In this document: in pieces, positions 1-64,000 of the stretch | Position numbering within the stretch: the first letter of the stretch is position 1 | How the letters are laid out: each line of letters starts with the position of its first letter | Assembly (NCBI GenBank): GCA_903837495.1 | Contig: CAILUT010000001.1 | Span: forward strand, 1 to 64,000 | DNA length: 64,000 nucleotides | Source of the DNA: an uncultured Flavobacteriales bacterium | GTDB taxonomy: Bacteria > Bacteroidota > Bacteroidia > CAIKAF01 | Reading direction: 5' to 3' | Translations under genes and position numbers: made by a program | Notes under the pieces: generated by a model | What the model was told of the DNA's origin: nothing | Databases searched by the model: none | Seen by the model: the letters and a program-made list of their open reading frames with translations, nothing else

Positions 1-194
1 ACTAATAACTACCCACTAAAAAGCCACGAATGCACGAATGGGGTGTTTTTGGGGCTAGATTGGTGCAAAGAATTTAAGCCGCGGGTAGCTTAGCAGAATG
101 GCACCAAAGAACCACCAACTACCAACTACCCACTAATAACTACCCACTAAAAAGCCACGAATGCACGAATGGTATGTTTTTGAGGCTAGATTGG
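1..194. repeat. Two direct repeats of about 63 bp, offset 131 bp
   Basis: Bases 1-63 and 132-194 are nearly identical. Both carry an ACTACCCACTAA-type lead followed by the core AGCCACGAATGCACGAATG. The same core recurs near 16.27 kb and 56.76-57.2 kb, so this is a local cluster of a dispersed family. No coding function is visible; a 69-codon frame starting inside the second copy (161-370) looks like chance. Confidence 0.85.
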
Positions 195-470
195 CAATGC
201 ATGCGGTTGAACATCTCAGGAAGCATTGCAATCAAAATCTAAGTGTTTATTCGATTTATCGCTATCGGGACACTTTTGGCTTAGCATTACAGCCAGGGGA
301 AACGGCCGTTTTCAACTGCACTAAAAGCGTACGAAATCGACCCACAACTCTAAAGCATCTATCCGATTAGCACTTAAGAAATTCCTGCCACAGGCAAAAC
401 ATTTAAACTGTTGTTTTCCGTTTTCAACCCCGTTTTTCTTAATGATTGAGCAGGAACAGTGAATGCAATT
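195..470. other. Non-coding stretch
   Basis: No convincing gene, tRNA or terminator was found. A short open frame continues out of the upstream repeat to 370, but it has no signal peptide, recognisable motif or promoter of its own, and its start lies within repeat sequence. Confidence 0.5.
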
Positions 471-554
471 TTCATTCATACCCTTTCAACTGCCTAAAAG
501 CTAGGCACAGCAACTGATACAGCAATTTATAGCCTGAAATTTGTCTATTAACCC
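471..554 (+). repeat. Dispersed element of about 84 bp, copy 1 (hairpin core)
   Basis: This stretch is clearly similar to 13905-13989 in the same orientation. The shared core is TTTCAAYTGCCTAAAA followed by RCTAGGCACAGCAA. It can form a short stem TGCCTA/TAGGCA around an A-rich loop at about 491-507. It lies just upstream of the promoter of the lipoprotein gene at 605. Function unknown. Confidence 0.75.
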
Positions 555-569
555 TGAAAACCCCAAAAG

Positions 570-600
570 TTGCGAAAACGCGGGCATTAGGCTACCTTTG
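570..600 (+). promoter_or_regulatory. Bacteroidota-type promoter, leaderless spacing
   Basis: TTG at 570-572 and TACCTTTG at 593-600 are separated by 20 bases, which fits the -33/-7 consensus of the Bacteroidota primary sigma factor. Only four bases (AACC) separate the -7 box from the ATG at 605, so transcription should begin at or next to the start codon. Confidence 0.75.
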
Positions 601-604
601 AACC

Positions 605-1021
605 ATGAAAAGGCTGCTTATTTTACTCTGTGCAATGGGCCTTGTGGCTGTGGGTTGTGGAGAATCTGCTTCGAAAAGGAACGAAGAGTTGGTTCAGTTG
701 CACGAGCGCATGTTGGAAGTGCACGATTCGGTTATGCCTTTAACCGGCAGCTTGATGTCGTTAAAGCAAAAATGCATTCAGCAAGCCGATTCGGCGGTTG
801 ACTCGACCGCTTCAAACCAGTGGTATTTAAAGGCCAAATCGTTGGAAAATGCCTACACCGAAATGATGAATTGGATGCACCGGTATGCCGAAATAAAAGA
901 TACGGCAGGCGTGGATTGCCTGCGTAAGGAGTTGCAGGGAATTGAGGCGGTTGCGGTTCATTATGGACACAGCATGAAAGATGCAGCTGGGGCCTTGGAA
1001 GCATTGGATTCGTTAAAGTAA
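605..1021 (+). CDS. Small lipoprotein, 'viral A-type inclusion'-like family
   Basis: A 138-residue lipoprotein. Residues 1-17 form a signal peptide ending at a lipobox with Cys18 (AVGC). The rest is helical and charged, with the motifs LEVHDSVMP and LENAYTEMMNWMHRY. From memory these are typical of a short Bacteroidota family often annotated 'viral A-type inclusion protein' and found beside SCO1 genes. The biochemical role is unknown. Co-transcription with the SCO1 and cytochrome c genes 7 bp downstream suggests a part in copper or heme-copper oxidase assembly at the periplasmic face (inference). The start is set by the promoter whose -7 box ends four bases upstream. Confidence 0.8.
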   Translation: MKRLLILLCAMGLVAVGCGESASKRNEELVQLHERMLEVHDSVMPLTGSLMSLKQKCIQQADSAVDSTASNQWYLKAKSLENAYTEMMNWMHRYAEIKDTAGVDCLRKELQGIEAVAVHYGHSMKDAAGALEALDSLK

Positions 1022-1028
1022 ACAGCCC

Positions 1029-1715
1029 ATGAAAAAAGCAGAATTGGGGTTTTTGCTGGTTGTGCTGGCCTTTATGGGCTGCAAAGGCGAGGCTACCTCA
1101 AGTTCCAAACCCCTGCCGTTTTTGGGCGAAATATCCTGGTCAACCGCCGCCGATGGCAGGGTCGATTCCAGTGTTCAGGCTTTGCCAAACTGGAGATTGG
1201 TAAACCAAGACGGCGACAGCCTTGGTTCGCAGGTCATTTCAGGAAAAGTCCGGGTAAGCGATTTCTTTTTTACCACTTGTCCTACCATTTGTCCCCGCAT
1301 GTCGGGCCAAATGCTGCGGATACAACAAAAATTCAAAGGCAATGATGGGCTGATTTTGCTGAGTTACAGCATTGATTCAGGGCACGACACCGCAGAGGTG
1401 CTAAAATCGTATGCCGAGAAATTGGGTGCAGACACCCGGCAATGGCAATTTTTAACCGGAGCGGCTTCCTTGATTTTTGAGCTGGCGGCGGCGCACGGTT
1501 CGTTTGCCGAGGCCGATGCCAATGCTCCTGGAGGCTTTGTGCACAGTGGAGCCTTAATCTTGTCGGACCGACAAAACCGGGTACGGGGCTTGTACGACGG
1601 AACCAACCCCCAAGAGGTAGATAGGCTGATGGAAGATTTGGGGCGGCTTTTGGCAGAACCGGCGGATTTTGGTCCACGCCCATTGCAATTAGAAATGGGA
1701 ATCGGCTATGATTAA
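1029..1715 (+). CDS. SCO1/SenC family copper chaperone (lipoprotein)
   Basis: A 228-residue lipoprotein with Cys18 as the likely acylated residue. The thioredoxin-like SCO fold is shown by FFFTTCPTICPRM with the copper-binding CxxxC pair (Cys84, Cys88) and a later His in FVHSGALIL (about residue 171), the third ligand in the family. SCO proteins pass copper to, or reduce, the CuA site of cytochrome oxidase. The gene lies 7 bp after the small lipoprotein gene and overlaps the cytochrome c gene by 8 bp, so the three are one operon. The partner oxidase is not in the window. Confidence 0.9.
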   Translation: MKKAELGFLLVVLAFMGCKGEATSSSKPLPFLGEISWSTAADGRVDSSVQALPNWRLVNQDGDSLGSQVISGKVRVSDFFFTTCPTICPRMSGQMLRIQQKFKGNDGLILLSYSIDSGHDTAEVLKSYAEKLGADTRQWQFLTGAASLIFELAAAHGSFAEADANAPGGFVHSGALILSDRQNRVRGLYDGTNPQEVDRLMEDLGRLLAEPADFGPRPLQLEMGIGYD

Positions 1716-2166
1716 ATGGGGTTTACTGGCTTTGATGGCAGGAATCGTGCTTGCCGTCCTTGGGATTTTATGGATGAGGCCTGTTTCGGGCTCCATTGCC
1801 CGTGGAGAGAAACTGTATGCGGTGCATTGTGTAAACTGCCATGGAGAGCAGGGCGAGGGCCTAGCCCAACTTATTCCCCCCATTCACGGGACAGGGGCCA
1901 GCAGCGATGCAGATTTGATTTGTGCGATGCGCTATGGAAAAAAGGGGAAGCTAGAGGTGGGCGGAATCGTTTACGACGGAGTGATGCCGGCTAACTTTGA
2001 ATTGGACGAGGGCGAAATACGGGATTTGGCCAATTTTGTTCGAATAAAGTTGAGAAAATGCAGGGATTGTAAGGAATTGGGGTTGGCCGACATGCCTGTT
2101 TTTCTTGCAAAATGTACTTTGGCACAGCCTTTGCTGTTAAGCGACTCAGCCCAAACCCAATATTGA
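1708..2166 (+). CDS. Membrane-anchored class I c-type cytochrome
   Basis: A 152-residue protein. Residues 4-23 form an N-terminal membrane anchor. The heme-binding motif is CVNCH (Cys41, Cys44, His45). GVMPANFE near residue 90 offers the axial methionine. A C-terminal tail with three further cysteines (KCRDCKEL and later AKC) is unusual and could bind metal or form disulfides. The ATG lies inside the end of the SCO1 gene, indicating translational coupling. It probably carries electrons in the periplasm to a terminal oxidase or reductase served by the SCO protein (inference from context). Confidence 0.9.
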   Translation: MIKWGLLALMAGIVLAVLGILWMRPVSGSIARGEKLYAVHCVNCHGEQGEGLAQLIPPIHGTGASSDADLICAMRYGKKGKLEVGGIVYDGVMPANFELDEGEIRDLANFVRIKLRKCRDCKELGLADMPVFLAKCTLAQPLLLSDSAQTQY

Positions 2167-2179
2167 TTACTTTAGCCGT

Positions 2180-2851
2180 ATGAAATCCTGTTTGCCCTCT
2201 AAATTTGCCGTCGCATTGCGTGCGAAACTAATGTTCGCAATGATGTTTTTCTTGGTTGTTGTTGTTGTTGTTGCTCCGGGTTGTTCAGGCCGAAAAAAGG
2301 CCGAACAGGCTTTACAGGAACAGCGGGACAAGTCCATTCAAGAGGCCCTAAAAAGTTTGAAGGCCTTAATGACCGACAATGGAATGACAGTAGAGCAGAA
2401 GCGGGCTGAGTGGAATCGCATTAAAAATCTGAATTTAAATCATGCAGAAGTAGATGAATGGTTGGAGAAGGTAGATGTGTATTTGACCCAAGAAGAGAAA
2501 CGTATGGCCGAGGAGAAAGCGGAGGCGGAGCGGCAGGCCGCCGAAAAGGGCAAGTCGAAAAAATCCTTTCAACAGGTTTTGATCTATTTTGAGCGGATTG
2601 CCAATGCTCCGAGCGTTGAAGAGGCCAACCGCCATATTCAAGAAGCTTTGAGCCTTTTTGCTTCGGGTCAGGTTCCTGTATTGATCGTGATAAGCACCTC
2701 GGCGAATGGTTCCAAAGACTACGACAGGCCTACCACCATCCGAAAGTATTTGGATTACATTAAAGACCAACGGCGGTATGAGATGCAGGCTGAGTTGTTG
2801 AAGTTGGATGAACAGGGGAAAATCAAAGAACTTGAATTGATAAAACAATGA
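2180..2851 (+). CDS. Conserved exported lipoprotein with coiled coil, first gene of LRR cassette
   Basis: At most 223 residues. An ATG at 2231 gives a more normal signal peptide (MFAMMFFL, then a valine run, then APGC with the lipobox Cys) and may be the true start. Six consecutive GTT codons at 2255-2272 encode the valine run. A lysine/glutamate-rich coiled coil follows (about residues 45-130), then a module with VEEANRHIQEALSLFASG, SANGSKDYDRPTTIRKYL and DYIKDQRRYEM. That module resembles part of the next gene product, so the two appear related. The stop overlaps the next start (ATGA at 2848). No known enzymatic function. Confidence 0.75.
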   Translation: MKSCLPSKFAVALRAKLMFAMMFFLVVVVVVAPGCSGRKKAEQALQEQRDKSIQEALKSLKALMTDNGMTVEQKRAEWNRIKNLNLNHAEVDEWLEKVDVYLTQEEKRMAEEKAEAERQAAEKGKSKKSFQQVLIYFERIANAPSVEEANRHIQEALSLFASGQVPVLIVISTSANGSKDYDRPTTIRKYLDYIKDQRRYEMQAELLKLDEQGKIKELELIKQ

Positions 2852-3432
2852 GCATGTCCAGATATATAATGGTTCTCGCCTTTTTTATGGGCATCAGTGC
2901 CGCATTGGTGGGGCAAGAAAAATCCTTAGAAATCACAGCCCAACGCAAGCGAGCGATTGATTCGTTGGCCCTTGAAAAAGTACGTGATTTGAGTCGGTAC
3001 ATCACCTTGGTAGGAAACAAGAGTACGCCCTTTTCAGAGGCTCAACGGGTTATAGATCGAGCGGTAGAGTTGTTTTCAGACGATGCTCAAATTGGGGTTT
3101 CGTCGTTGAACCGGCGGGAGATTCGGTATTTTACGGTTCGGCGGTATTTTGACCATTTAATGGCCTTAAACTACGAACAGGTTTCGGTAGAATGGTACAA
3201 CATTCAATATGTGAGCGACTTAGAATTGCAACCTGACGGCCGGTATGTGGGGGTAATTACCATTTTCCAGAAATTTACGGGAAAAACCAACGAAGGGTTA
3301 AAGTACGAGGATACCACCAAAAAAGACATCACCATTTACGTGGAGAAAAAACAAACCCAAATTGGGGGTCGATTGGTTGATTATTGGGATGTATGGTTAG
3401 GGGATGTTCGGGTAGCCCACACCAGCAAATGA
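2848..3432 (+). CDS. Conserved exported protein, second gene of LRR cassette
   Basis: 194 residues with a signal peptide ending near SAALVGQ. The mature part contains SEAQRVIDRAVELFSDD, a segment ending RYFTVRRYFDHLMAL, then VSVEWYNIQYVSDLEL, a pattern parallel to the C-terminal half of the preceding lipoprotein. From memory this is a Bacteroidota-restricted module met upstream of large repeat proteins; I know no tested function. It overlaps both neighbours by 4 bp (ATGA junctions), so it is translationally coupled and its product is probably made in step with theirs. Confidence 0.75.
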   Translation: MSMSRYIMVLAFFMGISAALVGQEKSLEITAQRKRAIDSLALEKVRDLSRYITLVGNKSTPFSEAQRVIDRAVELFSDDAQIGVSSLNRREIRYFTVRRYFDHLMALNYEQVSVEWYNIQYVSDLELQPDGRYVGVITIFQKFTGKTNEGLKYEDTTKKDITIYVEKKQTQIGGRLVDYWDVWLGDVRVAHTSK

Positions 3433-4241
3433 GTTGGCGGGGCCGGTTTTTGCCCCACCTGATTTTTGTGTGCTGCCTACCTTGGTGGGGTGCAATGGCG
3501 CAGAGCTTGGGAATAGACCCCAACCGGGAAATACAGCTTCAGGCATCGACCAAACAGGTTAATCAGTTTTTTCGGCGGTTCAACGCAGAAGAGGGTCCTG
3601 ACGGGCAACGTTGGTATTTGGAGCATCCCGATTTTCGTTCGGTTGGCGTTCGAAAGAAATACATCCCCTTGCTGATGGATAAAACAGCGGGGATTGCCGA
3701 CAGTTTGGTTCGGGCATTTGCCAATGAAGCTACTGCCGGTCCGTACTTTTTATCCTTGCATGGCGGTCAGTTTCTTGCCGAGGTACAGGCTGTTTTTTCC
3801 TGGGAGGGCAAGCCCGACACCCTGCAGTTGTTTTTAACCATTCAAGAAGAATCCATCGGTTCAAAATGGGTTATTGTAGCTGCACAAGGGCTTGCATATT
3901 TAGCCAAAGGCCAGAAAGATACCGGGCAGGTATTTCTGCATCCGATGTCGCACGAGATTGAATTCATGAATTTATTCCGGGCGTTTCAAGACGCCGAAAA
4001 CCTACATTCCTATGTAAAGGAGGATTTTCAGCCCGACGGGTTGAGTGTGCTGTGGTATGAGATTCAACGCAAACGGGTGTTGTTTAAGTCGGTGGTTGGC
4101 GTACGGTTTCATTGCCTTCAAATTGATGGCTGGTATTTCACTCTAGAACAAAAGCTTCGACCAGAACTGAATTCAGGCTGGTTGATTACGCATTTGCAAC
4201 GGCAGCTGCCCGCAGACCCAAAACCCGTGCATCATGAATAG
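3429..4241 (+). CDS. Conserved exported protein, third gene of LRR cassette
   Basis: 270 residues from the ATG at 3429, which overlaps the previous stop as ATGA and gives a proper signal peptide (MSWRGRFLPHL to WWGAMAQ). An upstream in-frame ATG at 3384 would put 15 polar residues before it and is unlikely. Recognisable blocks are QVNQFFRRFNAEEG, YFLSLHGGQFLAEVQ, HPMSHEIEFMNLFRAFQD and FHCLQIDGWYFTLEQ. From memory these belong to a conserved Bacteroidota family of unknown function. It overlaps the LRR gene by 8 bp. Confidence 0.75.
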   Translation: MSWRGRFLPHLIFVCCLPWWGAMAQSLGIDPNREIQLQASTKQVNQFFRRFNAEEGPDGQRWYLEHPDFRSVGVRKKYIPLLMDKTAGIADSLVRAFANEATAGPYFLSLHGGQFLAEVQAVFSWEGKPDTLQLFLTIQEESIGSKWVIVAAQGLAYLAKGQKDTGQVFLHPMSHEIEFMNLFRAFQDAENLHSYVKEDFQPDGLSVLWYEIQRKRVLFKSVVGVRFHCLQIDGWYFTLEQKLRPELNSGWLITHLQRQLPADPKPVHHE

Positions 4242-6678
4242 GTGGGGCCATTGGATTGGGGCCGTTTTCGGATTGTGCTTGAGCTTTCAAGGTATGGCCC
4301 AAAGCAGCGATGAAAAATGGGCGGCCGACATTCGAAGAATGATAGATTGGTATTCGTATGCCTTAAACATCTTGGGCAGCGATTCGGCTTTTGCTTCGGA
4401 CAAAGAGATACTTGTTCGAGAGAGTTACCTGCGTATTTTTCGCGATGCCAAGGTGTTGATTGAAGACGACCTGATTGAAAACCGCCGGGAGGTTACAAAC
4501 AAAGAAGTTCAGGCTTACTTGCGGGATGTAGATTTCTTTTTTAAGCGGGTGGAATTTCAGCATACGGTTGGGCGCATAGAACGCAAAACAAACCAATTGG
4601 GACGGCCCTATTTTTTGGTAGAAACACAGCGGGCTTTAACCGCCATAGATTTGGACGGACAGCCGATTGAAAACCGCAAACCCCGGTTTTTTGAAATAGA
4701 GTTGGACGAGCAAAGGCAAGTTTTATACATAGTTTCGGTGTACACCAGCCGAAAAGGGTTGGAAGAAGATTTGGTGCATTGGTGGCAAGCCTTGGCTCTG
4801 CCCTGGAAGTCCTTTATCTCTTCCTCCATTGCCCTCCCTGAAAACACCGGATATTTGTCGGACATTTTGGCCTTTGATTCTACAGCGGCCCTGGGAAACC
4901 GGTACACCGTTTCAGGCCAGAGCATTCAACTAGAAACAGCATGGTTGGCCGCAGAATTGCTGCGAATATTGAACACCGACAGCCTTAATCTGAACCGACA
5001 ATCTTGGATTAAAGATCTTGGGCCTTTGGCTCAGTTTAGTCAATTAAAATGGCTTTCCCTTTCGGGATTGCCCATTAGCGATCTAACCGCCTTGCGGAAT
5101 TTAAACCAACTTGAATTTTTAGATTTAAGCTACACCGAGGTTCAAGACCTGGGTCCATTGCGGTTTTTAGATGGGCTAGAAGAAATAAACTTGGGGCACA
5201 GTTTGGTGTCGGACGCAAACGAAATCAACCGGTTGGTGGGCTTAAAATTTGCCGATTTGACCGGCTGCCCCATCTTAGATTTAAAACACATACAGCTCTC
5301 GGGCAACCTACAGCATTTTATTTTAGACAGCACCCAAGTAAAAGATGTAGAGGCCTTGGCAGGGTTTCCCAACCTAAGTGTTTTGAGTTTAAATCATTGC
5401 CCTGTAACCGACATAAGGGCTTTGGCTTCTTTGCCGTCTTTGAGCCGTGTTTACTTAGAAACCACGCCCATAAGTTCTATTTTGCCTTTGGCAGGTGCCA
5501 AAAAGTTGAATTATGTATTTTGCGATGGAAGTGCCCTGAGTCAAAAAGAAGCCCAAGCCTTTCGGCAGGCAGCGCCACATATCACTTTGGTGTTTGGCAC
5601 CGCCGAAATAAAACGCTGGTGGAAGAGCTTGCCCCCGGCGTTAAAAACGGCACTGGATTCAAAAGTCCGTGGATGGAATCCTGGAAGCAAAGAGTTTTTA
5701 CAGGCCTTGGTGGGCTTAGATAGTTTAAGCTATGTTCAGAAGGACACCTTGGATTTATCGGTATTAAAACCGCTTTCAGACCTGCGGTATTTAAATCTAA
5801 GATCCTGCCCCCTAAAAAGCGTTGATGTATTAAATGGGTTTAAAACCCTTGAACATATTGATGTTTCAGAGACGGGCATGCCCCACTTGAAATGGGTGTC
5901 GGGCTTGGTTCAGCTTCGTATTTTCAGGGCCGAGAAAAATCAAATTTCTGAAGCCTTGGCCTTACAAACGCTACATGGGTTGGTGCAGGTACGGTTGGAT
6001 GGAAACCCCCTGCCCTATGAAGCAACCTTAGCCTTAAGCCAAGCCCACCCTGAATGGAACATGCGCTGGCACAGCGATTGGTTGCGTTTGCGTTGGGAAG
6101 AATTGGATTCGGCCTGGAAACAGCTTTTGATAAGCAATTATCCTGAACTGCCTGATTTGGATGCCTTGCATCGGTTGGAGCAGGCCAAAGCCTTGGAAAA
6201 ACCGGTGCAATCGAACGCAAAAGGGCTGGGACCGGCCTCTTTTATGCCGTTTTTAGAAACGTTGAATGTGCCCGAGGCGGGATTGAATGATTTGAGTGTT
6301 ATTGCCACGCTACACCGAATAAAAACCTTAGATATTTCGGGCAATCCAATCGCGTCCCTACTGCCGCTTGCAAAGCTGAATCAACTGGAAGTTCTGAAAG
6401 CCTCGGCCACCTTAATCAACAAAATGGAATTGCTGCCGACTTTTCCTGGGCTTCTTCGGCTTGAGTTGGCGTCGGGGCCCTTAGAGCATTTAGATGGGAT
6501 TGAACGGTATGCCTTGCTTCGGCATTTGGACGTATCGGGCAGCAAAGTACGAAGGCTAAAACCCCTAGAAAAGATGTTCGGATTAAAAACGCTAAAGGTG
6601 TTCAATACCCGTGTGGAGCCAAGAGAGGCGGCCTCATTCCGAAAAAAACAGCCCGATTGCGAAGTCGTGCACTATTGA
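4234..6678 (+). CDS. Exported leucine-rich-repeat protein
   Basis: 814 residues. A signal peptide ends near SFQGMAQ (about residue 23). Residues about 30-200 are a conserved N-terminal module (NKEVQAYLRDVDFFFKRVEF, RFFEIELDEQRQVLYIVSVY). Three blocks of SDS22-like leucine-rich repeats follow at about 261-438, 519-598 and 672-798, with units such as LEFLDLSYTEVQDLGPL. Between them lie linkers containing conserved WWKSLPPALK- and RLRWEELDSAWKQLL-type segments. LRR arcs usually bind proteins. As the last member of a four-gene coupled cassette it is likely the recognition component of a cell-envelope assembly (inference). It ends 7 bp inside the convergent pth gene. Confidence 0.8.
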   Translation: MNRWGHWIGAVFGLCLSFQGMAQSSDEKWAADIRRMIDWYSYALNILGSDSAFASDKEILVRESYLRIFRDAKVLIEDDLIENRREVTNKEVQAYLRDVDFFFKRVEFQHTVGRIERKTNQLGRPYFLVETQRALTAIDLDGQPIENRKPRFFEIELDEQRQVLYIVSVYTSRKGLEEDLVHWWQALALPWKSFISSSIALPENTGYLSDILAFDSTAALGNRYTVSGQSIQLETAWLAAELLRILNTDSLNLNRQSWIKDLGPLAQFSQLKWLSLSGLPISDLTALRNLNQLEFLDLSYTEVQDLGPLRFLDGLEEINLGHSLVSDANEINRLVGLKFADLTGCPILDLKHIQLSGNLQHFILDSTQVKDVEALAGFPNLSVLSLNHCPVTDIRALASLPSLSRVYLETTPISSILPLAGAKKLNYVFCDGSALSQKEAQAFRQAAPHITLVFGTAEIKRWWKSLPPALKTALDSKVRGWNPGSKEFLQALVGLDSLSYVQKDTLDLSVLKPLSDLRYLNLRSCPLKSVDVLNGFKTLEHIDVSETGMPHLKWVSGLVQLRIFRAEKNQISEALALQTLHGLVQVRLDGNPLPYEATLALSQAHPEWNMRWHSDWLRLRWEELDSAWKQLLISNYPELPDLDALHRLEQAKALEKPVQSNAKGLGPASFMPFLETLNVPEAGLNDLSVIATLHRIKTLDISGNPIASLLPLAKLNQLEVLKASATLINKMELLPTFPGLLRLELASGPLEHLDGIERYALLRHLDVSGSKVRRLKPLEKMFGLKTLKVFNTRVEPREAASFRKKQPDCEVVHY

Positions 6679-7268
6679 TTGGATTGATTTTCAGGAGCGG
6701 GAGGAGCTGCATTCACCGAATTCATGGCTCGTGCCAAGCCTTGAAACACCCAAAGTAAAACGCCCTCTGTTGCCCTTTCAATGGCCGGCTCTACCCATAG
6801 AAGTTCGTCCTTGTCCCATTTGCCTAAAACGTAATCGCTTTGCCGCCCTGCATTAAAGCGGCGGTCAATGCCGAAACGAAGCCGAGTATAGTTTTGATGG
6901 CCTAAGGCCCGTTCAATATCGCCCAGGCCGTTGTGGCCACCGGCACCTCCTTTTGGACGCATCCGCAGCTGCCCCAGCGGAAGCGCTAAATCGTCGGTGA
7001 TTACCAGAACATCTTCGGGCTGAATTTTCTCGGAATCAATCCAAAAACGCAGGGCATCGCCCGACTTATTCATGTAGGTGTTTGGTTTAAGTAAAAGCAG
7101 GGAACGGCTCTTGTATTTCCCTTTAGCCACCCAGCCAAACCGATCTGATTTCCATTCCGCCTGAAGGCGCCCGGCAATCGATTCAACCACATCAAAGCCG
7201 ATGTTGTGGCGGGTGTTTTGATAGGTTTCGCCCGGATTTCCTAGGCCCACAATAAGAAATACGCCCAT
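6672..7268 (-). CDS. pth: Peptidyl-tRNA hydrolase
   Basis: 198 residues from the ATG at 7268. It releases tRNA from prematurely dropped peptidyl-tRNAs in the cytosol. The hallmarks are GLGNPGETYQNTRHNIGF (catalytic-site Asn11 and His21), KPNTYMNKSG, ITDDLALPLG and RMRPKGGAGGHNGL. A longer frame begins at 7340 but would run through a -7 box at 7293-7300 and a palindrome, so the shorter start is preferred. The C-terminal tail (NAAPPAPENQSNQ) is low complexity. It converges on the LRR gene with a 7-bp overlap at their 3' ends. Confidence 0.95.
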   Translation of the reverse strand: MGVFLIVGLGNPGETYQNTRHNIGFDVVESIAGRLQAEWKSDRFGWVAKGKYKSRSLLLLKPNTYMNKSGDALRFWIDSEKIQPEDVLVITDDLALPLGQLRMRPKGGAGGHNGLGDIERALGHQNYTRLRFGIDRRFNAGRQSDYVLGKWDKDELLWVEPAIERATEGVLLWVFQGLARAMNSVNAAPPAPENQSNQ

Positions 7269-7292
7269 GATTTGGTGGTTCAAATTGAGCGT

Positions 7293-7300
7293 TAAAGGTA
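7293..7300 (-). promoter_or_regulatory. -7 box for pth
   Basis: Read on the minus strand this is TACCTTTA, ending 24 bases before the pth ATG at 7268. It suggests pth can be transcribed separately from rplY. Confidence 0.5.
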
Positions 7301-7315
7301 GGGGTTTTGTTGTAG

Positions 7316-7335
7316 AGACAGCCCATGGGCTGTCT
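7316..7335. other. Perfect 20-bp palindrome
   Basis: AGACAGCCCATGGGCTGTCT equals its own reverse complement. It lies between rplY and pth. It could be a protein-binding site or an RNA stem; no known operator is recognised. Its GACAGCC half-site recurs in the hairpin at 7353-7404. Confidence 0.7.
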
Positions 7336-7352
7336 CCCACCCATAGGATACA

Positions 7353-7404
7353 GACAGCAAATAAGTAAAAACAGCCAAGGGGCTGTCTTTACTTATTTGC
7401 TGTC
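7353..7404 (-). terminator. Large hairpin at the rplY 3' end
   Basis: 24-base arms at 7353-7376 and 7381-7404 are reverse complements apart from one mismatch, around a 4-base loop. The rplY stop codon (7393-7395) lies inside one arm. There is no strong U tract, so it may stabilise or process the 3' end rather than act as a classic intrinsic terminator. Confidence 0.65.
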
Positions 7405-7971
7405 GGCCGTAGCCTGAGCAGAACGGGCGCTGCGGGTCATACGAACCGCGGTAATAACAATGGATTCGTTTTCAAGGAAGGTTAACCCTTCTTGTTGAAT
7501 TTCACGAATTCGAAGGCCATCGCCAATGTTCAAGTTGGAAATATCGACCGTAATTTGGTCGGGCATGTCTTTAGGCAAAGCCGACACCACCAATTTACGT
7601 AGGTTGACCACGAGCTTACCGCCGTTCCGAACACCGGGAGAATTACCTACCACCGATACCGGAATGGCCATAGCCACAGGTTTGTCGTCTTGGATGGATT
7701 GGAAATCAATGTGCAAAATGGCATCGCTAACCGGATGCGTCTGCATATCTTTCAACACCGCCATTTGTTTTTTCCCGCCTAGATTTAACTCAGCAAAATA
7801 AACATGTGGGGTATATACCAAATGACGTACGTCAGGGGTATTTACAGAAAAATGCACGGGCTCAGCGCCACCGTACAATACACAAGGAATTCCACCCTCG
7901 CGGCGTACCGCCTTAGAGTCTTTCTTCCCAATTTCAGACCTAAGCTGGCCTTGCAATTCAAACGTTTTCAT
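7393..7971 (-). CDS. rplY: 50S ribosomal protein L25 (CTC family)
   Basis: 192 residues: an N-terminal L25 5S-rRNA-binding domain (FELQGQLRSEIGKKDSKAVR, GGIPCVLYGG, about 1-95) followed by a C-terminal TL5/CTC-type beta domain (ISNLNIGDGLRIREI). The length matches the two-domain CTC type found in many bacteria. The tail is Ala/Ser-rich (RSARSAQATADSK). It is 26 bp downstream of prs and upstream of pth, the usual prs-rplY-pth order, linking nucleotide supply with translation. Confidence 0.95.
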   Translation of the reverse strand: MKTFELQGQLRSEIGKKDSKAVRREGGIPCVLYGGAEPVHFSVNTPDVRHLVYTPHVYFAELNLGGKKQMAVLKDMQTHPVSDAILHIDFQSIQDDKPVAMAIPVSVVGNSPGVRNGGKLVVNLRKLVVSALPKDMPDQITVDISNLNIGDGLRIREIQQEGLTFLENESIVITAVRMTRSARSAQATADSK

Positions 7972-7997
7972 GATAATGGAACTTTTCGGACTACGAA

Positions 7998-8936
7998 TTA
8001 AAACAAAAAAGAGGAACTAATCGATTCATCGTTCATCAATTTACGGATTACTTCTCCAAAAAGAGGAGCTACCGACAACACTTCAAGCTTTTCAAACGGC
8101 TTGGTTTGGGGCACCGTGTTGGTGGTTATAAATCGATGAAGGGCTGAATCTTGAATTTTTTCAATGGCATTTCCTGACAAGATGCCGTGGGTACAATAGG
8201 CCCGCACCGAGGCCGCACCGTTATCGGCCATAATGTTGGCCGCTTTGGTTAAGGTTCCGGCGGTGTCGCACATGTCATCAACCAAAATAACATGCTTGCT
8301 TTTTACGTCTCCAATCAAGGTCATAGATTGAATTTGGTTGGCCTGAACGCGTTCTTTGTACAGCATAACCATGCCACAACCCAAAAACTTGGAGTAGGCA
8401 TTGGCGCGTTTTGAACCACCGATATCGGGCGAGGCAACGACCAAATCTTCGGCGGGAATGCCTAAAGATTGCATGTGAGGAGCAAAAATAGAGGAGGCGT
8501 ACAGGTGGTCAACGGGCACATCAAAAAACCCTTGAATTTGGTCGGCATGCAAATCCATGGTCATAACCCGGGTAACACCGGCGGCCGACAACAAATTGGC
8601 TACCAATTTAGAGCCAATGCTTACCCGAGGTTTGTCTTTCCGGTCTTGCCGGGCCATTCCAAAATAGGGAATCACTGCCACCACATTATCGGCCGAAGCA
8701 CGTTTGGCCGCATCAACCATCAGAAGCAATTCCAACAAATTGTCGGCGGGGGGTACCGTACTTTGAATCAAAAACACATCAAAGCCCCGCACCGTTTCTT
8801 CCAAAACCGGTTGCAATTCCCCGTCTGAAAACCGCACCAATTGACTCTGACCCAACCCAGAGCCATAGGCTTGGGCTATTTCTTTAGCTAACGTTTGATC
8901 AACGCTGCCCGAGAAAAATTTAGGACCGGTTTTCAT
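7998..8936 (-). CDS. prs: Ribose-phosphate pyrophosphokinase
   Basis: 312 residues from the ATG at 8936. It makes PRPP from ribose 5-phosphate and ATP for nucleotide, His and Trp synthesis. The class I hallmarks are KFFSGS, VIPYFGMARQDRKDKPR (ATP-binding flexible loop region), the metal/substrate region VMTMDLHADQIQGFF and the PRPP loop VILVDDMCDTAGTLTKAA. An earlier ATG at 8960 lies inside the -7 box, so 8936 is favoured. It is first in the prs-rplY-pth transcript. Confidence 0.95.
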   Translation of the reverse strand: MKTGPKFFSGSVDQTLAKEIAQAYGSGLGQSQLVRFSDGELQPVLEETVRGFDVFLIQSTVPPADNLLELLLMVDAAKRASADNVVAVIPYFGMARQDRKDKPRVSIGSKLVANLLSAAGVTRVMTMDLHADQIQGFFDVPVDHLYASSIFAPHMQSLGIPAEDLVVASPDIGGSKRANAYSKFLGCGMVMLYKERVQANQIQSMTLIGDVKSKHVILVDDMCDTAGTLTKAANIMADNGAASVRAYCTHGILSGNAIEKIQDSALHRFITTNTVPQTKPFEKLEVLSVAPLFGEVIRKLMNDESISSSFLF

Positions 8937-8957
8937 GATGCTGGTTAAAACAGGCTG

Positions 8958-8965
8958 CAAAGGTA
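8958..8965 (-). promoter_or_regulatory. -7 box of the prs operon
   Basis: On the minus strand this reads TACCTTTG, 21 bases before the chosen prs ATG. It rules out the upstream ATG at 8960, which would overlap it. Confidence 0.65.
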
Positions 8966-9041
8966 GTAATTTGGGGGCACTTTTTCAGAATTGCCTAAAG
9001 ATTTTTGGCGGCTTGGAACCGAGTTTAGGCAACCCTAAAAG

Positions 9042-9097
9042 GACGCGGGGCCGAGCAGGTAGATTCAAATGGAATCTAGCCCGATCGGCCCCGCGTC
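9042..9097 (-). terminator. Strong GC hairpin after the small lipoprotein gene
   Basis: 13-bp arms (GACGCGGGGCCGA and TCGGCCCCGCGTC) enclose a second, inner stem (TAGATTC/GAATCTA). On the minus strand it is followed by CC then TTTT. It lies 22 bases beyond the stop of the 9120-9419 gene and upstream of the prs promoter, so it should separate the two transcripts. Confidence 0.75.
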
Positions 9098-9119
9098 AAT
9101 GAATGAATCGGTCTCCAGC

Positions 9120-9419
9120 TTATTTGCCAGTGGTTCCTTTAGCCGTTACCTTGTAGTACTGGATAATGCCCCAGTTCCGCATGGTCATGCTGGTTGAAAT
9201 GTTCGCCACAGCACCTTTTCCTGCCAATTCAGCAGCTACTTTCTCGCCCAAATCGCGGGGAGCAGTCAGGTACAAAAAGCCCATTCCATCCGCATAGGCA
9301 GATACTTCGTCTCCGCCGCCAGGACGCACATCCGAAACGGTTACGCTGGTCAAGCTGATGCAGCTGGTCAAGGAAGCAAACAATGCGCCTGCCACCAAAA
9401 AATGTTTAATTGATTTCAT
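9120..9419 (-). CDS. Small lipoprotein of unknown function
   Basis: 99 residues from the ATG at 9419, giving a signal peptide (MKSIKHFLVAGALFASLTSC) with lipobox Cys20. A longer frame to 9677 lacks a signal sequence at its start and crosses the divergent ddl region. The mature part is short, with VRPGGGDEVSAYADGMGFL and MTMRNWGIIQYYKV, and resembles nothing I can name. It has its own -7 box (9446-9453) and hairpin terminator, so it is a free-standing gene. Confidence 0.7.
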   Translation of the reverse strand: MKSIKHFLVAGALFASLTSCISLTSVTVSDVRPGGGDEVSAYADGMGFLYLTAPRDLGEKVAAELAGKGAVANISTSMTMRNWGIIQYYKVTAKGTTGK

Positions 9420-9445
9420 AAAAAAGTGAAATTTGGTTAGTGGCC

Positions 9446-9453
9446 GAAAGATA
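9446..9453 (-). promoter_or_regulatory. -7 box of the small lipoprotein gene
   Basis: TATCTTTC on the minus strand, 26 bases before the ATG at 9419. Confidence 0.45.
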
Positions 9454-9570
9454 AGGGCAATTTGGAGAATTCCCATGTTTAAACCATTTGATGTGAGGAA
9501 AATCATGCGTCGAATCTTTCTTTTTACCCGAGCAAAGCTTGCCCATGGGCTGCCTCTACTCAAAAACCCG

Positions 9571-9578
9571 TACCTTTC
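9571..9578 (+). promoter_or_regulatory. -7 box of ddl, leaderless spacing
   Basis: TACCTTTC followed by four bases and the ddl ATG at 9583. No clear -33 TTG at the ideal distance was seen. Confidence 0.5.
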
Positions 9579-9582
9579 CGCC

Positions 9583-10572
9583 ATGCAAAACAAACCCATC
9601 GTAGCTGTTTTGGCCGGAGGCGATTCCGGCGAATACGACATTAGCCTGAAATCGGCCAACATGGTTCTGAAAGCCATCGATTCAGAACTCTTTGAACCCG
9701 TATTGGTGGTGTACCGCGCCGGAGAATGGGCCGTTCATTACGCCGAACAGGTGCTCACCTTAGACCTAAACGACTGGTCTTTTTACGACGGAGACGAGGT
9801 GTACACCATCAACCTAGCCTACAACATTATGCATGGAGTACCTGGCGAAGACGGCAGCATCCCTGCCCTGCTCGACCTGGCAGGAATTCCCTATCCAAAT
9901 TCGGGAGTCTTGGCCTCGGCCTTAACCATGAACAAGCATCTGAGCAAGCAGGCCGTCGCGGCTCTTGGAATTCCCGTGGCCAAAGACCGGTTGTACCGCT
10001 TCGACGACCCCATTATTGATGTAGATGCCATGGTCGAAACCCTCGGTTTGCCCATGTTTATTAAACCCAACAACGGCGGTTCTTCCTTGGCCACCTTCAA
10101 AATTAAGTCGGCCGAAGAGGTGGCAGACGCCATTGAAGCGGCCTTTGAAGTTGACCAAGAAGTCCTAGCCGAACAGTTTATGCCCGGCCGAGAAATCACC
10201 ATTGGCGCTTTCCGAGCTCAGGGCGAACTGCACATTTTGCCCCCCACTGAAATTGTACCACACAACGAGTTTTTCGATTACGAAGCCAAATACCAAGGCA
10301 AATCCGACGAAATTACCCCCGCCAACATTCCAGCTCAGGTGCTGGAACACATGCAAAACCACGTCCGTTCCATTTATCGGCATTTTAATTTGCAAGGATT
10401 GGTTCGCATCGATTTTATGCTCGATGCCGATCAAACCCTCATTTTTATGGAGGTCAACACCCTGCCCGGATTCTCGGCCCAAAGCATTGTTCCACAGCAA
10501 ATTCGGGCAGCCGGCATGAACGAAACTGAGGTGTTAACCCAGCTTTTGAACGACTGCTTAGACCAAGAATAA
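9583..10572 (+). CDS. ddl: D-alanine--D-alanine ligase
   Basis: 329 residues. It joins two D-alanines with ATP for peptidoglycan precursors. ATP-grasp features: VLAGGDSGEYDISLKSA at the N terminus, NIMHGVPGEDGSIPALLDL, KPNNGGSSLATFK (ATP-binding), EQFMPGREITIGAF, and RIDFMLDADQTLIFMEVNTLPG with the metal ligands. The ATG at 9583 fits the family N terminus; the frame is open back to 9433 but that part has no matching sequence and contains the -7 box. It is followed at 8 bp by the acetyltransferase gene. Confidence 0.95.
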   Translation: MQNKPIVAVLAGGDSGEYDISLKSANMVLKAIDSELFEPVLVVYRAGEWAVHYAEQVLTLDLNDWSFYDGDEVYTINLAYNIMHGVPGEDGSIPALLDLAGIPYPNSGVLASALTMNKHLSKQAVAALGIPVAKDRLYRFDDPIIDVDAMVETLGLPMFIKPNNGGSSLATFKIKSAEEVADAIEAAFEVDQEVLAEQFMPGREITIGAFRAQGELHILPPTEIVPHNEFFDYEAKYQGKSDEITPANIPAQVLEHMQNHVRSIYRHFNLQGLVRIDFMLDADQTLIFMEVNTLPGFSAQSIVPQQIRAAGMNETEVLTQLLNDCLDQE

Positions 10573-10580
10573 GCGCTGCC

Positions 10581-11048
10581 ATGGCCGAATCCATTCGCCC
10601 TGCCCTGCCACAAGACCTTCCCAGCATCTTGAATTTAATTCGAGAGTTGGCCCGTTTTGAGCGCGCTGAATCGGAATTTGTGCTTCAAGAATCGGAACTG
10701 CAACAGGCTCTTTTTGGTTCAAACCCCCTTTGCTTTGCCTGGGTGGCTCAGGTTCAGGAACACAGCGCCGGATTTTTACTGGGCTATTATCGATTCTCGA
10801 CCTGGAAAGGCCGCATGCTGTATGTGGAAGACATTTATGTTCAAGAAGCCTTCCGAGGCCAAGGACTCGGAAAAAAACTCATGCAAGCGGCCATTCATAA
10901 AGCCCAAGAAGAAAACCTGGCCGGCCTAACCTGGCAGGTGCTCGATTGGAACCAACCCGCCATAGACTGGTACGCAAAAATGGGGGCCAAACTGGACGCC
11001 GAATGGATCAACGTTCGTTTGCTTCCGCCTGCTATCTTTGAAGCATGA
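10581..11048 (+). CDS. GNAT family N-acetyltransferase
   Basis: 155 residues. The acetyl-CoA binding motif A is plain: LYVEDIYVQEAFRGQGLGKKLMQ (R/Q-x-x-G-x-G in RGQGLG). IRPALPQDLPSILNLIRELA and WNQPAIDWYAKMGAKL are typical of the diamine (spermidine/spermine-type) acetyltransferase branch, so a small amine is a likely substrate, but specificity cannot be read from the sequence. It lies 8 bp after ddl and overlaps the aspartate kinase start by 4 bp, so it is co-expressed with both. Confidence 0.85.
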   Translation: MAESIRPALPQDLPSILNLIRELARFERAESEFVLQESELQQALFGSNPLCFAWVAQVQEHSAGFLLGYYRFSTWKGRMLYVEDIYVQEAFRGQGLGKKLMQAAIHKAQEENLAGLTWQVLDWNQPAIDWYAKMGAKLDAEWINVRLLPPAIFEA

Positions 11049-12295
11049 ACTGGGAGGTACATAAATTTGGGGGAGCCTCGCTGGCCGAGGCCAAAGGGTT
11101 TCCAAGGTTAAAAAACATTTTGGCTTCCCGCCAAAAGCAATCGCACATTTTGCTGGTGGTTTCGGCCATGGGCAAAACCACCAACGCCTTAGAATCGGTT
11201 TGGTCGGGCACAAAAGAACAAGCAAGCCAAGCCCTAGAATCCCTTATTCAAACCCATTTAAACCTATGCCGGGAGCTGCTTCCGGGCAAGTCAGAACAGG
11301 GTTTGCTGCAGCTCATGCGGGGCATTCAAATTCCCGAAAACCCGACCGACCAGGCCTACGACACCTTGGTTTCTATGGGCGAAAAATGCGCTTCGTTTTT
11401 GGCAACCGAATACCTGAAACAGCAAGGCCTACCTGCGGTTTTGCTGCCGGCCGAACAGGCCATACGCACCGATTCATGCTGGCGCAGTGCCAACGTTGAC
11501 CGGCAGGCCACCGCTCAGCAAATTGCAACCGAAGTGGCTCGAATTAAAGCCAAAAACCCCGGCGCCCTGATTGTTACCCAAGGTTTTTTGGGCGCGAATC
11601 AAGCGGGGCAAACCACCACCTTGGGCCGCGAGGGCTCAGATTACTCGGCAGCTTTGTTCGCCCAAGCCTTGGGGGCCCAGGCCATGTACATTTGGAAAGA
11701 CGTTCCGGGCGTCATGGACGGGGATCCCCGCATTTGGCCGGAAGCAAAAAAAATCGAATCGCTCAGCTACGACGATGCCACCGACATGGCCTATTATGGG
11801 GCCTCGGTTATACATCCCAAAACCATGTTGCCCTTAAAAGAGGCGGGCATACCCTTGTTTGTAAACAGCTATGATGCGCCAGAGCGTACGGGCACACGCA
11901 TCGGCAGCGCGGGTTTTCCGCAGCCGGCGCGCATGCTAAAGCTTCGGCAAACCTTGCTTGAATTGCCGGCTCAACCGGGCTTTTTCGCTGTCGAAAAGGC
12001 CCTGCCGGCCTTGATTGAGCATTGCCGGCGCGAACAATGCCTCATCAATTTGCTTCAGCACACGGCCGATTCCGTTTTCGCCTGCCTGGAAGCTCCTGAA
12101 ACGCGGCTGCAGGCTTTGGAGCGGGGGCTTAGCGCCGAAGGCTGGCGCCCAAATCTGCAGCGCGGATTGTCCCTGCTCACCTACCGCGACGCGCCCGGCC
12201 TTGAACCCGAAATTCCGGGGCAGCACGTCCGCGTCCGCATGGTGCAAAGCTTGGGTCGCGACCGCCGTTTTCTGCTCGATTCCAGTCCAATTTAA
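11045..12295 (+). CDS. lysC: Aspartate kinase (monofunctional)
   Basis: 416 residues. It phosphorylates aspartate, the first step to Lys, Thr, Met and diaminopimelate. KFGGASL (residues 7-13) is the ATP-binding hallmark. TLGREGSDYSAALFAQALGA and WKDVPGVMDGDPRI follow in the kinase domain, and ASVIHPKTMLPLKEAGIPLFV precedes a C-terminal regulatory ACT region (about 300-416). That region is less conserved, so feedback behaviour is uncertain. The context after ddl fits cell-wall precursor supply. The symbol is by function; the paralogue type cannot be proved. Confidence 0.88.
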   Translation: MNWEVHKFGGASLAEAKGFPRLKNILASRQKQSHILLVVSAMGKTTNALESVWSGTKEQASQALESLIQTHLNLCRELLPGKSEQGLLQLMRGIQIPENPTDQAYDTLVSMGEKCASFLATEYLKQQGLPAVLLPAEQAIRTDSCWRSANVDRQATAQQIATEVARIKAKNPGALIVTQGFLGANQAGQTTTLGREGSDYSAALFAQALGAQAMYIWKDVPGVMDGDPRIWPEAKKIESLSYDDATDMAYYGASVIHPKTMLPLKEAGIPLFVNSYDAPERTGTRIGSAGFPQPARMLKLRQTLLELPAQPGFFAVEKALPALIEHCRREQCLINLLQHTADSVFACLEAPETRLQALERGLSAEGWRPNLQRGLSLLTYRDAPGLEPEIPGQHVRVRMVQSLGRDRRFLLDSSPI

Positions 12296-12298
12296 TTT

Positions 12299-12454
12299 GT
12301 TTTTTGGGGCGGCTGCGGGCTTTCACCGGTTGTCCGCGGTTGCCGGGGGCTGGCCCAGCGGGCTTGCGTGGGCTCCTAAAGTCGCCTCCGCGCCGCGCGG
12401 GCCAGTCCCCCGCCAACCTTGCGGGCAACCCGGCTCAATCCCTGCCGCAGGCCC
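12299..12454 (+). repeat. GC-rich dispersed repeat, full copy (+)
   Basis: Begins with TTTTTTGGGGCGGC four bases after the aspartate kinase stop and ends near CAATCCCTGCCGC. It contains the family signature GGCTCCTAAAGTCGCCTCCG. The same block recurs inverted at about 14.1 and 19.6 kb. Internal complementary GC segments predict strong folding. Short open frames within it (GPAGLRGLLKSPP-type peptides) are repeat artefacts. The rest of the interval to 12558 holds nothing recognisable. Confidence 0.85.
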
Positions 12455-12558
12455 CCTCAATAAACATCGGCTTCATTCCATTGGTCCTAAATTGCAGCAA
12501 AGGGAGGCACAGCAAGCCCCTTCTTCGCTAAATTATGCAAGGGCAAGGCTGTTTGTTT

Positions 12559-13011
12559 TTAACCCTTGGGCCTTATGCCCGATTCGTACAATTCAATGTA
12601 GGCCGCCGGAGTCCATTGCTGGGCCAACCAGGTTAGAGCGGCCGTTGGAACCGGGCGGTTTCGTTTTAGCCGCAAACAGCCTTTGCCCATGTCCGGTTTT
12701 AAAACCCCTTCGGCCATCAATTGGGCAAAAAATTCTTCGGTCAACTTGGCCGAGGCATACAAGCCCATGTGGTGCAAGGCCAAATGGCTTTTTTGAACCC
12801 GCAGGCTCATAAAAGGCAAGGGCTGCCGCGGCGCACAATGGTAACCGGCAGGGTACACAGAAAAGGGCAGCACCCAAGCCATGCCGGCCAAACTGTGGCT
12901 GCATTCAAATCCAGTCGGCAAGCCCGAATTTAGGGCCTTAAAAACCCCGTCAAGCCATTCGGCGTCCGCAGCCAAAAGACTTGTTTTCCAAGGATATAAA
13001 TCTTGAACCAT
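12559..13011 (-). CDS. DUF1801 / YdhG-like domain protein
   Basis: 150 residues. The central PFMSLRVQKSHLALHHMGLY, followed by AQLMAEGVLKPDMGKGCLRL, matches the DUF1801 (YdhG-like) fold from memory; function in this family is poorly defined. No signal peptide, so cytosolic. The ATG at 13011 follows a TACCTTTG box (13020-13027) by eight bases. It is transcribed divergently from the peroxiredoxin gene, sharing a 127-bp region with two outward -7 boxes. Confidence 0.75.
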   Translation of the reverse strand: MVQDLYPWKTSLLAADAEWLDGVFKALNSGLPTGFECSHSLAGMAWVLPFSVYPAGYHCAPRQPLPFMSLRVQKSHLALHHMGLYASAKLTEEFFAQLMAEGVLKPDMGKGCLRLKRNRPVPTAALTWLAQQWTPAAYIELYESGIRPKG

Positions 13012-13019
13012 AGCGAATC

Positions 13020-13027
13020 CAAAGGTA
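13020..13027 (-). promoter_or_regulatory. -7 box of the DUF1801-like gene
   Basis: TACCTTTG on the minus strand, with a TTG about 17 bases further upstream (GTGTTG). Its end lies eight bases before the ATG, implying a very short leader. Confidence 0.6.
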
Positions 13028-13103
13028 TATCATTGGCAGAAACACAACACGCACAGCTTAACCTTTCTTAACCCAAAATAAACATTGGTACGCGGCAGGT
13101 TGT

Positions 13104-13111
13104 TACCTTTG
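13104..13111 (+). promoter_or_regulatory. -7 box of the peroxiredoxin gene
   Basis: TACCTTTG with a TTG 16 bases upstream (13085-13087). The ATG is 27 bases further on, giving a short but real 5' leader, unlike several other genes here. Confidence 0.6.
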
Positions 13112-13138
13112 CATTGTAAAATCAAATACCATTACATC

Positions 13139-13768
13139 ATGTCATTAGTAGCGAAAAAAGCCCCCGAATTTTCTGCCGCCGCGGTAATCAACGGCGATGA
13201 AATTGTTGAAAAATTTTCCCTGAAGCAGTATCTGGGTAAAAAGCATGTCGTGTTTTTCTTTTATCCCAAAGATTTCACCTTTGTATGCCCTACCGAATTG
13301 CATGCCTTTCAAGAGAAATTGGCTGAATTTGAAAAGCGGAATGTAGCTGTTGTGGCTTGTTCAACCGACACCGAACAATCTCACTGGGGTTGGTTGCAAA
13401 TGAGCAAAGAACAAGGCGGAATCAAAGGAGTTACCTATCCCGTTGTAGCCGACACCGACAAAACCATTTCTGCCAATTTCGGCACCTTGTTTGGCGATTA
13501 CGATTGGGACGAGTACGGAAATTTGGTGGCTTCGGGCCCCATGATTGCTTTCCGTGGCCTTTTCTTGATCGACAAAGAAGGCATTGTACAGCACGAGTTG
13601 ATCAACCACTTGCCTTTGGGCCGCAACGTAGATGAGGCCTTGCGCATGGTTGACGCCCTTCAGTTTTTTGAAGACCGTGGCGAAGTATGCCCCGCCAACT
13701 GGCAAGCCGGTTCTGAGGGAATGAAAGCAACCCACGCCGGTGTTGCCGATTACCTATCAAAGCATTAA
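13139..13768 (+). CDS. Typical 2-Cys peroxiredoxin (AhpC/TSA)
   Basis: 209 residues from the ATG at 13139. It reduces hydrogen peroxide and organic peroxides in the cytosol. The peroxidatic Cys50 sits in DFTFVCPTEL, preceded by FFYPKD. The resolving Cys184 is in GEVCPANW. ACSTDTEQSHWGW and AFRGLFLIDKEG are standard Prx1/AhpC blocks. A longer open frame to 13085 contains the promoter and is rejected. It is monocistronic, with its own promoter and a textbook terminator. Confidence 0.95.
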   Translation: MSLVAKKAPEFSAAAVINGDEIVEKFSLKQYLGKKHVVFFFYPKDFTFVCPTELHAFQEKLAEFEKRNVAVVACSTDTEQSHWGWLQMSKEQGGIKGVTYPVVADTDKTISANFGTLFGDYDWDEYGNLVASGPMIAFRGLFLIDKEGIVQHELINHLPLGRNVDEALRMVDALQFFEDRGEVCPANWQAGSEGMKATHAGVADYLSKH

Positions 13769-13785
13769 TTCAGAACGTTTTAATT

Positions 13786-13810
13786 AAAAGGGGCTTCGGC
13801 CCCTTTTTTT
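13786..13810 (+). terminator. Intrinsic terminator of the peroxiredoxin gene
   Basis: AAAAGGGGC, loop TTCG, GCCCC and a run of seven T. It lies 18 bases after the stop codon. Confidence 0.95.
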
Positions 13811-13904
13811 GTGGCTTTTAATTCGGGGAAATCATCATTCACCGTCCAAACATCAGTTCAACCCTGACATTCGGCCTATAAAACATCTTTAATAAAAGCA
13901 CTTT

Positions 13905-13989
13905 TGTTATTCATGACCTTTCAATTGCCTAAAAACTAGGCACAGCAAAGCATTCAGCGGTTTTTAGCATTAAAAATGTCCATTAAGCC
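13905..13989 (+). repeat. Dispersed element of about 84 bp, copy 2
   Basis: Same orientation and order as 471-554: TTTCAATTGCCTAAAA, ACTAGGCACAGCAA, then CAGCGG, TTTTTAGC and TGTCCATTAA. The TGCCTA/TAGGCA stem is kept although the loop differs (G to A), which fits a structured element. Otherwise the interval 13811-14271 holds only the GC-rich repeat at 14090-14247. Confidence 0.75.
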
Positions 13990-14089
13990 TTTTTTTCGGT
14001 ATAAAGCAGGATGCTGGCTCTTGCCTTAAAATTCCCGGCGGTTTCATGCCTTGAAAGTCCAAATCGAGGGTTGCATTCCCGCCCCACAG

Positions 14090-14247
14090 CCGCCCGCGGC
14101 AGGGATTGACGGGGCTACCCCGCAAGGGTGCCGAAGCCTGGCCCGCTAGGTGCGGAGGCGACGTTAGGAGCCCCCGCAAACCAGCTGGGCCAGCCTTTCG
14201 GCAACCGCGGAGTAGCCCGGAAAGCCCGGCTGCCGCCCAAAAAAAAT
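14090..14247 (-). repeat. GC-rich dispersed repeat, full copy (-)
   Basis: Minus-strand reading begins with a T run and GGGCGGCAGCCGGGCTTTCC, contains GGGGGCTCCTAACGTCGCC and ends at CAATCCCTGCCGCGGGCGGC. It starts about 25 bases after the dprA stop codon, the same relation to a gene end as the copy at 12299. Confidence 0.85.
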
Positions 14248-14271
14248 ACACTTTCTCCGCAAAAATTAGCC

Positions 14272-15378
14272 TTAGCAGCCAGCTATGCGGTAGCGGTTGC
14301 CGGGCAAGGCTTCGATTTTCCCTTCCAATTCCATGACCGAGAGCAGGGCCAGCACTTGAGCGGGCGATTGCTGGGTGCGCAAGGCCAGCTGGTCCAAAAA
14401 CAGGCCGGGCTCTGAAGCCAATTCCCGCACCAAAGGCAGTTCGTTTTCAGAAAAATGAACCTCGGCATCGGCCAATTCAAGGCGGACCGCCGGTTTGCTT
14501 TCCAGGCCCAGGGCCTTTAGAACCTGTTCGGGACGAGCCAAGGCCTTTGCCTGCCCTTCGCTGATTAAAGCCAGTGGGCCAGCATAAGCCGGCTGGGTAA
14601 AAGCACCGGCAAAAGCAAACAAAGGGCGTTGGTAGCGAAGGGCGTGCCGAACGGTAATCATGGCTCCCCCACTCCGATTCGACTGAACCAAAACCAAGGC
14701 CTGGCACATTCCCGCTAAAATTCGGTTGCGCTGCGGAAAAAACTCCCGTTCTGGAAGGGTGCCCGGCGGGTATTCAGACCAAATGCAGCCGTTTTCCAGC
14801 AAATCGGCGGCCAGGGATTCGTTTTGCAGGGGGTAAGCCAGGTCGGCCCCATGCGCCACCACCGCCATGCTAAAGAACCCGTTTTTTAGGCTTTCGCGGT
14901 GAACCATGGCATCGACGCCCCTAGCTAAACCGCTGCACACCGAAAAGGGATTTCCGGCCAAGCTGTGCATAAATCGCTGGAGCAAAGGGGCCACATCGCT
15001 GGAAGGAAGGCGCGTGCCAACCATGGTTAAGGTAGGCTGGCTTGGGGGCAGCTTTCCCCGATGAAACAGAATTAAAGGGGCATCGGGGCAGCTGCGCAAG
15101 GCCGAAGGATAATGGGCATCTAAAAACGTAAGGGTTCTAAGCCCCGTTTCGCGGCAGCGTTGCAGGTGCAGGTCGGCTTGTTCTTCGAGCCGAGCCAGAT
15201 TGTTGACCGAAAAATATGGCTCAAACCCCGGCTTAAACCCCGGCAAGGCTCTCCGCTCCAATGGACTTGTTAGAAACAAGCCCTGCAGGTTTGGCAATGA
15301 ACCAAGCCACCGTCGAAGGGTGCGGGGGCCAATTCCCGGCATGGCATAGAGCATTAGCAGCGCTTTTTCTAAACTCAT
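14272..15378 (-). CDS. dprA: DNA processing protein DprA/Smf
   Basis: 368 residues. It loads RecA on incoming single-stranded DNA during natural transformation. N-terminal helix-hairpin-helix-like segment (AMPGIGPRTLRRWLGSL), Rossmann-type DprA core with SGLARGVDAMVHRESL, and FFPQRNRILAGMCQALVLVQ with SNRSGGAMITVRHAL. A C-terminal winged-helix-like segment (about 300-368) is present. A -7 box lies 31 bases upstream of the ATG. No other competence gene is nearby. Confidence 0.93.
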   Translation of the reverse strand: MSLEKALLMLYAMPGIGPRTLRRWLGSLPNLQGLFLTSPLERRALPGFKPGFEPYFSVNNLARLEEQADLHLQRCRETGLRTLTFLDAHYPSALRSCPDAPLILFHRGKLPPSQPTLTMVGTRLPSSDVAPLLQRFMHSLAGNPFSVCSGLARGVDAMVHRESLKNGFFSMAVVAHGADLAYPLQNESLAADLLENGCIWSEYPPGTLPEREFFPQRNRILAGMCQALVLVQSNRSGGAMITVRHALRYQRPLFAFAGAFTQPAYAGPLALISEGQAKALARPEQVLKALGLESKPAVRLELADAEVHFSENELPLVRELASEPGLFLDQLALRTQQSPAQVLALLSVMELEGKIEALPGNRYRIAGC

Positions 15379-15409
15379 ACAATGTTAAAAACGGCCTGGG
15401 GAGTATTTG

Positions 15410-15417
15410 TAAAGGTA
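15410..15417 (-). promoter_or_regulatory. -7 box of dprA
   Basis: TACCTTTA on the minus strand, 31 bases before the dprA ATG at 15378. Confidence 0.5.
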
Positions 15418-15526
15418 GGCCCGAAGGGGTATAGGCGCAAGGGGATTTGCCGAAAACTCCCCGTCAATCTGTCCTAAGGCCCTGATTTCGCAGCAATCAA
15501 GCTCCCAAAAAGGATACAAAAACCCC

Positions 15527-15534
15527 TACCTTTG
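15527..15534 (+). promoter_or_regulatory. -7 box, leaderless spacing before a GTG start
   Basis: TACCTTTG followed by CGGG and the GTG start codon at 15539. The four-base gap is the same as at 605, 20439, 21282 and 38107. Confidence 0.6.
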
Positions 15535-15538
15535 CGGG

Positions 15539-16162
15539 GTGAGGCTGTTCAAAACAATCCTAATTGGATTTTCTTTCTTCGTGCTGTGGTCAGGAAGGGG
15601 CGAAGTAGGTTTGGTGGCTCAGGAATTTGACCACCACAACCTTAGGCTGGGGCCATTGATTGAAATTACCGAGACCGGCAACGACCGAGGCGTAGGTTTG
15701 GGCGCTCGGATAGAGTGGTTTGTAAGTCCTTTGATTAGCTTGGATTATCAATATTTGTTTGGGAGCAACGGACAGGGGATTTTTTACTGCCACGTGCCTG
15801 GGGCATTGGCTGGTTTTTTGGCTCTGGCCAGCGGCTATTACAGCAATCCCTGGCAAATCAATGGCTGGTACAGCACCGAGGCCGACGGCCTATTGGCTTT
15901 GGCCTTTTTGTTGCCCGAGGGCCTGAGCCTGCATTTTTATCCCCACCCCAAATTGGAATTGGCACCGGCCTTGGCGCCCCTGGGTGCCGATTACAACATT
16001 CGGAACAACGGGAAAACCAGCATTACGGGCAGCCTTATGCTTCGGGCGCATTACCAACCCATTCCCCGTTTTTCTGTATCGCCGGCCTTGGGCCTTCGAT
16101 TTGTGTACAGCACCGGATTTCCTTCTTTGGTGTATGGATTGGGATTTGGGTTGAAAATATAG
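15539..16162 (+). CDS. Outer-membrane beta-barrel-like exported protein
   Basis: 207 residues starting with GTG, set by the promoter four bases upstream. A signal peptide runs to about residue 28 (GLVAQ). Alternating hydrophobic strands with glycine and aromatic residues (VGLGARIEWFVSPLISLDYQ, ITGSLMLRAHY, VYGLGFGLKI ending in a hydrophobic strand) are typical of small Bacteroidota outer-membrane barrels. No specific family is recognised. It is a single gene between divergent dprA and the convergent SRAP gene. Confidence 0.65.
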   Translation: MRLFKTILIGFSFFVLWSGRGEVGLVAQEFDHHNLRLGPLIEITETGNDRGVGLGARIEWFVSPLISLDYQYLFGSNGQGIFYCHVPGALAGFLALASGYYSNPWQINGWYSTEADGLLALAFLLPEGLSLHFYPHPKLELAPALAPLGADYNIRNNGKTSITGSLMLRAHYQPIPRFSVSPALGLRFVYSTGFPSLVYGLGFGLKI

Positions 16163-16196
16163 ATTTTTTTTGGGGGCTTTTGGGCAACCTGCTCCA

Positions 16197-16285
16197 ACAT
16201 TGGTGTGAACTACCAACCTCGCCGTGGGTAAATTAGCCCCTACCAACCTAAACGCGGGAAAAATTAGCCACGAATGCACGAATGG
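16197..16285 (+). repeat. Dispersed AGCCACGAATGCACGAATG element, single copy
   Basis: Two related sub-units, each an ACCAACCT lead followed by a GG(T/A)AAATTAGCC-type end, then the core AGCCACGAATGCACGAATG at 16266-16284. The same two-part structure is found inverted at 57177-57245, which defines a unit longer than the core. Confidence 0.75.
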
Positions 16286-16344
16286 TTGCGCATGTGTAGC
16301 TGCCCTTTCAACGTGTTTTCAACGCTTAGGGACGGACCCCACTT

Positions 16345-16368
16345 AAAAAGCCCCGCATAAGGCGGGGC
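16345..16368 (-). terminator. Intrinsic terminator of the SRAP operon
   Basis: Minus strand: GCCCCGC, loop CTTAT, GCGGGGC, TTTTT. It lies about 32 bases after the SRAP stop. Confidence 0.92.
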
Positions 16369-16399
16369 GCAATACCACAGCGAGGGGTGCAGCCGTTTG

Positions 16400-17041
16400 T
16401 TAAAATTCAAACTCTAGGCGGGTTTGGTGGCCCCCGTCTATTTTTCCGATTAAAATGCCTTCGTTGGCGGGAACGGCTTGCAATAAAGCTTGGCTGGGAC
16501 TTCCATGCAACCAATGCTGAAGGGCGGTTCCCTGTTCAAGCACCAAAGGCATGCGTTGTTTGGTGTTGTGAATAAAAGCCATGGTGGGGTTGGCGGGAAC
16601 GGTAACCACAGAAAACGAGCGTAGGTCTAGGCCGCTGTTGTCGGCCCAAATGGCGCCCAACAGCATGTCTTTCCCATCGCTGCGAAAAATTTCGTAGGGG
16701 ATTTTTGTTCGGCCTTCGTGCCTCCATTCAAAAAAAGAGCGCACCAAAACGGCACCGCGGCGGTAAATAAAAGAGGGTTTAAAGGCGGGACTGCTGTTCA
16801 GTCGTTCAACCGTGGCGTTGGCCATTTTGCGGCGCCAAGATTCATCGATGCTTTTATTCCAAGCCGGCACCAAGCCCCACAACATGGGTTCAATTCCGGC
16901 ATTTTCGGCGGTAACCACTCCCAAAACCGGCCTTTCGTCGCGCATGGCCGACACCCGGCCCTGTGAGAAGAGGTCTGAGATTGCTGTATTTTGAAGGGCT
17001 GATTCCGCCTGGGTATAATAGGCTGAAACGGTATAGCACAT
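16400..17041 (-). CDS. SRAP domain protein (HMCES/YedK-like abasic site sensor)
   Basis: 213 residues. SRAP proteins form a thiazolidine crosslink to abasic sites in single-stranded DNA through Cys2, exposed after removal of the initiator Met; here the start is MCYTVSAYY. The conserved blocks are MLWGLVPAWNK, ANATVERLNSSPAFK (Asn and Glu of the active site), VRSFFEWRHEG and FIHNTKQRMPLVL. The start overlaps the preceding stop by one base (TGATG), coupling it to a small lipoprotein gene. A strong terminator follows. Confidence 0.92.
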   Translation of the reverse strand: MCYTVSAYYTQAESALQNTAISDLFSQGRVSAMRDERPVLGVVTAENAGIEPMLWGLVPAWNKSIDESWRRKMANATVERLNSSPAFKPSFIYRRGAVLVRSFFEWRHEGRTKIPYEIFRSDGKDMLLGAIWADNSGLDLRSFSVVTVPANPTMAFIHNTKQRMPLVLEQGTALQHWLHGSPSQALLQAVPANEGILIGKIDGGHQTRLEFEF

Positions 17042-17298
17042 CAGAAAAAAGGTTGTCTGGGCGGCTCGCCTACGGGGCGGTCGGCCCCGGGAGGTACGGG
17101 TTTTACTTTTTTGACGCCCTCGGGCGGACCAATTACGGCTGGGCGCGGCGGAGGCAAATCCTTGCCGGGTTTAATGCTTGTTTCTGGATTGCTTTGCGCC
17201 TTTCGGTTTGAGGCACAAGCGGCAAAAAGCACCGTGCTCAGCAAAATGCCAAAAAGAAAAAAGAGCCGATGCCGCAAAATAGTATCTTTGGTTTTCAT
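17041..17298 (-). CDS. Small proline-rich lipoprotein
   Basis: 85 residues from the ATG at 17298, giving a signal peptide and lipobox (STVLFAACAS). The mature part is short and proline-rich (KDLPPPRPAVIGPPEGVKKV), like a periplasmic spacer. No family recognised. Upstream in-frame residues from 17328 lack a signal. A TATCTTTA box lies 12 bases before this ATG (17310-17317). It overlaps the SRAP gene start by one base and is divergent from the PNGase-like gene. Confidence 0.6.
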   Translation of the reverse strand: MKTKDTILRHRLFFLFGILLSTVLFAACASNRKAQSNPETSIKPGKDLPPPRPAVIGPPEGVKKVKPVPPGADRPVGEPPRQPFF

Positions 17299-17333
17299 TT
17301 TGTTTACGTAAAGATAATCAAGCGCCACATAGC

Positions 17334-19562
17334 ATGAAAAAATTGTACTCCTTGTTTTTGCTGTTTATCCCAATCTTTGCTTGGGCTGGCCCTGGCGACA
17401 CCCTACACGTTCAAAGCCACCAAGACGTGCACATGAGTTGGTATGGGAATTACGACCGTTGGGGGCAATTCCCTTCGGCCGGACAGGGTCCTTTTTATAA
17501 GGTTTTAATGGACTACACCTTGGGCTGTCCCAGCAGCGGCTGTTCAGAATGGGATTATACCACGCAGATATTTTTGCGCCGCCGTACGGGAACCTTAGAC
17601 TCGAACCAAGTACAAAACCCCTATGTAAAAGTGGGCAATACCAGCCCCGATTCGGTGGGAATTTCTTGGACACCCACCTTCAGCACGGCCTGGAACTCGA
17701 GCACCCAGTCGGTTGACACCACGTTTAACGCTCCGCTGCAGGCCATTTTATTCCAAAACCCGCAGCAGCCGGCCCAAGCCACCGACACCCTAAACGGCTG
17801 GCCGGCTTGGGGCAGCTATTTGGTTTTTGACTCGGTGGGCGGCATCATCGACACCCTAAATTGGTCGGCCGACACCGTCGTTTATCAATCCTACATTACC
17901 ACCTATTCTGTATTTGAGGTCATTGAGAACATTGAAATAGGCCGTTTGATTACGCCTTATGCCGGCACCTATCCCAATACATGGAAGTGGACCTATCGGT
18001 TTGACGTAACCGATTTTCAGCATTTGCTAAAAGATTCGGTCGAAATTCGGGCATTTTACAGTGGGTATCAGGACGGATTTACGGTAACCTTAAACTTTCG
18101 ATTTGTAGAGGGCGAGCCGCCCTTAAAGGTGGCGCGCTTGCAAAAGATGTTTGGAGGCAGTTTTCCGTATGGAAATCCCAGCAATCCAATTGGGAACTAC
18201 ATGGCTCCGCTGTTGCACCAAGCTTACCCGGGTGCAACCCGCACCGACGCCCTGTTGTACATTACCGGACATGGTTTTGGGGGCAACGAAAACTGTGCGG
18301 AGTTTTGCAGCAAGAACTACTATTTAAAGGTAAACAGCCAGTCAAAGGCCTCGGCGGCGGTGTGGGACAACACCTGCGGTTGGAATCCTATTTTTCCGCA
18401 GGGCGGCACATGGGTTTACGACCGGGCAAACTGGTGTCCGGGCAGTTCGGTTTCTTGGTACCGACACAATGTTACTCCGTTTTTGTTGGGTCAAACCAAT
18501 TTGATTGGGTTTGATATGCAGGCCTTTACCAACGTAAACAACAATTATTGCAGCTACATAACGGAGGGGCATTTGATTGATTATTTGCCTCCGACCTACC
18601 AAAACGATGCCTCGGTTGAGGAGGTATTGGCGCCCAGCACCAACTCCAACCATTCGCGGTTCAATCCGATATGTGGAAGCCCGAAAATTCGGATTCGCAA
18701 CAACGGGGCTTCGGCCTTGACCGCGGCCAAAATTGAGTATGGTGTAAGTGGAGGTGCCGTGCAGGTATATAACTGGACAGGGAATTTGGCTTTGTTGGCC
18801 GAGGCCGAGGTTGATTTGCCGCCCTTGAACAGCTGGTTTAATTCGTTCGGAGCCAACACGTTTTTTGCTAAAATAACCGAAGCCAATGGGCAGGCCGACG
18901 AATTGGCCTTCAACAACGAGCAGCAGAGTGCTTTTCAGGCTGTGCCGCAACTGCCCGATTCGTTTTTCATATTTTTCAAAACCAACATGTTGCCCGCAGA
19001 AAACAATTGGTTGATTGAGGATGCAAACGGGCAGGTTGTGCGTTCCCGCAGTTCCTTTCCTACCAACACCTTGGCTCGAGACACCATACGGTTAAATCCA
19101 GGCTGTTACCGCTTCCGTTTTAACGACACGGGCGGCGACGGCATCGCCTTTTGGGCGAACCAACCAGCCGGCTCAGGGTCCTTGCGTTTTATGGATGCGG
19201 TTTCGCCCTTCCCCATGCTTCGGAATTTTGGCGGGGATTTTGGCAGCGGTGCAGATTTTCAATTTACGGTGGGCTATCAAATGTCCACCGGCATATTAAA
19301 CGAACAACACTGGAACTTGTACCCCAATCCGGCGTACGACAACATTGTTGTGGAATTCCATACCCCGCTGCAAGGCAAGTATGCATTTCGGGTGATGGAC
19401 CTTTTGGGGCGTACGCTTCAAGAGGAAAGCCGCAGTTTAAGCGGAGAAAACAGCCTAAATCTAACCTTGAGCAACCTGCCCGCGGGCAGTTATGTTTTAA
19501 TCAGCACCGGCCCGGGTGGATTTAAGCGCAGCGATCGGTTTGTGGTTGGGGCACGCCCGTAA
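17334..19562 (+). CDS. Peptide-N-glycosidase F-like T9SS-secreted protein
   Basis: 742 residues with a signal peptide (to about 18, FAWAG). Residues about 30-430 resemble PNGase F N- and C-terminal beta-sandwich domains: DYTLGCPSSGCSEWDYTTQI, ITGHGFGGNENCAEFCSKNY and HNVTPFLLGQTNLIGFDMQA. A CARDB-like region and a beta domain follow. The last about 80 residues are a type A T9SS sorting domain (WNLYPNPAYDNIVVEF, LPAGSYVLIS). PNGases cut N-glycans from glycoproteins; the substrate here is unknown. Expected location: cell surface or medium. Confidence 0.85.
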   Translation: MKKLYSLFLLFIPIFAWAGPGDTLHVQSHQDVHMSWYGNYDRWGQFPSAGQGPFYKVLMDYTLGCPSSGCSEWDYTTQIFLRRRTGTLDSNQVQNPYVKVGNTSPDSVGISWTPTFSTAWNSSTQSVDTTFNAPLQAILFQNPQQPAQATDTLNGWPAWGSYLVFDSVGGIIDTLNWSADTVVYQSYITTYSVFEVIENIEIGRLITPYAGTYPNTWKWTYRFDVTDFQHLLKDSVEIRAFYSGYQDGFTVTLNFRFVEGEPPLKVARLQKMFGGSFPYGNPSNPIGNYMAPLLHQAYPGATRTDALLYITGHGFGGNENCAEFCSKNYYLKVNSQSKASAAVWDNTCGWNPIFPQGGTWVYDRANWCPGSSVSWYRHNVTPFLLGQTNLIGFDMQAFTNVNNNYCSYITEGHLIDYLPPTYQNDASVEEVLAPSTNSNHSRFNPICGSPKIRIRNNGASALTAAKIEYGVSGGAVQVYNWTGNLALLAEAEVDLPPLNSWFNSFGANTFFAKITEANGQADELAFNNEQQSAFQAVPQLPDSFFIFFKTNMLPAENNWLIEDANGQVVRSRSSFPTNTLARDTIRLNPGCYRFRFNDTGGDGIAFWANQPAGSGSLRFMDAVSPFPMLRNFGGDFGSGADFQFTVGYQMSTGILNEQHWNLYPNPAYDNIVVEFHTPLQGKYAFRVMDLLGRTLQEESRSLSGENSLNLTLSNLPAGSYVLISTGPGGFKRSDRFVVGARP

Positions 19563-19602
19563 AAAAAAGCCGAAAGCCGTGCATTGCCTTTAGTAAAAAG
19601 GA

Positions 19603-19755
19603 GGGCTGCGGCAGGGATTGAAGAGGCTTGCCCGCAAGGGCAGAAGGGCTGGGGGCCGCGTGGTGCGGAGGCGACTTTAGGAGCCCCCGCAAACCCGCTG
19701 GCCCCCGCCCTGCTGCCCGCGGACTAGCCCTGAAAGCCCGTTTGCCGCCCAAAAA
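19603..19755 (-). repeat. GC-rich dispersed repeat, full copy (-)
   Basis: Minus-strand order as in the other copies: T run, GGGCGGC, GGGCTTTCAGGGCTAGTCCG, GGCTCCTAAAGTCGCCTCCG, CCCTTGCGGGCA, CAATCCCTGCCGC. It lies 40 bases after the PNGase-like gene, in the orientation opposite to that gene. The rest of 19563-19861 shows nothing else. Confidence 0.85.
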
Positions 19756-19861
19756 CCTGAAAAAAAACGAAAATGCCCATTAAAAATGCAATTGAAGGCT
19801 GGGATTGAGGTGCTGAATTAAATAAAAACCTATTTTAGCCCCTAAATTCTGCTTTTTACGC

Positions 19862-20404
19862 ATGGCAAACCGGGCTTATTTCTACGCCTACCGTGATGGC
19901 TCAGAGGAACTTTTGTTTTTATCTGAATCATGGCACCCCATTCCTTTTTGGTTTAAAGTCGCTCTGAGCACCGCTCCAGAAATGATTCCAAGCCAGATTT
20001 TTGAAGGCGAGGAGCCGGTAGCAATACAAAGTCCTTTCAAAGCTGGGCTAAACCGTCTTTTCGAATTTGGGGCCTATTTGCAAACCCAATCGGTTCCTGA
20101 TGCCGATTTGCTTCAGGATTTTTTAGACCGAACTCAGCATTACTTTGGGGAGGAACAGGTGAACAACCACTATTTTTTATTGGAAGCTGCCGAGATTTAC
20201 GATTTAATTTTGGAAGAAACTCCGGAGGATCAAAACGAACAGCTGCTGTTTGAAATACAGCGGATGGGCGTAGAAATGGCGAAAATTTTGGCCGACAAAC
20301 CCGAAGACTTAAGAAAAGCTGTGGCCTCGACCTGGGTAAAATACCTTTGGAGCAACTGGGAGGAAGCCATGGATGTGCGTTGGTTGATTGACGAAGAAAG
20401 CTAA
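19862..20404 (+). CDS. Conserved protein of unknown function
   Basis: 180 residues, acidic, with no signal peptide or membrane segment, so cytosolic. Its opening (MANRAYFYAYRDGSEELLFL, then SESWHPIPFWFKVAL) recalls, from memory, a small uncharacterised Bacteroidota/Proteobacteria family; I cannot assign a function. Tatiana-like repeats or catalytic motifs are not visible. It is followed after 34 bp by tatC, which has its own -7 box, so the two need not be co-transcribed. Confidence 0.6.
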   Translation: MANRAYFYAYRDGSEELLFLSESWHPIPFWFKVALSTAPEMIPSQIFEGEEPVAIQSPFKAGLNRLFEFGAYLQTQSVPDADLLQDFLDRTQHYFGEEQVNNHYFLLEAAEIYDLILEETPEDQNEQLLFEIQRMGVEMAKILADKPEDLRKAVASTWVKYLWSNWEEAMDVRWLIDEES

Positions 20405-20426
20405 GCAAACTCCCCCTATTTTTTGA

Positions 20427-20434
20427 TACCTTCG
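20427..20434 (+). promoter_or_regulatory. -7 box of tatC, leaderless spacing
   Basis: TACCTTCG, four bases (TGGC), then the ATG at 20439. It lies 23 bases after the previous stop. Confidence 0.5.
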
Positions 20435-20438
20435 TGGC

Positions 20439-21236
20439 ATGGCCGAGCACAAGGAAATGTCCTTTTTGCAGCATGTTGAAGTACTCCGCGGACACCTGTG
20501 GCGCAGCAGCATTGCCGTTTTTATAGGCAGCATCTTGGCTTTTGTTTTCACCGATTTTCTATTCGACACCGTATTGTTCGGCCCGTACCGTTCGGACTTT
20601 TTAACCAAAAAAGCCCTGTGCTGGCTTGGTCAACAAATTCAGGTGGAAACCCTATGCCTGGGCGAACTCCCCATGTCGGGCTTTCAAAACATCAGCATGA
20701 GTGGGCAGTTTACCTGGCACATTTGGGCCTGCCTAATCGCCGGAATGGTCCTGGCCTTCCCGTATATTCTGTACGAAATTTGGCGGTTTGTGCGGCCCGC
20801 CCTGCATGCACACGAACAAACTAAAATATCGGGGATTGTGTTTTTCTCCAGCTTTTTGTTCTTCTCGGGCGTTGCCTTTGGATATTTTATTTTGGCTCCC
20901 ATGACGGTTCATTTTTTAGGGACCTACAGTGTGAGTGCCTTCATTGAAAACAAACCCACCTTTACCTCGTATATTTCGACCATTCTGCAATTGACTTTGG
21001 GCACCGGCCTGGTGTTTGAGCTTCCGGTTTTTGTGTTTTTTCTGGCCCGCTTGGGCTTGGTTGGCCCTAAATTTCTTCGAAAATACCGGCGGCATGCGGT
21101 GGTGGTTATTTTGGTGGTGGCTGCGGTAGTAACTCCGCCCGATGTAACCTCGCAGGTGCTCATCACCCTTCCGCTGCTGCTGCTGTATGAAATCAGCATT
21201 TGGATTGCGGCCCGGCAATTCCCCAAAGAAGCCTAA
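20439..21236 (+). CDS. tatC: Sec-independent translocase protein TatC
   Basis: 265 residues with six predicted membrane segments. TatC recognises twin-arginine signal peptides and forms the receptor of the Tat exporter for folded proteins. Family marks: an N-terminal cytoplasmic start MSFLQHVEVLRGHLWRS, the loop FPYILYEIWRFVRPALH with the conserved acidic residue, and TPPDVTSQ between late segments. The second extracellular loop is somewhat longer (CWLGQQIQVETLCLGELP). No tatA gene is adjacent. Confidence 0.93.
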   Translation: MAEHKEMSFLQHVEVLRGHLWRSSIAVFIGSILAFVFTDFLFDTVLFGPYRSDFLTKKALCWLGQQIQVETLCLGELPMSGFQNISMSGQFTWHIWACLIAGMVLAFPYILYEIWRFVRPALHAHEQTKISGIVFFSSFLFFSGVAFGYFILAPMTVHFLGTYSVSAFIENKPTFTSYISTILQLTLGTGLVFELPVFVFFLARLGLVGPKFLRKYRRHAVVVILVVAAVVTPPDVTSQVLITLPLLLLYEISIWIAARQFPKEA

Positions 21237-21269
21237 TCTAAAACCCTAGCGAATCAAGGTCAATCCCCT

Positions 21270-21277
21270 TATCTTTG
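21270..21277 (+). promoter_or_regulatory. -7 box of the SDR gene, leaderless spacing
   Basis: TATCTTTG, four bases (AACC), then the ATG at 21282. The spacer equals that at 601-604. Confidence 0.6.
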
Positions 21278-21281
21278 AACC

Positions 21282-22088
21282 ATGACAAACTTGTTTGATT
21301 TAAGCGGTAAAATTGCCATTGTAACCGGAGCCGGAGGTTTGATTGGTCAAAACCACGTCCGGGCATTGAGTTTGGCCGGAGCCTATGTTGTTGCCCTAGA
21401 CCTGAAAAAAGAATCCTGCCTAGCCCTTGAGCAGGAAAACCCAGAAAGGGTAATGGCTTTAGGGGCCAACATTACCAAGGCCGAGGATTTGAAAGCGGTT
21501 TTGACCGCCACAGAATCGCGTTGGGGAACGCCCCATATTTTGATAAACAATGCCGCCATCAACGATATGTTTGAAAATCCGGCATTGGCGGCGGAGCAAT
21601 CTGCCTTCGAAAATTATCCTGTAGATATGTTTCGCGCTTCGCTCGAAGTAAACGTAACCGGCATGTTTCTGTGCTGCCAAGTCCTTGGAACCGCCATGGC
21701 CAAGGCCGGACAAGGTTCCATCGTCAACGTGGCCTCGACCTATGGTATGGTGGGCCCCGACCAAAGCATATATGTAAATCCAGAAGGCCAACAAACGTTT
21801 TACAAATCGGCCGCCTACCCGGCCACCAAAGGAGCTGTCATCAATTTTACCCGCTTTTTAGCTGCCTACTGGGGCAACAAAGGCGTTCGAGTAAACACCT
21901 TGTCGCCCGGCGGTGTTGAAAACGGCCAAGCCGATTGGTTTATTCAAAACTATTCGGCCAAAACCACCTTAGGCCGCATGGCAGCCCCCACCGATTACAT
22001 GGGTGCGGTGGTGTTTTTAGCTTCGGAAGCCAGCGCCTATATGAGCGGTGCTAACCTAGTGGTTGACGGCGGCTGGACCGCCATGTAA
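21282..22088 (+). CDS. Short-chain dehydrogenase/reductase
   Basis: 268 residues. NAD(P)-binding Rossmann motif TGAGGLIG (15-22), NNAA, catalytic Ser in NVASTYG and YxxxK in AAYPATKGAV. VRVNTLSPGGVENGQ and the C-terminal SGANLVVDGGWTAM are classical SDR features. The insert between Ser and Tyr (DQSIYVNPEGQQTFYKS) is seen in SDRs of nonulosonic-acid or surface-sugar pathways (from memory), which makes a sugar-related substrate possible but unproven. It is followed directly by the DUF502-type gene. Confidence 0.85.
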   Translation: MTNLFDLSGKIAIVTGAGGLIGQNHVRALSLAGAYVVALDLKKESCLALEQENPERVMALGANITKAEDLKAVLTATESRWGTPHILINNAAINDMFENPALAAEQSAFENYPVDMFRASLEVNVTGMFLCCQVLGTAMAKAGQGSIVNVASTYGMVGPDQSIYVNPEGQQTFYKSAAYPATKGAVINFTRFLAAYWGNKGVRVNTLSPGGVENGQADWFIQNYSAKTTLGRMAAPTDYMGAVVFLASEASAYMSGANLVVDGGWTAM

Positions 22089-22097
22089 TTGAAAACC

Positions 22098-22685
22098 ATG
22101 CCCCTACACAAACGCATACCCCGCCTGCTGCTCCGTTGGTTTTTCCAGGGTCTCCTGCTTTCGGCACCTTTAGGCCTTACCCTGTATGTGTTATACTTCA
22201 GCTTTATTTACTTAGACGGATTGGCGCATTACAAAGTACCCGGGCTGGGTATTTTATTTGTGTTGGCCGGCGTTACTTTGGTGGGGGCCCTTGGCTCAAG
22301 CTTGATTGCGAAGCCCTTGCTCTTGTGGCTTGAAAAAGGACTTGAAAAAACCCCGCTCATCAAAGTGATTTATGGCTCGGTCAAAGATTTGCTCTCGGCT
22401 TTTGTGGGGGAAGAAAAACGGTTTAACAAGCCCGTATTGGTTTTAATATCGGCAGAGCCCCCCATGTACAAACTGGGGTTTATTACCCGTGAAAATTTAG
22501 AGTCCGAGGTGTTTGGACCGAACAAAATTGGAGTTTATTTGCCCAAATCATACGGATTTGTAGGGGATTATGTGGTGGTTGACTCAAATTCCTTAAAGGC
22601 TATAGACTGGCCTGCGGCCGAGGTGATGAAACACATTATTTCGGGCGGCATTGTAGGTGTTCAAACAAAAAAAAACAAGGTTTAG
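22098..22685 (+). CDS. DUF502 family membrane protein
   Basis: 195 residues from the ATG at 22098; a TTG at 22089 could add three residues. Two N-terminal membrane segments (about 15-37 and 50-72) are followed by the cytosolic block typical of DUF502: PLIKVIYGSVKDLLSAFVG, FNKPVLVL, KLGFITRE, VYLPKSYGFVGDYVVVD. The function of the family is not established; it is a membrane-trafficking-like family in plants and an unknown in bacteria. It begins just after the SDR stop, so both are in one transcript. Confidence 0.85.
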   Translation: MPLHKRIPRLLLRWFFQGLLLSAPLGLTLYVLYFSFIYLDGLAHYKVPGLGILFVLAGVTLVGALGSSLIAKPLLLWLEKGLEKTPLIKVIYGSVKDLLSAFVGEEKRFNKPVLVLISAEPPMYKLGFITRENLESEVFGPNKIGVYLPKSYGFVGDYVVVDSNSLKAIDWPAAEVMKHIISGGIVGVQTKKNKV

Positions 22686-22832
22686 AACCAATTTGCTTGC
22701 CCCATCTTCAACTGTCAACATTTAAATTGGAGCTGAGTTTGCCGAGATTTAACAACAGAGCGTTGAAAACAACAGGGACAATTTGCTCAAACACGGCAGT
22801 TTGGTCTTATTTTTGTTGGGGATTTTGTACTT

Positions 22833-23066
22833 ATGCGAAACGCATCGAAAGGCTTTAAAATTGGGGTTTTTGTTGGATTAGGGCTGCTTGTCCTGATCAA
22901 CATGGCTGTTTTTGCGGCCATTTTTAGGCCGGCGTGTTCTGCGTCGATTTTAAATCAACCTTCGGCCGAAAAGCATGTAAATCAAACAAATAAGTCCCGT
23001 ACAGCGGTAGGAACCTTGGTGCTAAAGGGCTTGGATTTTATACTGGGGCCCGCCTCTGGCCGCTGA
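22833..23066 (+). CDS. Possible small single-pass membrane protein
   Basis: 77 codons. One convincing membrane segment (IGVFVGLGLLVLINMAVFAAI, residues about 10-29) followed by a polar tail. A TATTTTTG box lies 16 bases before the ATG. No family recognised, and the C terminus runs into the region before a GC-rich repeat, so it may not be real. Confidence 0.4.
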   Translation: MRNASKGFKIGVFVGLGLLVLINMAVFAAIFRPACSASILNQPSAEKHVNQTNKSRTAVGTLVLKGLDFILGPASGR

Positions 23067-23157
23067 GGGCTGCATAAAACGGGGCAAAACCCCCATCCAT
23101 CGCCTTTTCGAAGATAAGATTTAAGCAAAGAGCAGGAAGTCCAGCGGAGAAATTCGG

Positions 23158-23262
23158 TTTTTTTGGGGGGGGCGTACCGGCCTGGGGGCCGGTACCGGGC
23201 TTTCCGCTGCAATGCCCTCCGGGCATTTCCACTGCAATCCCTCGCCCGGGGCCTGATTCAAA
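23158..23262 (+). repeat. GC-rich dispersed repeat, divergent short copy
   Basis: T run, GGGG-rich start, CCGGGCTTTCCGCTGCAATG and CCACTGCAATCCCTCGCCC. It keeps the GGGCTTTC and CAATCCCT parts but lacks the central GGCTCC/GTCGCCTCCG block. An extra palindrome (ACCGGCC/GGCCGGT) sits near its start. It lies between convergent gene ends. Confidence 0.6.
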
Positions 23263-23326
23263 GAAAACCTAGAAAAAAAGTTTGGCTCAGCAAAGCCGTA
23301 AATGGGGGTGTTGGAGGGGGAGCAAA

Positions 23327-24682
23327 TCAATCGTTTTCGTCAAAATCCGCTTCTTCCGTGCTTTCCTCGGGCTCTTCGGGCATTTCCAACAAAGAGCGCG
23401 CTTCAACGGGGTCTAGCAAGCTAACTTCGCGGAGTTTTCGAGTCATGACACTGGTTCGGGTTGCGCGCAAATCTTGCAGGGATCTTGAGGCGCTGCTTAG
23501 CTGCTTATCCACCTTTTCCAGTTGAACTTGAAACTTTGTAAATTCGGTTTTAACGGCTTCCAGGATTTTCCAAACTTCAGAGGAACGGCGTTGAACGGCC
23601 AGAGTTCTAAAGCCCATTTGCAGGCTGTTGAGCAGTGCCGAGAGGGTGGTTGGCCCCACCACGGTAACGCGGTAGGTACGCTGTAAATTTTCAAACAAAC
23701 CTGGGTGCCTAAGGATTTCGCCGTACAGGCTTTCAATGGGCAGAAACATCAGGGCAAAATCGGTGGTATTGGGTGGGTCAATGTATTTATCGCTGATATC
23801 ACGGGCAAATCCTTCCACCGCTTTGAGGAGTTCTTTGATGCCTTGGTCGATGCGTGTTGGGTCTCCGGTTTCGTAAGCCACCAACAGTTTTTCATAAGAC
23901 TGAAGCGGGAATTTAGAATCGATGGGCAACCAAACCCATTCGCCGTGTTCTTTTCCGGGCAGTTTTACGGCAAATTCCACATTTGCTTGGCTTCCTTTTT
24001 TGGGGGCCACGTTGCGGTCGTATTGGTCGGGCGTGAGCAGCTGCTCTAAGATGTTTTCCAGCATATACTCCCCTAAAATGCCTCGGGTTTTGACGTTGTC
24101 AAGCACCCTTTTCAAGTCGCCCACCCCAGTAGCGATGCTTTGCATTTCGCCCAACCCTTTGTGCACCAGTTCTAGGCGTTCGCTAACCAGTTTAAACGAT
24201 TCGCCAAGTCTTTTTTCAAGGGTTTCGTGCAGCTTTTGGTCAACGGTATGCCGCATTTGGTTCAGCTGTTTTTCATTGTCATCGCGAATGGCGTTCAGTT
24301 GTTTTTCGATGGCTTCTCGAACTTCTTTCAAGCTTTGAATGGCGGCTTGGCTTTGTTCTTTTTGTTGGTTGATTTGGTCGGTTGCACTGACTTTCATTTG
24401 ATTTACCAGTGTTTGAAACTGGGTTGACGAAGCCTGGCTAAACTGTTGAAGGGTTTTAGCCAATTCTTCGCGGTCGCCCCGTGCCAGCGTTTGGGCCTCG
24501 TTTCGCTGCCGCTGCAATTCGTCTTGCATGATTTTAGCGGTTTTTTCTTGTGCGGCGTCAAATCGAATCAAGGCTTCTTTAATGCTATCCATATCGGCCG
24601 AGGGGCCTTTGCGTTGCAAGAGCATCAGGACTAAAATCAGAAACAACAGACATAAAGCGATGTAGCTTACAATGGATTCCAT
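23327..24682 (-). CDS. rmuC: DNA recombination protein RmuC
   Basis: 451 residues. Membrane anchor at 5-22, then a long coiled coil (about 35-190), then the RmuC nuclease-like domain (VGDLKRVLDNVKTRGILGE, WLPIDSKFPLQSYEKLL, DFALMFLPIESLYGEILRH). RmuC limits inversions between short inverted repeats in E. coli; here it sits in a genome rich in such repeats, though that is only a coincidence of context. The C terminus is an acidic tail (EEPEESTEEADFDEND). It is 38 bp downstream of the mutase genes. Confidence 0.93.
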   Translation of the reverse strand: MESIVSYIALCLLFLILVLMLLQRKGPSADMDSIKEALIRFDAAQEKTAKIMQDELQRQRNEAQTLARGDREELAKTLQQFSQASSTQFQTLVNQMKVSATDQINQQKEQSQAAIQSLKEVREAIEKQLNAIRDDNEKQLNQMRHTVDQKLHETLEKRLGESFKLVSERLELVHKGLGEMQSIATGVGDLKRVLDNVKTRGILGEYMLENILEQLLTPDQYDRNVAPKKGSQANVEFAVKLPGKEHGEWVWLPIDSKFPLQSYEKLLVAYETGDPTRIDQGIKELLKAVEGFARDISDKYIDPPNTTDFALMFLPIESLYGEILRHPGLFENLQRTYRVTVVGPTTLSALLNSLQMGFRTLAVQRRSSEVWKILEAVKTEFTKFQVQLEKVDKQLSSASRSLQDLRATRTSVMTRKLREVSLLDPVEARSLLEMPEEPEESTEEADFDEND

Positions 24683-24720
24683 AAATAGGTATAAAAATTA
24701 AAAATGGTGGCTTTCCCGGA

Positions 24721-26838
24721 TTAGTCCTCGAACAGCTTCAGCAATTGAACGGCGGCTTGGGGTATTTTAGTACCTGGCCCAAAAACGGCAGCGGCGCCGG
24801 CTTCGAACAAAAAGGGGTAATCGGCGGCGGGAATAACTCCACCTACCACCACTACAATATCTGGCCTTCCGAACGATTTCAGTTCCTGTATAACCTCGGG
24901 CACCAGGGTTTTGTGCCCGGCGGCCAATGAGCTAACTCCGAGAATATGAACATCGTTTTCAACGGCCATTTTGGCGACCTCGGCCGGGGTTTGAAAAAGG
25001 GGACCTACGTCCACATCAAAACCGATATCGGCAAAAGAGGTAGCGATGATTTTAGCCCCCCGGTCGTGGCCATCTTGCCCCATTTTAGCGACTAAAATTC
25101 GGGGTCGGCGGCCGGTTTTTTCTAAAAAGGCTTGAACGCTGGTTTGGGCTTCTTTAAATTGAGAATCTTGAGTCATACCTAAGGAATAAACGCCAGAAAT
25201 GGTTTGGATGCTGGCTTGGTATCGTCCAAAAACCTGTTCTAGTGCGTCCGAAATCTCGCCCAATGTGGCTCGAGCTCGGGCGGCCTCGATGGCCAATTCC
25301 AACAGGTTTGAGTTTGGGTCTGAAGCCCCTTTCACCAAATTCTGAAGGTGTTGAGCAACGGCTTGGGAATCTCGGCGGGTTTTCAACTCTTGAAGTCCAT
25401 TGATTTGCGACTTACGAACTTCCTGGTTGTCAACCTCCAGCAATTCCAAAGAGGTAGTCTCATCGCAGGGAAAAGTGTTTACGCCAATCAACACCTCTTC
25501 TCCGCTATCAATGCGGGCTTGTTTTCTTGCAGCGGCTTCTTCTATTCGGCGTTTAGGAAGGCCTTGTTCGATGGCTTTGGTCATGCCGCCTAGGGCTTCG
25601 ATTTCCTGCATGTGTTCGCGGGCCCGTTTCATTAGCATGCCAGTAAGGTACTCCACGTAATGGCTTCCGGCCCAGGGGTCAATCACCGAAGTAATTCCTG
25701 CTTCTTCGGCTAAAATCAATTGGGTATTTCGGGCAATTCGGGCTGAGAAATCGGTAGGCAAAGCAATGGCTTCGTCAAGGCTGTTGGTATGCAAAGACTG
25801 GGTTCCGCCCAAAACGGCGGCCAGGGCTTCGTTGGTCGTACGTACTACATTGTTAAAAGGGTCTTGCTCGGTAAGGCTGTAACCGGAGGTTTGGCAATGG
25901 GTTCTTAGCATCAGCGATTTCGGATTGGAGGTTCCAAGTCCTGAAATCAGCTCTGCCCACATTTGCCGGGCGGCCCTTAGTTTGGCGATTTCCATAAAAT
26001 GGTTCATGCCAATAGCGAAGAAGAAACTAAGCCGAGGGGCAAAGTTGTCGATATTTAAGCCGGCGGCCATTCCCGTTCGGGCGTATTCCAACCCATCGGC
26101 TAGGGTATATGCCAGCTCCAAGTCGGCCGGTGCTCCGGCCTCGTGCATGTGGTAACCTGAAATGGAAATGGAATTAAAGCGGGGCATTCGAGCCGAAGTA
26201 AATTTAAAGACATCGGCGATAATGCGCATGCTGGGGCTGGGCGGGTAGATGTAGGTGTTTCGCACCATGAATTCTTTCAGAATGTCGTTCTGAATGGTTC
26301 CCGCCAATGTTTCAGGACTTACGCCCTGCTCTTCTGCGGCCACAATGTAAAAGGCCATAATAGGAAGAACGGCCCCGTTCATTGTCATAGAAACCGACAT
26401 CTGGTCTAAGGGGATTCCATCGAAGAGCCTTTTCATGTCTTCTACCGAGTCAATAGCCACGCCGGCTTTTCCGACATCGCCTTGCACGCGTGGGTGGTCT
26501 GAATCGTATCCTCGGTGTGTCGCCAAATCAAATGCAACAGACAGGCCTTTTTGACCTGAGGCCAGATTTCGGCGGTAAAAGGCATTGGAGGCTTCTGCGG
26601 TTGAGAATCCGGCATATTGCCTTAAGGTCCAAGGCTTAATGGCATACATGGTAGGGTATGGCCCCCTTAAAAAAGGAGGCAAGCCGGGCAGGCTGTCGGC
26701 GTGGGTAAATTCAGAAAGGTCGTTTGCAGAATAGTTCGATTTCTGGGGGATTCCCTCTGGGCTCAGGGTTTCGGCCGTTTTAGGGTTGGCTTCGACCTTA
26801 AAGGCCCGAAGATTTAGTTTTTTGTATGCCGGTTTCAT
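24721..26838 (-). CDS. mutB: Methylmalonyl-CoA mutase, large (catalytic) subunit
   Basis: 705 residues. It interconverts methylmalonyl-CoA and succinyl-CoA using adenosylcobalamin, in propionate metabolism. N-terminal TIM-barrel CoA-binding domain (about 1-540, e.g. [32 protein letters not shown]). C-terminal B12-binding domain (about 570-705) with [16 protein letters not shown], whose DxHxxG supplies the cobalt-ligating His, followed by the GG motif [13 protein letters not shown]. It begins 2 bp after the small-subunit stop, so the two subunits are co-translated. Confidence 0.96.
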
Positions 26839-26840
26839 GC

Positions 26841-28274
26841 TTATTGGGGTGAGGGCATTTCCATTTTCAACCGTTCCACTTCTAGTCCTTCGCTCAGGCG
26901 TTCGGGCCTTATTTTTAAAAACTGAAGGTCTTCTTCGGGTTCGGCGGGAAGAATTCGAGTAAATTCAGAGGCCATTTTTTGCTGTTCATCGATGTAGGCA
27001 TTGCTGCCAACCAGGATGTTTTTTCGGCTTAAAAACGCTTTTTTTTCTGCTTCGGCTTTTAGGGTAACTTGCTGTTGAATAAAATTGCTTTTTAGGGCAT
27101 CGGCCATGCCTCCGAGTTCTTCGATTTCCAAAAACAAAGTCCATGCGGCTTCGGCCAATTGCCGGGTTCTGTTTTCAAGAAAATAAGCTCCTGATGCGGG
27201 GTTGTCAACCTGATTGGCTCCGGCTTCGGCGCGCAAAATCAGGCCAATGTTCCGGGCCCAACGGTAAGAAGCCGCATCGGGTTCTCTAAAAAAGCCATCA
27301 AATGCATGATTGGCAAGGCTATTGGCACCGCCGGCCAAAGCGGCAAGGCTTTCAATCCCTGCCCGCACCAAATTGGAGTGCGCATCGTAAACGCTTTTGT
27401 TGCGCAGGCCGCTTTCCATGTGTATATGTGGCCTTCGGAAGGGAACCGAGCGGGCATCCAGCAGGTTTTTCCAGAGCAATAAAAAGGCGCGCGGTTTCAG
27501 CAATTCAGTAAAATAATCAGAAGTGCTCAACGAACTAAAGTGAAACATCAGGGTTGGAAGCAATCTTTCTTCGTCCAAGCCTCTTTTGGCCATTTCTTCC
27601 ATATAGTCTGAGGCCAAGGCCAAGGCAAAGGCCAACTCCTGAACTGGACTGCAGCCAGATTCCCGGTAAAAATTGGCCCGCACGTGCAACCAGTGTCCAT
27701 TTGGCATTTCAGCAAGGGCGTATTCCAAGGTTTGATGAAGCACATCAAAAACAGAGGCACGCCCCCCTTCCAGTTTTCCTTGGCGGGCGGCCCAGGTGAG
27801 CGGATCCAAGATAACGCCCCCCGTTATTTTATCAAGTTCGTACCCCTGCCGAAGCAAGTAATCGATCCACAGAAAAACACCCGCAGTGGATGAATCGGCT
27901 AAATCCCAAAAAACAGGCAAGCCCCAATCTGGATGAATGCCATCAAGCAATCGGTCCCAATCTTTTTCGGTGGGCAAAGCGGTATGGCTAAATATCAAAC
28001 CACCAACACCCCCATTTAAGGCTTCCAAAGCGCGTTTGTTTGCCCTTGAAATGCGTTCAATTTGAATGCGTTGCCAAATGTCACTTGTTCCACTTGCCGG
28101 GGGCACTGCAATGGGGTGTTCAAGGTCTTCCGCTCGGTATAAGGCCTTAATGCCAAGGCCGTCAACATCTGTTCGGGCCAAGGCTTTCAGCTCTTCCGGA
28201 TTCTTTATCGAGGCTTTTACCGCCGCCACCCAATCGGCGGTTTCAACCCATTCCTGAAACGAAGGCTTTTTCAT
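26841..28274 (-). CDS. mutA: Methylmalonyl-CoA mutase, small subunit
   Basis: 477 residues from the ATG at 28274. It has the TIM-barrel fold of the large subunit ([40 protein letters not shown]) but no DxHxxG cobalamin motif, as expected for the non-catalytic partner of the heterodimer. The alternative ATG at 28292 would lie beyond the -7 box TATCTTTA (28280-28287), which ends five bases from this start, so the shorter form is chosen. First gene of the mutA-mutB unit. Confidence 0.93.
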
Positions 28275-28279
28275 GGCGT

Positions 28280-28287
28280 TAAAGATA
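28280..28287 (-). promoter_or_regulatory. -7 box of mutA, leaderless spacing
   Basis: TATCTTTA on the minus strand, five bases (ACGCC), then the ATG at 28274. Confidence 0.55.
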
Positions 28288-28501
28288 GGCATTGGTAGAA
28301 GGTTGTCAAAGCCAATTCGCCAATGAAAATTACCTGAATGGATTTCTAAAAGGCAGGGTTTCCACCCTTATATTCAGAAGGCAGCAGCAAATCAAGATGA
28401 ATTTAGGTCTATACTGGGAAGCCCAAAATATGTACACTGGAATTCATTCGGTTTGTGAATAGCGATTGCCGTTGACTCTAATTTCTTAAAAATGTCTGCG
28501 T

Positions 28502-30523
28502 ATGTTTGCATCCAACCTATTCTTTTTTATGCGTCTATTTTGGCTTGTTGTTGTTGGATTTATGCATGCCTATTCTACTCATGCCCAGCCCGGTTGCCCC
28601 GAAATTTTTGCAGGCAACGACACGGTTGTTCCTTGCACCAATTCCTGCATTGATTTGGTGGCCCAACCCTTTCGGGTGGGCGAAACAACGTCTTATACCG
28701 TTGAATCTATTCCTTACAATCCCCCCTTCCCATATACCGCTGGCACCCCTCTTTTTATTGGAATTGATGATATATGGAGTCCGGTTCAACCGCTCCCCTT
28801 TCCCTTTTGCTATTTTGGAAACGCTTACAATCAGGTGGTTGTTGGCACCAATGGTGTTCTGACTTTCGATGTAACACAAGCAAACAATTATTGCGCTTGG
28901 GCATTTAATGCCTCTTTGCCAAGCAATGCCTTGTTTCCCAACACCATTTTCGGAGCGTATCACGACATTGACCCTTCTATTTGCGGTCAAATTGCCGTAC
29001 AAGTTTCAGGAAACTCGCCCTGCCGAACCTTTGTTTTTAATTTCTCGAACGTTTGCCATTTCAACTGCAACAACCTGCAAACAACCCAGCAAATTGTGTT
29101 GTATGAAACAACCAACATCATTGAGGTTTACATTCAAAACAAGCCAACATGTGCGAACTGGAACAGCGGGAATGCGCTGATTGGAATACAAGATGCCTCG
29201 GCCACCAATGCCGTTGTTCCTCCAAACAGAAATACAGGCCCGTGGACCGCGGCAAATGAGGCTTGGCGGTTTGTTCCAGCTGGCGCACCCACCTATCAAG
29301 TTCGTTGGTTCGAAGGCGGGAACGTAATAGGACAAGGCGATACCATATCGGTTTGCCCCAACACACAAACCACCTACACCGCAGAAGCTGTTTATACCCG
29401 ATGCGATGGAAGCCAAATAACGGTAACAGACGATGTAGTTGTGGATTTGGTTGGCAGCCCTGCCCTGCCCAGCGCAAATTTGCCCGTTTGTGCCGGCGAT
29501 ACGCTTCGGCTGCAGGCCAATTCCAGTGGACCTGATTTCATTTGGGTCGGGCCTTCAAATTTTAATTCCCTAGCCCCCAACCCCATTCTGGAAAATGTGG
29601 GCCAAGGAAATGCCGGCATGTATGCACTTACCATTACCGATACGGCAGGGTGTGTTTCAACGGGATATGTTTGGGTTACAGTCAACCCGCTACCTCGGCC
29701 TGGGTTTTCATTTCTACAACCTATTTGCGAGGGGACTTCCCTTCTGATTTCAGATACATCTTCCTTTTCAGGGCCAGGCCTGATTTCCAGCTATGCATGG
29801 AACATCAACGGTGCAAATGGGTACATCGATAGCTCAAACCAGCAAGAGCCAACCTTTAGCAATATACCTGCAGGTGCTTTCCAAATTCAGTTGGTGCTAA
29901 CTACCGATAGCGGATGTGTTGATACCCTTAAAAGAACGGGGCTGATTTCCGAAAATCCGCAGGCGCAATTTGCCTATCAATCCCTTTGCTTTAAAGAAAA
30001 TGTTTACCAAGACAGCACATTGGGAGGAAGCCCTCCATACTCCTTGGCTTGGGACTGGAATAACGATGGGATTACCGACACAACGGTGCAGTCCTTTTCC
30101 TTTATTCACCCCCAATCCACTGGCCAAGAAATAAGCCTTTCTGTTGTTGACAGCTTAGGTTGCCGCTCAGACACCTCAATGGTGGTCATGGTTATGGAAG
30201 CGGTTGACGAGCCTGTTATGCCCAACGTTTTACACAGAAATCCGAGTATCCCTGGGAACGATTGCTGGAATTTCGAATCCTTTGCCCCCGGCTTTAATAG
30301 CTGCATCGATTATGACCTCTGGATTTATAACCGGTGGGGCATTTTGGTATTTGTTACCAACAACGATGTAGGCAATCCCGACTTAAATTGCCAGCGGTGC
30401 TTTTGCGGTCAAACCAACAACCAATCCACTCTTTCCACGGGAACCTACTTCTATATTTTGAAAGGGAAGGGTGAATTCGGTGAGGGAATAGAGCTTCAAG
30501 GACAACTAATGGTCATGGAATAA
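28502..30523 (+). CDS. Large secreted protein with PKD-like domains and atypical type B sorting domain
   Basis: 673 residues; the ATG at 28529 is an equally good start. The signal peptide ends near STHAQ. Then a cysteine-rich N-terminal beta domain (about 30-260), Ig/PKD-like modules (about 270-570) and a C-terminal about 100-residue domain (MPNVLHRNPSIPGNDCW, YNRWGILVF, GTYFYILKGKGE) resembling the gliding-associated T9SS type B signal, but with extra cysteines and without the usual PNGDGxND. The last about 285 residues closely match the end of the next gene product. Probably surface-exposed; ligand unknown. Confidence 0.75.
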   Translation: MFASNLFFFMRLFWLVVVGFMHAYSTHAQPGCPEIFAGNDTVVPCTNSCIDLVAQPFRVGETTSYTVESIPYNPPFPYTAGTPLFIGIDDIWSPVQPLPFPFCYFGNAYNQVVVGTNGVLTFDVTQANNYCAWAFNASLPSNALFPNTIFGAYHDIDPSICGQIAVQVSGNSPCRTFVFNFSNVCHFNCNNLQTTQQIVLYETTNIIEVYIQNKPTCANWNSGNALIGIQDASATNAVVPPNRNTGPWTAANEAWRFVPAGAPTYQVRWFEGGNVIGQGDTISVCPNTQTTYTAEAVYTRCDGSQITVTDDVVVDLVGSPALPSANLPVCAGDTLRLQANSSGPDFIWVGPSNFNSLAPNPILENVGQGNAGMYALTITDTAGCVSTGYVWVTVNPLPRPGFSFLQPICEGTSLLISDTSSFSGPGLISSYAWNINGANGYIDSSNQQEPTFSNIPAGAFQIQLVLTTDSGCVDTLKRTGLISENPQAQFAYQSLCFKENVYQDSTLGGSPPYSLAWDWNNDGITDTTVQSFSFIHPQSTGQEISLSVVDSLGCRSDTSMVVMVMEAVDEPVMPNVLHRNPSIPGNDCWNFESFAPGFNSCIDYDLWIYNRWGILVFVTNNDVGNPDLNCQRCFCGQTNNQSTLSTGTYFYILKGKGEFGEGIELQGQLMVME

Positions 30524-30727
30524 TGGTTTGAAAACATTTTTTAGTTTTCAGCTCTTGGCCTCTCCCTTAGGGTTTGCCTCAGGGTTTTTTTTGTACCATA
30601 CGTTGTATTTCTAAAAACTTCACCCATACTTAATCTAATTTCCAATGCGATTTGATTTAACTTTGGGTGGGTTTTTCCCTGAATTGTTTGGTGCATTTTT
30701 CGATTTTATCAAGATATAATTTTAGAT

Positions 30728-33700
30728 ATGAAAACAAACCGACTGCTATTCATGTTGGCGCTGGGATTTTCATTGTTGTCTATTCATGGCCAATCCAACA
30801 ACATAACAACCTTCCTTCGGGTTGAAAAAATTCCCGGTTTAAATTTCGGATTGGCATTTTCAGAAACCAGCGACATGGGATTTATTGGAACCGGCCAAGA
30901 CGATGGCCCCGGTGGGCATGGCATGTGTGATTTATATGTAATGAAGGTAGATGAGTGCGGCGTTACACAATGGTATTACCGCTATGGTGGGCAAGACGAG
31001 GAAGGCGGAAAATTTGTACGTCAAACCAGCAATGGGGGGTTTATTATTGCAGGATTGGCCCGATCTTGGGGTGCGGGCAGCTACGACTCCTGGCTGGTGC
31101 GGCTAAATCCACAAGGCCAATTGCAATGGTCTAGAACATTCGGCACCGGAAACGACGATTTTGGACTTTGTACCGACGAAACTCCCGATGGAGGCTTTTT
31201 AATGGGGGGGTTCTGGGGCAGCCCACAATATGGATTTATTTTAAAAACAGACGCCAATGGGAATCCGGTTTGGCAAAAAAATGTGGAACTGACAAACGCC
31301 TGGGTAAATTATGTGGAAGCCCTTCCCGGGGGCGACATTTTTATTGCAGGCCAATTTATTGGGCCTTTTGGTGGGCAAGATATGTTTGCTGCCCGATTAA
31401 ACTCCCTTGGCAACCCAATATGGACTCGGAGTTATGGAATGGCTGGGAATGATGGAATTGATTGGGATTTAACAGGAAAAATCACCCCGACTGGCAATTT
31501 GCTGATTTCTGCCTCAACGTCCAGCATGGGGCAAGGGTACGATATGCTGTTGATGAGTTTAGAGGGAACCACAGGCAACATCCAATGGTCAAAGGTTTTA
31601 CAAGGTTCTGGAGAAGACCGCGCCCATTTTGTGAATTTTACCTCAAACAACCTTATTCTGCAAAGTGGATATACAACAAGCTGGGGCAATGGCGGAGCCG
31701 ATGTGCTGTTCAACGTGTATGACACGGTGGGGAATCGGCTGTGGAGCAAGACCTATGGCAGCAGCAGCCTAGACAAGGGCTGGGGAATTCAAGAAACGCA
31801 AGACGGGGGATTTTTAGTGTCGGCCTCTACCCAAGGTTTTGGCGCCCTGTATTTTGACCCTATGTTTATAAAAGTGGATAGCCTTGGTGGGTTGGCAAAC
31901 TGCCCTTACAGTACCACCCCAACCCCAACCATGCTCAATCCCACTTTGTCGAGCGGCACATTAAGTCCAAATTATGGGAGTATTTCTATTCTAACCGCCT
32001 CGCCCAACCCGGCTCCCATTTCAATCGTACCCAACAGCGATATCATTTGTTTTAACTGCAACAATGTGCCTCAATTTGTTGTTTCTGACACTTCAATTTG
32101 TTTGGGCGACTCCATTGTTCTTTGGAACAATACCACCGTTGGACTTATTTGCAGCCAAGACTGGCAAATTAACGACAGCAGCGGAGTCCTAATGGTCTCT
32201 CTTCCTGGAACAGACAGCCTAATTTATTATTTCAGCCAAGTGGGACGGTACATGATTCGGCTTGAGGCGACTTGCAATAACGTAACAAATTACGACTCCA
32301 TTGAGGTGGTAATACGGCCTAAGCCAGAGGGAAACATGTCTCTTAATCCCCTTTGCCTAAATGCCCAGCCCAGCCAATTCTCAGGATCTTCTACCTTTTT
32401 CCCAACCCAATGGAGTTGGAATTTTGGCGATGGAAACTCTTCCAATCAGCAAAATCCCGCACATACCTACACGCTGCCTGGGAACTACCAGGTTGAACTC
32501 TTCGTTACCAACATGTATGGCTGCCTCGATACCATTACCGATACGCTAAACATTCATCCCGTTCCACAAGCAAATATTCAGGCTCCCAACACGCTCTGTT
32601 TCGGGCAAACGTCCACGGCAAGCGTTCAAATAAGCGGAGGAACCGCTCCATATTCCCAAGTTTGGAATACCGGGGCAACCACATCTTCCATCCCTCTTAA
32701 TGCTACAGGGAACATCGACTTATCGGTTCAAGTTATTGATGCGAATGGGTGTGTGGCCCTTTTGGCCAATGATACGGTTCTGGTTAGCCCGCCTCTTTTG
32801 GTCAATTCCCTACCCGATGACACCATTTGCCTAGGACAAACTGCATCTATTGGGGCAAACCTACAAGGAGGAAACGGAAATCCGACCTTGAGTTGGACGA
32901 ATGGAGTTCCTCAGGGGCCCGGCCCGCATAACGTTACGCCAACTCAAACCACAATCTACATTGTAACGGCTTCAGATGGATGCACCGTTCCAAACGATAC
33001 AGATACAATGACCGTGGTGGTAAATCCTATGCCATCGGCCTCGTTTAGCAGCAATCCGAATCAAGGTTGTCAACCTTTAACGGTTCAATTTCAAAACAAC
33101 AGTACCATAGGCAGCGGTCAAATAGTTTCACATGTGTGGGTTTTTGGCGATGGGAACTCGGCTTCCAACGCGAACGTTGTTCACACCTTTAACACCAGCG
33201 GAACTTTCCCGGTTACCCTAATTGTAACCTCTGACCTTGGTTGTGTTGATTCTATTAGCCCTCCAGCCATCGTAGTTCACCCCCTTCCCGTTGCAGGCTT
33301 TTCCTATCCACTTCCGCTTTGTGAAGGCGAAGCGTTGGTAATAACCGATACCTCTTCGGTCGTTGCCCCAGGAATTATAAACGGATTTGCCTGGAACATT
33401 ACCTCGGCCGGAGGATACATCAATAGTTCAAACCAACAAAATCCAAGTTTCACCAATGTGCCTGTAGGGCCCTTCCAAATTCAATTTAGAGTTACCACCG
33501 ACAAAGGCTGCAGCGATACGCTGTTGTTTGATGGAATGGTATCTATAAATCCTGAAGCCATGTTTACCTATCTGTCGCTATGCCCTCTAGAAAACGCGTA
33601 TCAAGACAGTTCAACGGGAGGAACAGCGCCTTATTCATTGGCTTGGGACTGGAACAACGATGGAGTAACGGATACTACGGCCGAAAACTTCATTTACAAC

Positions 33701-34117
33701 CACCCCCAGGCTTCAAATCAAAACATGAGTTTAACTGTTATTGATGCCCAGGGCTGCCGGTCTCAACTGGTTTTGCCGGTAGATGTAATGGATTCAATCC
33801 CAACCCCAATTATGCCGAATGTTTTACACCGAAATCCAAGCATTCCTGGAAACGATTGCTGGGATTTCGAGGTGTTTGCCCCCGGATTTAACCCTTGCAT
33901 AGATTACGACTTCTATGTTTACAATAGATGGGGCGTATTGGTATTCCAAACGGAAAACACCAAGGCCAATCCCGACCAAAATTGCCTGCGCTGCTTTTGC
34001 GGGGTCTCCAACAATCAAACGCTGCTCAGCTCTGGGATCTATTACTATATTTTAAAAGGAAAAGGAGAAATTGGGGCAGGAATTGAACTTCAAGGTCAGC
34101 TTATGCTGATGGAATAA
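30728..34117 (+). CDS. Giant secreted propeller/PKD protein with the same atypical C-terminal domain
   Basis: 1129 residues with a signal peptide (to about 21, IHGQ). Residues about 25-400 are repeated blades such as YDSWLVRLNPQGQLQWSRTF and DMLLMSLEGTTGNIQWSKVL, suggesting a beta-propeller. Several PKD domains follow (WSWNFGDGNSSNQQNPAHTY; HVWVFGDGNSASNANVVHTF). The C terminus repeats the MPNVLHRNPSIPGNDCWDF, APGFNPCIDYDFYVYNRWG, NCLRCFCG arrangement of its neighbour. Likely T9SS-exported and adhesive or structural (inference). It has its own AT-rich upstream region with a TAATTTTA box three bases from the ATG. Confidence 0.8.
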   Translation: MKTNRLLFMLALGFSLLSIHGQSNNITTFLRVEKIPGLNFGLAFSETSDMGFIGTGQDDGPGGHGMCDLYVMKVDECGVTQWYYRYGGQDEEGGKFVRQTSNGGFIIAGLARSWGAGSYDSWLVRLNPQGQLQWSRTFGTGNDDFGLCTDETPDGGFLMGGFWGSPQYGFILKTDANGNPVWQKNVELTNAWVNYVEALPGGDIFIAGQFIGPFGGQDMFAARLNSLGNPIWTRSYGMAGNDGIDWDLTGKITPTGNLLISASTSSMGQGYDMLLMSLEGTTGNIQWSKVLQGSGEDRAHFVNFTSNNLILQSGYTTSWGNGGADVLFNVYDTVGNRLWSKTYGSSSLDKGWGIQETQDGGFLVSASTQGFGALYFDPMFIKVDSLGGLANCPYSTTPTPTMLNPTLSSGTLSPNYGSISILTASPNPAPISIVPNSDIICFNCNNVPQFVVSDTSICLGDSIVLWNNTTVGLICSQDWQINDSSGVLMVSLPGTDSLIYYFSQVGRYMIRLEATCNNVTNYDSIEVVIRPKPEGNMSLNPLCLNAQPSQFSGSSTFFPTQWSWNFGDGNSSNQQNPAHTYTLPGNYQVELFVTNMYGCLDTITDTLNIHPVPQANIQAPNTLCFGQTSTASVQISGGTAPYSQVWNTGATTSSIPLNATGNIDLSVQVIDANGCVALLANDTVLVSPPLLVNSLPDDTICLGQTASIGANLQGGNGNPTLSWTNGVPQGPGPHNVTPTQTTIYIVTASDGCTVPNDTDTMTVVVNPMPSASFSSNPNQGCQPLTVQFQNNSTIGSGQIVSHVWVFGDGNSASNANVVHTFNTSGTFPVTLIVTSDLGCVDSISPPAIVVHPLPVAGFSYPLPLCEGEALVITDTSSVVAPGIINGFAWNITSAGGYINSSNQQNPSFTNVPVGPFQIQFRVTTDKGCSDTLLFDGMVSINPEAMFTYLSLCPLENAYQDSSTGGTAPYSLAWDWNNDGVTDTTAENFIYNHPQASNQNMSLTVIDAQGCRSQLVLPVDVMDSIPTPIMPNVLHRNPSIPGNDCWDFEVFAPGFNPCIDYDFYVYNRWGVLVFQTENTKANPDQNCLRCFCGVSNNQTLLSSGIYYYILKGKGEIGAGIELQGQLMLME

Positions 34118-34232
34118 ACGCTAAATTGAAGTCCTGTAAGAATTTAGCCAAATTGAGTACGGCACCTGCAACCCACTCCATGTTTATTTCTTAACTTTGG
34201 GTTAACTCTCGTTCGTAATTTCCTGCTATTCT

Positions 34233-34712
34233 ATGCATCGATTTTCTCTTTCTCTCGGATTTGCCATTCTGTTTTCGCTCCTGTTTTCAATGCAGGTTTT
34301 GGCACAGCGCGAAGTATTGCCCGCCGGAGGCGATGCACAAGGGGGTTCCGGCTCCTTTTCTTGGTCGATCGGCCAAGCGGCCGACCTTCATTATTCAGGT
34401 TCCGATGGTTTTATTTCAGAAGGCGTACAGCAGCCTGCGGAATTCTTTCTGACCGGTGCAGATGTGCTGGAGCTGCCCCATTTGCATTTATTCCCCAATC
34501 CTACAACTCGACGCATTCAACTGCTTGGCTTGGAATCGATCGCATTGCCCGCCTTTTATCGCATTTTAAACGCAATGGGCCAAGAATTGCTCAGCGGCGA
34601 ATTGTTGATTCAGCAACCCGTCATTTCGGTGGTTGAATTGCCCGCAGGGGTCTATATCCTTCTCTTACCGAATGCACCTGAATCCCCTTCCTTCACTTTT
34701 GTTAAACACTAA
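34233..34712 (+). CDS. Small T9SS type A sorting-domain protein
   Basis: 159 residues. Signal peptide ending near QVLAQ. A short unique section with GGSGSFSWSIGQ and GFISEGVQQP, a pair common in Bacteroidota proteins that end in a sorting domain. Then a full type A sorting domain (LHLFPNPTTRRIQLLG, LPAGVYILLL). It has almost no cargo of its own, so it may be a minimal surface protein or an accessory to the S74 protein 14 bp downstream. A TAACTTTG box lies 32 bases upstream of the ATG. Confidence 0.75.
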   Translation: MHRFSLSLGFAILFSLLFSMQVLAQREVLPAGGDAQGGSGSFSWSIGQAADLHYSGSDGFISEGVQQPAEFFLTGADVLELPHLHLFPNPTTRRIQLLGLESIALPAFYRILNAMGQELLSGELLIQQPVISVVELPAGVYILLLPNAPESPSFTFVKH

Positions 34713-34726
34713 TTTTATTTCATCCG

Positions 34727-36148
34727 ATGAAACGCAAATTCTTCCTTTTTTCTTTGCTCGCCATTTCGGTTTGCATGCATGCTCAAGCCCCTCTTCGCTT
34801 TTCCTATCAATCGGTGGTGCGCAATCCGGCCAATGTTTTGGTGGCCAACGGGCCTGTTGGCTTAGAAGTAAAAATACGGCAAGGCGCCCCCGCCGGAACG
34901 GTTGTATTCCACGAAACCCATGCTCTTAGCTCGAACGCCAATGGCCTAGTAACCGCTGAAATTGGTTCAGGTCAGGTAGTAGCCGGCTCGATGTCGGGAA
35001 TCAATTGGTCGGCAGGCCCTTATTTTCTTGAAGCCGCTACCGACCCCTTTGGTGGAACGGCATATAGCCTTTCCAGCACCCGCGAACTGCTAAGCGTTCC
35101 GTATGCGTTGTATGCCGAAACAGCAGGCAATGGCGGAGGTGGAAATACCATTAGTGCAGGGACCGGATTGACACTAAACGGAAACGTAATGGATGCTCAA
35201 ACATCCTCGCCCCTGTGGAACGCCAATGCCTTGCAATCCGCACCGATTTCAATAGCCGCACCCACTCTAAACGATGTTTTAACCTGGAACGGTGCGGCCT
35301 GGATTCCTGCCGCCCCTTCAGGCGGAGGCGGAGGGGGAACCACCGTAAATTGCAACACCACCTCAAACACCAACTACACCATTCGTGGAACGGGAAGCGG
35401 AAACTACGAATGCACCAACGCTATTGTGGTAACCAGCACAGATCGGGTTGGAATTGGAACCACAACACCAAGCTCATCTTTCGATTTAACAGTGGGTACA
35501 GGAGGTTTCTTGGCAGATGGCTCAAGCACCACCTCAAACATCGCAGGTCGCCTTCGCATCGGAAGCACATCCAGTTCAACCTACGACCTTCAGGTTGACG
35601 GCCAAACCTATGTAACCTCCGGAATCCGTGTGGGAACAACCAGTACGCCCAGCAGCGGCGGCATTCTTGCCAACAACACCATTGAAACCAACCAACGATT
35701 TATTCAAGGCAGCAGCACTACCGGAACAGGAACAACCGTGGTACGGACCTCAAGCGGAGAACTGCGCCCACAATCGTCCACCGTCCACGTAAAAACCAAC
35801 ATCAATCCCCTTCTATTTGACAAAGAAAAACTGTTCCGCCTACGCCCTGTAGCCTATCAGCTTAAGCCGGCACTTGGTGGAGATTCTGAGGTTGGATTGA
35901 TTGCAGAAGAAGTTCACGAAATCCTTCCCGAGTTGGTTGTTTATGGTCCAGAACGCCAATGGATAGGCGACTCAGGAATTCCTGCAACAGATGCCAATGG
36001 AAAAGAAATTTTGAACCACAACAACCAAGTTCCTTACTCTGTCCACTATGATAGGCTTCCCGTTTATCTGCTCCAAATCATAAAGGAGCAGGATAAGAAA
36101 ATCCAAGAATTGGAAATGAGACTCCAAAAAATAGAAGACAAGCAGTAA
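34727..36148 (+). CDS. Exported tail-fibre-like protein with S74 intramolecular chaperone domain
   Basis: 473 residues. Signal peptide to about 20 (CMHAQ), an Ig-like region (about 25-130), a glycine-rich linker, then Ser/Thr/Gly-rich repeats (DRVGIGTTTPSSSFDLTVGT, RLRIGSTSSSTYDLQVDGQT) typical of trimeric beta-helix shafts. The C-terminal LFRLRPVAYQLKP, EVGLIAEEVHEILPELV and a terminal coiled coil (KEQDKKIQELEMRLQKIED) match the peptidase S74 autoprocessing chaperone known from phage tail spikes. It probably trimerises and sheds its own C terminus (family knowledge; not shown here). Confidence 0.82.
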   Translation: MKRKFFLFSLLAISVCMHAQAPLRFSYQSVVRNPANVLVANGPVGLEVKIRQGAPAGTVVFHETHALSSNANGLVTAEIGSGQVVAGSMSGINWSAGPYFLEAATDPFGGTAYSLSSTRELLSVPYALYAETAGNGGGGNTISAGTGLTLNGNVMDAQTSSPLWNANALQSAPISIAAPTLNDVLTWNGAAWIPAAPSGGGGGGTTVNCNTTSNTNYTIRGTGSGNYECTNAIVVTSTDRVGIGTTTPSSSFDLTVGTGGFLADGSSTTSNIAGRLRIGSTSSSTYDLQVDGQTYVTSGIRVGTTSTPSSGGILANNTIETNQRFIQGSSTTGTGTTVVRTSSGELRPQSSTVHVKTNINPLLFDKEKLFRLRPVAYQLKPALGGDSEVGLIAEEVHEILPELVVYGPERQWIGDSGIPATDANGKEILNHNNQVPYSVHYDRLPVYLLQIIKEQDKKIQELEMRLQKIEDKQ

Positions 36149-36150
36149 CA

Positions 36151-37170
36151 ATGCCAACAGAATGTTACCTGTTGGCTTTCATTCCCCCGCTTCCTAGTGG
36201 TCAATCCGGCAAACCCGATGCTCCTTTAGGTACAATTCATTACAATCCTGAAGTTCAGTTAACCCTAGGTAACGCTTCGTGGAAAAGCGAATTAGGCCCC
36301 TACCACATTGACATGCGGCCTGCCTTATTGGACTACTCAGAATACCGCTACGGCGACTTTGCACCAAACGGCCTCCCCTTGGTGGGCTATGGAAAAAAAG
36401 CCCGGCATTTCTGCATAAATCTGGCTCAGTTTGGATTTGCCATACACGACACCTGGTGGTTTAATCGGGAACAAATAGAGTATCGAAACACGTTGGATGC
36501 CTTGCTCGATTGGTTCGAATCGAATAAAGAAAAAACAGAGCAGGGTACCTGTTGGCGAGTCCCCTTTGAAAATAAAAAATATGGCATTCCCGCGGGGTAT
36601 CCCTCGGCCATGGCACAAGGCGAAATTATTTCTTTCTACACACGCATGTACCAACTAACTGGAAAAGCGGACCTGTTAAATACCGCCATGGATGCGTTTG
36701 AATTTTTGAAAATAAACATTGAACAGGGCGGCGTACGAAGGAAAGATGAAAATGGGCACATTTGGCTAGAAGAATACCCCCTTAAAACCCCAAGCTATGT
36801 GCTGAACGGTTTTATTTACACCATTTTTGGCCTTATTGACCTATTTAGGGTTACAAACAACCATCAGGTTAAACTTGAAATAGACCGCTGCATTGTCAGC
36901 CTAAAGGCCTACTTGCCTAAGTTTTCACTTTGGTATTGGCCCATTTATGACCTTCACCGCAAGGAATTGATTATGACTTATTACATGCGGAATGTGTATA
37001 TACCGCAGATGCAAGCCTTGGCATGCTTGTTTCCTGATGAACCTTTGTTTTCTGCAACCGCCCGCCGCTGGAAAACACAAAACAATCCTTTTAACAGGTT
37101 GCTAGCTCAAGTTATGTACCGCGTTCAACCCCGGCTTCGCCGCTGGATGTGCAATCAAAAGCCAAGGTAA
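36151..37170 (+). CDS. D-glucuronyl C5-epimerase C-terminal domain protein
   Basis: 339 residues, no signal peptide. GYPSAMAQGEIISFYTRMYQ, TPSYVLNGFIYTIFGLIDLF and SLWYWPIYDL match the catalytic helical domain of glucuronyl C5-epimerases, which convert glucuronate to iduronate in heparan-type chains. Bacterial members without the animal N-terminal domain are known, usually with unassigned substrates. It starts 2 bp after the S74 gene stop, an unexpected pairing of a cytosolic sugar-modifying enzyme with exported fibre genes. Confidence 0.75.
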   Translation: MPTECYLLAFIPPLPSGQSGKPDAPLGTIHYNPEVQLTLGNASWKSELGPYHIDMRPALLDYSEYRYGDFAPNGLPLVGYGKKARHFCINLAQFGFAIHDTWWFNREQIEYRNTLDALLDWFESNKEKTEQGTCWRVPFENKKYGIPAGYPSAMAQGEIISFYTRMYQLTGKADLLNTAMDAFEFLKINIEQGGVRRKDENGHIWLEEYPLKTPSYVLNGFIYTIFGLIDLFRVTNNHQVKLEIDRCIVSLKAYLPKFSLWYWPIYDLHRKELIMTYYMRNVYIPQMQALACLFPDEPLFSATARRWKTQNNPFNRLLAQVMYRVQPRLRRWMCNQKPR

Positions 37171-37644
37171 TTAGAGAAAACTCCACTGAATATCGCGGTC
37201 GGAATTTCCAGAACTAATCAACAAAATTCGCCCCGGCGATACCATTGGAAAATCCAACCAGAGTTTTGCTTTTTCAACCACTTCGTTGTGCCGCCCAGGC
37301 AGGTTGGAATTAAAAATAAATAAACGCACCTCGGCACGAACTAAGGCCAACTGAAGCAGCCGCTTTCGTAGAACATCGTCGGGCGATTCCCATACCACAT
37401 GACAGGCCAAGGCCAGTCCGTCAAAATCGCTTAAATCGGCCTTTCGGGAACGCAGCCAAGCCAAATCGGCCAGCCAAGTATTGCTCTGCAATTCAGAAGC
37501 AATTTGGTAGCCACTTTGCAAACCCAGTTCCCCCAGCCCATTCAAAAACCCCTGCCGCCAAGCTTCGCGGCTTTTGTTGTATTGCTTGTGCACCTCGTGC
37601 GCCCGCTGCAGCATACCTTGTTCTTCAAAGCGAATGGAATTCAT
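37171..37644 (-). CDS. Hypothetical cytosolic protein, possible nuclease-like fold
   Basis: 157 residues, no signal peptide. WLADLAWLRSRKADLSDFDG, LALACHVVWESPDDVLRKRL and LQLALVRAEVRLFIFNSN resemble the strand-helix pattern of small PD-(D/E)xK-type proteins (a D-x-x-W strand, an EW-containing strand, then an (A/V)R helix and IF strand), but the core acidic residues are not clear, so this is only a suggestion. It ends flush with the epimerase gene and is divergent from the exonuclease-ligase pair. A TACATTTA box ends four bases before the ATG. Confidence 0.6.
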   Translation of the reverse strand: MNSIRFEEQGMLQRAHEVHKQYNKSREAWRQGFLNGLGELGLQSGYQIASELQSNTWLADLAWLRSRKADLSDFDGLALACHVVWESPDDVLRKRLLQLALVRAEVRLFIFNSNLPGRHNEVVEKAKLWLDFPMVSPGRILLISSGNSDRDIQWSFL

Positions 37645-37648
37645 AGGT

Positions 37649-37656
37649 TAAATGTA
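37649..37656 (-). promoter_or_regulatory. -7 box with leaderless spacing
   Basis: TACATTTA on the minus strand, then ACCT and the ATG at 37644. Confidence 0.5.
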
Positions 37657-37689
37657 CCGAAATTCATCGGCTTGGTTTCTAATTGATTT

Positions 37690-37862
37690 TATTTTTGGGG
37701 GCCCTATCCGGCTTTCCGCTGTAGTCAAGGGCCCAGCAGCGGGGGCTGGCCGGGGCCTGCGTGGGCTCCCTGTGGTCGCCTCCGCGGCCCTGCCAGCCCT
37801 GCTGCTGCCATGCCCTTGCCTGCCGCTGCAATCCGGGGGCCGGGCCTCGGCATTTCTTGGGC
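37690..37862 (+). repeat. GC-rich dispersed repeat, divergent copy; duplication boundary
   Basis: T run then GGGGGCCCTATCCGGCTTTC, GTGGGCTCCCTGTGGTCGCC and a CGCTGCAATCCGGGGGCCGG tail, matching the family order with many changes. Its right part (from 37808) is also the start of the 212-bp tandem duplication. Confidence 0.7.
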
Positions 37863-37894
37863 CTCAACGCCCAAATTTTGCGTGCCTTTAACCG

Positions 37895-38005
37895 ATGCTC
37901 AGCTTGCGTTCCGAAGGTTGGCATTGCACACAAGGCGATTTTTACATTGACCCCTGCAAGCCCCTTGCAAGGGCCGTGGTTACACATGCGCATGCCGACC
38001 ATGCA
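37895..38005 (+). pseudogene. 5' fragment of the ligase-associated exonuclease gene
   Basis: Encodes MLSLRSEGWHCTQGDFYIDP and on through VVTHAHADH, almost the same as the start of the intact gene at 38107, then runs into non-homologous GC-rich repeat sequence. The -7 box of this copy reads TGCCTTTA instead of TATCTTTA, so its promoter is probably weakened. The open frame continues to 38422 in another register across the real gene and is not a functional product. Confidence 0.88.
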
Positions 38006-38094
38006 GGTCGCGGCCGCGGCCATCCCCTTGCCTGCCGCTGCAATCCGGGGGCCGGGCCTCGGCATTTCTTGGACCTCAACGCCCAAATTTCGGT

Positions 38095-38102
38095 TATCTT
38101 TA
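38095..38102 (+). promoter_or_regulatory. -7 box of the exonuclease-ligase operon, leaderless spacing
   Basis: TATCTTTA, four bases (ACCG), then the ATG at 38107. The duplicated copy upstream has TGCCTTTA at 37883-37890. Confidence 0.6.
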
Positions 38103-38106
38103 ACCG

Positions 38107-39093
38107 ATGCTCAGCTTGCGTTCCGAAGGTTTGTATTGCGAACAGGGCGATTTTTACATCGACCCCTGGAAGCCCGTTGCAAGGGCCGTGGTTACACATG
38201 CGCATGCCGACCATGCACGACGGGGCATGGGAAGCTATTTGGCTCCTTTTTTCTCGAAAAACGTGCTCAAACTCAGGCTGGGAAAACACATTCGCCTTGA
38301 TACTTTGCCCTTTGGTCAAAAACACTACATTCGGGGCCTGTCTTTGTCGTTTCACCCGGCGGGACACATACCGGGGTCCGCACAAATACGCTTGGAATAC
38401 CGCGGAGAAGTGTGGGTGGTGAGTGGCGATTATAAAACCACACCCGACGGACTTAGCCACCCTTTCGAGCCCCTGACCTGCCATACCTTTATTACTGAAA
38501 GCACCTTTGGCATGCCCTTGTTTCAATTTCCAGATCAAGAAACCGTGTTTTCTGAAATGGAAGCTTGGTACAGGCGTTGTTCTGGGGCGGGAGAACTGCC
38601 TGTTGTTCTGGCCTACTCTCTGGGCAAAGCTCAAAGAGTGATGCTTGGGCTTCACCAAAGGGGAATTCCTGTGGCCTTGCACTCCTCCGTTTGGGAAACC
38701 CATGAGGCACTGCGAAAAAATGGGTTTGGCCTGCCCCCAGCTCCTAAATGGTATGCCCGCAATGTTCCAGAACGAATGCCGGTGTTGATTGCTCCTCCGG
38801 GCGCCATTCGTGGAGCCGGTTTTTTGCGAAAACAGCCGCACCAACTGGCTGCGGCTTCAGGCTGGATGCATTTAAAAGGCTTGCGCCGCCGGGCAGGCTA
38901 CGAAATGGGATTTGTGCTCTCTGACCACGCCGATTGGAACGGTCTCTTGTATGCGATTCAAGAAACCAAAGCAGAACAGGTTTGGATTACCCATGGGTAT
39001 TCTGACGTACTAAGCCGTTTTTTGCGGGAACAAGGAATCCAGGCTCAGACCTTGGAAACCCATTTTGGGCAAACCGATGACGACAGCGAATGA
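38107..39093 (+). CDS. Ligase-associated DNA exonuclease (metallo-beta-lactamase fold)
   Basis: 328 residues. The metal-binding motif is HAHADH (residues 31-36). PAGHIPGSAQIRLEY, VSGDYKTTPDGLSHPFEPL, FITESTFGMP and FVLSDHADWNGLL are typical of the beta-CASP-type exonuclease 'ligase-associated' family. It is thought to act with the neighbouring ATP-dependent ligase in DNA repair. The start overlaps no gene but has a -7 box four bases upstream. It overlaps the ligase gene by 4 bp (ATGA). The promoter and first 37 codons are duplicated just upstream. Confidence 0.92.
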   Translation: MLSLRSEGLYCEQGDFYIDPWKPVARAVVTHAHADHARRGMGSYLAPFFSKNVLKLRLGKHIRLDTLPFGQKHYIRGLSLSFHPAGHIPGSAQIRLEYRGEVWVVSGDYKTTPDGLSHPFEPLTCHTFITESTFGMPLFQFPDQETVFSEMEAWYRRCSGAGELPVVLAYSLGKAQRVMLGLHQRGIPVALHSSVWETHEALRKNGFGLPPAPKWYARNVPERMPVLIAPPGAIRGAGFLRKQPHQLAAASGWMHLKGLRRRAGYEMGFVLSDHADWNGLLYAIQETKAEQVWITHGYSDVLSRFLREQGIQAQTLETHFGQTDDDSE

Positions 39094-40679
39094 AGGCCTT
39101 TGTTGAATTATATCATCTATTGGACAGCAGCCCCGGTATAAAGGCCAAAGTCGATTTGCTGGCCTCCTTTTTTGAAAACCACTCCAATTCAGATGGGTTG
39201 TGGGCCTTGGCTTTGCTCAGCGGACAAATTGGGGGGCGCCGGCTGAACAGTGCCGCTTTAAAGCAACTGTCCATGCGCGAGGCCGGATTGCCCGAATGGT
39301 TGTTTGCCGAATGCTACAGTGTGGCGGGCGACTTGGCCGAAACGATGACGCATTTGTTTCCCGAGCCCGGGGTAAACGCTCCCAAGGGAAGCCTGAGCGA
39401 ATGGATGCAAGCCATTGAGGCCCAGCGGGGATTGCCCCCAGAACAACAGCAGGCCTTTGTACTTGAGGCCTGGAAACGCATGCCCCGTTCAACCCGATTC
39501 GTTTTTAATAAACTCATTACAGGGGGATTCCGCGTTGGAGTATCAAAGGGATTGTTGGTGCAGGCCCTAGCTAAAGCAACCGAACAGGATGCCGAACAGA
39601 TTCAGTACCGGCTTACTGGACAATGGCATCCAAAAGATACACAATGGCAGGCGCTGTTGCTCGACAACAACAGCCTGGCCGACATCAGCAAGCCCTATCC
39701 TTTCTTTTTGGCGCACTCATACAACCCAGAAACTCCAGAACCAAAACCAACAGATTGGCAGGTGGAATGGAAATGGGACGGCATTCGCTGCCAATGGGTG
39801 TGCCGGCAGGGACATTCGTTTTTGTGGAGCCGCGGAGAGGAACTTATTACCGCTGCATTCCCTGAGCTGACCGACGGAGCTTTGCCTATGCAGGGAGATT
39901 GGGTGTTGGACGGAGAGTTGTTGCCCGGAAAGCCTGGAGACTGGAAACCTTTTTCTGAACTGCAACGAAGGTTAAACCGAAAGCGGCTCAGTTCGGCCAT
40001 ATTAAAAGAGATTCCTGTTGGTTTTATGGCTTACGACCTATTGGAATGGCAGGGAAAAGACATACGCATGTGGCCCTTGCGCGATCGAAGGGCCTTGCTG
40101 GAAAACGAAATGCAAAATTTGCCCCGCATTGGGGTATCGCCGGCCTGGGTTGGGGATGTTGACCTTTGGGTAAAAAAACGGGAAGACGCCGCACAACAGG
40201 GTGCCGAAGGAGTGATGCTAAAGCACTTGGACTCCACCTATGGCGTGGGACGCAAACGGGGAAGTTGGTGGAAATGGAAAGTCGAGCCCCGCAGTTTTGA
40301 TGCCGTTCTTACCTATGCACAACGGGGACATGGAAACCGCGCAAATTTATACACCGACTTCACCTTTGGGGTATGGTGGAAGGGGGAATTGCTGACCGTG
40401 GCTAAAGCCTACAGTGGATTAACCACGGCAGAGCTAACCGAGCTGAGCCGCTTTGTGAGCAAGCATTCCTTAGATTCGTTTGGGCCGGTTCGCCGGGTAG
40501 AACCCTTGTTGGTGTTTGAGATTGGATTTGATGGGATTCAAGAAAGCAAGCGGCATAAGAGTGGAATAGCCTTGCGGTTTCCGCGTATTTTTAGATGGAG
40601 GCGCGATAAAAAGCCGGAACAAGCCGACACCTTAGACCTGTTGCGGGCTATGATTGAGGACGCCCGCGCCCCCGATTGA
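39090..40679 (+). CDS. ATP-dependent DNA ligase
   Basis: 529 residues. N-terminal DNA-binding domain (about 1-200), then the adenylation domain with EWKWDGIRCQW, where Lys228 takes AMP, followed by WSRGEEL (motif III region), DGELL, EGVMLK and WWKWKVEP, then an OB domain. It seals nicks using ATP, in addition to the housekeeping NAD-dependent enzyme presumed elsewhere. It is coupled to the exonuclease gene. In many genomes a large helicase gene completes this set; none follows here, since the next gene is convergent. Confidence 0.93.
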   Translation: MKAFVELYHLLDSSPGIKAKVDLLASFFENHSNSDGLWALALLSGQIGGRRLNSAALKQLSMREAGLPEWLFAECYSVAGDLAETMTHLFPEPGVNAPKGSLSEWMQAIEAQRGLPPEQQQAFVLEAWKRMPRSTRFVFNKLITGGFRVGVSKGLLVQALAKATEQDAEQIQYRLTGQWHPKDTQWQALLLDNNSLADISKPYPFFLAHSYNPETPEPKPTDWQVEWKWDGIRCQWVCRQGHSFLWSRGEELITAAFPELTDGALPMQGDWVLDGELLPGKPGDWKPFSELQRRLNRKRLSSAILKEIPVGFMAYDLLEWQGKDIRMWPLRDRRALLENEMQNLPRIGVSPAWVGDVDLWVKKREDAAQQGAEGVMLKHLDSTYGVGRKRGSWWKWKVEPRSFDAVLTYAQRGHGNRANLYTDFTFGVWWKGELLTVAKAYSGLTTAELTELSRFVSKHSLDSFGPVRRVEPLLVFEIGFDGIQESKRHKSGIALRFPRIFRWRRDKKPEQADTLDLLRAMIEDARAPD

Positions 40680-40817
40680 ACCGGCAGGCGCCGCAGCCAA
40701 ACCGGCATTGGCAGCGCGGCGAGGAGGCGAGCTTGTGAGCCACCGCAGCCGCAGCTGACAACCGGTTTGGCAAGGCGACTACAGGTGAAAGCGGGATTAG
40801 GCGCCCCAAAAAAATAA
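40672..40817 (-). repeat. GC-rich dispersed repeat, variant copy (-)
   Basis: Minus strand: T run, GGGGCGCCTAATCCCGCTTTCA, GTAGTCGCC, GCGGTGGCTCACAAGCTCG, CTCCTCGCC and GCGGCGCCTGCC. It keeps the ends and the GGCTC/CGCC centre, but the body differs more than in the copies at 12.3, 14.1 and 19.6 kb. It overlaps the ligase stop and lies 4 bases from the hydrolase stop, between convergent genes. Confidence 0.6.
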
Positions 40818-40820
40818 ATT

Positions 40821-41579
40821 TTATTCCCGGAAAAAATCCAGGGCTACCTGATAAAAAGCCTCCGGTTGATCGGCGTGAAGCCAATGGCCCGCGCCCGCAA
40901 GGGTTTGAAGTTGCGCCTGCGGAAAATGGGCCTGAATTCGCGGCTCAGAATCGACCGGAATGTAGCTGCTTAAGGCTCCGCGCACAAACAAGGTTGGCCC
41001 TGGGTATTGCGTTCCCTGAGGCAGGGGCTTGCCCACCTCTTCAATGTGATTGGCCAGTGCGTTCAGATTCAAGCGCCAGGCCAATGTGTTCCCTTCCCAG
41101 TACAAATTTTTTAATAAAAACAGGCGGGTTCCTGCGTCCAATCCGCTCTGAGCAAAAGCCTCTTCGGCCTGTTTTCGCTGAGAAAATTGGGCGGGGTTCA
41201 GCGTTTGCATGGCCGACAAAATAGAGGCGTGGTGAATTGGATAAGCCCAAGGCCCAATGTCGGCGACCAGCAGGGAGCGAACCGCCTGGGGAGCCAAGCA
41301 AGCCAAGTTCATGGCGGCCTTTCCTCCCATAGAATGCCCCAAAACATGGGCTGAACTCAGGTTTTTATCCTTCAGGTAATCGAGCAAATCCTGAGCCATT
41401 TCGGGGTAAGAATGCGTGGAGAAATGGGGAGATCGGCCGTGGTTGCGCAGGTCGATCAAGTGCACTTCAAACTGACTGCCCCAGCGTTTGCCGAGGCTGG
41501 ACCAATTGTCGGCCGAGCCAAAAAGGCCATGCAACACAAAAAGGGCTGGACCTTGTCCGTGAACGGTTGAGAAAAGCAT
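40821..41579 (-). CDS. Alpha/beta hydrolase (YbfF-like esterase)
   Basis: 252 residues, cytosolic. LFVLHGLFGSADNWSSLGKR is the oxyanion-loop region. VLGHSMGGKAAM carries the nucleophilic Ser. An Asp in IPVDSEPR and a His in GAGHWLHADQPEAF complete the likely catalytic triad. The pattern DLRNHGRSPH is typical of the YbfF/acyl-CoA esterase branch; true substrate unknown. It begins 1 bp after the pdxJ stop, so it is in one operon with pdxJ. Confidence 0.88.
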   Translation of the reverse strand: MLFSTVHGQGPALFVLHGLFGSADNWSSLGKRWGSQFEVHLIDLRNHGRSPHFSTHSYPEMAQDLLDYLKDKNLSSAHVLGHSMGGKAAMNLACLAPQAVRSLLVADIGPWAYPIHHASILSAMQTLNPAQFSQRKQAEEAFAQSGLDAGTRLFLLKNLYWEGNTLAWRLNLNALANHIEEVGKPLPQGTQYPGPTLFVRGALSSYIPVDSEPRIQAHFPQAQLQTLAGAGHWLHADQPEAFYQVALDFFRE

Positions 41580-41580
41580 A

Positions 41581-42306
41581 TCAATCGTTCAAGGGTTGAC
41601 AAAGGCGGCGGTACAGGCCAATGGTATTGTTGAGTCCAAAGTCCAAGCAATCGGCCACTAAGGCATGGCCGATGGATACTTCTTGAAGTCCGGGAAGGTG
41701 CTGAACCAGGTAGCCGAGATTTTGAAGATTTAAATCGTGTCCGGCATTAATGCCTAAGCCAACGGCTTGGGCCGCCAATGCCGCCTCAACATAGGGTTTG
41801 ATGGCCAGTGCTGGATTGTTGATGTACTGCGCGGCGTAGGCCTCGGTGTACAGCTCAATTCGGTGGGCCCCGGTGCGGGCAACCTCTTCCATGGCCAGGG
41901 GATTGGGGTCCATAAATATAGAAACGCGGCAGCCGTAGGATTTAAGTTCGGCCACCACCTCGCTAAGGAATTGGCGGCATTCAAAAACCTTCCAACCGGC
42001 ATTGCTTGTAAGAACATGAGGCGGGTCTGGCACCAGGGTTGCCTGAGCTGGGCGCAGCTGCCGAAGCAGGTCTAGGTATTCGGGCGAAGGATATCCTTCA
42101 ATGTTAAATTCCGTATGAATGGCAGCAGCGAGTTCAACCGCATCAGAATGGCGAATGTGGCGTTGGTCGGGGCGGGGATGAACGGTGATGCCGTTGGCTC
42201 CAAACCGTTCTGCCTTCAAGGCGAATTCCACCACATTTGGCAGCTGCCCTCCCCTTGCGTTGCGCAGGGTCGCAATCTTATTCACATTAACACTCAGTTG
42301 AACCAT
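41581..42306 (-). CDS. pdxJ: Pyridoxine 5'-phosphate synthase
   Basis: 241 residues. It condenses 3-amino-1-hydroxyacetone phosphate with deoxyxylulose phosphate to give pyridoxine phosphate (vitamin B6). LSVNVNKIATLRNARGG at the N terminus, GITVHPRPDQRHI, VTL-type VPDPPHVLTSNAGW, RVSIFMDPNP, ELYTEAYA and GINAGHDLNLQNL are family hallmarks. The TIM-barrel enzyme acts in the cytosol. It is divergent from the CBS protein gene, a neighbour commonly seen in Bacteroidota. Confidence 0.96.
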   Translation of the reverse strand: MVQLSVNVNKIATLRNARGGQLPNVVEFALKAERFGANGITVHPRPDQRHIRHSDAVELAAAIHTEFNIEGYPSPEYLDLLRQLRPAQATLVPDPPHVLTSNAGWKVFECRQFLSEVVAELKSYGCRVSIFMDPNPLAMEEVARTGAHRIELYTEAYAAQYINNPALAIKPYVEAALAAQAVGLGINAGHDLNLQNLGYLVQHLPGLQEVSIGHALVADCLDFGLNNTIGLYRRLCQPLND

Positions 42307-42519
42307 GCGCTTTGCTGTTGAGAATTAGATCAAATTTCCCTCAAAAATAGGTTTCTTTCTTCAACCCTCTTGGATGTTGCTGCGGGAGCAAGGCTGCCTG
42401 TGAACGATAAAAAAAGGAAGAAGAAATAAAAATACGGCAATATGGTAGGGCTAGAACGTTGGATTTTGCATCTTTGTTCGCAGCACATGCGTTTTATTTT
42501 ACTTTAGCGTTGTACGAAT

Positions 42520-43185
42520 ATGATGATGGCCCGCGACTTAGTGCTTGACGACATTCCCCCGCTAAAAACCAGCGATACGGGGTTAAAAGCCATTGCTTGG
42601 ATGGAAGAGTTTAAGGTAAGCCATTTGCCCATCATCAACCACGAAGATTACTTAGGGCTAATTACCGAGGAAGACATATACCAGAACAACAAACCCGAGG
42701 AGCCGCTGGGCTCGCATGATTTGTCTTTGCAGAAGCCATTTGTTCGGGCGGAAGACCATTTTTTAGAAGTGATTCGCTGGTTTCAGGAATGGGAATTGAC
42801 GGTGTTGCCGGTGCTGGACGAACATGGGAAGTACATGGGCTGCATCACCTTGTCGAACTTGATGCAAGGGATGGCGCAACTGAAAGGGGTGAATGAACCT
42901 GGGGCGGTGTTGGTGCTTCAGGTGCTGGACCGCGATTACTCGCTGGGGCAAATGGCTCAGTTGGTTGAAAGCAACGATGCCAAAATCATTAGCGTAAGCA
43001 TCATGGGCATTCCAAACAGCTCAGAATTAGAGGTGCATTTAAAAATCAACAGAACCGATTTAAGTGCCATTATCGCCACTTTTGTGCGGTTTAATTATAC
43101 CGTTGCTGGCACCTTTCATGCTCAGCGCGACAACAACATGGACGACCGCTATGGCCTGTTGATGCGCTATTTGGATATGGATTGA
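42520..43185 (+). CDS. CBS-domain pair protein
   Basis: 221 residues. Two CBS repeats at about 5-60 and 70-130 (MARDLVLDDIPPLKTSDTGL, LPIINHEDYLGLITEEDIY; VLPVLDEHGKYMGCITLSNL). These usually bind adenine nucleotides. A C-terminal region (about 140-221) looks like a small ACT-like fold. Probably a regulatory protein. Three adjacent ATG codons make the exact start uncertain. Often found in Bacteroidota beside pdxJ and an NAD kinase gene; no kinase gene is present here. Confidence 0.85.
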   Translation: MMMARDLVLDDIPPLKTSDTGLKAIAWMEEFKVSHLPIINHEDYLGLITEEDIYQNNKPEEPLGSHDLSLQKPFVRAEDHFLEVIRWFQEWELTVLPVLDEHGKYMGCITLSNLMQGMAQLKGVNEPGAVLVLQVLDRDYSLGQMAQLVESNDAKIISVSIMGIPNSSELEVHLKINRTDLSAIIATFVRFNYTVAGTFHAQRDNNMDDRYGLLMRYLDMD

Positions 43186-43287
43186 GAAAGCGGCGTTGAT
43201 GTTCTCTTGGAAAATCACCGCCGATGCATTCGGGTCTAAATTTGGGCTTGAAAAAACCAAAAGGGGCTGTCTTGCCTTTTTGTAGGT

Positions 43288-43304
43288 GTCCATCGCCGAT
43301 GGAC
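43288..43304. terminator. Short hairpin between convergent genes
   Basis: GTCCATC, loop GCC, GATGGAC, then TTT. It lies between the CBS gene (+) and the secreted protein gene (-). Modest U tract, so only a possible terminator. Confidence 0.4.
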
Positions 43305-43362
43305 TTTCGCAGGGGTTTTTAGGGATTGCCGCTGCCCTTACTTAAGCCGGGAAAAGCACCCG

Positions 43363-44487
43363 TTATTCGAAAGAACCGAGGGCAAGGCCCCGTCGTTTCC
43401 CATCCACATATACTTCCACACAAGGTTGGGTATTGCTGCTTTTAGAATCGAGAAGATTTCCCTGTTCATCGTACCTAAAGGTAGTTTCCCTGCAGGAAGT
43501 GCCTGTTGGGGAGCACATGGATTCTCGAATTAAAAGGTTTCCTGGTTGTTGATATTCAGCACGGTAAAATCGGGCATCGGGCATTTGATGGGCCAAAACG
43601 GTGGGTCGTTTTTGTTCATCAAAAGCTTGGGTATGCAAATAACTAGGGCAGTAATCGGAAAATTTCCGGTATTCCTGAACGTCTCCATCATCAAATCGCC
43701 GGATGAATTCGGCAAAATGGCTGAAATGGCTGTAATAGAATTCTCCGCTTGGTAAGGCCGATGCGAAAGGGGGCAGGTTTGTAATGTGAACGCAGCGGAT
43801 GTCGGTAGTGATGGTTGGCATCCATTCGGAAAAATAAAAAAATCGGTGCCCGTCGGTTTTTATAAAATAAGGCTTTCCATCGATGTTAATTAGGGTGTCG
43901 GCTGTTCGGAACACCGACGTTGAACAGGTTTGGCTGTTCAAGCCGTCTGATGGCATGAAATGCCCCCCCGGTTTTATTTTGGAGTGCGAATCAAAGAACC
44001 AATACAGGCTGTCGTGTTGCCTGCCTTTGGGTTGGTATCGAACAGAGAAAAGGTATTCGCCAGCAAAAACAGGTTGTTCAAAATGGTGAGCTTGGTGGGT
44101 AGGCGTAATGGTATCGGCTTGCAAGGTCAAAGGAATGCGGATTTGCTGCTGGGGTTTAAGCCAAAGCAGGTTGGTTTTGCCTGAATCTAAGCTTGGGCAG
44201 GATTCGGCATACCGTAAAATACGGGTGTTTTTGGCTTTGTCGTACATATTGAAAAAAAACACCCCCGCAGCCCCTCGGCCCTCAGCAGGAAGAACAATTG
44301 GATAGTCGTCTTGGGTGCTTTGGTTGGTAATGATTAGCGTAAACTGCATGGGCTGCCCCTCGGCATACCGGTTTTGCGCGCATTGCAGTTCAAGTTGCAG
44401 CGGCGGCATAATTAGATTGGCCGCCAATTTTTGGGGGAATAAGAAGCAAGCAAAAAGGAACAAAGAAAGGAGGTTGTGAAAACTCAA
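43363..44487 (-). CDS. Exported protein of unknown function
   Basis: 374 residues with a signal peptide (to about 22, PQKLAA). An N-terminal Ig-like part (LQLELQCAQNRYAEGQPMQF, TLIITNQSTQDDYPIVL, about 30-150) resembles domains that evaluate 'rights and limits' in secreted proteins. A C-terminal part contains TTFRYDEQGNLLDSKS, similar to RHS/YD-type repeats. There is no T9SS signal. It lies 23 bp downstream of the CotH gene on the same strand and may belong to that operon. Confidence 0.65.
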   Translation of the reverse strand: MSFHNLLSLFLFACFLFPQKLAANLIMPPLQLELQCAQNRYAEGQPMQFTLIITNQSTQDDYPIVLPAEGRGAAGVFFFNMYDKAKNTRILRYAESCPSLDSGKTNLLWLKPQQQIRIPLTLQADTITPTHQAHHFEQPVFAGEYLFSVRYQPKGRQHDSLYWFFDSHSKIKPGGHFMPSDGLNSQTCSTSVFRTADTLINIDGKPYFIKTDGHRFFYFSEWMPTITTDIRCVHITNLPPFASALPSGEFYYSHFSHFAEFIRRFDDGDVQEYRKFSDYCPSYLHTQAFDEQKRPTVLAHQMPDARFYRAEYQQPGNLLIRESMCSPTGTSCRETTFRYDEQGNLLDSKSSNTQPCVEVYVDGKRRGLALGSFE

Positions 44488-44510
44488 GTTCGGTAAATTT
44501 CAGCTGCCCC

Positions 44511-47288
44511 TTAGCGGATTAGATTCACGTTGGCGACTCTGGTTTTCCATCGTTTTTCCTTGGAATCATAGTAGCGAACGGCCACCGTATAAACGCCTTG
44601 CATGCAAGGTTCGTTCATATAATTGCCATCCCACCACTGATTGAAGTTTTTAGCCGTAAACAGCAATTCTCCCCAGCGGTCGTAAATAGAAAAGGAGCCT
44701 TCGGTTATGGTGCTGTTGTGGTACACCTTAAAGACCTCGTTGAGTCCGTCTCCGTTCACCGTAAAGGCATTGGGAATCCATAGGGCTTCGTCGTCTAGGT
44801 TGGAGGGGGGCGGCGGCGGGTCGATTGGGCTATCGGGTTCGCGCACAAAATGAGCAATCAGGGTATCGGTTTCGCCAAAAGTAAGGAAGGCTTGGTCGGC
44901 CGAAGAATCGGGGACCATGTTGTGATGGAAAATTTCCCAGTAGTCGAACAGATAGCCAGCAACCGGCAAGGCTTCTAGGTTCAATACATTCCCTGCAATT
45001 TGGGTTTGAGTTAGCGGGTAAACGGGCAAAACGGTACCGTTGCTGCGAATGCTGCCGCTAAGCGGAGGACTGACATCGTAGGTTATGGTTAGGGAATCGG
45101 TGCGCACAAAAATAGCGACAATGCTGTCGGCTTGCATTAGGGTGAATGCCGCGGGATTTACCGTAGAATCTGGAAGCAGGGTGTGGTTAAACAGCTCCCA
45201 ATGCGAGAAATTCCAGCCTACTTTGGCGGTTGCCGTCATGTTGGCCTGCAGGTTGCCGAACCAACTTTGGGACCAAGGATAATTGGCCTGTTGAAACCCA
45301 TTGAAATTCACATCGCCAGAGTTGGGTGGCCACACATTAATAACCACAGGGTGAGGCCCATCCACATCGTAGCAGTCTTCCAATCCTTGCTCAATGACCT
45401 GGCAGCGGCCGGTTATTTGGTTTCGAAGAAAGAGCAAGTTGTTTTGCCATTCGTTCATGCTTCCCCCCCAGCGGGTGATGTGCCTTGGCATTTCAACCGT
45501 TAAGATGTTGATAATAGAATCGAGGTGGGTCAACACATAGGGACAAGAAAGGCCTCCGGCAGAAAGTTGCTGATACCGATTTAGGTAAGCGGCTTTAAAG
45601 CCGGGGTTTTCCATGAGTTTGCTAAAAATAACCATGTGGCCAATTTCGGGGCCTGAATTCGGGAACATATCGTCGTATTCGCAGGGGTCGGCGTTAAAGT
45701 CGGTGGTAGGAAGGCCCGTATAATTATGCCCTAAATTGAAAATGTTGTCTTGGTCCCAAAGTGCATAGCGCCAGGGCACGCCGTTTCCGCCGTTTCCTTT
45801 CCACCACATGGTATTCCAGTTGAGCCAATCGGAATTGACGGACCAGGTATTCAGAATCATGTAATCAATCACATTGTTGACATCAAGCTGGGTGGCCACG
45901 CTTTGGTAATTGGCTTGCACCTGCATGGAATTGGCGGTAACATAGTTGTACAAATTGTTCCAATCGTTGGGCGATCCGTATCGAACATTTAATCCACCCC
46001 AAAAACTTAAGAAATCCAGGTCCTTCTTTTCTTGGCCGTGGTAAAATTTAGTGTAGTCGGGGTCGTTCACTTTTTCGCGGCATTCGTAAAGGCCCCAATA
46101 GTTTCCATTGATAAAAACGATGCAATGTTCCAGTCGGCGCAAATCGGCGTTCATCCCAATTTTCTCGGCCAGGCTTTGAACAAAAGCATCGCGCAGGTGG
46201 CAGCCGCCGTTCCCCCAAGTGTAGGGGTAATTGTCGGAGGCTCCGGCCTTAAACATAATGCGTTGGTAATCGGGGCGGGGGCTGGTATGGAAAATGGGGT
46301 AATTCATTTCTTGGTCGTACCCACATTCGTCTTTGGTAATAAAGTCAATGCCTTTTTGAGGAAAGGCCCAAGAGTCGTTTCCGTGTTTGTTTACTTCTCC
46401 GTACGATTCAAAGAGGAATTGTTGATTGGCACTGAAGTATTCTAGGTGCGAGAAAATGCGGAGGTTTCCATTGGCAAAAATGGCATTGTAATCGGTGGAA
46501 GAAAGGCTAACTACGGGCAAACTGAAGTTCTCGTTAATAAAATAGGAATGGGTGCTAACCCATCCGGGCAGGAAACCGGGTTGTGTTGGGAAAGCTCTAG
46601 CCCGAAGCACGGTGGTGGCTGCAACGGAAATAGGGCTGGCATACAATGCGGAAGTGGGTGTTGGTTCGGCCCCGTTGGTGGTGTATCGAATTTCGGCGGT
46701 AGGGTCGCTGCACGCTAGGGCCACATTTTGGGTTGTGGTATAAAATCCTCGGGGCACATTTACGGTTATTGGGGGCATGTAGTTGGTAGATGCGCCGGTA
46801 TTGGAAGCGTTGGGGGTAGGATTCGTAAAAACCCCCCAAGTTGCAGCTCCGTCGGTGCTGCGTCCGGCCGAGTGGTTTCGGGCGGCTTTTTGAATGGCAA
46901 CCTGATCTATAGAGCTGCCCATCGCATCGCTAAGCACAATGGATTCTGGGTTTTCGCTTTGCCGCAGTTTAAAACTGGTATGGTAGGGAGGTGTATTGGT
47001 GATATTCAGGTCGGAAGCAAAAACCAAAAGATAGCCACCGGCGGCTACATTGGTGGTTGGAATGGGCCATTTTAATGGATTTGAGGGATTGTCGCTCAAA
47101 AATAAGCCGGCAGTATTAACGGCTGCTCCGGTAGGATTGTAAAGTTCAATCCAGTCTTCAAAATCGCCAAATTGATCGGCATAATCGTTGTAGTTGGAAC
47201 AGGAATATTCATTGATGACCAACTGCGCAGAAAGCGGATGCGCTCCGACACCAAAAAACAAGAGCAGAAGGGCATAGAAATGTTTCAT
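44511..47288 (-). CDS. Lamin-tail and CotH kinase-domain surface protein with type B sorting domain
   Basis: 925 residues with a signal peptide (to about 21, PLSAQ). Lamin-tail domain (about 22-130, LVINEYSCSNYNDYADQFG), chitobiase-type beta-sandwich (about 165-245, RGFYTTTQNVALACSDPTAE), CotH protein-kinase-like domain (about 260-620, GEVNKHGNDSWAFPQKGIDF; FINGNYWGLYECREKVND), two bacterial repeat modules ending in ADSIVAIF and TDTLIAHF, and a canonical type B T9SS signal (IPNAFTVNGDGLNEVF, SIYDRWGELLF). CotH kinases phosphorylate coat proteins in spores; the target here is unknown. Coupled to the next gene by a 4-bp overlap. Confidence 0.88.
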   Translation of the reverse strand: MKHFYALLLLFFGVGAHPLSAQLVINEYSCSNYNDYADQFGDFEDWIELYNPTGAAVNTAGLFLSDNPSNPLKWPIPTTNVAAGGYLLVFASDLNITNTPPYHTSFKLRQSENPESIVLSDAMGSSIDQVAIQKAARNHSAGRSTDGAATWGVFTNPTPNASNTGASTNYMPPITVNVPRGFYTTTQNVALACSDPTAEIRYTTNGAEPTPTSALYASPISVAATTVLRARAFPTQPGFLPGWVSTHSYFINENFSLPVVSLSSTDYNAIFANGNLRIFSHLEYFSANQQFLFESYGEVNKHGNDSWAFPQKGIDFITKDECGYDQEMNYPIFHTSPRPDYQRIMFKAGASDNYPYTWGNGGCHLRDAFVQSLAEKIGMNADLRRLEHCIVFINGNYWGLYECREKVNDPDYTKFYHGQEKKDLDFLSFWGGLNVRYGSPNDWNNLYNYVTANSMQVQANYQSVATQLDVNNVIDYMILNTWSVNSDWLNWNTMWWKGNGGNGVPWRYALWDQDNIFNLGHNYTGLPTTDFNADPCEYDDMFPNSGPEIGHMVIFSKLMENPGFKAAYLNRYQQLSAGGLSCPYVLTHLDSIINILTVEMPRHITRWGGSMNEWQNNLLFLRNQITGRCQVIEQGLEDCYDVDGPHPVVINVWPPNSGDVNFNGFQQANYPWSQSWFGNLQANMTATAKVGWNFSHWELFNHTLLPDSTVNPAAFTLMQADSIVAIFVRTDSLTITYDVSPPLSGSIRSNGTVLPVYPLTQTQIAGNVLNLEALPVAGYLFDYWEIFHHNMVPDSSADQAFLTFGETDTLIAHFVREPDSPIDPPPPPSNLDDEALWIPNAFTVNGDGLNEVFKVYHNSTITEGSFSIYDRWGELLFTAKNFNQWWDGNYMNEPCMQGVYTVAVRYYDSKEKRWKTRVANVNLIR

Positions 47289-48595
47289 CGTTTTTGATGC
47301 ATTAGACGTTGATGTGTTATCTGTCCATCGGGCGATTGCATTCTAAGAATATAGGGACCGGGGGATAAAAATTCCAAACTTAGAACAAGACCTGTTGGGG
47401 TATTAAAATGCTGCATGCAAAGGCGACCGTTTGCATCAAACACATCGAAGCTCTGCAAAGCTTGTGGCAGCGTAATTTGATGGGATGAAGGATTCGGGAA
47501 AACGGGCGAAGTATTGATTTCTGTTTCGGCTTGTCCCATTACGCAGTTTTCTGGGACCAAATATCCGGGCGATCCACCTAGGCAACCGTAGCCCCAGTAG
47601 GTGGCGCTGTTTACGTCCCAGTTTGGTTGTGGGTTTCGAGGGGCTTCGAGTGTATATCCGTTCCCATCGGGTTCGTTGGGCCAAGGGGCGTAGTCTAGGT
47701 AGTGCATGGAGTAGATGAGCTTGTCGGCGGCATTGAAGATGCGAATGGCATCGCCTGTTCCTGAAAGGCCAAAGGGCAAAGGGCCTATTTTATTGGCAAT
47801 TCCTGGGTTTTCTTGGTTGAACAGGGTTAGGTTTTGATACAGCACCAAAAATCCATCGGGTGGAATGACCGTGGCGGGAGGGATTTTATACAGGTTTGTG
47901 TTTTTTTCGTCGCGCAGGTAAAAGCCGCTGATGTCTCTGGGGCTGCTGCTCAGGTTGCGCAGTTCAAACCAATCTCCGGCATCGTTCCCGATGGGGCTTT
48001 TGTAATTCACCTCGCTAACAATTAGGGTTTCGTTTGTGCAGGGCTGATAGGCTTGGCCTGGGGAGCCCAAAATGCATCCAATGCGCCAGCTGTTGGGGTC
48101 GTTGGGGTCGGAAGATGTGTTGAGCAATTCTAGGGTTCTTCCAAGTCCATCTGCACCTATATTCCAGGGGGTTGAATCCGCATACGTCACTTGAATAATT
48201 AGCTGGTTTGAGGGGTCAAACACTTGAATTTGGTCGGTGTTGTTGTTTAGCCCAAAGCCCAACGGGCCCACCTTATTTGGAATGCTGTATTGAGAATTAA
48301 AGCGTTGGGTATCGGCCACAAAAACAAGATACCCCCCTGCAGCGATGAAAGTTCCTGGGGGAACAAGGTATAAATTGAGGGGGTCTGAATCCTTTATTTT
48401 ATAGCCACTCAGGTCTATTGGACTGCTGCTGGGGTTGAACACCTCGAACCAATCCCCTGTGCTTCGGGTAGAATCGCTGTTGTAATTAATTTCGGTAATG
48501 TGCAGGGTTTGGCTTTGGGCGAAACCTGTGAGCAGGATAAAAAAGAGAAAAATCGCCTGAAAAAGGCGGCCCTGGGTAAGCGTGTTTGTTTTCAT
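47285..48595 (-). CDS. Two-lamin-tail-domain protein with type A sorting domain
   Basis: 436 residues. Signal peptide to about 30 (FAQSQ). Two lamin-tail domains (about 30-160, LHITEINYNSDSTRSTGDWF; 190-330, LIVSEVNYKSPIGNDAGDWF). A C-terminal type A T9SS domain (SPVFPNPSSHQITLPQ, LSPGPYILRM). First gene of the operon with the CotH protein, which it overlaps by ATGA. The two proteins use different T9SS signal types though made together. Confidence 0.88.
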   Translation of the reverse strand: MKTNTLTQGRLFQAIFLFFILLTGFAQSQTLHITEINYNSDSTRSTGDWFEVFNPSSSPIDLSGYKIKDSDPLNLYLVPPGTFIAAGGYLVFVADTQRFNSQYSIPNKVGPLGFGLNNNTDQIQVFDPSNQLIIQVTYADSTPWNIGADGLGRTLELLNTSSDPNDPNSWRIGCILGSPGQAYQPCTNETLIVSEVNYKSPIGNDAGDWFELRNLSSSPRDISGFYLRDEKNTNLYKIPPATVIPPDGFLVLYQNLTLFNQENPGIANKIGPLPFGLSGTGDAIRIFNAADKLIYSMHYLDYAPWPNEPDGNGYTLEAPRNPQPNWDVNSATYWGYGCLGGSPGYLVPENCVMGQAETEINTSPVFPNPSSHQITLPQALQSFDVFDANGRLCMQHFNTPTGLVLSLEFLSPGPYILRMQSPDGQITHQRLMHQKR

Positions 48596-48748
48596 ACGGA
48601 CATCTAAGTTAATGAATTCTTAATATTGGGAGGGCTGAATCTAAGGGGAATTAAAGCGGAAATTAACCGGATTTAAGAATATAACTTGCTTGAGCCCCTT
48701 TTATGGCCGACTGAAAAGTTTTACCTTGCGGGTCTAAAACATCGCATT

Positions 48749-50077
48749 ATGTCGTTTTTTCGAAAAACAAAGCTTGGCCTTATGGTTTCCTTATCGGTGG
48801 GTTCCGCGGCCTTTGCTCAGTCCAACATTTCGTTTGTAGAGTACGATTTGCCCAATGGACTGCATGTTATATTGCACCAGGACAACAGCACGCCGATTGT
48901 GGCGGTGTCGGTTCTTTACCATGTAGGTTCTAAAAACGAAGACACCACTCGAACGGGCTTTGCCCACTTTTTTGAGCACCTGTTGTTTGAGGGTTCAGAA
49001 AACATAGCCCGGGGTGAATTTGACAAGTACATTCAAAAGGCGGGCGGTGCGAACAATGCGAACACCTCGCAAGATCGGACCTTTTACTATGAAGTGCTTT
49101 CTTCGAATCAATTGGAATTGGGTTTGTGGTTGGAGAGCGAGCGCATGCTGCATGCAAAAATCGAAAACATAGGAGTTGAAACACAACGGGAGGTTGTAAA
49201 GGAAGAAAAGCGGCAGCGGGTGGACAACCAGCCTTATGGCACATTGATGGAAGAAGTATTTAAGCGCGCCTACAAAAAGCACCCATACCGTTGGGTTCCG
49301 ATTGGCTCAATGGAGCACCTAAATGCGGCTAAGCTCGATGAATTTATGGAGTTTTACCGCACTTTTTACGTGCCGCAAAACGCCACCTTATCGATTGCTG
49401 GCGATTTAGACATAGCGAAAACCAAGGTATTGGTGGAGAAGTATTTTGGATCTATCCCCAAAGGCAAGCGCGAAATTCCCCGGCCCAAGGTCGTGGAGCC
49501 CGCATTAGGAAAGGAAATCCGCGACACGGTATTCGACAAAATTCAATTGCCTGCGGTGGTGCAAGCCTATCGGATTCCAGCTCAAGGAACACCTGATTAT
49601 TACGCGCTGCAGGTATTAACCACCTTGCTTTCAGGGGGTGGCAGTTCTCGGTACAACCGTTCCATTGTGTACGAACAGCAAAAAGCCGTAGCCACCTTTG
49701 CTTTTCCATTCCCTTTGGAAGATCCGGGTGTTTTTATTGCTTTAGGCATTTGCAACCAAGAAACAGGGCCTGCCGAACTTGAAAAGGCGATGGATGCAGA
49801 GGCAGATCGGGTTAAGAAAGAACCCATCACAGAGGCCGAAAAAAACAAAGTGATCAACCAGATAGAAACCGCGTTCATAGAACAGAACCAACAGGTAGCA
49901 GGTATTGCCGAAAATCTAGCCAACTACCATGTGTATTATGGCGATGCCAACCTGATTAATACTGAGATGGAACGGTACCGGGCTGTAACAGCAGCGGATG
50001 TTTTGCGTGTAGCCAACCAATACTTGGTTAAAGAAAACAGGGTTGTACTGTATTACTTACCTCAAGCTTCGAATTAA
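48749..50077 (+). CDS. M16 zinc peptidase, active subunit
   Basis: 442 residues from the ATG at 48749, which gives a signal peptide (to about 24, AAFAQ). The inverted zinc motif is HFFEH (His73, Glu76, His77), with the third ligand Glu in EVVKEEKRQRV (about 150). Two M16 domains cover the protein. Likely a periplasmic processing peptidase. It forms a pair with the following gene, 10 bp away, whose product lacks HxxEH. An upstream in-frame ATG at 48686 is less likely. Confidence 0.92.
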   Translation: MSFFRKTKLGLMVSLSVGSAAFAQSNISFVEYDLPNGLHVILHQDNSTPIVAVSVLYHVGSKNEDTTRTGFAHFFEHLLFEGSENIARGEFDKYIQKAGGANNANTSQDRTFYYEVLSSNQLELGLWLESERMLHAKIENIGVETQREVVKEEKRQRVDNQPYGTLMEEVFKRAYKKHPYRWVPIGSMEHLNAAKLDEFMEFYRTFYVPQNATLSIAGDLDIAKTKVLVEKYFGSIPKGKREIPRPKVVEPALGKEIRDTVFDKIQLPAVVQAYRIPAQGTPDYYALQVLTTLLSGGGSSRYNRSIVYEQQKAVATFAFPFPLEDPGVFIALGICNQETGPAELEKAMDAEADRVKKEPITEAEKNKVINQIETAFIEQNQQVAGIAENLANYHVYYGDANLINTEMERYRAVTAADVLRVANQYLVKENRVVLYYLPQASN

Positions 50078-50087
50078 GAATAGTCCC

Positions 50088-52145
50088 ATGAAAAAAGCAA
50101 CGTTTTTCCTTTTCTCTTTTGCATTTCTGGCCTTTGCATTTACCGCCACGGCTCAGCTTGACCGGAGTAAGGCTCCCGGGGCGGGTCCGGCGCCTAAAAT
50201 CCAATTGGGCAGCTACCAATCCTTCAAGTTAAAGAACGGCTTGCGTGTATTCGTGGTTGAAAACCACAAATTGCCTGTCATCACCTTTTCTCTTCAAGTG
50301 GAAATGGACCCCATTCTGGAAGGAGAAAAATCGGGCACATCGGACCTGTTCAATTCCATGATTATGTCGGGCACCACCAAGCAAACGAAGGTGGAGTTGG
50401 ATGAGAAAATCGATATGTTGGGGGCGAGCATTCAGGCTGGGGCCGGTTTTGCTTTCGCCTCGGGATTGTCGCGGAATAAAAAAGAGATGCTCAACTTGAT
50501 GGCCGAGGTGGTTACCCTGCCCGCCTTTCCTGATGCCGAGTTGGAACGAATTAGGAGAGAAACCTTATCAGGTCTTGCTTCGCAGCAAGACGACCCTGGT
50601 CAAATTGCCAGCAACATCGCGGGGGTGGCCAATTTTGGCGACAAGCACCCTTACGGAGAGGTAACCGACAAAAAAACCATTGAAGCGGTAACCTTGCAGG
50701 ACATTCGCAACATGTACACTCAGGTGTTTAGCCCTAAATCTTCGTATTTGGCGATTGTTGGAGACATTACCTTGGCAGAGGCAAAGGCATTGACCGAGGA
50801 AGCCTTTGGCCGGTGGGCGGGCGAAAAACTGCCCAGCCGCAAGTTCCCTGATGCTCAGGCGCCGCAATCTTCGCAGGTGTTTTTGTACGACCGGGGCAAC
50901 AGCGTTCAAAGTTCAATTCGGCTGACCTATCCAATTGATTTAAAACCAGGAGCCCCCGATGCCATTGCGGTTCGGGTTATGGCCAACATTTTGGGCGGAG
51001 GAATGAGCGGCCGCTTGTTCAAAAACCTGCGCGAAACGCATGGATATACCTATGGTTCTTACGCCTCGATTTCGGCCGACCCCTTAAAAGGCAGTTTTAC
51101 CATTACCGCCGATGTGCGGAATTCGGTAACCGATTCTGCTGTGTATCAAATGGTGGCCGAAATGAATCGAATCGTAAGCGAACCCATCTCGGTGGAAGAA
51201 GTTGACCGCACCAAAGCCGAAATTACCGGCGCTTTTGCTCGCTCGCTCGAAGATCCCGGCACCATTGCCCGATTTGCCATCAACATAGAACGCTATAAAT
51301 TGCCTGAAACCTATTATCAGGATTACCTAACCACACTGGCCAATTTAACCCAAGAAGACATCCAAAATGCGGCGCTGAATTACGTTAAGCCCTTTGGATA
51401 CAATTTGGTGGTGGTTGGCCGCAGAGACAGCATTGAAGCTGGATTGTTGACCTACGATGCCGACGGAAAAATTTCGTTCTTTGATGCTTTTGGTCGCAAG
51501 GCTGGAAGTTTGGCTCCGGTACCGGAAGGAGTAACCGCCCAAACGGTGGTTGATCGCTTTGTTCAGGTGAGCGGTGGAATGGAAAACATCAACAGCATTA
51601 AATCTATTTCGCAGAAAGCAGAAGCTTCCATACAGGGATTTACCATTGAAATGGAAACCGACTTCAAAGGCCCAGACAAAGGCCGAATGATGGCAAAACA
51701 AATGGGGCAGGTGGCTCAAAAGGTTGTAGTGAATGGCAAAAAGGGCAGCACGGTTGATCCTAGCGGAGAAAAGCCCTTGGACGAGAACGACATCAAAGAA
51801 ACCTTGGCTCAATTGAACCCCGTTTTGGAGGCGGTGTATGCCAACTACGGTTATACTGTAGAATTGCAGGGATTGCTTTTAATTGATGGGGAGCGCTGCT
51901 ATCAAATGAAGTTTGTTGGGCCTTCAGGAAGCGTTGATACCCGTTGGTACAGCGAAGAAACGGGGGTGTTAATTAAATCGAACGGAGCAATGGGTTCAAC
52001 AGTGTATTCGCGGTATCAGCCCGTGAATGGAGTTATGCTGCCACATCAATTGGATGTAACGGAGCAAGGAATGTCGTTGACCTTTATTTTAAAGGAGATC
52101 AAGGTTAACCACAACCTAGAAAACAGCCTTTTCGAATTGAAATAA
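50088..52145 (+). CDS. M16 family non-catalytic partner with C-terminal extension
   Basis: 685 residues from the ATG at 50088; signal peptide to about 20 (TATAQ). Two M16 domains (about 40-470) have FKLKNGLRVFVVENHKLPVI and FGDKHPYGEVTDKKTIE, but the position of HxxEH reads SDLFNSMIMSG, so zinc cannot bind. The last about 190 residues (VVDRFVQVSGGMENINSIKS to the end) form a separate beta-rich domain like periplasmic lipoprotein-sorting folds. Pairing with the active gene suggests a heterodimer like the mitochondrial processing peptidase (inference). Confidence 0.88.
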   Translation: MKKATFFLFSFAFLAFAFTATAQLDRSKAPGAGPAPKIQLGSYQSFKLKNGLRVFVVENHKLPVITFSLQVEMDPILEGEKSGTSDLFNSMIMSGTTKQTKVELDEKIDMLGASIQAGAGFAFASGLSRNKKEMLNLMAEVVTLPAFPDAELERIRRETLSGLASQQDDPGQIASNIAGVANFGDKHPYGEVTDKKTIEAVTLQDIRNMYTQVFSPKSSYLAIVGDITLAEAKALTEEAFGRWAGEKLPSRKFPDAQAPQSSQVFLYDRGNSVQSSIRLTYPIDLKPGAPDAIAVRVMANILGGGMSGRLFKNLRETHGYTYGSYASISADPLKGSFTITADVRNSVTDSAVYQMVAEMNRIVSEPISVEEVDRTKAEITGAFARSLEDPGTIARFAINIERYKLPETYYQDYLTTLANLTQEDIQNAALNYVKPFGYNLVVVGRRDSIEAGLLTYDADGKISFFDAFGRKAGSLAPVPEGVTAQTVVDRFVQVSGGMENINSIKSISQKAEASIQGFTIEMETDFKGPDKGRMMAKQMGQVAQKVVVNGKKGSTVDPSGEKPLDENDIKETLAQLNPVLEAVYANYGYTVELQGLLLIDGERCYQMKFVGPSGSVDTRWYSEETGVLIKSNGAMGSTVYSRYQPVNGVMLPHQLDVTEQGMSLTFILKEIKVNHNLENSLFELK

Positions 52146-52586
52146 GTTTCAAGTCAGTAGGTTAAGGGATTCGGGAATGCGATGGATTTTGGGTGCTTGT
52201 AGCCAAAAATTTGCCCGCGGCAGGGGTTGATGCGGCTGCCCCGAAAGGGCCGAAAGGGCCGATTTCAGTTTTGCCGCAAAGGCCAAAAAGGGGCTGAGGA
52301 AATGCGCACAGGGCCGGCAGGATCGCCGATGCAGTGCACTGCTGTGTGTTCTGTGGTTATACCCCCCTTTCAATAGACGGTGCAAAGCTCCCCCGCGGGG
52401 AACCCCTCGGTGCGCTGTGGTTATAAAACCCCCGATAGCGAACCGGTTCCATTGTGTTTACCCGAAAAGGGAACAAAGGGGCCGGCATGCGGTCCTGTTT
52501 TGAGCAAGGCGGTGAGCGCTGTGGCAATCTAAGCCCAAAAGCGTTATTGCCTAGGCCTATTAAAATAGAGGGTAAATCAACATTTC
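52146..52586. other. Non-coding stretch with repeat remnants
   Basis: A truncated GC-rich repeat (GCCCGCGGCAGGGGTTGATG at about 52212-52231, minus orientation), two matched CTGTGGTTAT tracts (about 52350 and 52418), and a perfect GCAGTGCACTGC palindrome near 52331. No gene seen. Confidence 0.6.
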
Positions 52587-53894
52587 TTATTTTCCCAGGG
52601 CCAATTTGTAGGTTTCAATCGCCCGGTTCCGCGCCACCGCATGCTCAACCATAGGCTTAGGATATCCAAATCCTTCAATTTCTGGAACCCAACGCCGGAT
52701 GTACGCTCCTTTAGAATCAAATTTCTCGGCCTGTGTGGTTGGATTAAACACTCGAAAATAGGGGGCCGCATCGCAGCCGGTTCCCGCTGCCCATTGCCAA
52801 TTCCCGTTGTTGCTGGCCAGCTCAAAATCCAACAAGTGCCGAGCAAACCAAGCCTCTCCAATCCTCCAATCCACCAGCAAATGCTTCACCAAAAATCCAG
52901 CTACCACCATGCGTACGCGGTTGTGCATAAATCCGGTGGCGAGCAATTCCCGCAAGCCTGCATCTACAATTGGATATCCCGTTTGCCCTGCGCACCAACG
53001 TTCAATGTCTTCCTCTCGGTTTAGCCACGGAATCGCATCGTAAGCCGGTTTGTAGGCCTGATCCACCACCCGCGGATGGTGCCACATTACATGCATAAAA
53101 AATTCCCTCCAGGCCAATTCCTTTACAAAGGTTTCGCTTTGCTGCACGGCCTGCCGGTACAATTCGCGCACCGAAATGCTGCCAAACCGCAAATGCAATC
53201 CCAGTTTGCTTGTGGCATCTAAGGATGGGGTATTGCGCGTTTCGGCATAGGCTCGAATCAATTGGTTTGGCACCTGGCGTGCAGGATAATCAAACGCTGT
53301 TTCTTCAAAGCCCATGTCGTTCAGGCTGGGCATAAGATGCCCATCAAGGCCTTGTGTCCAGCCCTGACCGAGTCCTTCGGAATTAAAACTGCGGTGTTCT
53401 GATTCCCGTGCGGCTCGTTCCAGCCAAACCCGGCTGTATGGGGTATAGACAGAATAGGGTCCGCCGCTGCCTGATTTAATTTCTTCAGGGCTGCAAAGAA
53501 CGTGGTCTTTAAAGGCATGAAATTGAATTCCGCGTTCTTGCAACAGAGCGGCTACATCCGCATCGCGTTTCCGGGCATAGGGCTCATAATCTTCGTTTGC
53601 AAAGACTTCGGCGGGCCTGTAGGCATCGGCCAATTCTGCCCAAACCTGCAAAGGTTCGCCGTACATTACCCTTAAACGGCCGCCCTGGGCTTCAATTTCA
53701 CGACCAAGGTCTAACAGCCGTTGGTGTATGTACTGCACCCTTCGGTCGGTTTTGTCTTGCAATTTCTGCAGGATTTGAACATCAAAAACGAAAACAGCCA
53801 AGGTGCCTCCTCGGCTTAAAGCTTCAAACAGGCCGCGGTTGTCGTGCAACCGCAGATCTCGGCGAAACCAGAATAGGCGCTGAACATTTTCCAT
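52587..53894 (-). CDS. phrB: Deoxyribodipyrimidine photolyase (cryptochrome/photolyase family)
   Basis: 435 residues from the ATG at 53894 (another at 53909 adds five residues). N-terminal antenna domain (LFWFRRDLRLHDNRGLFEAL), FAD-binding domain with LHLRFGSISVRELY, ELAWREFFMHVMWHHPRV, QTGYPIVDAGLRELLATGFM, MHNRVRMVVAGFL and WQWAAGTGCDAAPYFRVFNP. The last motif and Trp-rich core are those of class I CPD photolyases, which use light to split UV dimers. No associated MerR-type regulator is seen nearby. Confidence 0.93.
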   Translation of the reverse strand: MENVQRLFWFRRDLRLHDNRGLFEALSRGGTLAVFVFDVQILQKLQDKTDRRVQYIHQRLLDLGREIEAQGGRLRVMYGEPLQVWAELADAYRPAEVFANEDYEPYARKRDADVAALLQERGIQFHAFKDHVLCSPEEIKSGSGGPYSVYTPYSRVWLERAARESEHRSFNSEGLGQGWTQGLDGHLMPSLNDMGFEETAFDYPARQVPNQLIRAYAETRNTPSLDATSKLGLHLRFGSISVRELYRQAVQQSETFVKELAWREFFMHVMWHHPRVVDQAYKPAYDAIPWLNREEDIERWCAGQTGYPIVDAGLRELLATGFMHNRVRMVVAGFLVKHLLVDWRIGEAWFARHLLDFELASNNGNWQWAAGTGCDAAPYFRVFNPTTQAEKFDSKGAYIRRWVPEIEGFGYPKPMVEHAVARNRAIETYKLALGK

Positions 53895-54088
53895 AAAGCT
53901 AGAATGCAAAATGGGCCAACTTGTTCATAATAAATCGGTTTTTTTGGGTGGCCGCTGAGCATTCTGGCCTACTTCGAGGCAAGAACACGGGGCAGCCCAT
54001 GCTCGTTCAGGAGGGGTATCCAATTCCGCAGGCACAGAGAGTTGTGCTCGGGGATAGAACTAAAATGCAATTTAAAAGGGGTAAAGGA
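53895..54088. other. Short spacer with a partial GC-rich repeat start
   Basis: At 53938 the sequence TTTTTTTGGGTGGCCGCTGA resembles the beginning of the GC-rich family but does not continue. No gene. Weak case. Confidence 0.3.
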
Positions 54089-54565
54089 TCAATAAAGAAC
54101 CGCTGTTTTGCGGGTTCCGTACTGGATTTTGAGGGCATCTACGTCGCGCAGGGCCTCTTTGATGTCGGTGATAATGCCGGTAGAGACTTCTTCGTCGGCT
54201 TTAATGGAAACAAAGGCCTTTTTTCTGTCGGCTTCGGGCAGGCGGTTCATTTCTTCCAAAACGAAGGGGCCAACGTCTTTAACGTCAGCAATAACGTCGT
54301 TGAGCTGCATGCGGGGAGCGGTGCCGTACAATTGGGCTTTGGTGGGTTGCCCTACGTACACTGAAATGATTTTGTTGCGGTCTTCAGAAGCAATTTTAAC
54401 CGATTGGGTTGCGCCGGGTTTGGTTACCTTCACTTGAAGGGTAACCTCACGCATGCGGGTTGCTACCATAAAAAAGAACAAGAGCATAAAAACGATATCG
54501 GGAAGGGAGGCGGTATTAATACCGGGGGCATCGCCAGAACCACCTTTTTTCCTAAACTTGGACAT
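54089..54565 (-). CDS. exbD: ExbD/TolR-type biopolymer transporter (second)
   Basis: 158 residues. One N-terminal membrane segment with the conserved Asp (SLPDIVFMLLFFFMVATRM, about 20-40), then a periplasmic domain. ExbD uses the proton gradient with ExbB to drive TonB or related outer-membrane processes. The C-terminal DIKEALRDVDALKIQYGT is typical. Last of a four-gene minus-strand run, 2 bp after the first exbD. Confidence 0.92.
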   Translation of the reverse strand: MSKFRKKGGSGDAPGINTASLPDIVFMLLFFFMVATRMREVTLQVKVTKPGATQSVKIASEDRNKIISVYVGQPTKAQLYGTAPRMQLNDVIADVKDVGPFVLEEMNRLPEADRKKAFVSIKADEEVSTGIITDIKEALRDVDALKIQYGTRKTAVLY

Positions 54566-54567
54566 GC

Positions 54568-55200
54568 TTATTTCGATTTAATAGGTTCAGCCTCAGATAT
54601 TGCCATGGGAATGGCTTTTTGAATGGCATGCATTTGGGTGTTGGCCTCCTCTTGAATATCGTCTGTTTGTCCTTTGGCGGCTAATTCTGAAAGCTCATCG
54701 TAGGACTTTCCATATTTTGCTTTAGCCAACTCGTTGCGCAGCTCATTAAACGCTTGGGTTAAAACATCCTGAACTTCGATGTAGGTTTTGTAGGTAGTCA
54801 ATCGGTCATTTTGAAGGGCAACAATCCCTTTGGACTTTTGAAATACAAAAGTAAAACCATCTTCACCATACTCTTCTGGGGCATCTTTTTCTGGCCAATC
54901 TGAGCGGTTGGTTCGGTTTGGAATAAAATTTTTAACTCGTTCTTTTAAGGTTTTAACATCGCCGTATTCGTTGTTGACGAGCAACTCATTGTTGCGGTTA
55001 ACATAAACCAGCAAAACATTTCGCTCTTTGACTGGGGGCGGTGGTATTTTTTCCTCGACCTTTCGTGGCAGCTCTCTTGGCAATCCATACTCTTGGTCCA
55101 TGGTAGTGGTTACCAAGAAAAAAATTAGGAGCAGAAAGGCGATATCGGCCATAGAACCGGAGTTGATTTCCGGCAAGGGTTTTCTGCTGCGTCGTCCCAT
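54568..55200 (-). CDS. exbD: ExbD/TolR-type biopolymer transporter (first)
   Basis: 210 residues with the motif GSMADIAFLLLIFFLVTTTM (conserved Asp in the membrane segment). The longer periplasmic part (about 45-210) includes LVYVNRNNELLVNNEYGD and a C-terminal tail. Two ExbD paralogues in one cluster are usual in Bacteroidota and may form a mixed complex with the ExbB-like protein. It starts 6 bp after the membrane protein gene. Confidence 0.92.
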   Translation of the reverse strand: MGRRSRKPLPEINSGSMADIAFLLLIFFLVTTTMDQEYGLPRELPRKVEEKIPPPPVKERNVLLVYVNRNNELLVNNEYGDVKTLKERVKNFIPNRTNRSDWPEKDAPEEYGEDGFTFVFQKSKGIVALQNDRLTTYKTYIEVQDVLTQAFNELRNELAKAKYGKSYDELSELAAKGQTDDIQEEANTQMHAIQKAIPMAISEAEPIKSK

Positions 55201-55206
55201 TGTTGT

Positions 55207-55722
55207 TTATTTAAACATTTTGGACACCTCGGTGTACACCACGGCAGCAATGGCCAATCCAATTACAATCATCATGGTAAGAAGGGCTGCATCGGTAAAA
55301 TAAAACGCGGCATCGGGAACACTGCGAATAAACTCGACTGTCTCGATTGACTTGTTGGTCAAATCGTACGATTCGCGACCTGTGGCGAAGATGCGGCAGA
55401 AGGCAAAAATCGCCAAAATACCCCCTGTAAAAATAGCCGGTTTAATCAGACGTCGGATGTCTTGAATAGCCGTTTTAACAAGGAAAATCAAAATTAAAGC
55501 TCCCGCTAGAACAACCGAAACAATGGTCAAGGTCATTAAAAAATCTACAGCTCCGTTGAATCGGCCAACGGCATCGGAAGCCGATGAGCCGGCATTAAGG
55601 GCGGCCATCGAAATGTCTTCGTTGCTAACGCCCGTGGCCATAACCGCGATGTAAGCAATAACGCCAAGCAATCCGATGCCATAACTAAGGCCTGGGCCTA
55701 AATATTTAAGGTAAGGCTTCAT
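55207..55722 (-). CDS. Four-helix membrane protein of the ExbB-ExbD cluster
   Basis: 171 residues with about four membrane segments (YGIGLLGVIAYIAVMATG, FLMTLTIVSVVLAGALILIF, FTGGILAIFAFCRIF, MMIVIGLAIAAVVY). It sits between exbB and exbD in the usual Bacteroidota order, so it is probably an accessory subunit of the same proton-driven complex. No separate name known to me. Confidence 0.8.
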   Translation of the reverse strand: MKPYLKYLGPGLSYGIGLLGVIAYIAVMATGVSNEDISMAALNAGSSASDAVGRFNGAVDFLMTLTIVSVVLAGALILIFLVKTAIQDIRRLIKPAIFTGGILAIFAFCRIFATGRESYDLTNKSIETVEFIRSVPDAAFYFTDAALLTMMIVIGLAIAAVVYTEVSKMFK

Positions 55723-55732
55723 GCTTGATTAA

Positions 55733-56575
55733 TTATGATTTGGAATTTCCACTTTTAGCCACTCCTGTTTTCACCAACATATCAACGAAGTTGATAGAGG
55801 CCTCTTCCATTTCGTTTACCAAGCCTTCAATTTTCGACATAATGTAATTGTAGAAAATTTGAAGAATCATGGCCACGATAAGACCGCCAACGGTGGTCAA
55901 AAGAGCTACTTTAATACCTCCCGCTACAACCGTAGGCGAAATGTCGCCGGCTGCTTCAATTTTATCGAAGGCGAAAATCATACCAACTACAGTACCTAAG
56001 AAACCAAGCATAGGTGCCAAGGCAATGAAAAGAGACAACCAAGGGAGAGCCTTTTCCATTTTACCCATTTCAACTCCACCGTAAGAAACAACGGCTTTTT
56101 CAACCACATCAATGCCTTCATCGGCACGATTTAATCCTTCAGCAAATATACCAGCGACAGGGCCTGGGGTATTTTGACAAACGGTTAAGGCCGCTTTGGC
56201 TCCGCCGCTTTTTAGGGCTGACTCCAAATCATTCAATAACTTTTTGGTATTGATGGTCGCCATGTTCAGATAAATAATCCGCTCAATGGCAACGGCCAAA
56301 CCAATGATGAAACAAATTAAGATGGGCGACATCCAAATGTAATCCCCCTCGATGAATTTGTCTTTTAAAATTTCACGGAATCCCTGCTCTGATTCAGAAA
56401 CGGTGGTTCCGGCTTCTGCTGAGGCCGAATCGGCTGGAGCTTCTGATGGATTCTCGGCGGCCACTTCAGTTGCAGCGGGAGCTGCAGAAGAATCTACACC
56501 TTCAGCCAGCATTACAGCTGGGCTCAAAAGCAGGGAAAAAAGCAGTAAAAAAGCGGTTAACTTCTTCATAGTCAT
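55733..56575 (-). CDS. exbB: MotA/TolQ/ExbB proton channel family protein
   Basis: 280 residues; Met3 (56569) is an alternative start. A signal-like first segment (LTAFLLLFSLLLSPAVMLA) and an Ala/Ser/Glu-rich stretch precede the ExbB core: WMSPILICFIIGLAVAIERI, then LGFLGTVVGMIFAFDKIEAA and ALLTTVGGLIVAMILQIFYN. It forms the stator with ExbD in the inner membrane. First gene of the cluster; a TAATTTTG box is seen 48 bases upstream of the ATG. Confidence 0.93.
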   Translation of the reverse strand: MTMKKLTAFLLLFSLLLSPAVMLAEGVDSSAAPAATEVAAENPSEAPADSASAEAGTTVSESEQGFREILKDKFIEGDYIWMSPILICFIIGLAVAIERIIYLNMATINTKKLLNDLESALKSGGAKAALTVCQNTPGPVAGIFAEGLNRADEGIDVVEKAVVSYGGVEMGKMEKALPWLSLFIALAPMLGFLGTVVGMIFAFDKIEAAGDISPTVVAGGIKVALLTTVGGLIVAMILQIFYNYIMSKIEGLVNEMEEASINFVDMLVKTGVAKSGNSKS

Positions 56576-56623
56576 TTAGGTTAGCGATGTATCGCGATGC
56601 GTAACGATGGTTTAATTGCTCAG

Positions 56624-56631
56624 CAAAATTA
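56624..56631 (-). promoter_or_regulatory. Possible -7 box of the exbB cluster
   Basis: TAATTTTG on the minus strand, 48 bases before the exbB ATG at 56575. Confidence 0.4.
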
Positions 56632-56755
56632 GAAGAATTTTAGAATCTCAGGCCAAAGTGTTCGGGTTTATTCTATTTCAACAAAAATTTAATGGAGATT
56701 TGGAGGCCAATACCCACCCCTTAAGCCATCATGAATAGACCCAAACAAAAAGGGC

Positions 56756-56950
56756 AGCCACGAATGCACGAATGTTTTTGGGTTGGGGGCTAAATTGCTC
56801 AGGCCCCATAATCAATGATCAATGAAATACGTTATAAGGGTAGCCACGAATGCACGAATGTTTTGGGTTCGGGGCTAAAGTGTCTGGGCCCCATAATCTA
56901 TGATCAATGAAAATACGTTTTAAGGGTAGCCACGAATGCACGAATGTTTT
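56756..56950 (+). repeat. 86-bp tandem repeat array
   Basis: The core AGCCACGAATGCACGAATG begins at 56756, 56842 and 56928, i.e. exactly 86 bp apart, giving two full units and a partial third. Between cores, GGGGCTAAA, GGCCCCATAATC and GATCAATGAAA are shared. The same core is found singly elsewhere in the window, so this is a local tandem expansion of the dispersed family. Confidence 0.9.
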
Positions 56951-57038
56951 TGGTTAAATTATTTGCGCCGGTGTAGTTACGAGAGTTATAATTCGTGCAT
57001 TCATAGCTAAACTGTCCGGATTATCCATCGAGCCGCCC

Positions 57039-57082
57039 AGCCCTGAAGGGGCGAAATACCCTAGCACAGGGTGCAGCCCTGT
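57039..57082 (+). repeat. Intergenic hairpin motif (CCCTGAAGGGG / CACAGGG)
   Basis: AGCCCTGAAGGGGCGAAATA followed by CCCTAG and the stem CACAGGG/CCCTGTG (57064-57082). A related string (GCGCAATACCACAGCGAGGGGTGCAG in pieces) lies at about 16368. From memory, similar motifs with paired stems occur between genes in many Bacteroidota genomes. Confidence 0.5.
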
Positions 57083-57083
57083 G

Positions 57084-57176
57084 TATTCGTTCGTTCGCGC
57101 ATGCGTTCGTTCACGCGTTCGTTCGTTCACGCGTTCGTTTGTTCGCGCATTCGTCCGTTCGCGCGTTCATTTGTTC
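57084..57176 (+). repeat. Low-complexity GTTC/GCGC-type array
   Basis: Imperfect runs of TTCGTTCG, TTCACGCG and TTCGCGCG, about 90 bp. No function seen; the pattern ends at the inverted copy of the dispersed element. The rest of 56576-57283 holds only repeats. Confidence 0.75.
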
Positions 57177-57245
57177 ATCCATGCATTCGTGGCTAATTTT
57201 CCGCACCCAGGTTGGTAATGGCTTAATTTCCACGACCAGGTTGCT
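57177..57245 (-). repeat. Inverted copy of the AGCCACGAATGCACGAATG element
   Basis: Reverse complement gives GGAAATTAAGCCATTACCAA, CCTGGGTGCGG, AAAATTAGCCACGAATGCATG (in parts), matching the two-part structure at 16197-16285. It faces the tandem array at 56756, so the ends of the cluster are in opposite orientation. Confidence 0.75.
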
Positions 57246-57270
57246 AGCCCCGCATGCGCCCCAAAATTTT

Positions 57271-57278
57271 TACCTTTG
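57271..57278 (+). promoter_or_regulatory. -7 box of tyrS, near-leaderless spacing
   Basis: TACCTTTG, five bases (AACCC), then the ATG at 57284. Confidence 0.6.
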
Positions 57279-57283
57279 AACCC

Positions 57284-58555
57284 ATGAATAATTTCTTGAA
57301 CGAGCTGAAATGGAGAGGGATGCTGGCCGATTCTATGCCTGGCACCGAAGAATGGCTAAGCAAAGGACCAACGGCGGGCTATGTGGGATTTGACCCCACG
57401 GCCGACTCCCTGCATGTGGGCCACTTGGTGCAAATTATGCTCTTGGTTCACCTGCAACGCGCCGGACACACTCCCATTGCTTTAATTGGCGGAGCCACAG
57501 GCATGGTGGGCGACCCCTCCGGAAAATCCCAAGAACGAAATCTGCTCTCGGCCAATGACATTGCCCACAACACCGCCGCCATTCGAAAGCAAATGGAGTC
57601 TTTCCTAGACTTTTCATCCGCCAAATTGCTGAACAACCTGGATTGGTTCGGAAGCATGGGCTTCATTGATTTTATCCGCGACGTAGGCAAACACATTCCC
57701 GTTACTTATATGATGGCGAAAGAATCGGTTAAAAAACGCCTGGAAACCGGCATGTCTTTTACCGAATTCACCTACCAGTTGCTGCAAGGCTACGATTACT
57801 ACCATTTGTACACCCAGCACCAATGCCGGCTTCAAATGGGAGGCACCGACCAGTGGGGAAACATGACCACCGGCACCGAGTTGATTCGCCGAAAGGCCCA
57901 AGGTGAAGCCTATGCCTTTACTACCCCGCTCATTACCAAAGCCGATGGCAGCAAATTCGGCAAAACCGAATCGGGAAATATATGGCTCAGCCCCGAAAAA
58001 ACATCGGTGTACGATTTCTATCAATTCTGGCTGCGCAGCTCCGACTCGGACGCGGCCAAGTACATCCGCATTTTTACCCTGAAATCCAAAGAAGAAATTG
58101 AAGCCTTGGAAGCCCAGCATGCGTTGGCTCCGCATGAATTAAAACTGCAGCGCGCCTTGGCCGAAGACATTACAGTACGGGTGCACGGTGCCGCCGGATT
58201 GAAAATGGCCGAAAAAACCAGCGATATGCTTTTCGGAAAGGCCACCACCGAAGAACTAAAAGCCCTTTCTGAATCGGAAATCCTTCAAATTTTCAGTGGA
58301 GTCCCCATGTTTTATGTTGCCCCCGCCGAATTCCAGTCCTGCACCGAACTGGCCGAACTGCTGTCGGTGAAAGCGGCCGTTTTTGCTTCAAAAAGCGAAG
58401 CCAGACGCATGCTGCAAGCCGGCGGCGTCTCCATCAACCAATCTAAAGTGGGATTAAACGACCTTCCCACGAACAACAGCCTGATTCAAGGAAAATACCT
58501 GCTGGTTCAAAAAGGAAAGAAAAACCACCATTTGCTCATTGTTCAAAATTCTTAA
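57284..58555 (+). CDS. tyrS: Tyrosyl-tRNA synthetase
   Basis: 423 residues from the ATG at 57284. It charges tRNA-Tyr. Class I features: HIGH-type HVGH (residues 44-47) in DPTADSLHVGHLVQ, QLLQGYDYYHLY, GGTDQWGNMTTG and the KMSKS-type loop KFGKTESG. The C terminus has the S4-like RNA-binding part (SEARRMLQAGGVSINQSKVG). The frame is open from 57254 but the -7 box lies in between. It is followed 4 bp later by the M49-like gene. Confidence 0.96.
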   Translation: MNNFLNELKWRGMLADSMPGTEEWLSKGPTAGYVGFDPTADSLHVGHLVQIMLLVHLQRAGHTPIALIGGATGMVGDPSGKSQERNLLSANDIAHNTAAIRKQMESFLDFSSAKLLNNLDWFGSMGFIDFIRDVGKHIPVTYMMAKESVKKRLETGMSFTEFTYQLLQGYDYYHLYTQHQCRLQMGGTDQWGNMTTGTELIRRKAQGEAYAFTTPLITKADGSKFGKTESGNIWLSPEKTSVYDFYQFWLRSSDSDAAKYIRIFTLKSKEEIEALEAQHALAPHELKLQRALAEDITVRVHGAAGLKMAEKTSDMLFGKATTEELKALSESEILQIFSGVPMFYVAPAEFQSCTELAELLSVKAAVFASKSEARRMLQAGGVSINQSKVGLNDLPTNNSLIQGKYLLVQKGKKNHHLLIVQNS

Positions 58556-58559
58556 TGCC

Positions 58560-60200
58560 ATGAAATTGCATTCCCTCACTGCCTTGGCCTTTGGCCTGTT
58601 TTTGTTCGCTTGCAAAGGCCCCGAAACCGAAGCTCCGATTGTTCTTCAAGCAAGCCCCGTAGAGGAAAAACAGGCCGAAGAACGCCTGAAAACCTATGCT
58701 GAAATTACCCTAAGCAGCGATTTAGAAGCAGGACTTGCCAAAGAATACAAGGACATGCTCCCTTTGCTGAAAGAAGCCGCCAAATTGATGGACGACCTGT
58801 TTTGGATTCAAGCCTATGGGGAAAAGGAGCCCTTTCTGGCTCAGCTAACCAACCCCGCTGTACGCCGCTTTGCCGAAATCAACTATGGCCCTTGGGACCG
58901 ATTGAACGACAACGCTCCTTTTATTGGCATGGCCGGAGAAAAACCCGCCGGAGCAAATTTGTATCCGCCCAATATGTCAAAGGCCGAATTTGACTCATTA
59001 CCCGACCCCAAGAAAACCGATTTGTACACCTTAATTCGCCGAAATTCCGAAGGCCGCTTGCAGGCAGTTCCGTACAGCCTGGCCTTTGAGGCCCAACTGA
59101 AAAAAGCCGCCGATTTGCTGAACCGGGCCGCCGGCATGTGCCCCGACCCTTCGTTGGCCGATTATTTAAAGAAACGGGCGGCAGCCTTTTTAAGCAACAA
59201 CTACTACGAAAGCGATTTGGCCTGGATGCGCATGAAATCGAATCCGGTTGATTTGGTAATTGGCCCCATTGAAACCTACGAAGACAAACTGTATGGCTAC
59301 AAAGCCGGCTTTGAGGCCTATGTGTTGATCAAAGACATGGAATGGAGCCGCAAATTGGAACGCTTTACCAAACTGCTGCCCGGCTTGCAGGCGGGGTTGC
59401 CGGTTCCGGCCGAATTTAAGCCGGCCATCAGCGGCGAAGCCTCCGAAATCAATGCCTACGACGTGGTGTACTATGCGGGCGAATGCAACAGCGGCTCAAA
59501 AACCATTGCCATTAACCTGCCCAACGACGAGCGCATTCAGCAGGAAATGGGTACCCGTCGCCTGCAATTGAAAAACGTAATTCGAGCCAAGTTCGACAAA
59601 ATCATGATGCCCATTGCCCAGGAGCTGATCGATTCAGCGCAGTGGAAGCACATTACCTTCGATGCGTTTTTTAGCACCATTATGTTTCACGAGGTGGCCC
59701 ATGGATTGGGAGTAAAAGAAGTGGTGGGCAAACCCGGTTTGTTGGTGCGCAATGCCTTGAAAGAGCATGCCTCGGCGTTGGAAGAAGGCAAGGCCGACAT
59801 TTTGGGCTTGTACATGATTCATCAGCTGCACAACATGGGCGAAATCGAAGGCAATGTGCAGGACTTCTACGTAACCTTTATGGCGGGAATTTTCCGCTCG
59901 GTGCGCTTCGGTGCGGCCAGTGCGCATGGGCAGGCCAACATGATGCGCTTCAACTATTTCTTGCAGCAGGGCGCGTTTCAGCGCAGCAGTACGGGCAAAT
60001 ACACCATCAACATGGCTAAAATGGAGGCGGCCATGAAGGGCTTGTCGGCCCTGATTTTGACCTTGCAGGGACAGGGCGATTACGAGGGAGTTCAGCGGGC
60101 CTTTGCCGAGCAGGGGGGAATTGGCAGCGAACTGCAATCGGACTTGGACCGCCTGTCAAAACTGGGGGTTCCGGTCGATTTGGTGTTCAAGCAAGATTAA
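58560..60200 (+). CDS. M49-like (dipeptidyl-peptidase III-related) lipoprotein peptidase
   Basis: 546 residues with a lipobox (FGLFLFACKG, Cys at about 18), so it is anchored on the periplasmic side. The zinc site is HEVAH (377-381), in FHEVAHGLGV, with EEGKADILGL (about 407) supplying the third ligand, as in the M49 motif pair (HExxxH/EExxAD); here the first motif is of the five-residue HExxH type, seen in bacterial relatives. Conserved blocks include ANLYPPNMSKAEFD and YNRWG-free WNDNAPFIG-type YGPWDRLNDNAPFIG. It probably trims peptides. It starts 4 bp after tyrS. Confidence 0.8.
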   Translation: MKLHSLTALAFGLFLFACKGPETEAPIVLQASPVEEKQAEERLKTYAEITLSSDLEAGLAKEYKDMLPLLKEAAKLMDDLFWIQAYGEKEPFLAQLTNPAVRRFAEINYGPWDRLNDNAPFIGMAGEKPAGANLYPPNMSKAEFDSLPDPKKTDLYTLIRRNSEGRLQAVPYSLAFEAQLKKAADLLNRAAGMCPDPSLADYLKKRAAAFLSNNYYESDLAWMRMKSNPVDLVIGPIETYEDKLYGYKAGFEAYVLIKDMEWSRKLERFTKLLPGLQAGLPVPAEFKPAISGEASEINAYDVVYYAGECNSGSKTIAINLPNDERIQQEMGTRRLQLKNVIRAKFDKIMMPIAQELIDSAQWKHITFDAFFSTIMFHEVAHGLGVKEVVGKPGLLVRNALKEHASALEEGKADILGLYMIHQLHNMGEIEGNVQDFYVTFMAGIFRSVRFGAASAHGQANMMRFNYFLQQGAFQRSSTGKYTINMAKMEAAMKGLSALILTLQGQGDYEGVQRAFAEQGGIGSELQSDLDRLSKLGVPVDLVFKQD

Positions 60201-60202
60201 CG

Positions 60203-60300
60203 GTTTTTTTGTGGGGCGGCAGCCGGGCTTTCCGCACTACTCCGCAGGCGCAAGGCGGGCAGGCGCAAGGCCTAGGGGCAGGCCTTGCGCCTGCCCTAAC
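60203..60300 (+). repeat. GC-rich repeat start joined to a GCAGGCGCAAGG inverted repeat
   Basis: T run, GGGGCGGCAGCCGGGCTTTC (family start), then GGGCAGGCGCAAGGCCT, AGGGGC, AGGCCTTGCGCCTGCCC, a perfect 17-bp inverted pair, then TAACT. It marks the left edge of an AT-rich islet; the same motif bounds the right edge at 61088. Confidence 0.8.
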
Positions 60301-60304
60301 TGGG

Positions 60305-60472
60305 TTAAAGTAAGGCTTTCTTTGTTTCTCGCGATTTCTTATGGTCGCCAAGAGATTTTGAGTTCGTTTTTTTCTTTTTGAAATATGCGCTCAACGCTTT
60401 TTCTTCTTCCGCTGTTAATGAACCTAAACCACCTATAAAGTCCAAGTCTGATTCTGTTTTCTTTATCCTCAT
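60305..60472 (-). CDS. Small charged protein downstream of the acetyltransferase
   Basis: 55 residues. The ATG at 60472 lies four bases after the acetyltransferase stop (TAA at 60477-60479). The sequence starts MRIKKTESDLDFIGGLGSLT and continues AEEEKALSAYFKKKKTN, an acidic helix then a lysine-rich tail. I recall similar short ORFs in Bacteroidota beside this acetyltransferase type but cannot name a function; a regulator or antitoxin role is a guess. Its AT-rich composition differs from the surrounding genes. Confidence 0.65.
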   Translation of the reverse strand: MRIKKTESDLDFIGGLGSLTAEEEKALSAYFKKKKTNSKSLGDHKKSRETKKALL

Positions 60473-60476
60473 ACTA

Positions 60477-61004
60477 TTAATTTTTGAAGTATTTGTTTAT
60501 TAATTTCAAAGCAGTATTCGTTTCAATTATCATGATTCGCCCTCCAAAGTGAATTGCGCCAAGAGTTTTTTCATAATGTTCTATGAGTTGTGTCTTTGAA
60601 AGAAAAGAGACATTTCCTTTATGTCCTCTTTGAAAAGATAACTTTCAAGCAAATGCCACCAAATTTCCAGCTACTCCTGTATAAATCTTGTTCTTCCCTT
60701 TGTTAAAAGGAGCACTCCCGACTAGGTGCATATAAACATGGTCTTCTTTCACTTCCAGACTAACCAAGCCTTGGATGATATTCTGATTATTTACAATAGT
60801 CAGTTTATATACATCTCTCGCAGGCTCTTTAAACTCGTCTCGCCAGTTAAAATTCCATCCGTTCTTCTTAGCGACAGACTTCAAATCCGCAATAGTTAAA
60901 ACAGAAATTTCCGTTGCGAAACTATCCCCAGTTACCACATTCTCAATGGAATTAGTTAGGTTATCAACGATGAAGTCTAAACCGTCAGAAGTGTTTCTTT
61001 CCAC
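60477..61004 (-). pseudogene. GNAT-like acetyltransferase interrupted by in-frame TGA
   Basis: One frame from the GTG at 61004 to the TAA at 60477 encodes 175 positions, with a TGA at 60645-60647 (residue 120). Before it: LVSLEVKEDHVYMHLVGSAP, then GVAGNLVAFA; after it: KLSFQRGHKGNVSFLSKTQL, IEHYEKTLGAIHFGGRIM, a typical C-terminal end of this acetyltransferase family. From memory the missing residue is usually Cys. Reading through without frame change on both sides indicates a single nonsense change or sequencing error rather than decay. The 119-residue N-terminal part alone would lack the motif A end of the fold. Confidence 0.8.
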
Positions 61005-61008
61005 AACC

Positions 61009-61016
61009 TAAATTTA
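61009..61016 (-). promoter_or_regulatory. -7 box with leaderless spacing before a GTG start
   Basis: TAAATTTA on the minus strand, then GGTT and the GTG at 61004. Supports the GTG as the true start. Confidence 0.5.
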
Positions 61017-61087
61017 CGAAATCTATCCGTGTTTCCAAAACATTCAAGGTGACCGGGAAGGCATGTGGCAAAACGGTTTGCGGGGGC

Positions 61088-61199
61088 CTGGGGCAGGCGC
61101 AAGGCCTGGGGCAGGCGCAAGGGCTGGGGGCAGGCGCAAGGGCTGGGGGCAGGCGCAAGGCGGGCAGGCGCAAGGCGGGCAGGCGCAAGGCCTGCCCTA
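61088..61199 (-). repeat. (GGCAGGCGCAAGG)n tandem repeat, right edge of islet
   Basis: Six copies of GGCAGGCGCAAGG separated by short variable spacers, ending GGCCTGCCCTAACT. The same ending (GCCTGCCCTAACT) closes the left-hand repeat near 60300. Proline-rich peptides read from it (ALRLPALRLPPALAPAP) are artefacts. Confidence 0.85.
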
Positions 61200-61200
61200 A

Positions 61201-63129
61201 CTATTTATCTCGAACGACCCAAGTAGATTGGCGCTGTTGTAAATTACCAGTAAGAACAAGCAAATAGGTTCCAGGCTTAATTCCTAAAAATGGAATAGAA
61301 TACTCGGCGTTTGGGTTCAAAATCCATTCATCTGTAATTACGCGGCCTTGAAGGTCTATTATTCTAAATCTTAAAGGGCGTTCCGTCCAATCACCCAAGT
61401 CAATGCGGCTGAAATCTGTGCAAGGATTGGGCGAAACCTTAAGAATTGACTTAGCGTTGAACTTAAACAAGTCGTTTCCAGGTATTGAATACTCATGGGC
61501 ACCGATGTCATATAAGCCACCAAAGGGCAAGGTGTTTCCAAAAAAGTCAAAACCTCCGTTGGATGCTCCTAAAAAAGGTTGTAAGTCTGCACCGGCATCA
61601 ATAGCTGCTGAGCCTGCGGGCAATTTGTATGCAGTTAAACTGTTTAAAGGAGCTGGGTAAATGGTTGGAGCAGGAGACGAAACTTGGGTCAGCTGGGGGT
61701 CGGCTTCCAAGCCTGAGGGGGTTCCATTCCAATATTCGCAGTTCGGTCCTAAAGAGCGAAATGAGGCCAAGCCAGAAACACTTGAACCATAAAAAAAGCT
61801 GCCCGTATTGCCGGACGCCCAGTATAAATTGTTCGCAAAAAATGGCTGGCTGCTTGTAAAGGTGGCGGGAACATGAATAAAGGGCAAACCGCCGAAGGTT
61901 TGAAAAATATTGTTGAAGCAATTCACGCCATTCATTTGGTTTCCATAATCGGTCATTTGAAAAGCACTAAAAGATGGATACGTATTGGCAGGAGATGGGG
62001 AAACAACCACCGTGTTATTGTAAAAATCCAATCCATTCCATTGGGTATTCGGGGCAGTAAATAAAGTAACAGGACTGTTGTTGGTTTTGGCATCGCCAAC
62101 ACTTAGGTTATACCGCACAACATTGTTACCCCAAGGGCGAGCTCCCCAGTAATTTCCGAGTAGAATGCCCGCCCCGTCGTTGTCGTGCGAGTAGCAATAC
62201 TGAATGGTTGAGTTGGTAACTCCACCGTCTAAATCAAATCCAAGGCCATCGCAACCAGAGCCCGCAGAATTGTGGTGGCTTTCGCAATATTGAATGGTAA
62301 CCCGATTGGCCGAAAACACCCAAACACCTCCTGGCCCACCACAAGCGGTATTCAAACTGCCAGTTTCATACGCTTCGCATCGTTCAATCAAGGCCGAATC
62401 GATTTGAGAAAGGACTATTCCACTACCCTTATGGTTGTTGGCTGGGTACCCTGTGATGTGATGAACGATGGTATTGGTTATCTTAAAATTAAAATGCGGA
62501 TACGTTGTTGTTTGCTGGTCGTCATACGCCAAAGATACTATCCCGTTTTCTCGGCAATTTTTCACCTCGCAGGAGTCAATCCAAACGTCTTTAAACCCTG
62601 CTTGTATCCCTTGTACGTAGTTGGAATAGAATCGGATTCCACAAAAACCAAAACCACTTACCATTAAATTACGCAAGCGAACGTTCTCAAGGTAACCCGA
62701 GGGTAAATTGGTATAAAACAAAATTCCATCGGAGGGACTTGCATTTCCGTTGCCGGGTCCAATAAAATTTAAATTCTCAAGATAGATACCCGCTGTATTT
62801 GTGGCTTTAAATCCACAGGTACTTGTTAAGGTTGTATTAATGGTAGCCCGACCCGATCCAAAACTAGTTAATACCATGGGGATTCCTGGGTTGTTGGCAT
62901 CGGCTGCATCAAACTCCAAATTGCCCTGAAAAGTATGCCCGCCTTCAAAGAAAAGGGTGTCTCCAGGTAAAAATGTCCTGGAATTGACTTGAGACAGCTG
63001 GGTCCAACCGTCAGAAGGACTTAAACCCGTGGTGTTGTTGCCAAAGCTACAAATGTAGTATCGAGTTGCCCGAACTGAATTCAACAGCAAACCACAGGCA
63101 ACGAAAGAAACGATAAAAAACAGCCTCAT
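61201..63129 (-). CDS. Secreted parallel beta-helix protein with type A sorting domain
   Basis: 642 residues. Signal peptide to about 21 (LNSVRA). A right-handed beta-helix (about 80-430) with repeated NxxI/V-type rungs: NRVTIQYCESHHNSAGSGCD, NSTIQYCYSHDNDGAGILLG, VWIDSCEVKNCRENGIVSLA. It resembles polysaccharide-lyase or alginate-lyase-like helices. A type A T9SS domain ends it (LKVSPNPCTDFSRIDLG, KPGTYLLVLTG). It may bind or cut a surface polysaccharide; no catalytic set is certain. It follows the SGNH gene by 12 bp. Confidence 0.85.
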   Translation of the reverse strand: MRLFFIVSFVACGLLLNSVRATRYYICSFGNNTTGLSPSDGWTQLSQVNSRTFLPGDTLFFEGGHTFQGNLEFDAADANNPGIPMVLTSFGSGRATINTTLTSTCGFKATNTAGIYLENLNFIGPGNGNASPSDGILFYTNLPSGYLENVRLRNLMVSGFGFCGIRFYSNYVQGIQAGFKDVWIDSCEVKNCRENGIVSLAYDDQQTTTYPHFNFKITNTIVHHITGYPANNHKGSGIVLSQIDSALIERCEAYETGSLNTACGGPGGVWVFSANRVTIQYCESHHNSAGSGCDGLGFDLDGGVTNSTIQYCYSHDNDGAGILLGNYWGARPWGNNVVRYNLSVGDAKTNNSPVTLFTAPNTQWNGLDFYNNTVVVSPSPANTYPSFSAFQMTDYGNQMNGVNCFNNIFQTFGGLPFIHVPATFTSSQPFFANNLYWASGNTGSFFYGSSVSGLASFRSLGPNCEYWNGTPSGLEADPQLTQVSSPAPTIYPAPLNSLTAYKLPAGSAAIDAGADLQPFLGASNGGFDFFGNTLPFGGLYDIGAHEYSIPGNDLFKFNAKSILKVSPNPCTDFSRIDLGDWTERPLRFRIIDLQGRVITDEWILNPNAEYSIPFLGIKPGTYLLVLTGNLQQRQSTWVVRDK

Positions 63130-63141
63130 GATTCTATGAGA

Positions 63142-64000
63142 TTACCTAGAAATAGATTGCTTGTGGGCTGCACGCAAATTACCCTGTTCAACAAATACAA
63201 ATACGACCCCTTCTTTGAATAAGTCCGAATTAAGCTGGACCTTGGCACCCTGATGATATGCTTGATAAAGCAATCGCCCATGCAAATCCAAACATCGAAT
63301 CTGAACGGGTTGCGATTTTAAAAAACCTTCCCATTCAATCCATACAGGACCAGAAGATGGATTTGGACGCATATTTACGGCAACCGATGGACTAGGCAAC
63401 GTGTTGGTAACTGACGTGTTGGGCTGAGGGCGAATCAACTCAAATAATCCTTGAGCATACCAACGGGCCAAGTAATCGTTCGGGTGCAATGAATTGGCTG
63501 TACAATGCTTAGCTCCCTTGCGTTGATAAATACTGTCGCTCAGTTGGGTCATATTGAAGCAAACCACCCCTTGAGATTCAAGGCCAAGCAATTCACTTTC
63601 GAATCCCTTCATTAATAGATTTCCGTTGGCTGGGGCACCCATTCCAGCTACATCTGGCAACATGTTGGCAATCAGAATAAACTCAACGTTTGGATTGCCT
63701 TGCCGCATTTTGCTCATCATAGATTGCAGGTAACTTCGAAATTGGGCATTGCTGGTGTTCCCCCAAATGTCATTCATTCCAAAATCGATTAACACCAAGT
63801 CGGGTTGGTTTGGATTGACTAGTGGGATGCAATAATCATCGCCCCATTTGGCGGTCTTTCCTCCGCAAGAACTATTAAATAGTGTTACCCCAACCCCATA
63901 TTCGCGTCGAATTTGTTCTGCGAACATTTCAATATAGCTCTTCATATAGGGAGTATTGGGTGCGAAATTGTTGGGGTCGCCCGCAAAACCACTTACGTTG
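63142..64000 (-). CDS. SGNH/GDSL hydrolase with type A sorting domain (5' end outside window)
   Basis: At least 286 codons; the frame stays open to the window edge, so the N terminus is missing. An ATG at 63945 is internal. Blocks seen: NSSCGGKTAKWGDDY, LVLIDFGMNDIWG (block III Asn), NSLHPNDYLARWYAQ (block V Asp-x-x-His-like HPND). The Ser of block I must lie upstream. A C-terminal T9SS-like domain (VNMRPNPSSGPVWIEW, LFKEGVVFVFVEQ) follows. Probably a secreted esterase acting on acylated polysaccharides, paired with the beta-helix protein. Confidence 0.8.
   Translation of the reverse strand, partial: NVSGFAGDPNNFAPNTPYMKSYIEMFAEQIRREYGVGVTLFNSSCGGKTAKWGDDYCIPLVNPNQPDLVLIDFGMNDIWGNTSNAQFRSYLQSMMSKMRQGNPNVEFILIANMLPDVAGMGAPANGNLLMKGFESELLGLESQGVVCFNMTQLSDSIYQRKGAKHCTANSLHPNDYLARWYAQGLFELIRPQPNTSVTNTLPSPSVAVNMRPNPSSGPVWIEWEGFLKSQPVQIRCLDLHGRLLYQAYHQGAKVQLNSDLFKEGVVFVFVEQGNLRAAHKQSISR

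Follow-up and report, generated by a model that had tools for sequence, protein, structure and literature searches.

A cysteine-containing, lineage-restricted form of the type B C-terminal secretion signal in an uncultured family of Flavobacteriales

Judged from its sequence, the cysteine-containing C-terminal domain (CTD) shared by two adjacent genes of an uncultured Flavobacteriales bacterium is a real, coherent and lineage-restricted form of the known type B signal of the type IX secretion system (T9SS) of Bacteroidota. The window, that is, the whole stretch of 64,000 nucleotides that was analysed, corresponds to positions 1 to 64,000 of contig CAILUT010000001.1 (assembly GCA_903837495.1), and the features of the two genes are listed in Table 1. 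No publication describing type B CTDs in such a cysteine-containing form was found in the literature search performed.

Table 1. Features of the two adjacent genes of the window that carry the variant type B CTD
Feature	Coordinates	Strand	Description
Gene 1 (P0001), 673 aa	28502..30523	+	Signal peptide, N-terminal region, Ig/PKD-like repeats, variant type B CTD
Gene 1 penultimate PKD domain	29921..30217	+	A-B turn Cys496, F-G loop Cys554; modelled on the gene 2 paralogue
Gene 1 variant CTD, aa 573-673	30218..30520	+	PF13585 39.5 bits (cutoff 27); TIGR04131 no match
Gene 1 C601 codon	30302..30304	+	9 residues before NRWG; 37/37 variants, 11/11 canonical family relatives
Gene 1 insertion NPDLNCQRC (C630, C633)	30374..30400	+	CxxC in 37/37 variants, absent in 11/11 canonical family relatives
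Gene 2 (P0002), 1129 aa	30728..34117	+	Signal peptide, SBBP/delta-60 type beta-propeller repeats, PKD domains, variant type B CTD
Gene 2 penultimate PKD domain	33515..33811	+	A-B turn Cys952, F-G loop Cys1010; AlphaFold pLDDT 88
Gene 2 variant CTD, aa 1029-1129	33812..34114	+	PF13585 37.9 bits (cutoff 27); TIGR04131 13 bits (cutoff 35)
Gene 2 C1057 codon	33896..33898	+	Same position as gene 1 C601
Gene 2 insertion NPDQNCLRC (C1086, C1089)	33968..33994	+	CxxC[FWY] after RWG: 36/36 variants, 0/137 canonical

The preliminary description of this DNA had pointed to two neighbouring "giants" whose ends match closely. The match was confirmed, as P0001 and P0002 are 62.5% identical over their last 285 residues and 76.2% identical over the last 101, their end alignment scores 451 whereas shuffled sequences reached a mean of -35 (sd 12.6, maximum 11), and BLASTP aligns the two proteins over 396 aa with E=2e-127. 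All motifs quoted at that stage, MPNVLHRNPSIPGNDCW, APGFNxCIDYD, NRWG, C(Q/L)RCFCG and G(T/I)Y(F/Y)YILKGKGE, were found in the sequences. The two adjacent genes are real and intact, but their products are of mid-range size only, and the conserved end of about 285 matching residues comprises two domains, a penultimate PKD domain and a CTD of roughly 100 aa. Translation of gene 1 may in fact begin at a later ATG, located at 28529 (MRLFWLVV...). The pair is kept with the same order and surroundings in three sister genomes (G005, G007 and G009) and is therefore not an assembly artefact. Apart from its CTD, P0001 shares 49% identity over 550 aa with the product of the second gene in the g2 pair. 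The gene that immediately follows the window pair encodes a protein of 159 aa (34233-34712) with a type A (TIGR04183) tail scoring just above the cutoff, and this protein adjoins the pair in the same three sister genomes. Two further observations concern the surroundings: a canonical type B protein (IPNAFTVNGDGLNEVF...DRWG...WWDG), encoded about 10 kb away on the reverse strand (44511-47288), offers a natural internal control, and the start of a metallo-beta-lactamase-fold gene seems to be partly duplicated in tandem (37895-38422 and 38107-39093, with MLSLRSEG...HAHADHA repeated).

CHU_C (PF13585), the family in which Pfam places type B signals, is found above its gathering score at the extreme C terminus of both window genes and matches all 24 variant members that were scanned, although the best match covers only positions 15-72 of the 86 positions of the profile. 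When the same 24 members were compared with the NCBIfam model TIGR04131 for gliding motility-associated or T9SS type B sorting domains (cutoff 35 bits), only 9 reached E<=10 and the best E was 0.0018; the canonical CTDs closest to them within the bacterial family score above this cutoff or just miss it. Similarity of the variants to TIGR04183 (type A) is sub-threshold (8 of 24 members, best E 0.037). TIGR04131 detects 21 type B ends in the window genome, of which 19 score above the cutoff, and a search with variant queries finds five variant ends, the two described here and three elsewhere. A profile-profile comparison (hhalign) of variant with canonical type B CTDs gave a probability of 99.9% and E=1e-30, which, together with the CHU_C matches, identifies the variant as a divergent type B CTD. 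Variant members keep RWG and the G of GxY invariant and the Y almost invariant, PNGDGxND as recognised by one pattern occurs in 0 of 36 variants versus 82 of 137 canonical CTDs, and the W.G motif reads CF.G in nearly all variants, F in place of W being found in canonical relatives as well. The earlier picture of a type B-like domain that retains NRWG and GxYxY, has no PNGDGxND and carries extra conserved cysteines is borne out by 37 members.

These 37 variant domains were retrieved with a profile (A1) built from the five variant copies of the window genome, and they are distributed over 12 of 16 genomes of one uncultured Flavobacteriales family (genera g1, g2 and g5). Their scores range from 93 to 171 bits and the next matches do not exceed 51.6 bits, so that they form a coherent subclass that is separate in profile space. 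A merging of their profile with standard type B, which would have spoken against the preliminary description, is seen as regards homology (PF13585, hhalign and the tree described below) but not as regards profile identity. A class-wide draw of 395 genomes yielded the same 12 carriers and no others, and a phylum-wide draw of 395 genomes yielded a single additional match of 54.5 bits, which has neither PNGDGxND nor CxxC. The variant was not found in about 380-394 other genomes in each of the class-wide and phylum-wide samples; because each genome contributed only a limited set of candidates to the scoring, the evidence that it is missing elsewhere is strong without being absolute.

All 37 members share three invariant CTD cysteines: C1057, C1086 and C1089 of P0002, corresponding to C601, C630 and C633 of P0001. 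One of them is located 9 residues before NRWG (position -9) and the other two form a CxxC just before the F of CF.G. Of the five cysteines initially taken to be conserved, these three are general and the other two, C1044 after ND and C1091 two residues after CxxC (C588 and C635 in P0001), are confined to the window genes and their orthologues, where they always occur together (8 of 37). The CxxC belongs to an insertion, NPDxxCxxC, of 8-12 residues before W/F.G, in which PD and CxxC are invariant together. In 11 of 11 canonical CTDs from the same family the -9 cysteine is present, PNGDGxND or a close form of it is kept and the insertion is missing. The -9 cysteine is therefore the older feature, and the variant arose by loss of the PNGDG loop and gain of the NPDxxCxxC insertion. 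A strict trade of PNGDG for CxxC was rejected, since a CTD from outside the family (G034:C24:4838-5086) has lost PNGDGxND and has not gained CxxC. Variant and canonical ends modelled with AlphaFold (200 aa; pLDDT 88 and 89.7, respectively) have the same order of secondary-structure elements, with the PKD domain first and the CTD after it, and in both the -9 cysteine lies at the end of the same helix. The penultimate PKD domain of gene 2 superimposes on a PKD structure from the PDB with a TM score of 0.84 and an rmsd of 2.0; in the PDB structural search only this domain was matched specifically, and no specific match was obtained for the CTD.

A tree built from 107 CTDs groups 36 of the 37 variants in one clade (SH-aLRT 97) that is nested within canonical type B, close to canonical CTDs from sister genera; this tree rests on a short domain and leaves many of its forks unresolved, and the one member outside the clade (G001 C34) is placed there with weak support. 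The most telling evidence on the evolution of the signal lies in sequence beyond the CTD. One variant gene adjoins uvrA and a gene for a small secreted protein in all 12 carriers. When the CTD was removed from this uvrA-linked cargo, it could be aligned over almost its whole length with a protein from genus g3 (G010b): the G001 protein was 34.6% identical to G010b over 670 aa (E=2e-94), and the corresponding protein of the window genome (G000 C47) was 30% identical to G010b over 679 aa. G000 C47 and G010b have a common architecture of Reelin_subrepeat-B, PKD_4 and CHU_C, and the CTD of G010b is canonical, passing TIGR04131 with 36.1 bits (cutoff 35). Orthologous cargo of full length with a canonical CTD in a sister genus indicates that the signal changed in place on a standing gene. 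An independent origin, as would befit the separate sorting class considered in the preliminary description, is not supported and was rejected on the basis of the CHU_C matches in 24 of 24 members, the hhalign result, the nested clade and the canonical CTD on orthologous cargo. The small secreted protein beside G000 C47 (L252:2276-2719; L378-L391) has about 140 aa, an invariant CxTCxN.EY motif and no match in Pfam or NCBIfam, and in many families of Bacteroidota its gene immediately precedes a Reelin-subrepeat cargo gene, with which it forms a conserved uncharacterised pair. As a dedicated partner of the CxxC it was rejected, because the same protein accompanies Reelin-type cargo in other families and is also present in genera g3 and g4; pairing with related cargo far outside the range of the variant, it tracks the cargo and not the variant.

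Evidence for disulfides comes from covariation among canonical CTDs and from the joint occurrence of C1044 and C1091. Among 186 canonical ends, those with a cysteine at -9 nearly always have another in the A-B turn of the domain before the CTD (22 of 24 versus 43 of 162, p=9e-10), possibly an interdomain disulfide, and a cysteine after ND goes together with one just before W.G (3 of 4 versus 1 of 182, p=1.5e-5); both are Fisher tests that ignore phylogeny, and as the -9 cysteine changed only about six times on the tree, a test with independent pairs was without power. An earlier, smaller sample had associated a cysteine at -13 to -5 with a cysteine before W.G (p=0.003). In the fuller sample this association is mostly accounted for by the pair involving the cysteine after ND, and a pairing of C1057 with the CxxC, suggested by that first sample, was superseded by the larger one. 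Another canonical set, which includes SprB-like CTDs, has a cysteine at about -6 and usually none in the A-B turn. In variant proteins the A-B turn and F-G loop cysteines of the penultimate PKD domain are invariant, both being present in 36 of 36 ends scored. In an Ig-like fold the A-B turn is located at the end that faces the next domain, which would fit a bridge between the PKD domain and the CTD. Such a bridge would also resolve the odd number of CTD cysteines, the predicted pairs being 952-1057, 1086-1089 and 1044-1091. A disulfide-fixed CTD, the second possibility raised in the preliminary description, is plausible, with the covariation in its support. On the opposing side, VKOR was searched for in the window genome and was not found.

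The window genome encodes PorK, PorL, PorM, PorU and GldJ, together with four PorP/SprF proteins (C5, C6, C38 and C62; L258-L261) for about 26 type B ends. PorP/SprF barrels receive type B cargo that is usually encoded next door (PMC12618676). C5 and C62 adjoin canonical type B genes, C6 belongs to the porPKLM operon and C38 is located between porU and gldJ; the tail of C38 has two invariant cysteines 12 residues apart, recalling the twin-cysteine tail of SprF. No porP/sprF gene adjoins the variant genes in the window or in the listed regions of other carriers. In a tree of 86 PorP/SprF proteins from 16 genomes no clade tracks the variant: the C6 and C38 clades are present in nearly all carriers and also in non-carriers of genera g3, g4 and g6, C62 is missing from carriers G006 and G008, and the C5 clade is restricted to g1. 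The shared clades C6 and C38 also show no cysteine gain that accompanies the variant, and a dedicated shuttle was rejected on these two grounds. In Flavobacterium johnsoniae, the orphan type B cargo proteins Fjoh_1123, Fjoh_1720 and Fjoh_4934 share the orphan shuttle Fjoh_1677 (PMC12618676). As the variant genes are orphans and no PorP/SprF clade tracks them, a shared shuttle is likely, and the simplest reading is that a shared barrel, C38 or C6, most likely serves the variant cargo.

Taken together, we consider it likely that the variant is a disulfide-stabilised, lineage-specific derivative of the type B signal that retains its normal function and uses a shared shuttle; that it works as a T9SS signal at all appears probable. 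The cargo, which has N-terminal signal sequences recognisable by eye, would be exported by Sec, and its two-domain PKD-CTD end would fold in the periplasm. An outer-membrane barrel of the PorP/SprF family, shared with other orphan type B cargo, would then receive the CTD as it leaves the SprA/Sov channel; remaining uncleaved, the CTD would hold the cargo on the cell surface. The cysteines would mainly stabilise the signal: C1057 would most likely form a bridge with Cys952, which lies in the A-B turn of the PKD domain before it, C1086 and C1089 would pair to form a closed CxxC loop within the new insertion, and C1044 and C1091, in the window genes and their orthologues only, would link what was once the PNGDG loop with the W.G loop.

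Other functions of the altered CTD have to be weighed against this reading. That the variant constitutes a sorting class of its own, with a dedicated receptor or sortase and a distinct destination for its cargo, would agree with PNGDG and W.G regions altered in all 37 members, with the wide gap to other type B profiles (93 versus 51.6 bits) and with five paralogues on different cargo in the window genome; however, the distribution of the shuttle clades, the lack of a cysteine co-gained in the two shared ones and the occurrence of the CxTC protein with related cargo far beyond the range of the variant make this unlikely. Covalent tethering, in which the CxxC and the third cysteine would engage in thiol-disulfide exchange and leave the cargo disulfide-linked to a carrier or surface protein, draws on the odd number of invariant CTD cysteines and on an established precedent in F. 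johnsoniae, the disulfide chemistry with CxC donors of SprF/PorG-GldK (PMC12635249). Given a bridge between C1057 and the PKD domain, however, the CxxC would pair with itself and no thiol would be left, and the shared shuttle clades show no gain of a corresponding cysteine, so that we regard tethering as very unlikely; if true, it would be an anchoring route that was not found described for type B substrates in the literature searched.

The joint invariance of PD and CxxC and the loss of PNGDG in every member would also suit a metal site, with the three cysteines and the invariant Asp of NPDxxCxxC holding Zn or another metal in place of a Ca-type PNGDGxND loop. By resemblance to similar loops, PNGDGxND may bind Ca. 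There is, however, no conserved fourth ligand such as His, and the loss of PNGDG without gain of CxxC in G034 speaks against a strict trade, which leaves a metal site with only a slim chance of being correct. Least credible of all is decay of a former signal into a merely structural end that no longer directs T9SS export: the PNGDGxND and WDG consensus is lost and TIGR04131 gives no match, but NRWG, GxY and the cysteines are strongly conserved in 37 copies from three genera with up to five paralogues per genome, and a decaying signal would not be expected to maintain such conservation and expansion. A disulfide-stabilised type B signal that uses a shared shuttle remains the reading that we prefer.

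Compared with canonical CHU_C domains (PF13585), the variant has the same C-terminal position, NRWG, GxYxY and predicted order of strands and helices, and is nested in the type B tree, but it differs by the absence of PNGDGxND and by the NPDxxCxxC insertion. It belongs to the same superfamily as the TIGR04131 domains, yet its members fall far below the cutoff of that model and hence are missed. Type A (TIGR04183) and type C (ChiA) CTDs are likewise C-terminal signals of the T9SS, and to the type A model the similarity is sub-threshold only. With the orphan cargo of F. johnsoniae the variant genes have in common that no porP/sprF gene is adjacent and that several related CTDs face few shuttles, whereas the F. 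johnsoniae CTDs belong to the TIGR04131 type B set, unlike the variant. SprF and PorG are disulfide-linked to GldK (PMC12635249), a likeness in that a conserved cysteine pair is found in the T9SS/gliding surface apparatus of Bacteroidota; there the cysteines reside in the periplasmic tails of carrier barrels, whereas those of the variant reside in the cargo CTD.

Surveys based on TIGR04131 miss variant proteins, which in the window genome amount to five beside 21 matching ones. All five conserved CTD motifs of F. johnsoniae SprB are needed for secretion (PMC12618676), and if PNGDGxND is among them, the variant departs from a required motif. Because CTDs that have lost PNGDGxND and gained CxxC still end conserved and expanding cargo families, PNGDGxND is not universal in type B signals. 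The natural swap of CTD type on orthologous cargo provides a matched pair for studying what the shuttle reads. The covariation of cysteines between CTD and PKD domain, if confirmed, suggests that both domains form one unit in the variant branch, and such a unit would bear on the length of type B signals, which need up to about 235 residues (PMC12618676).
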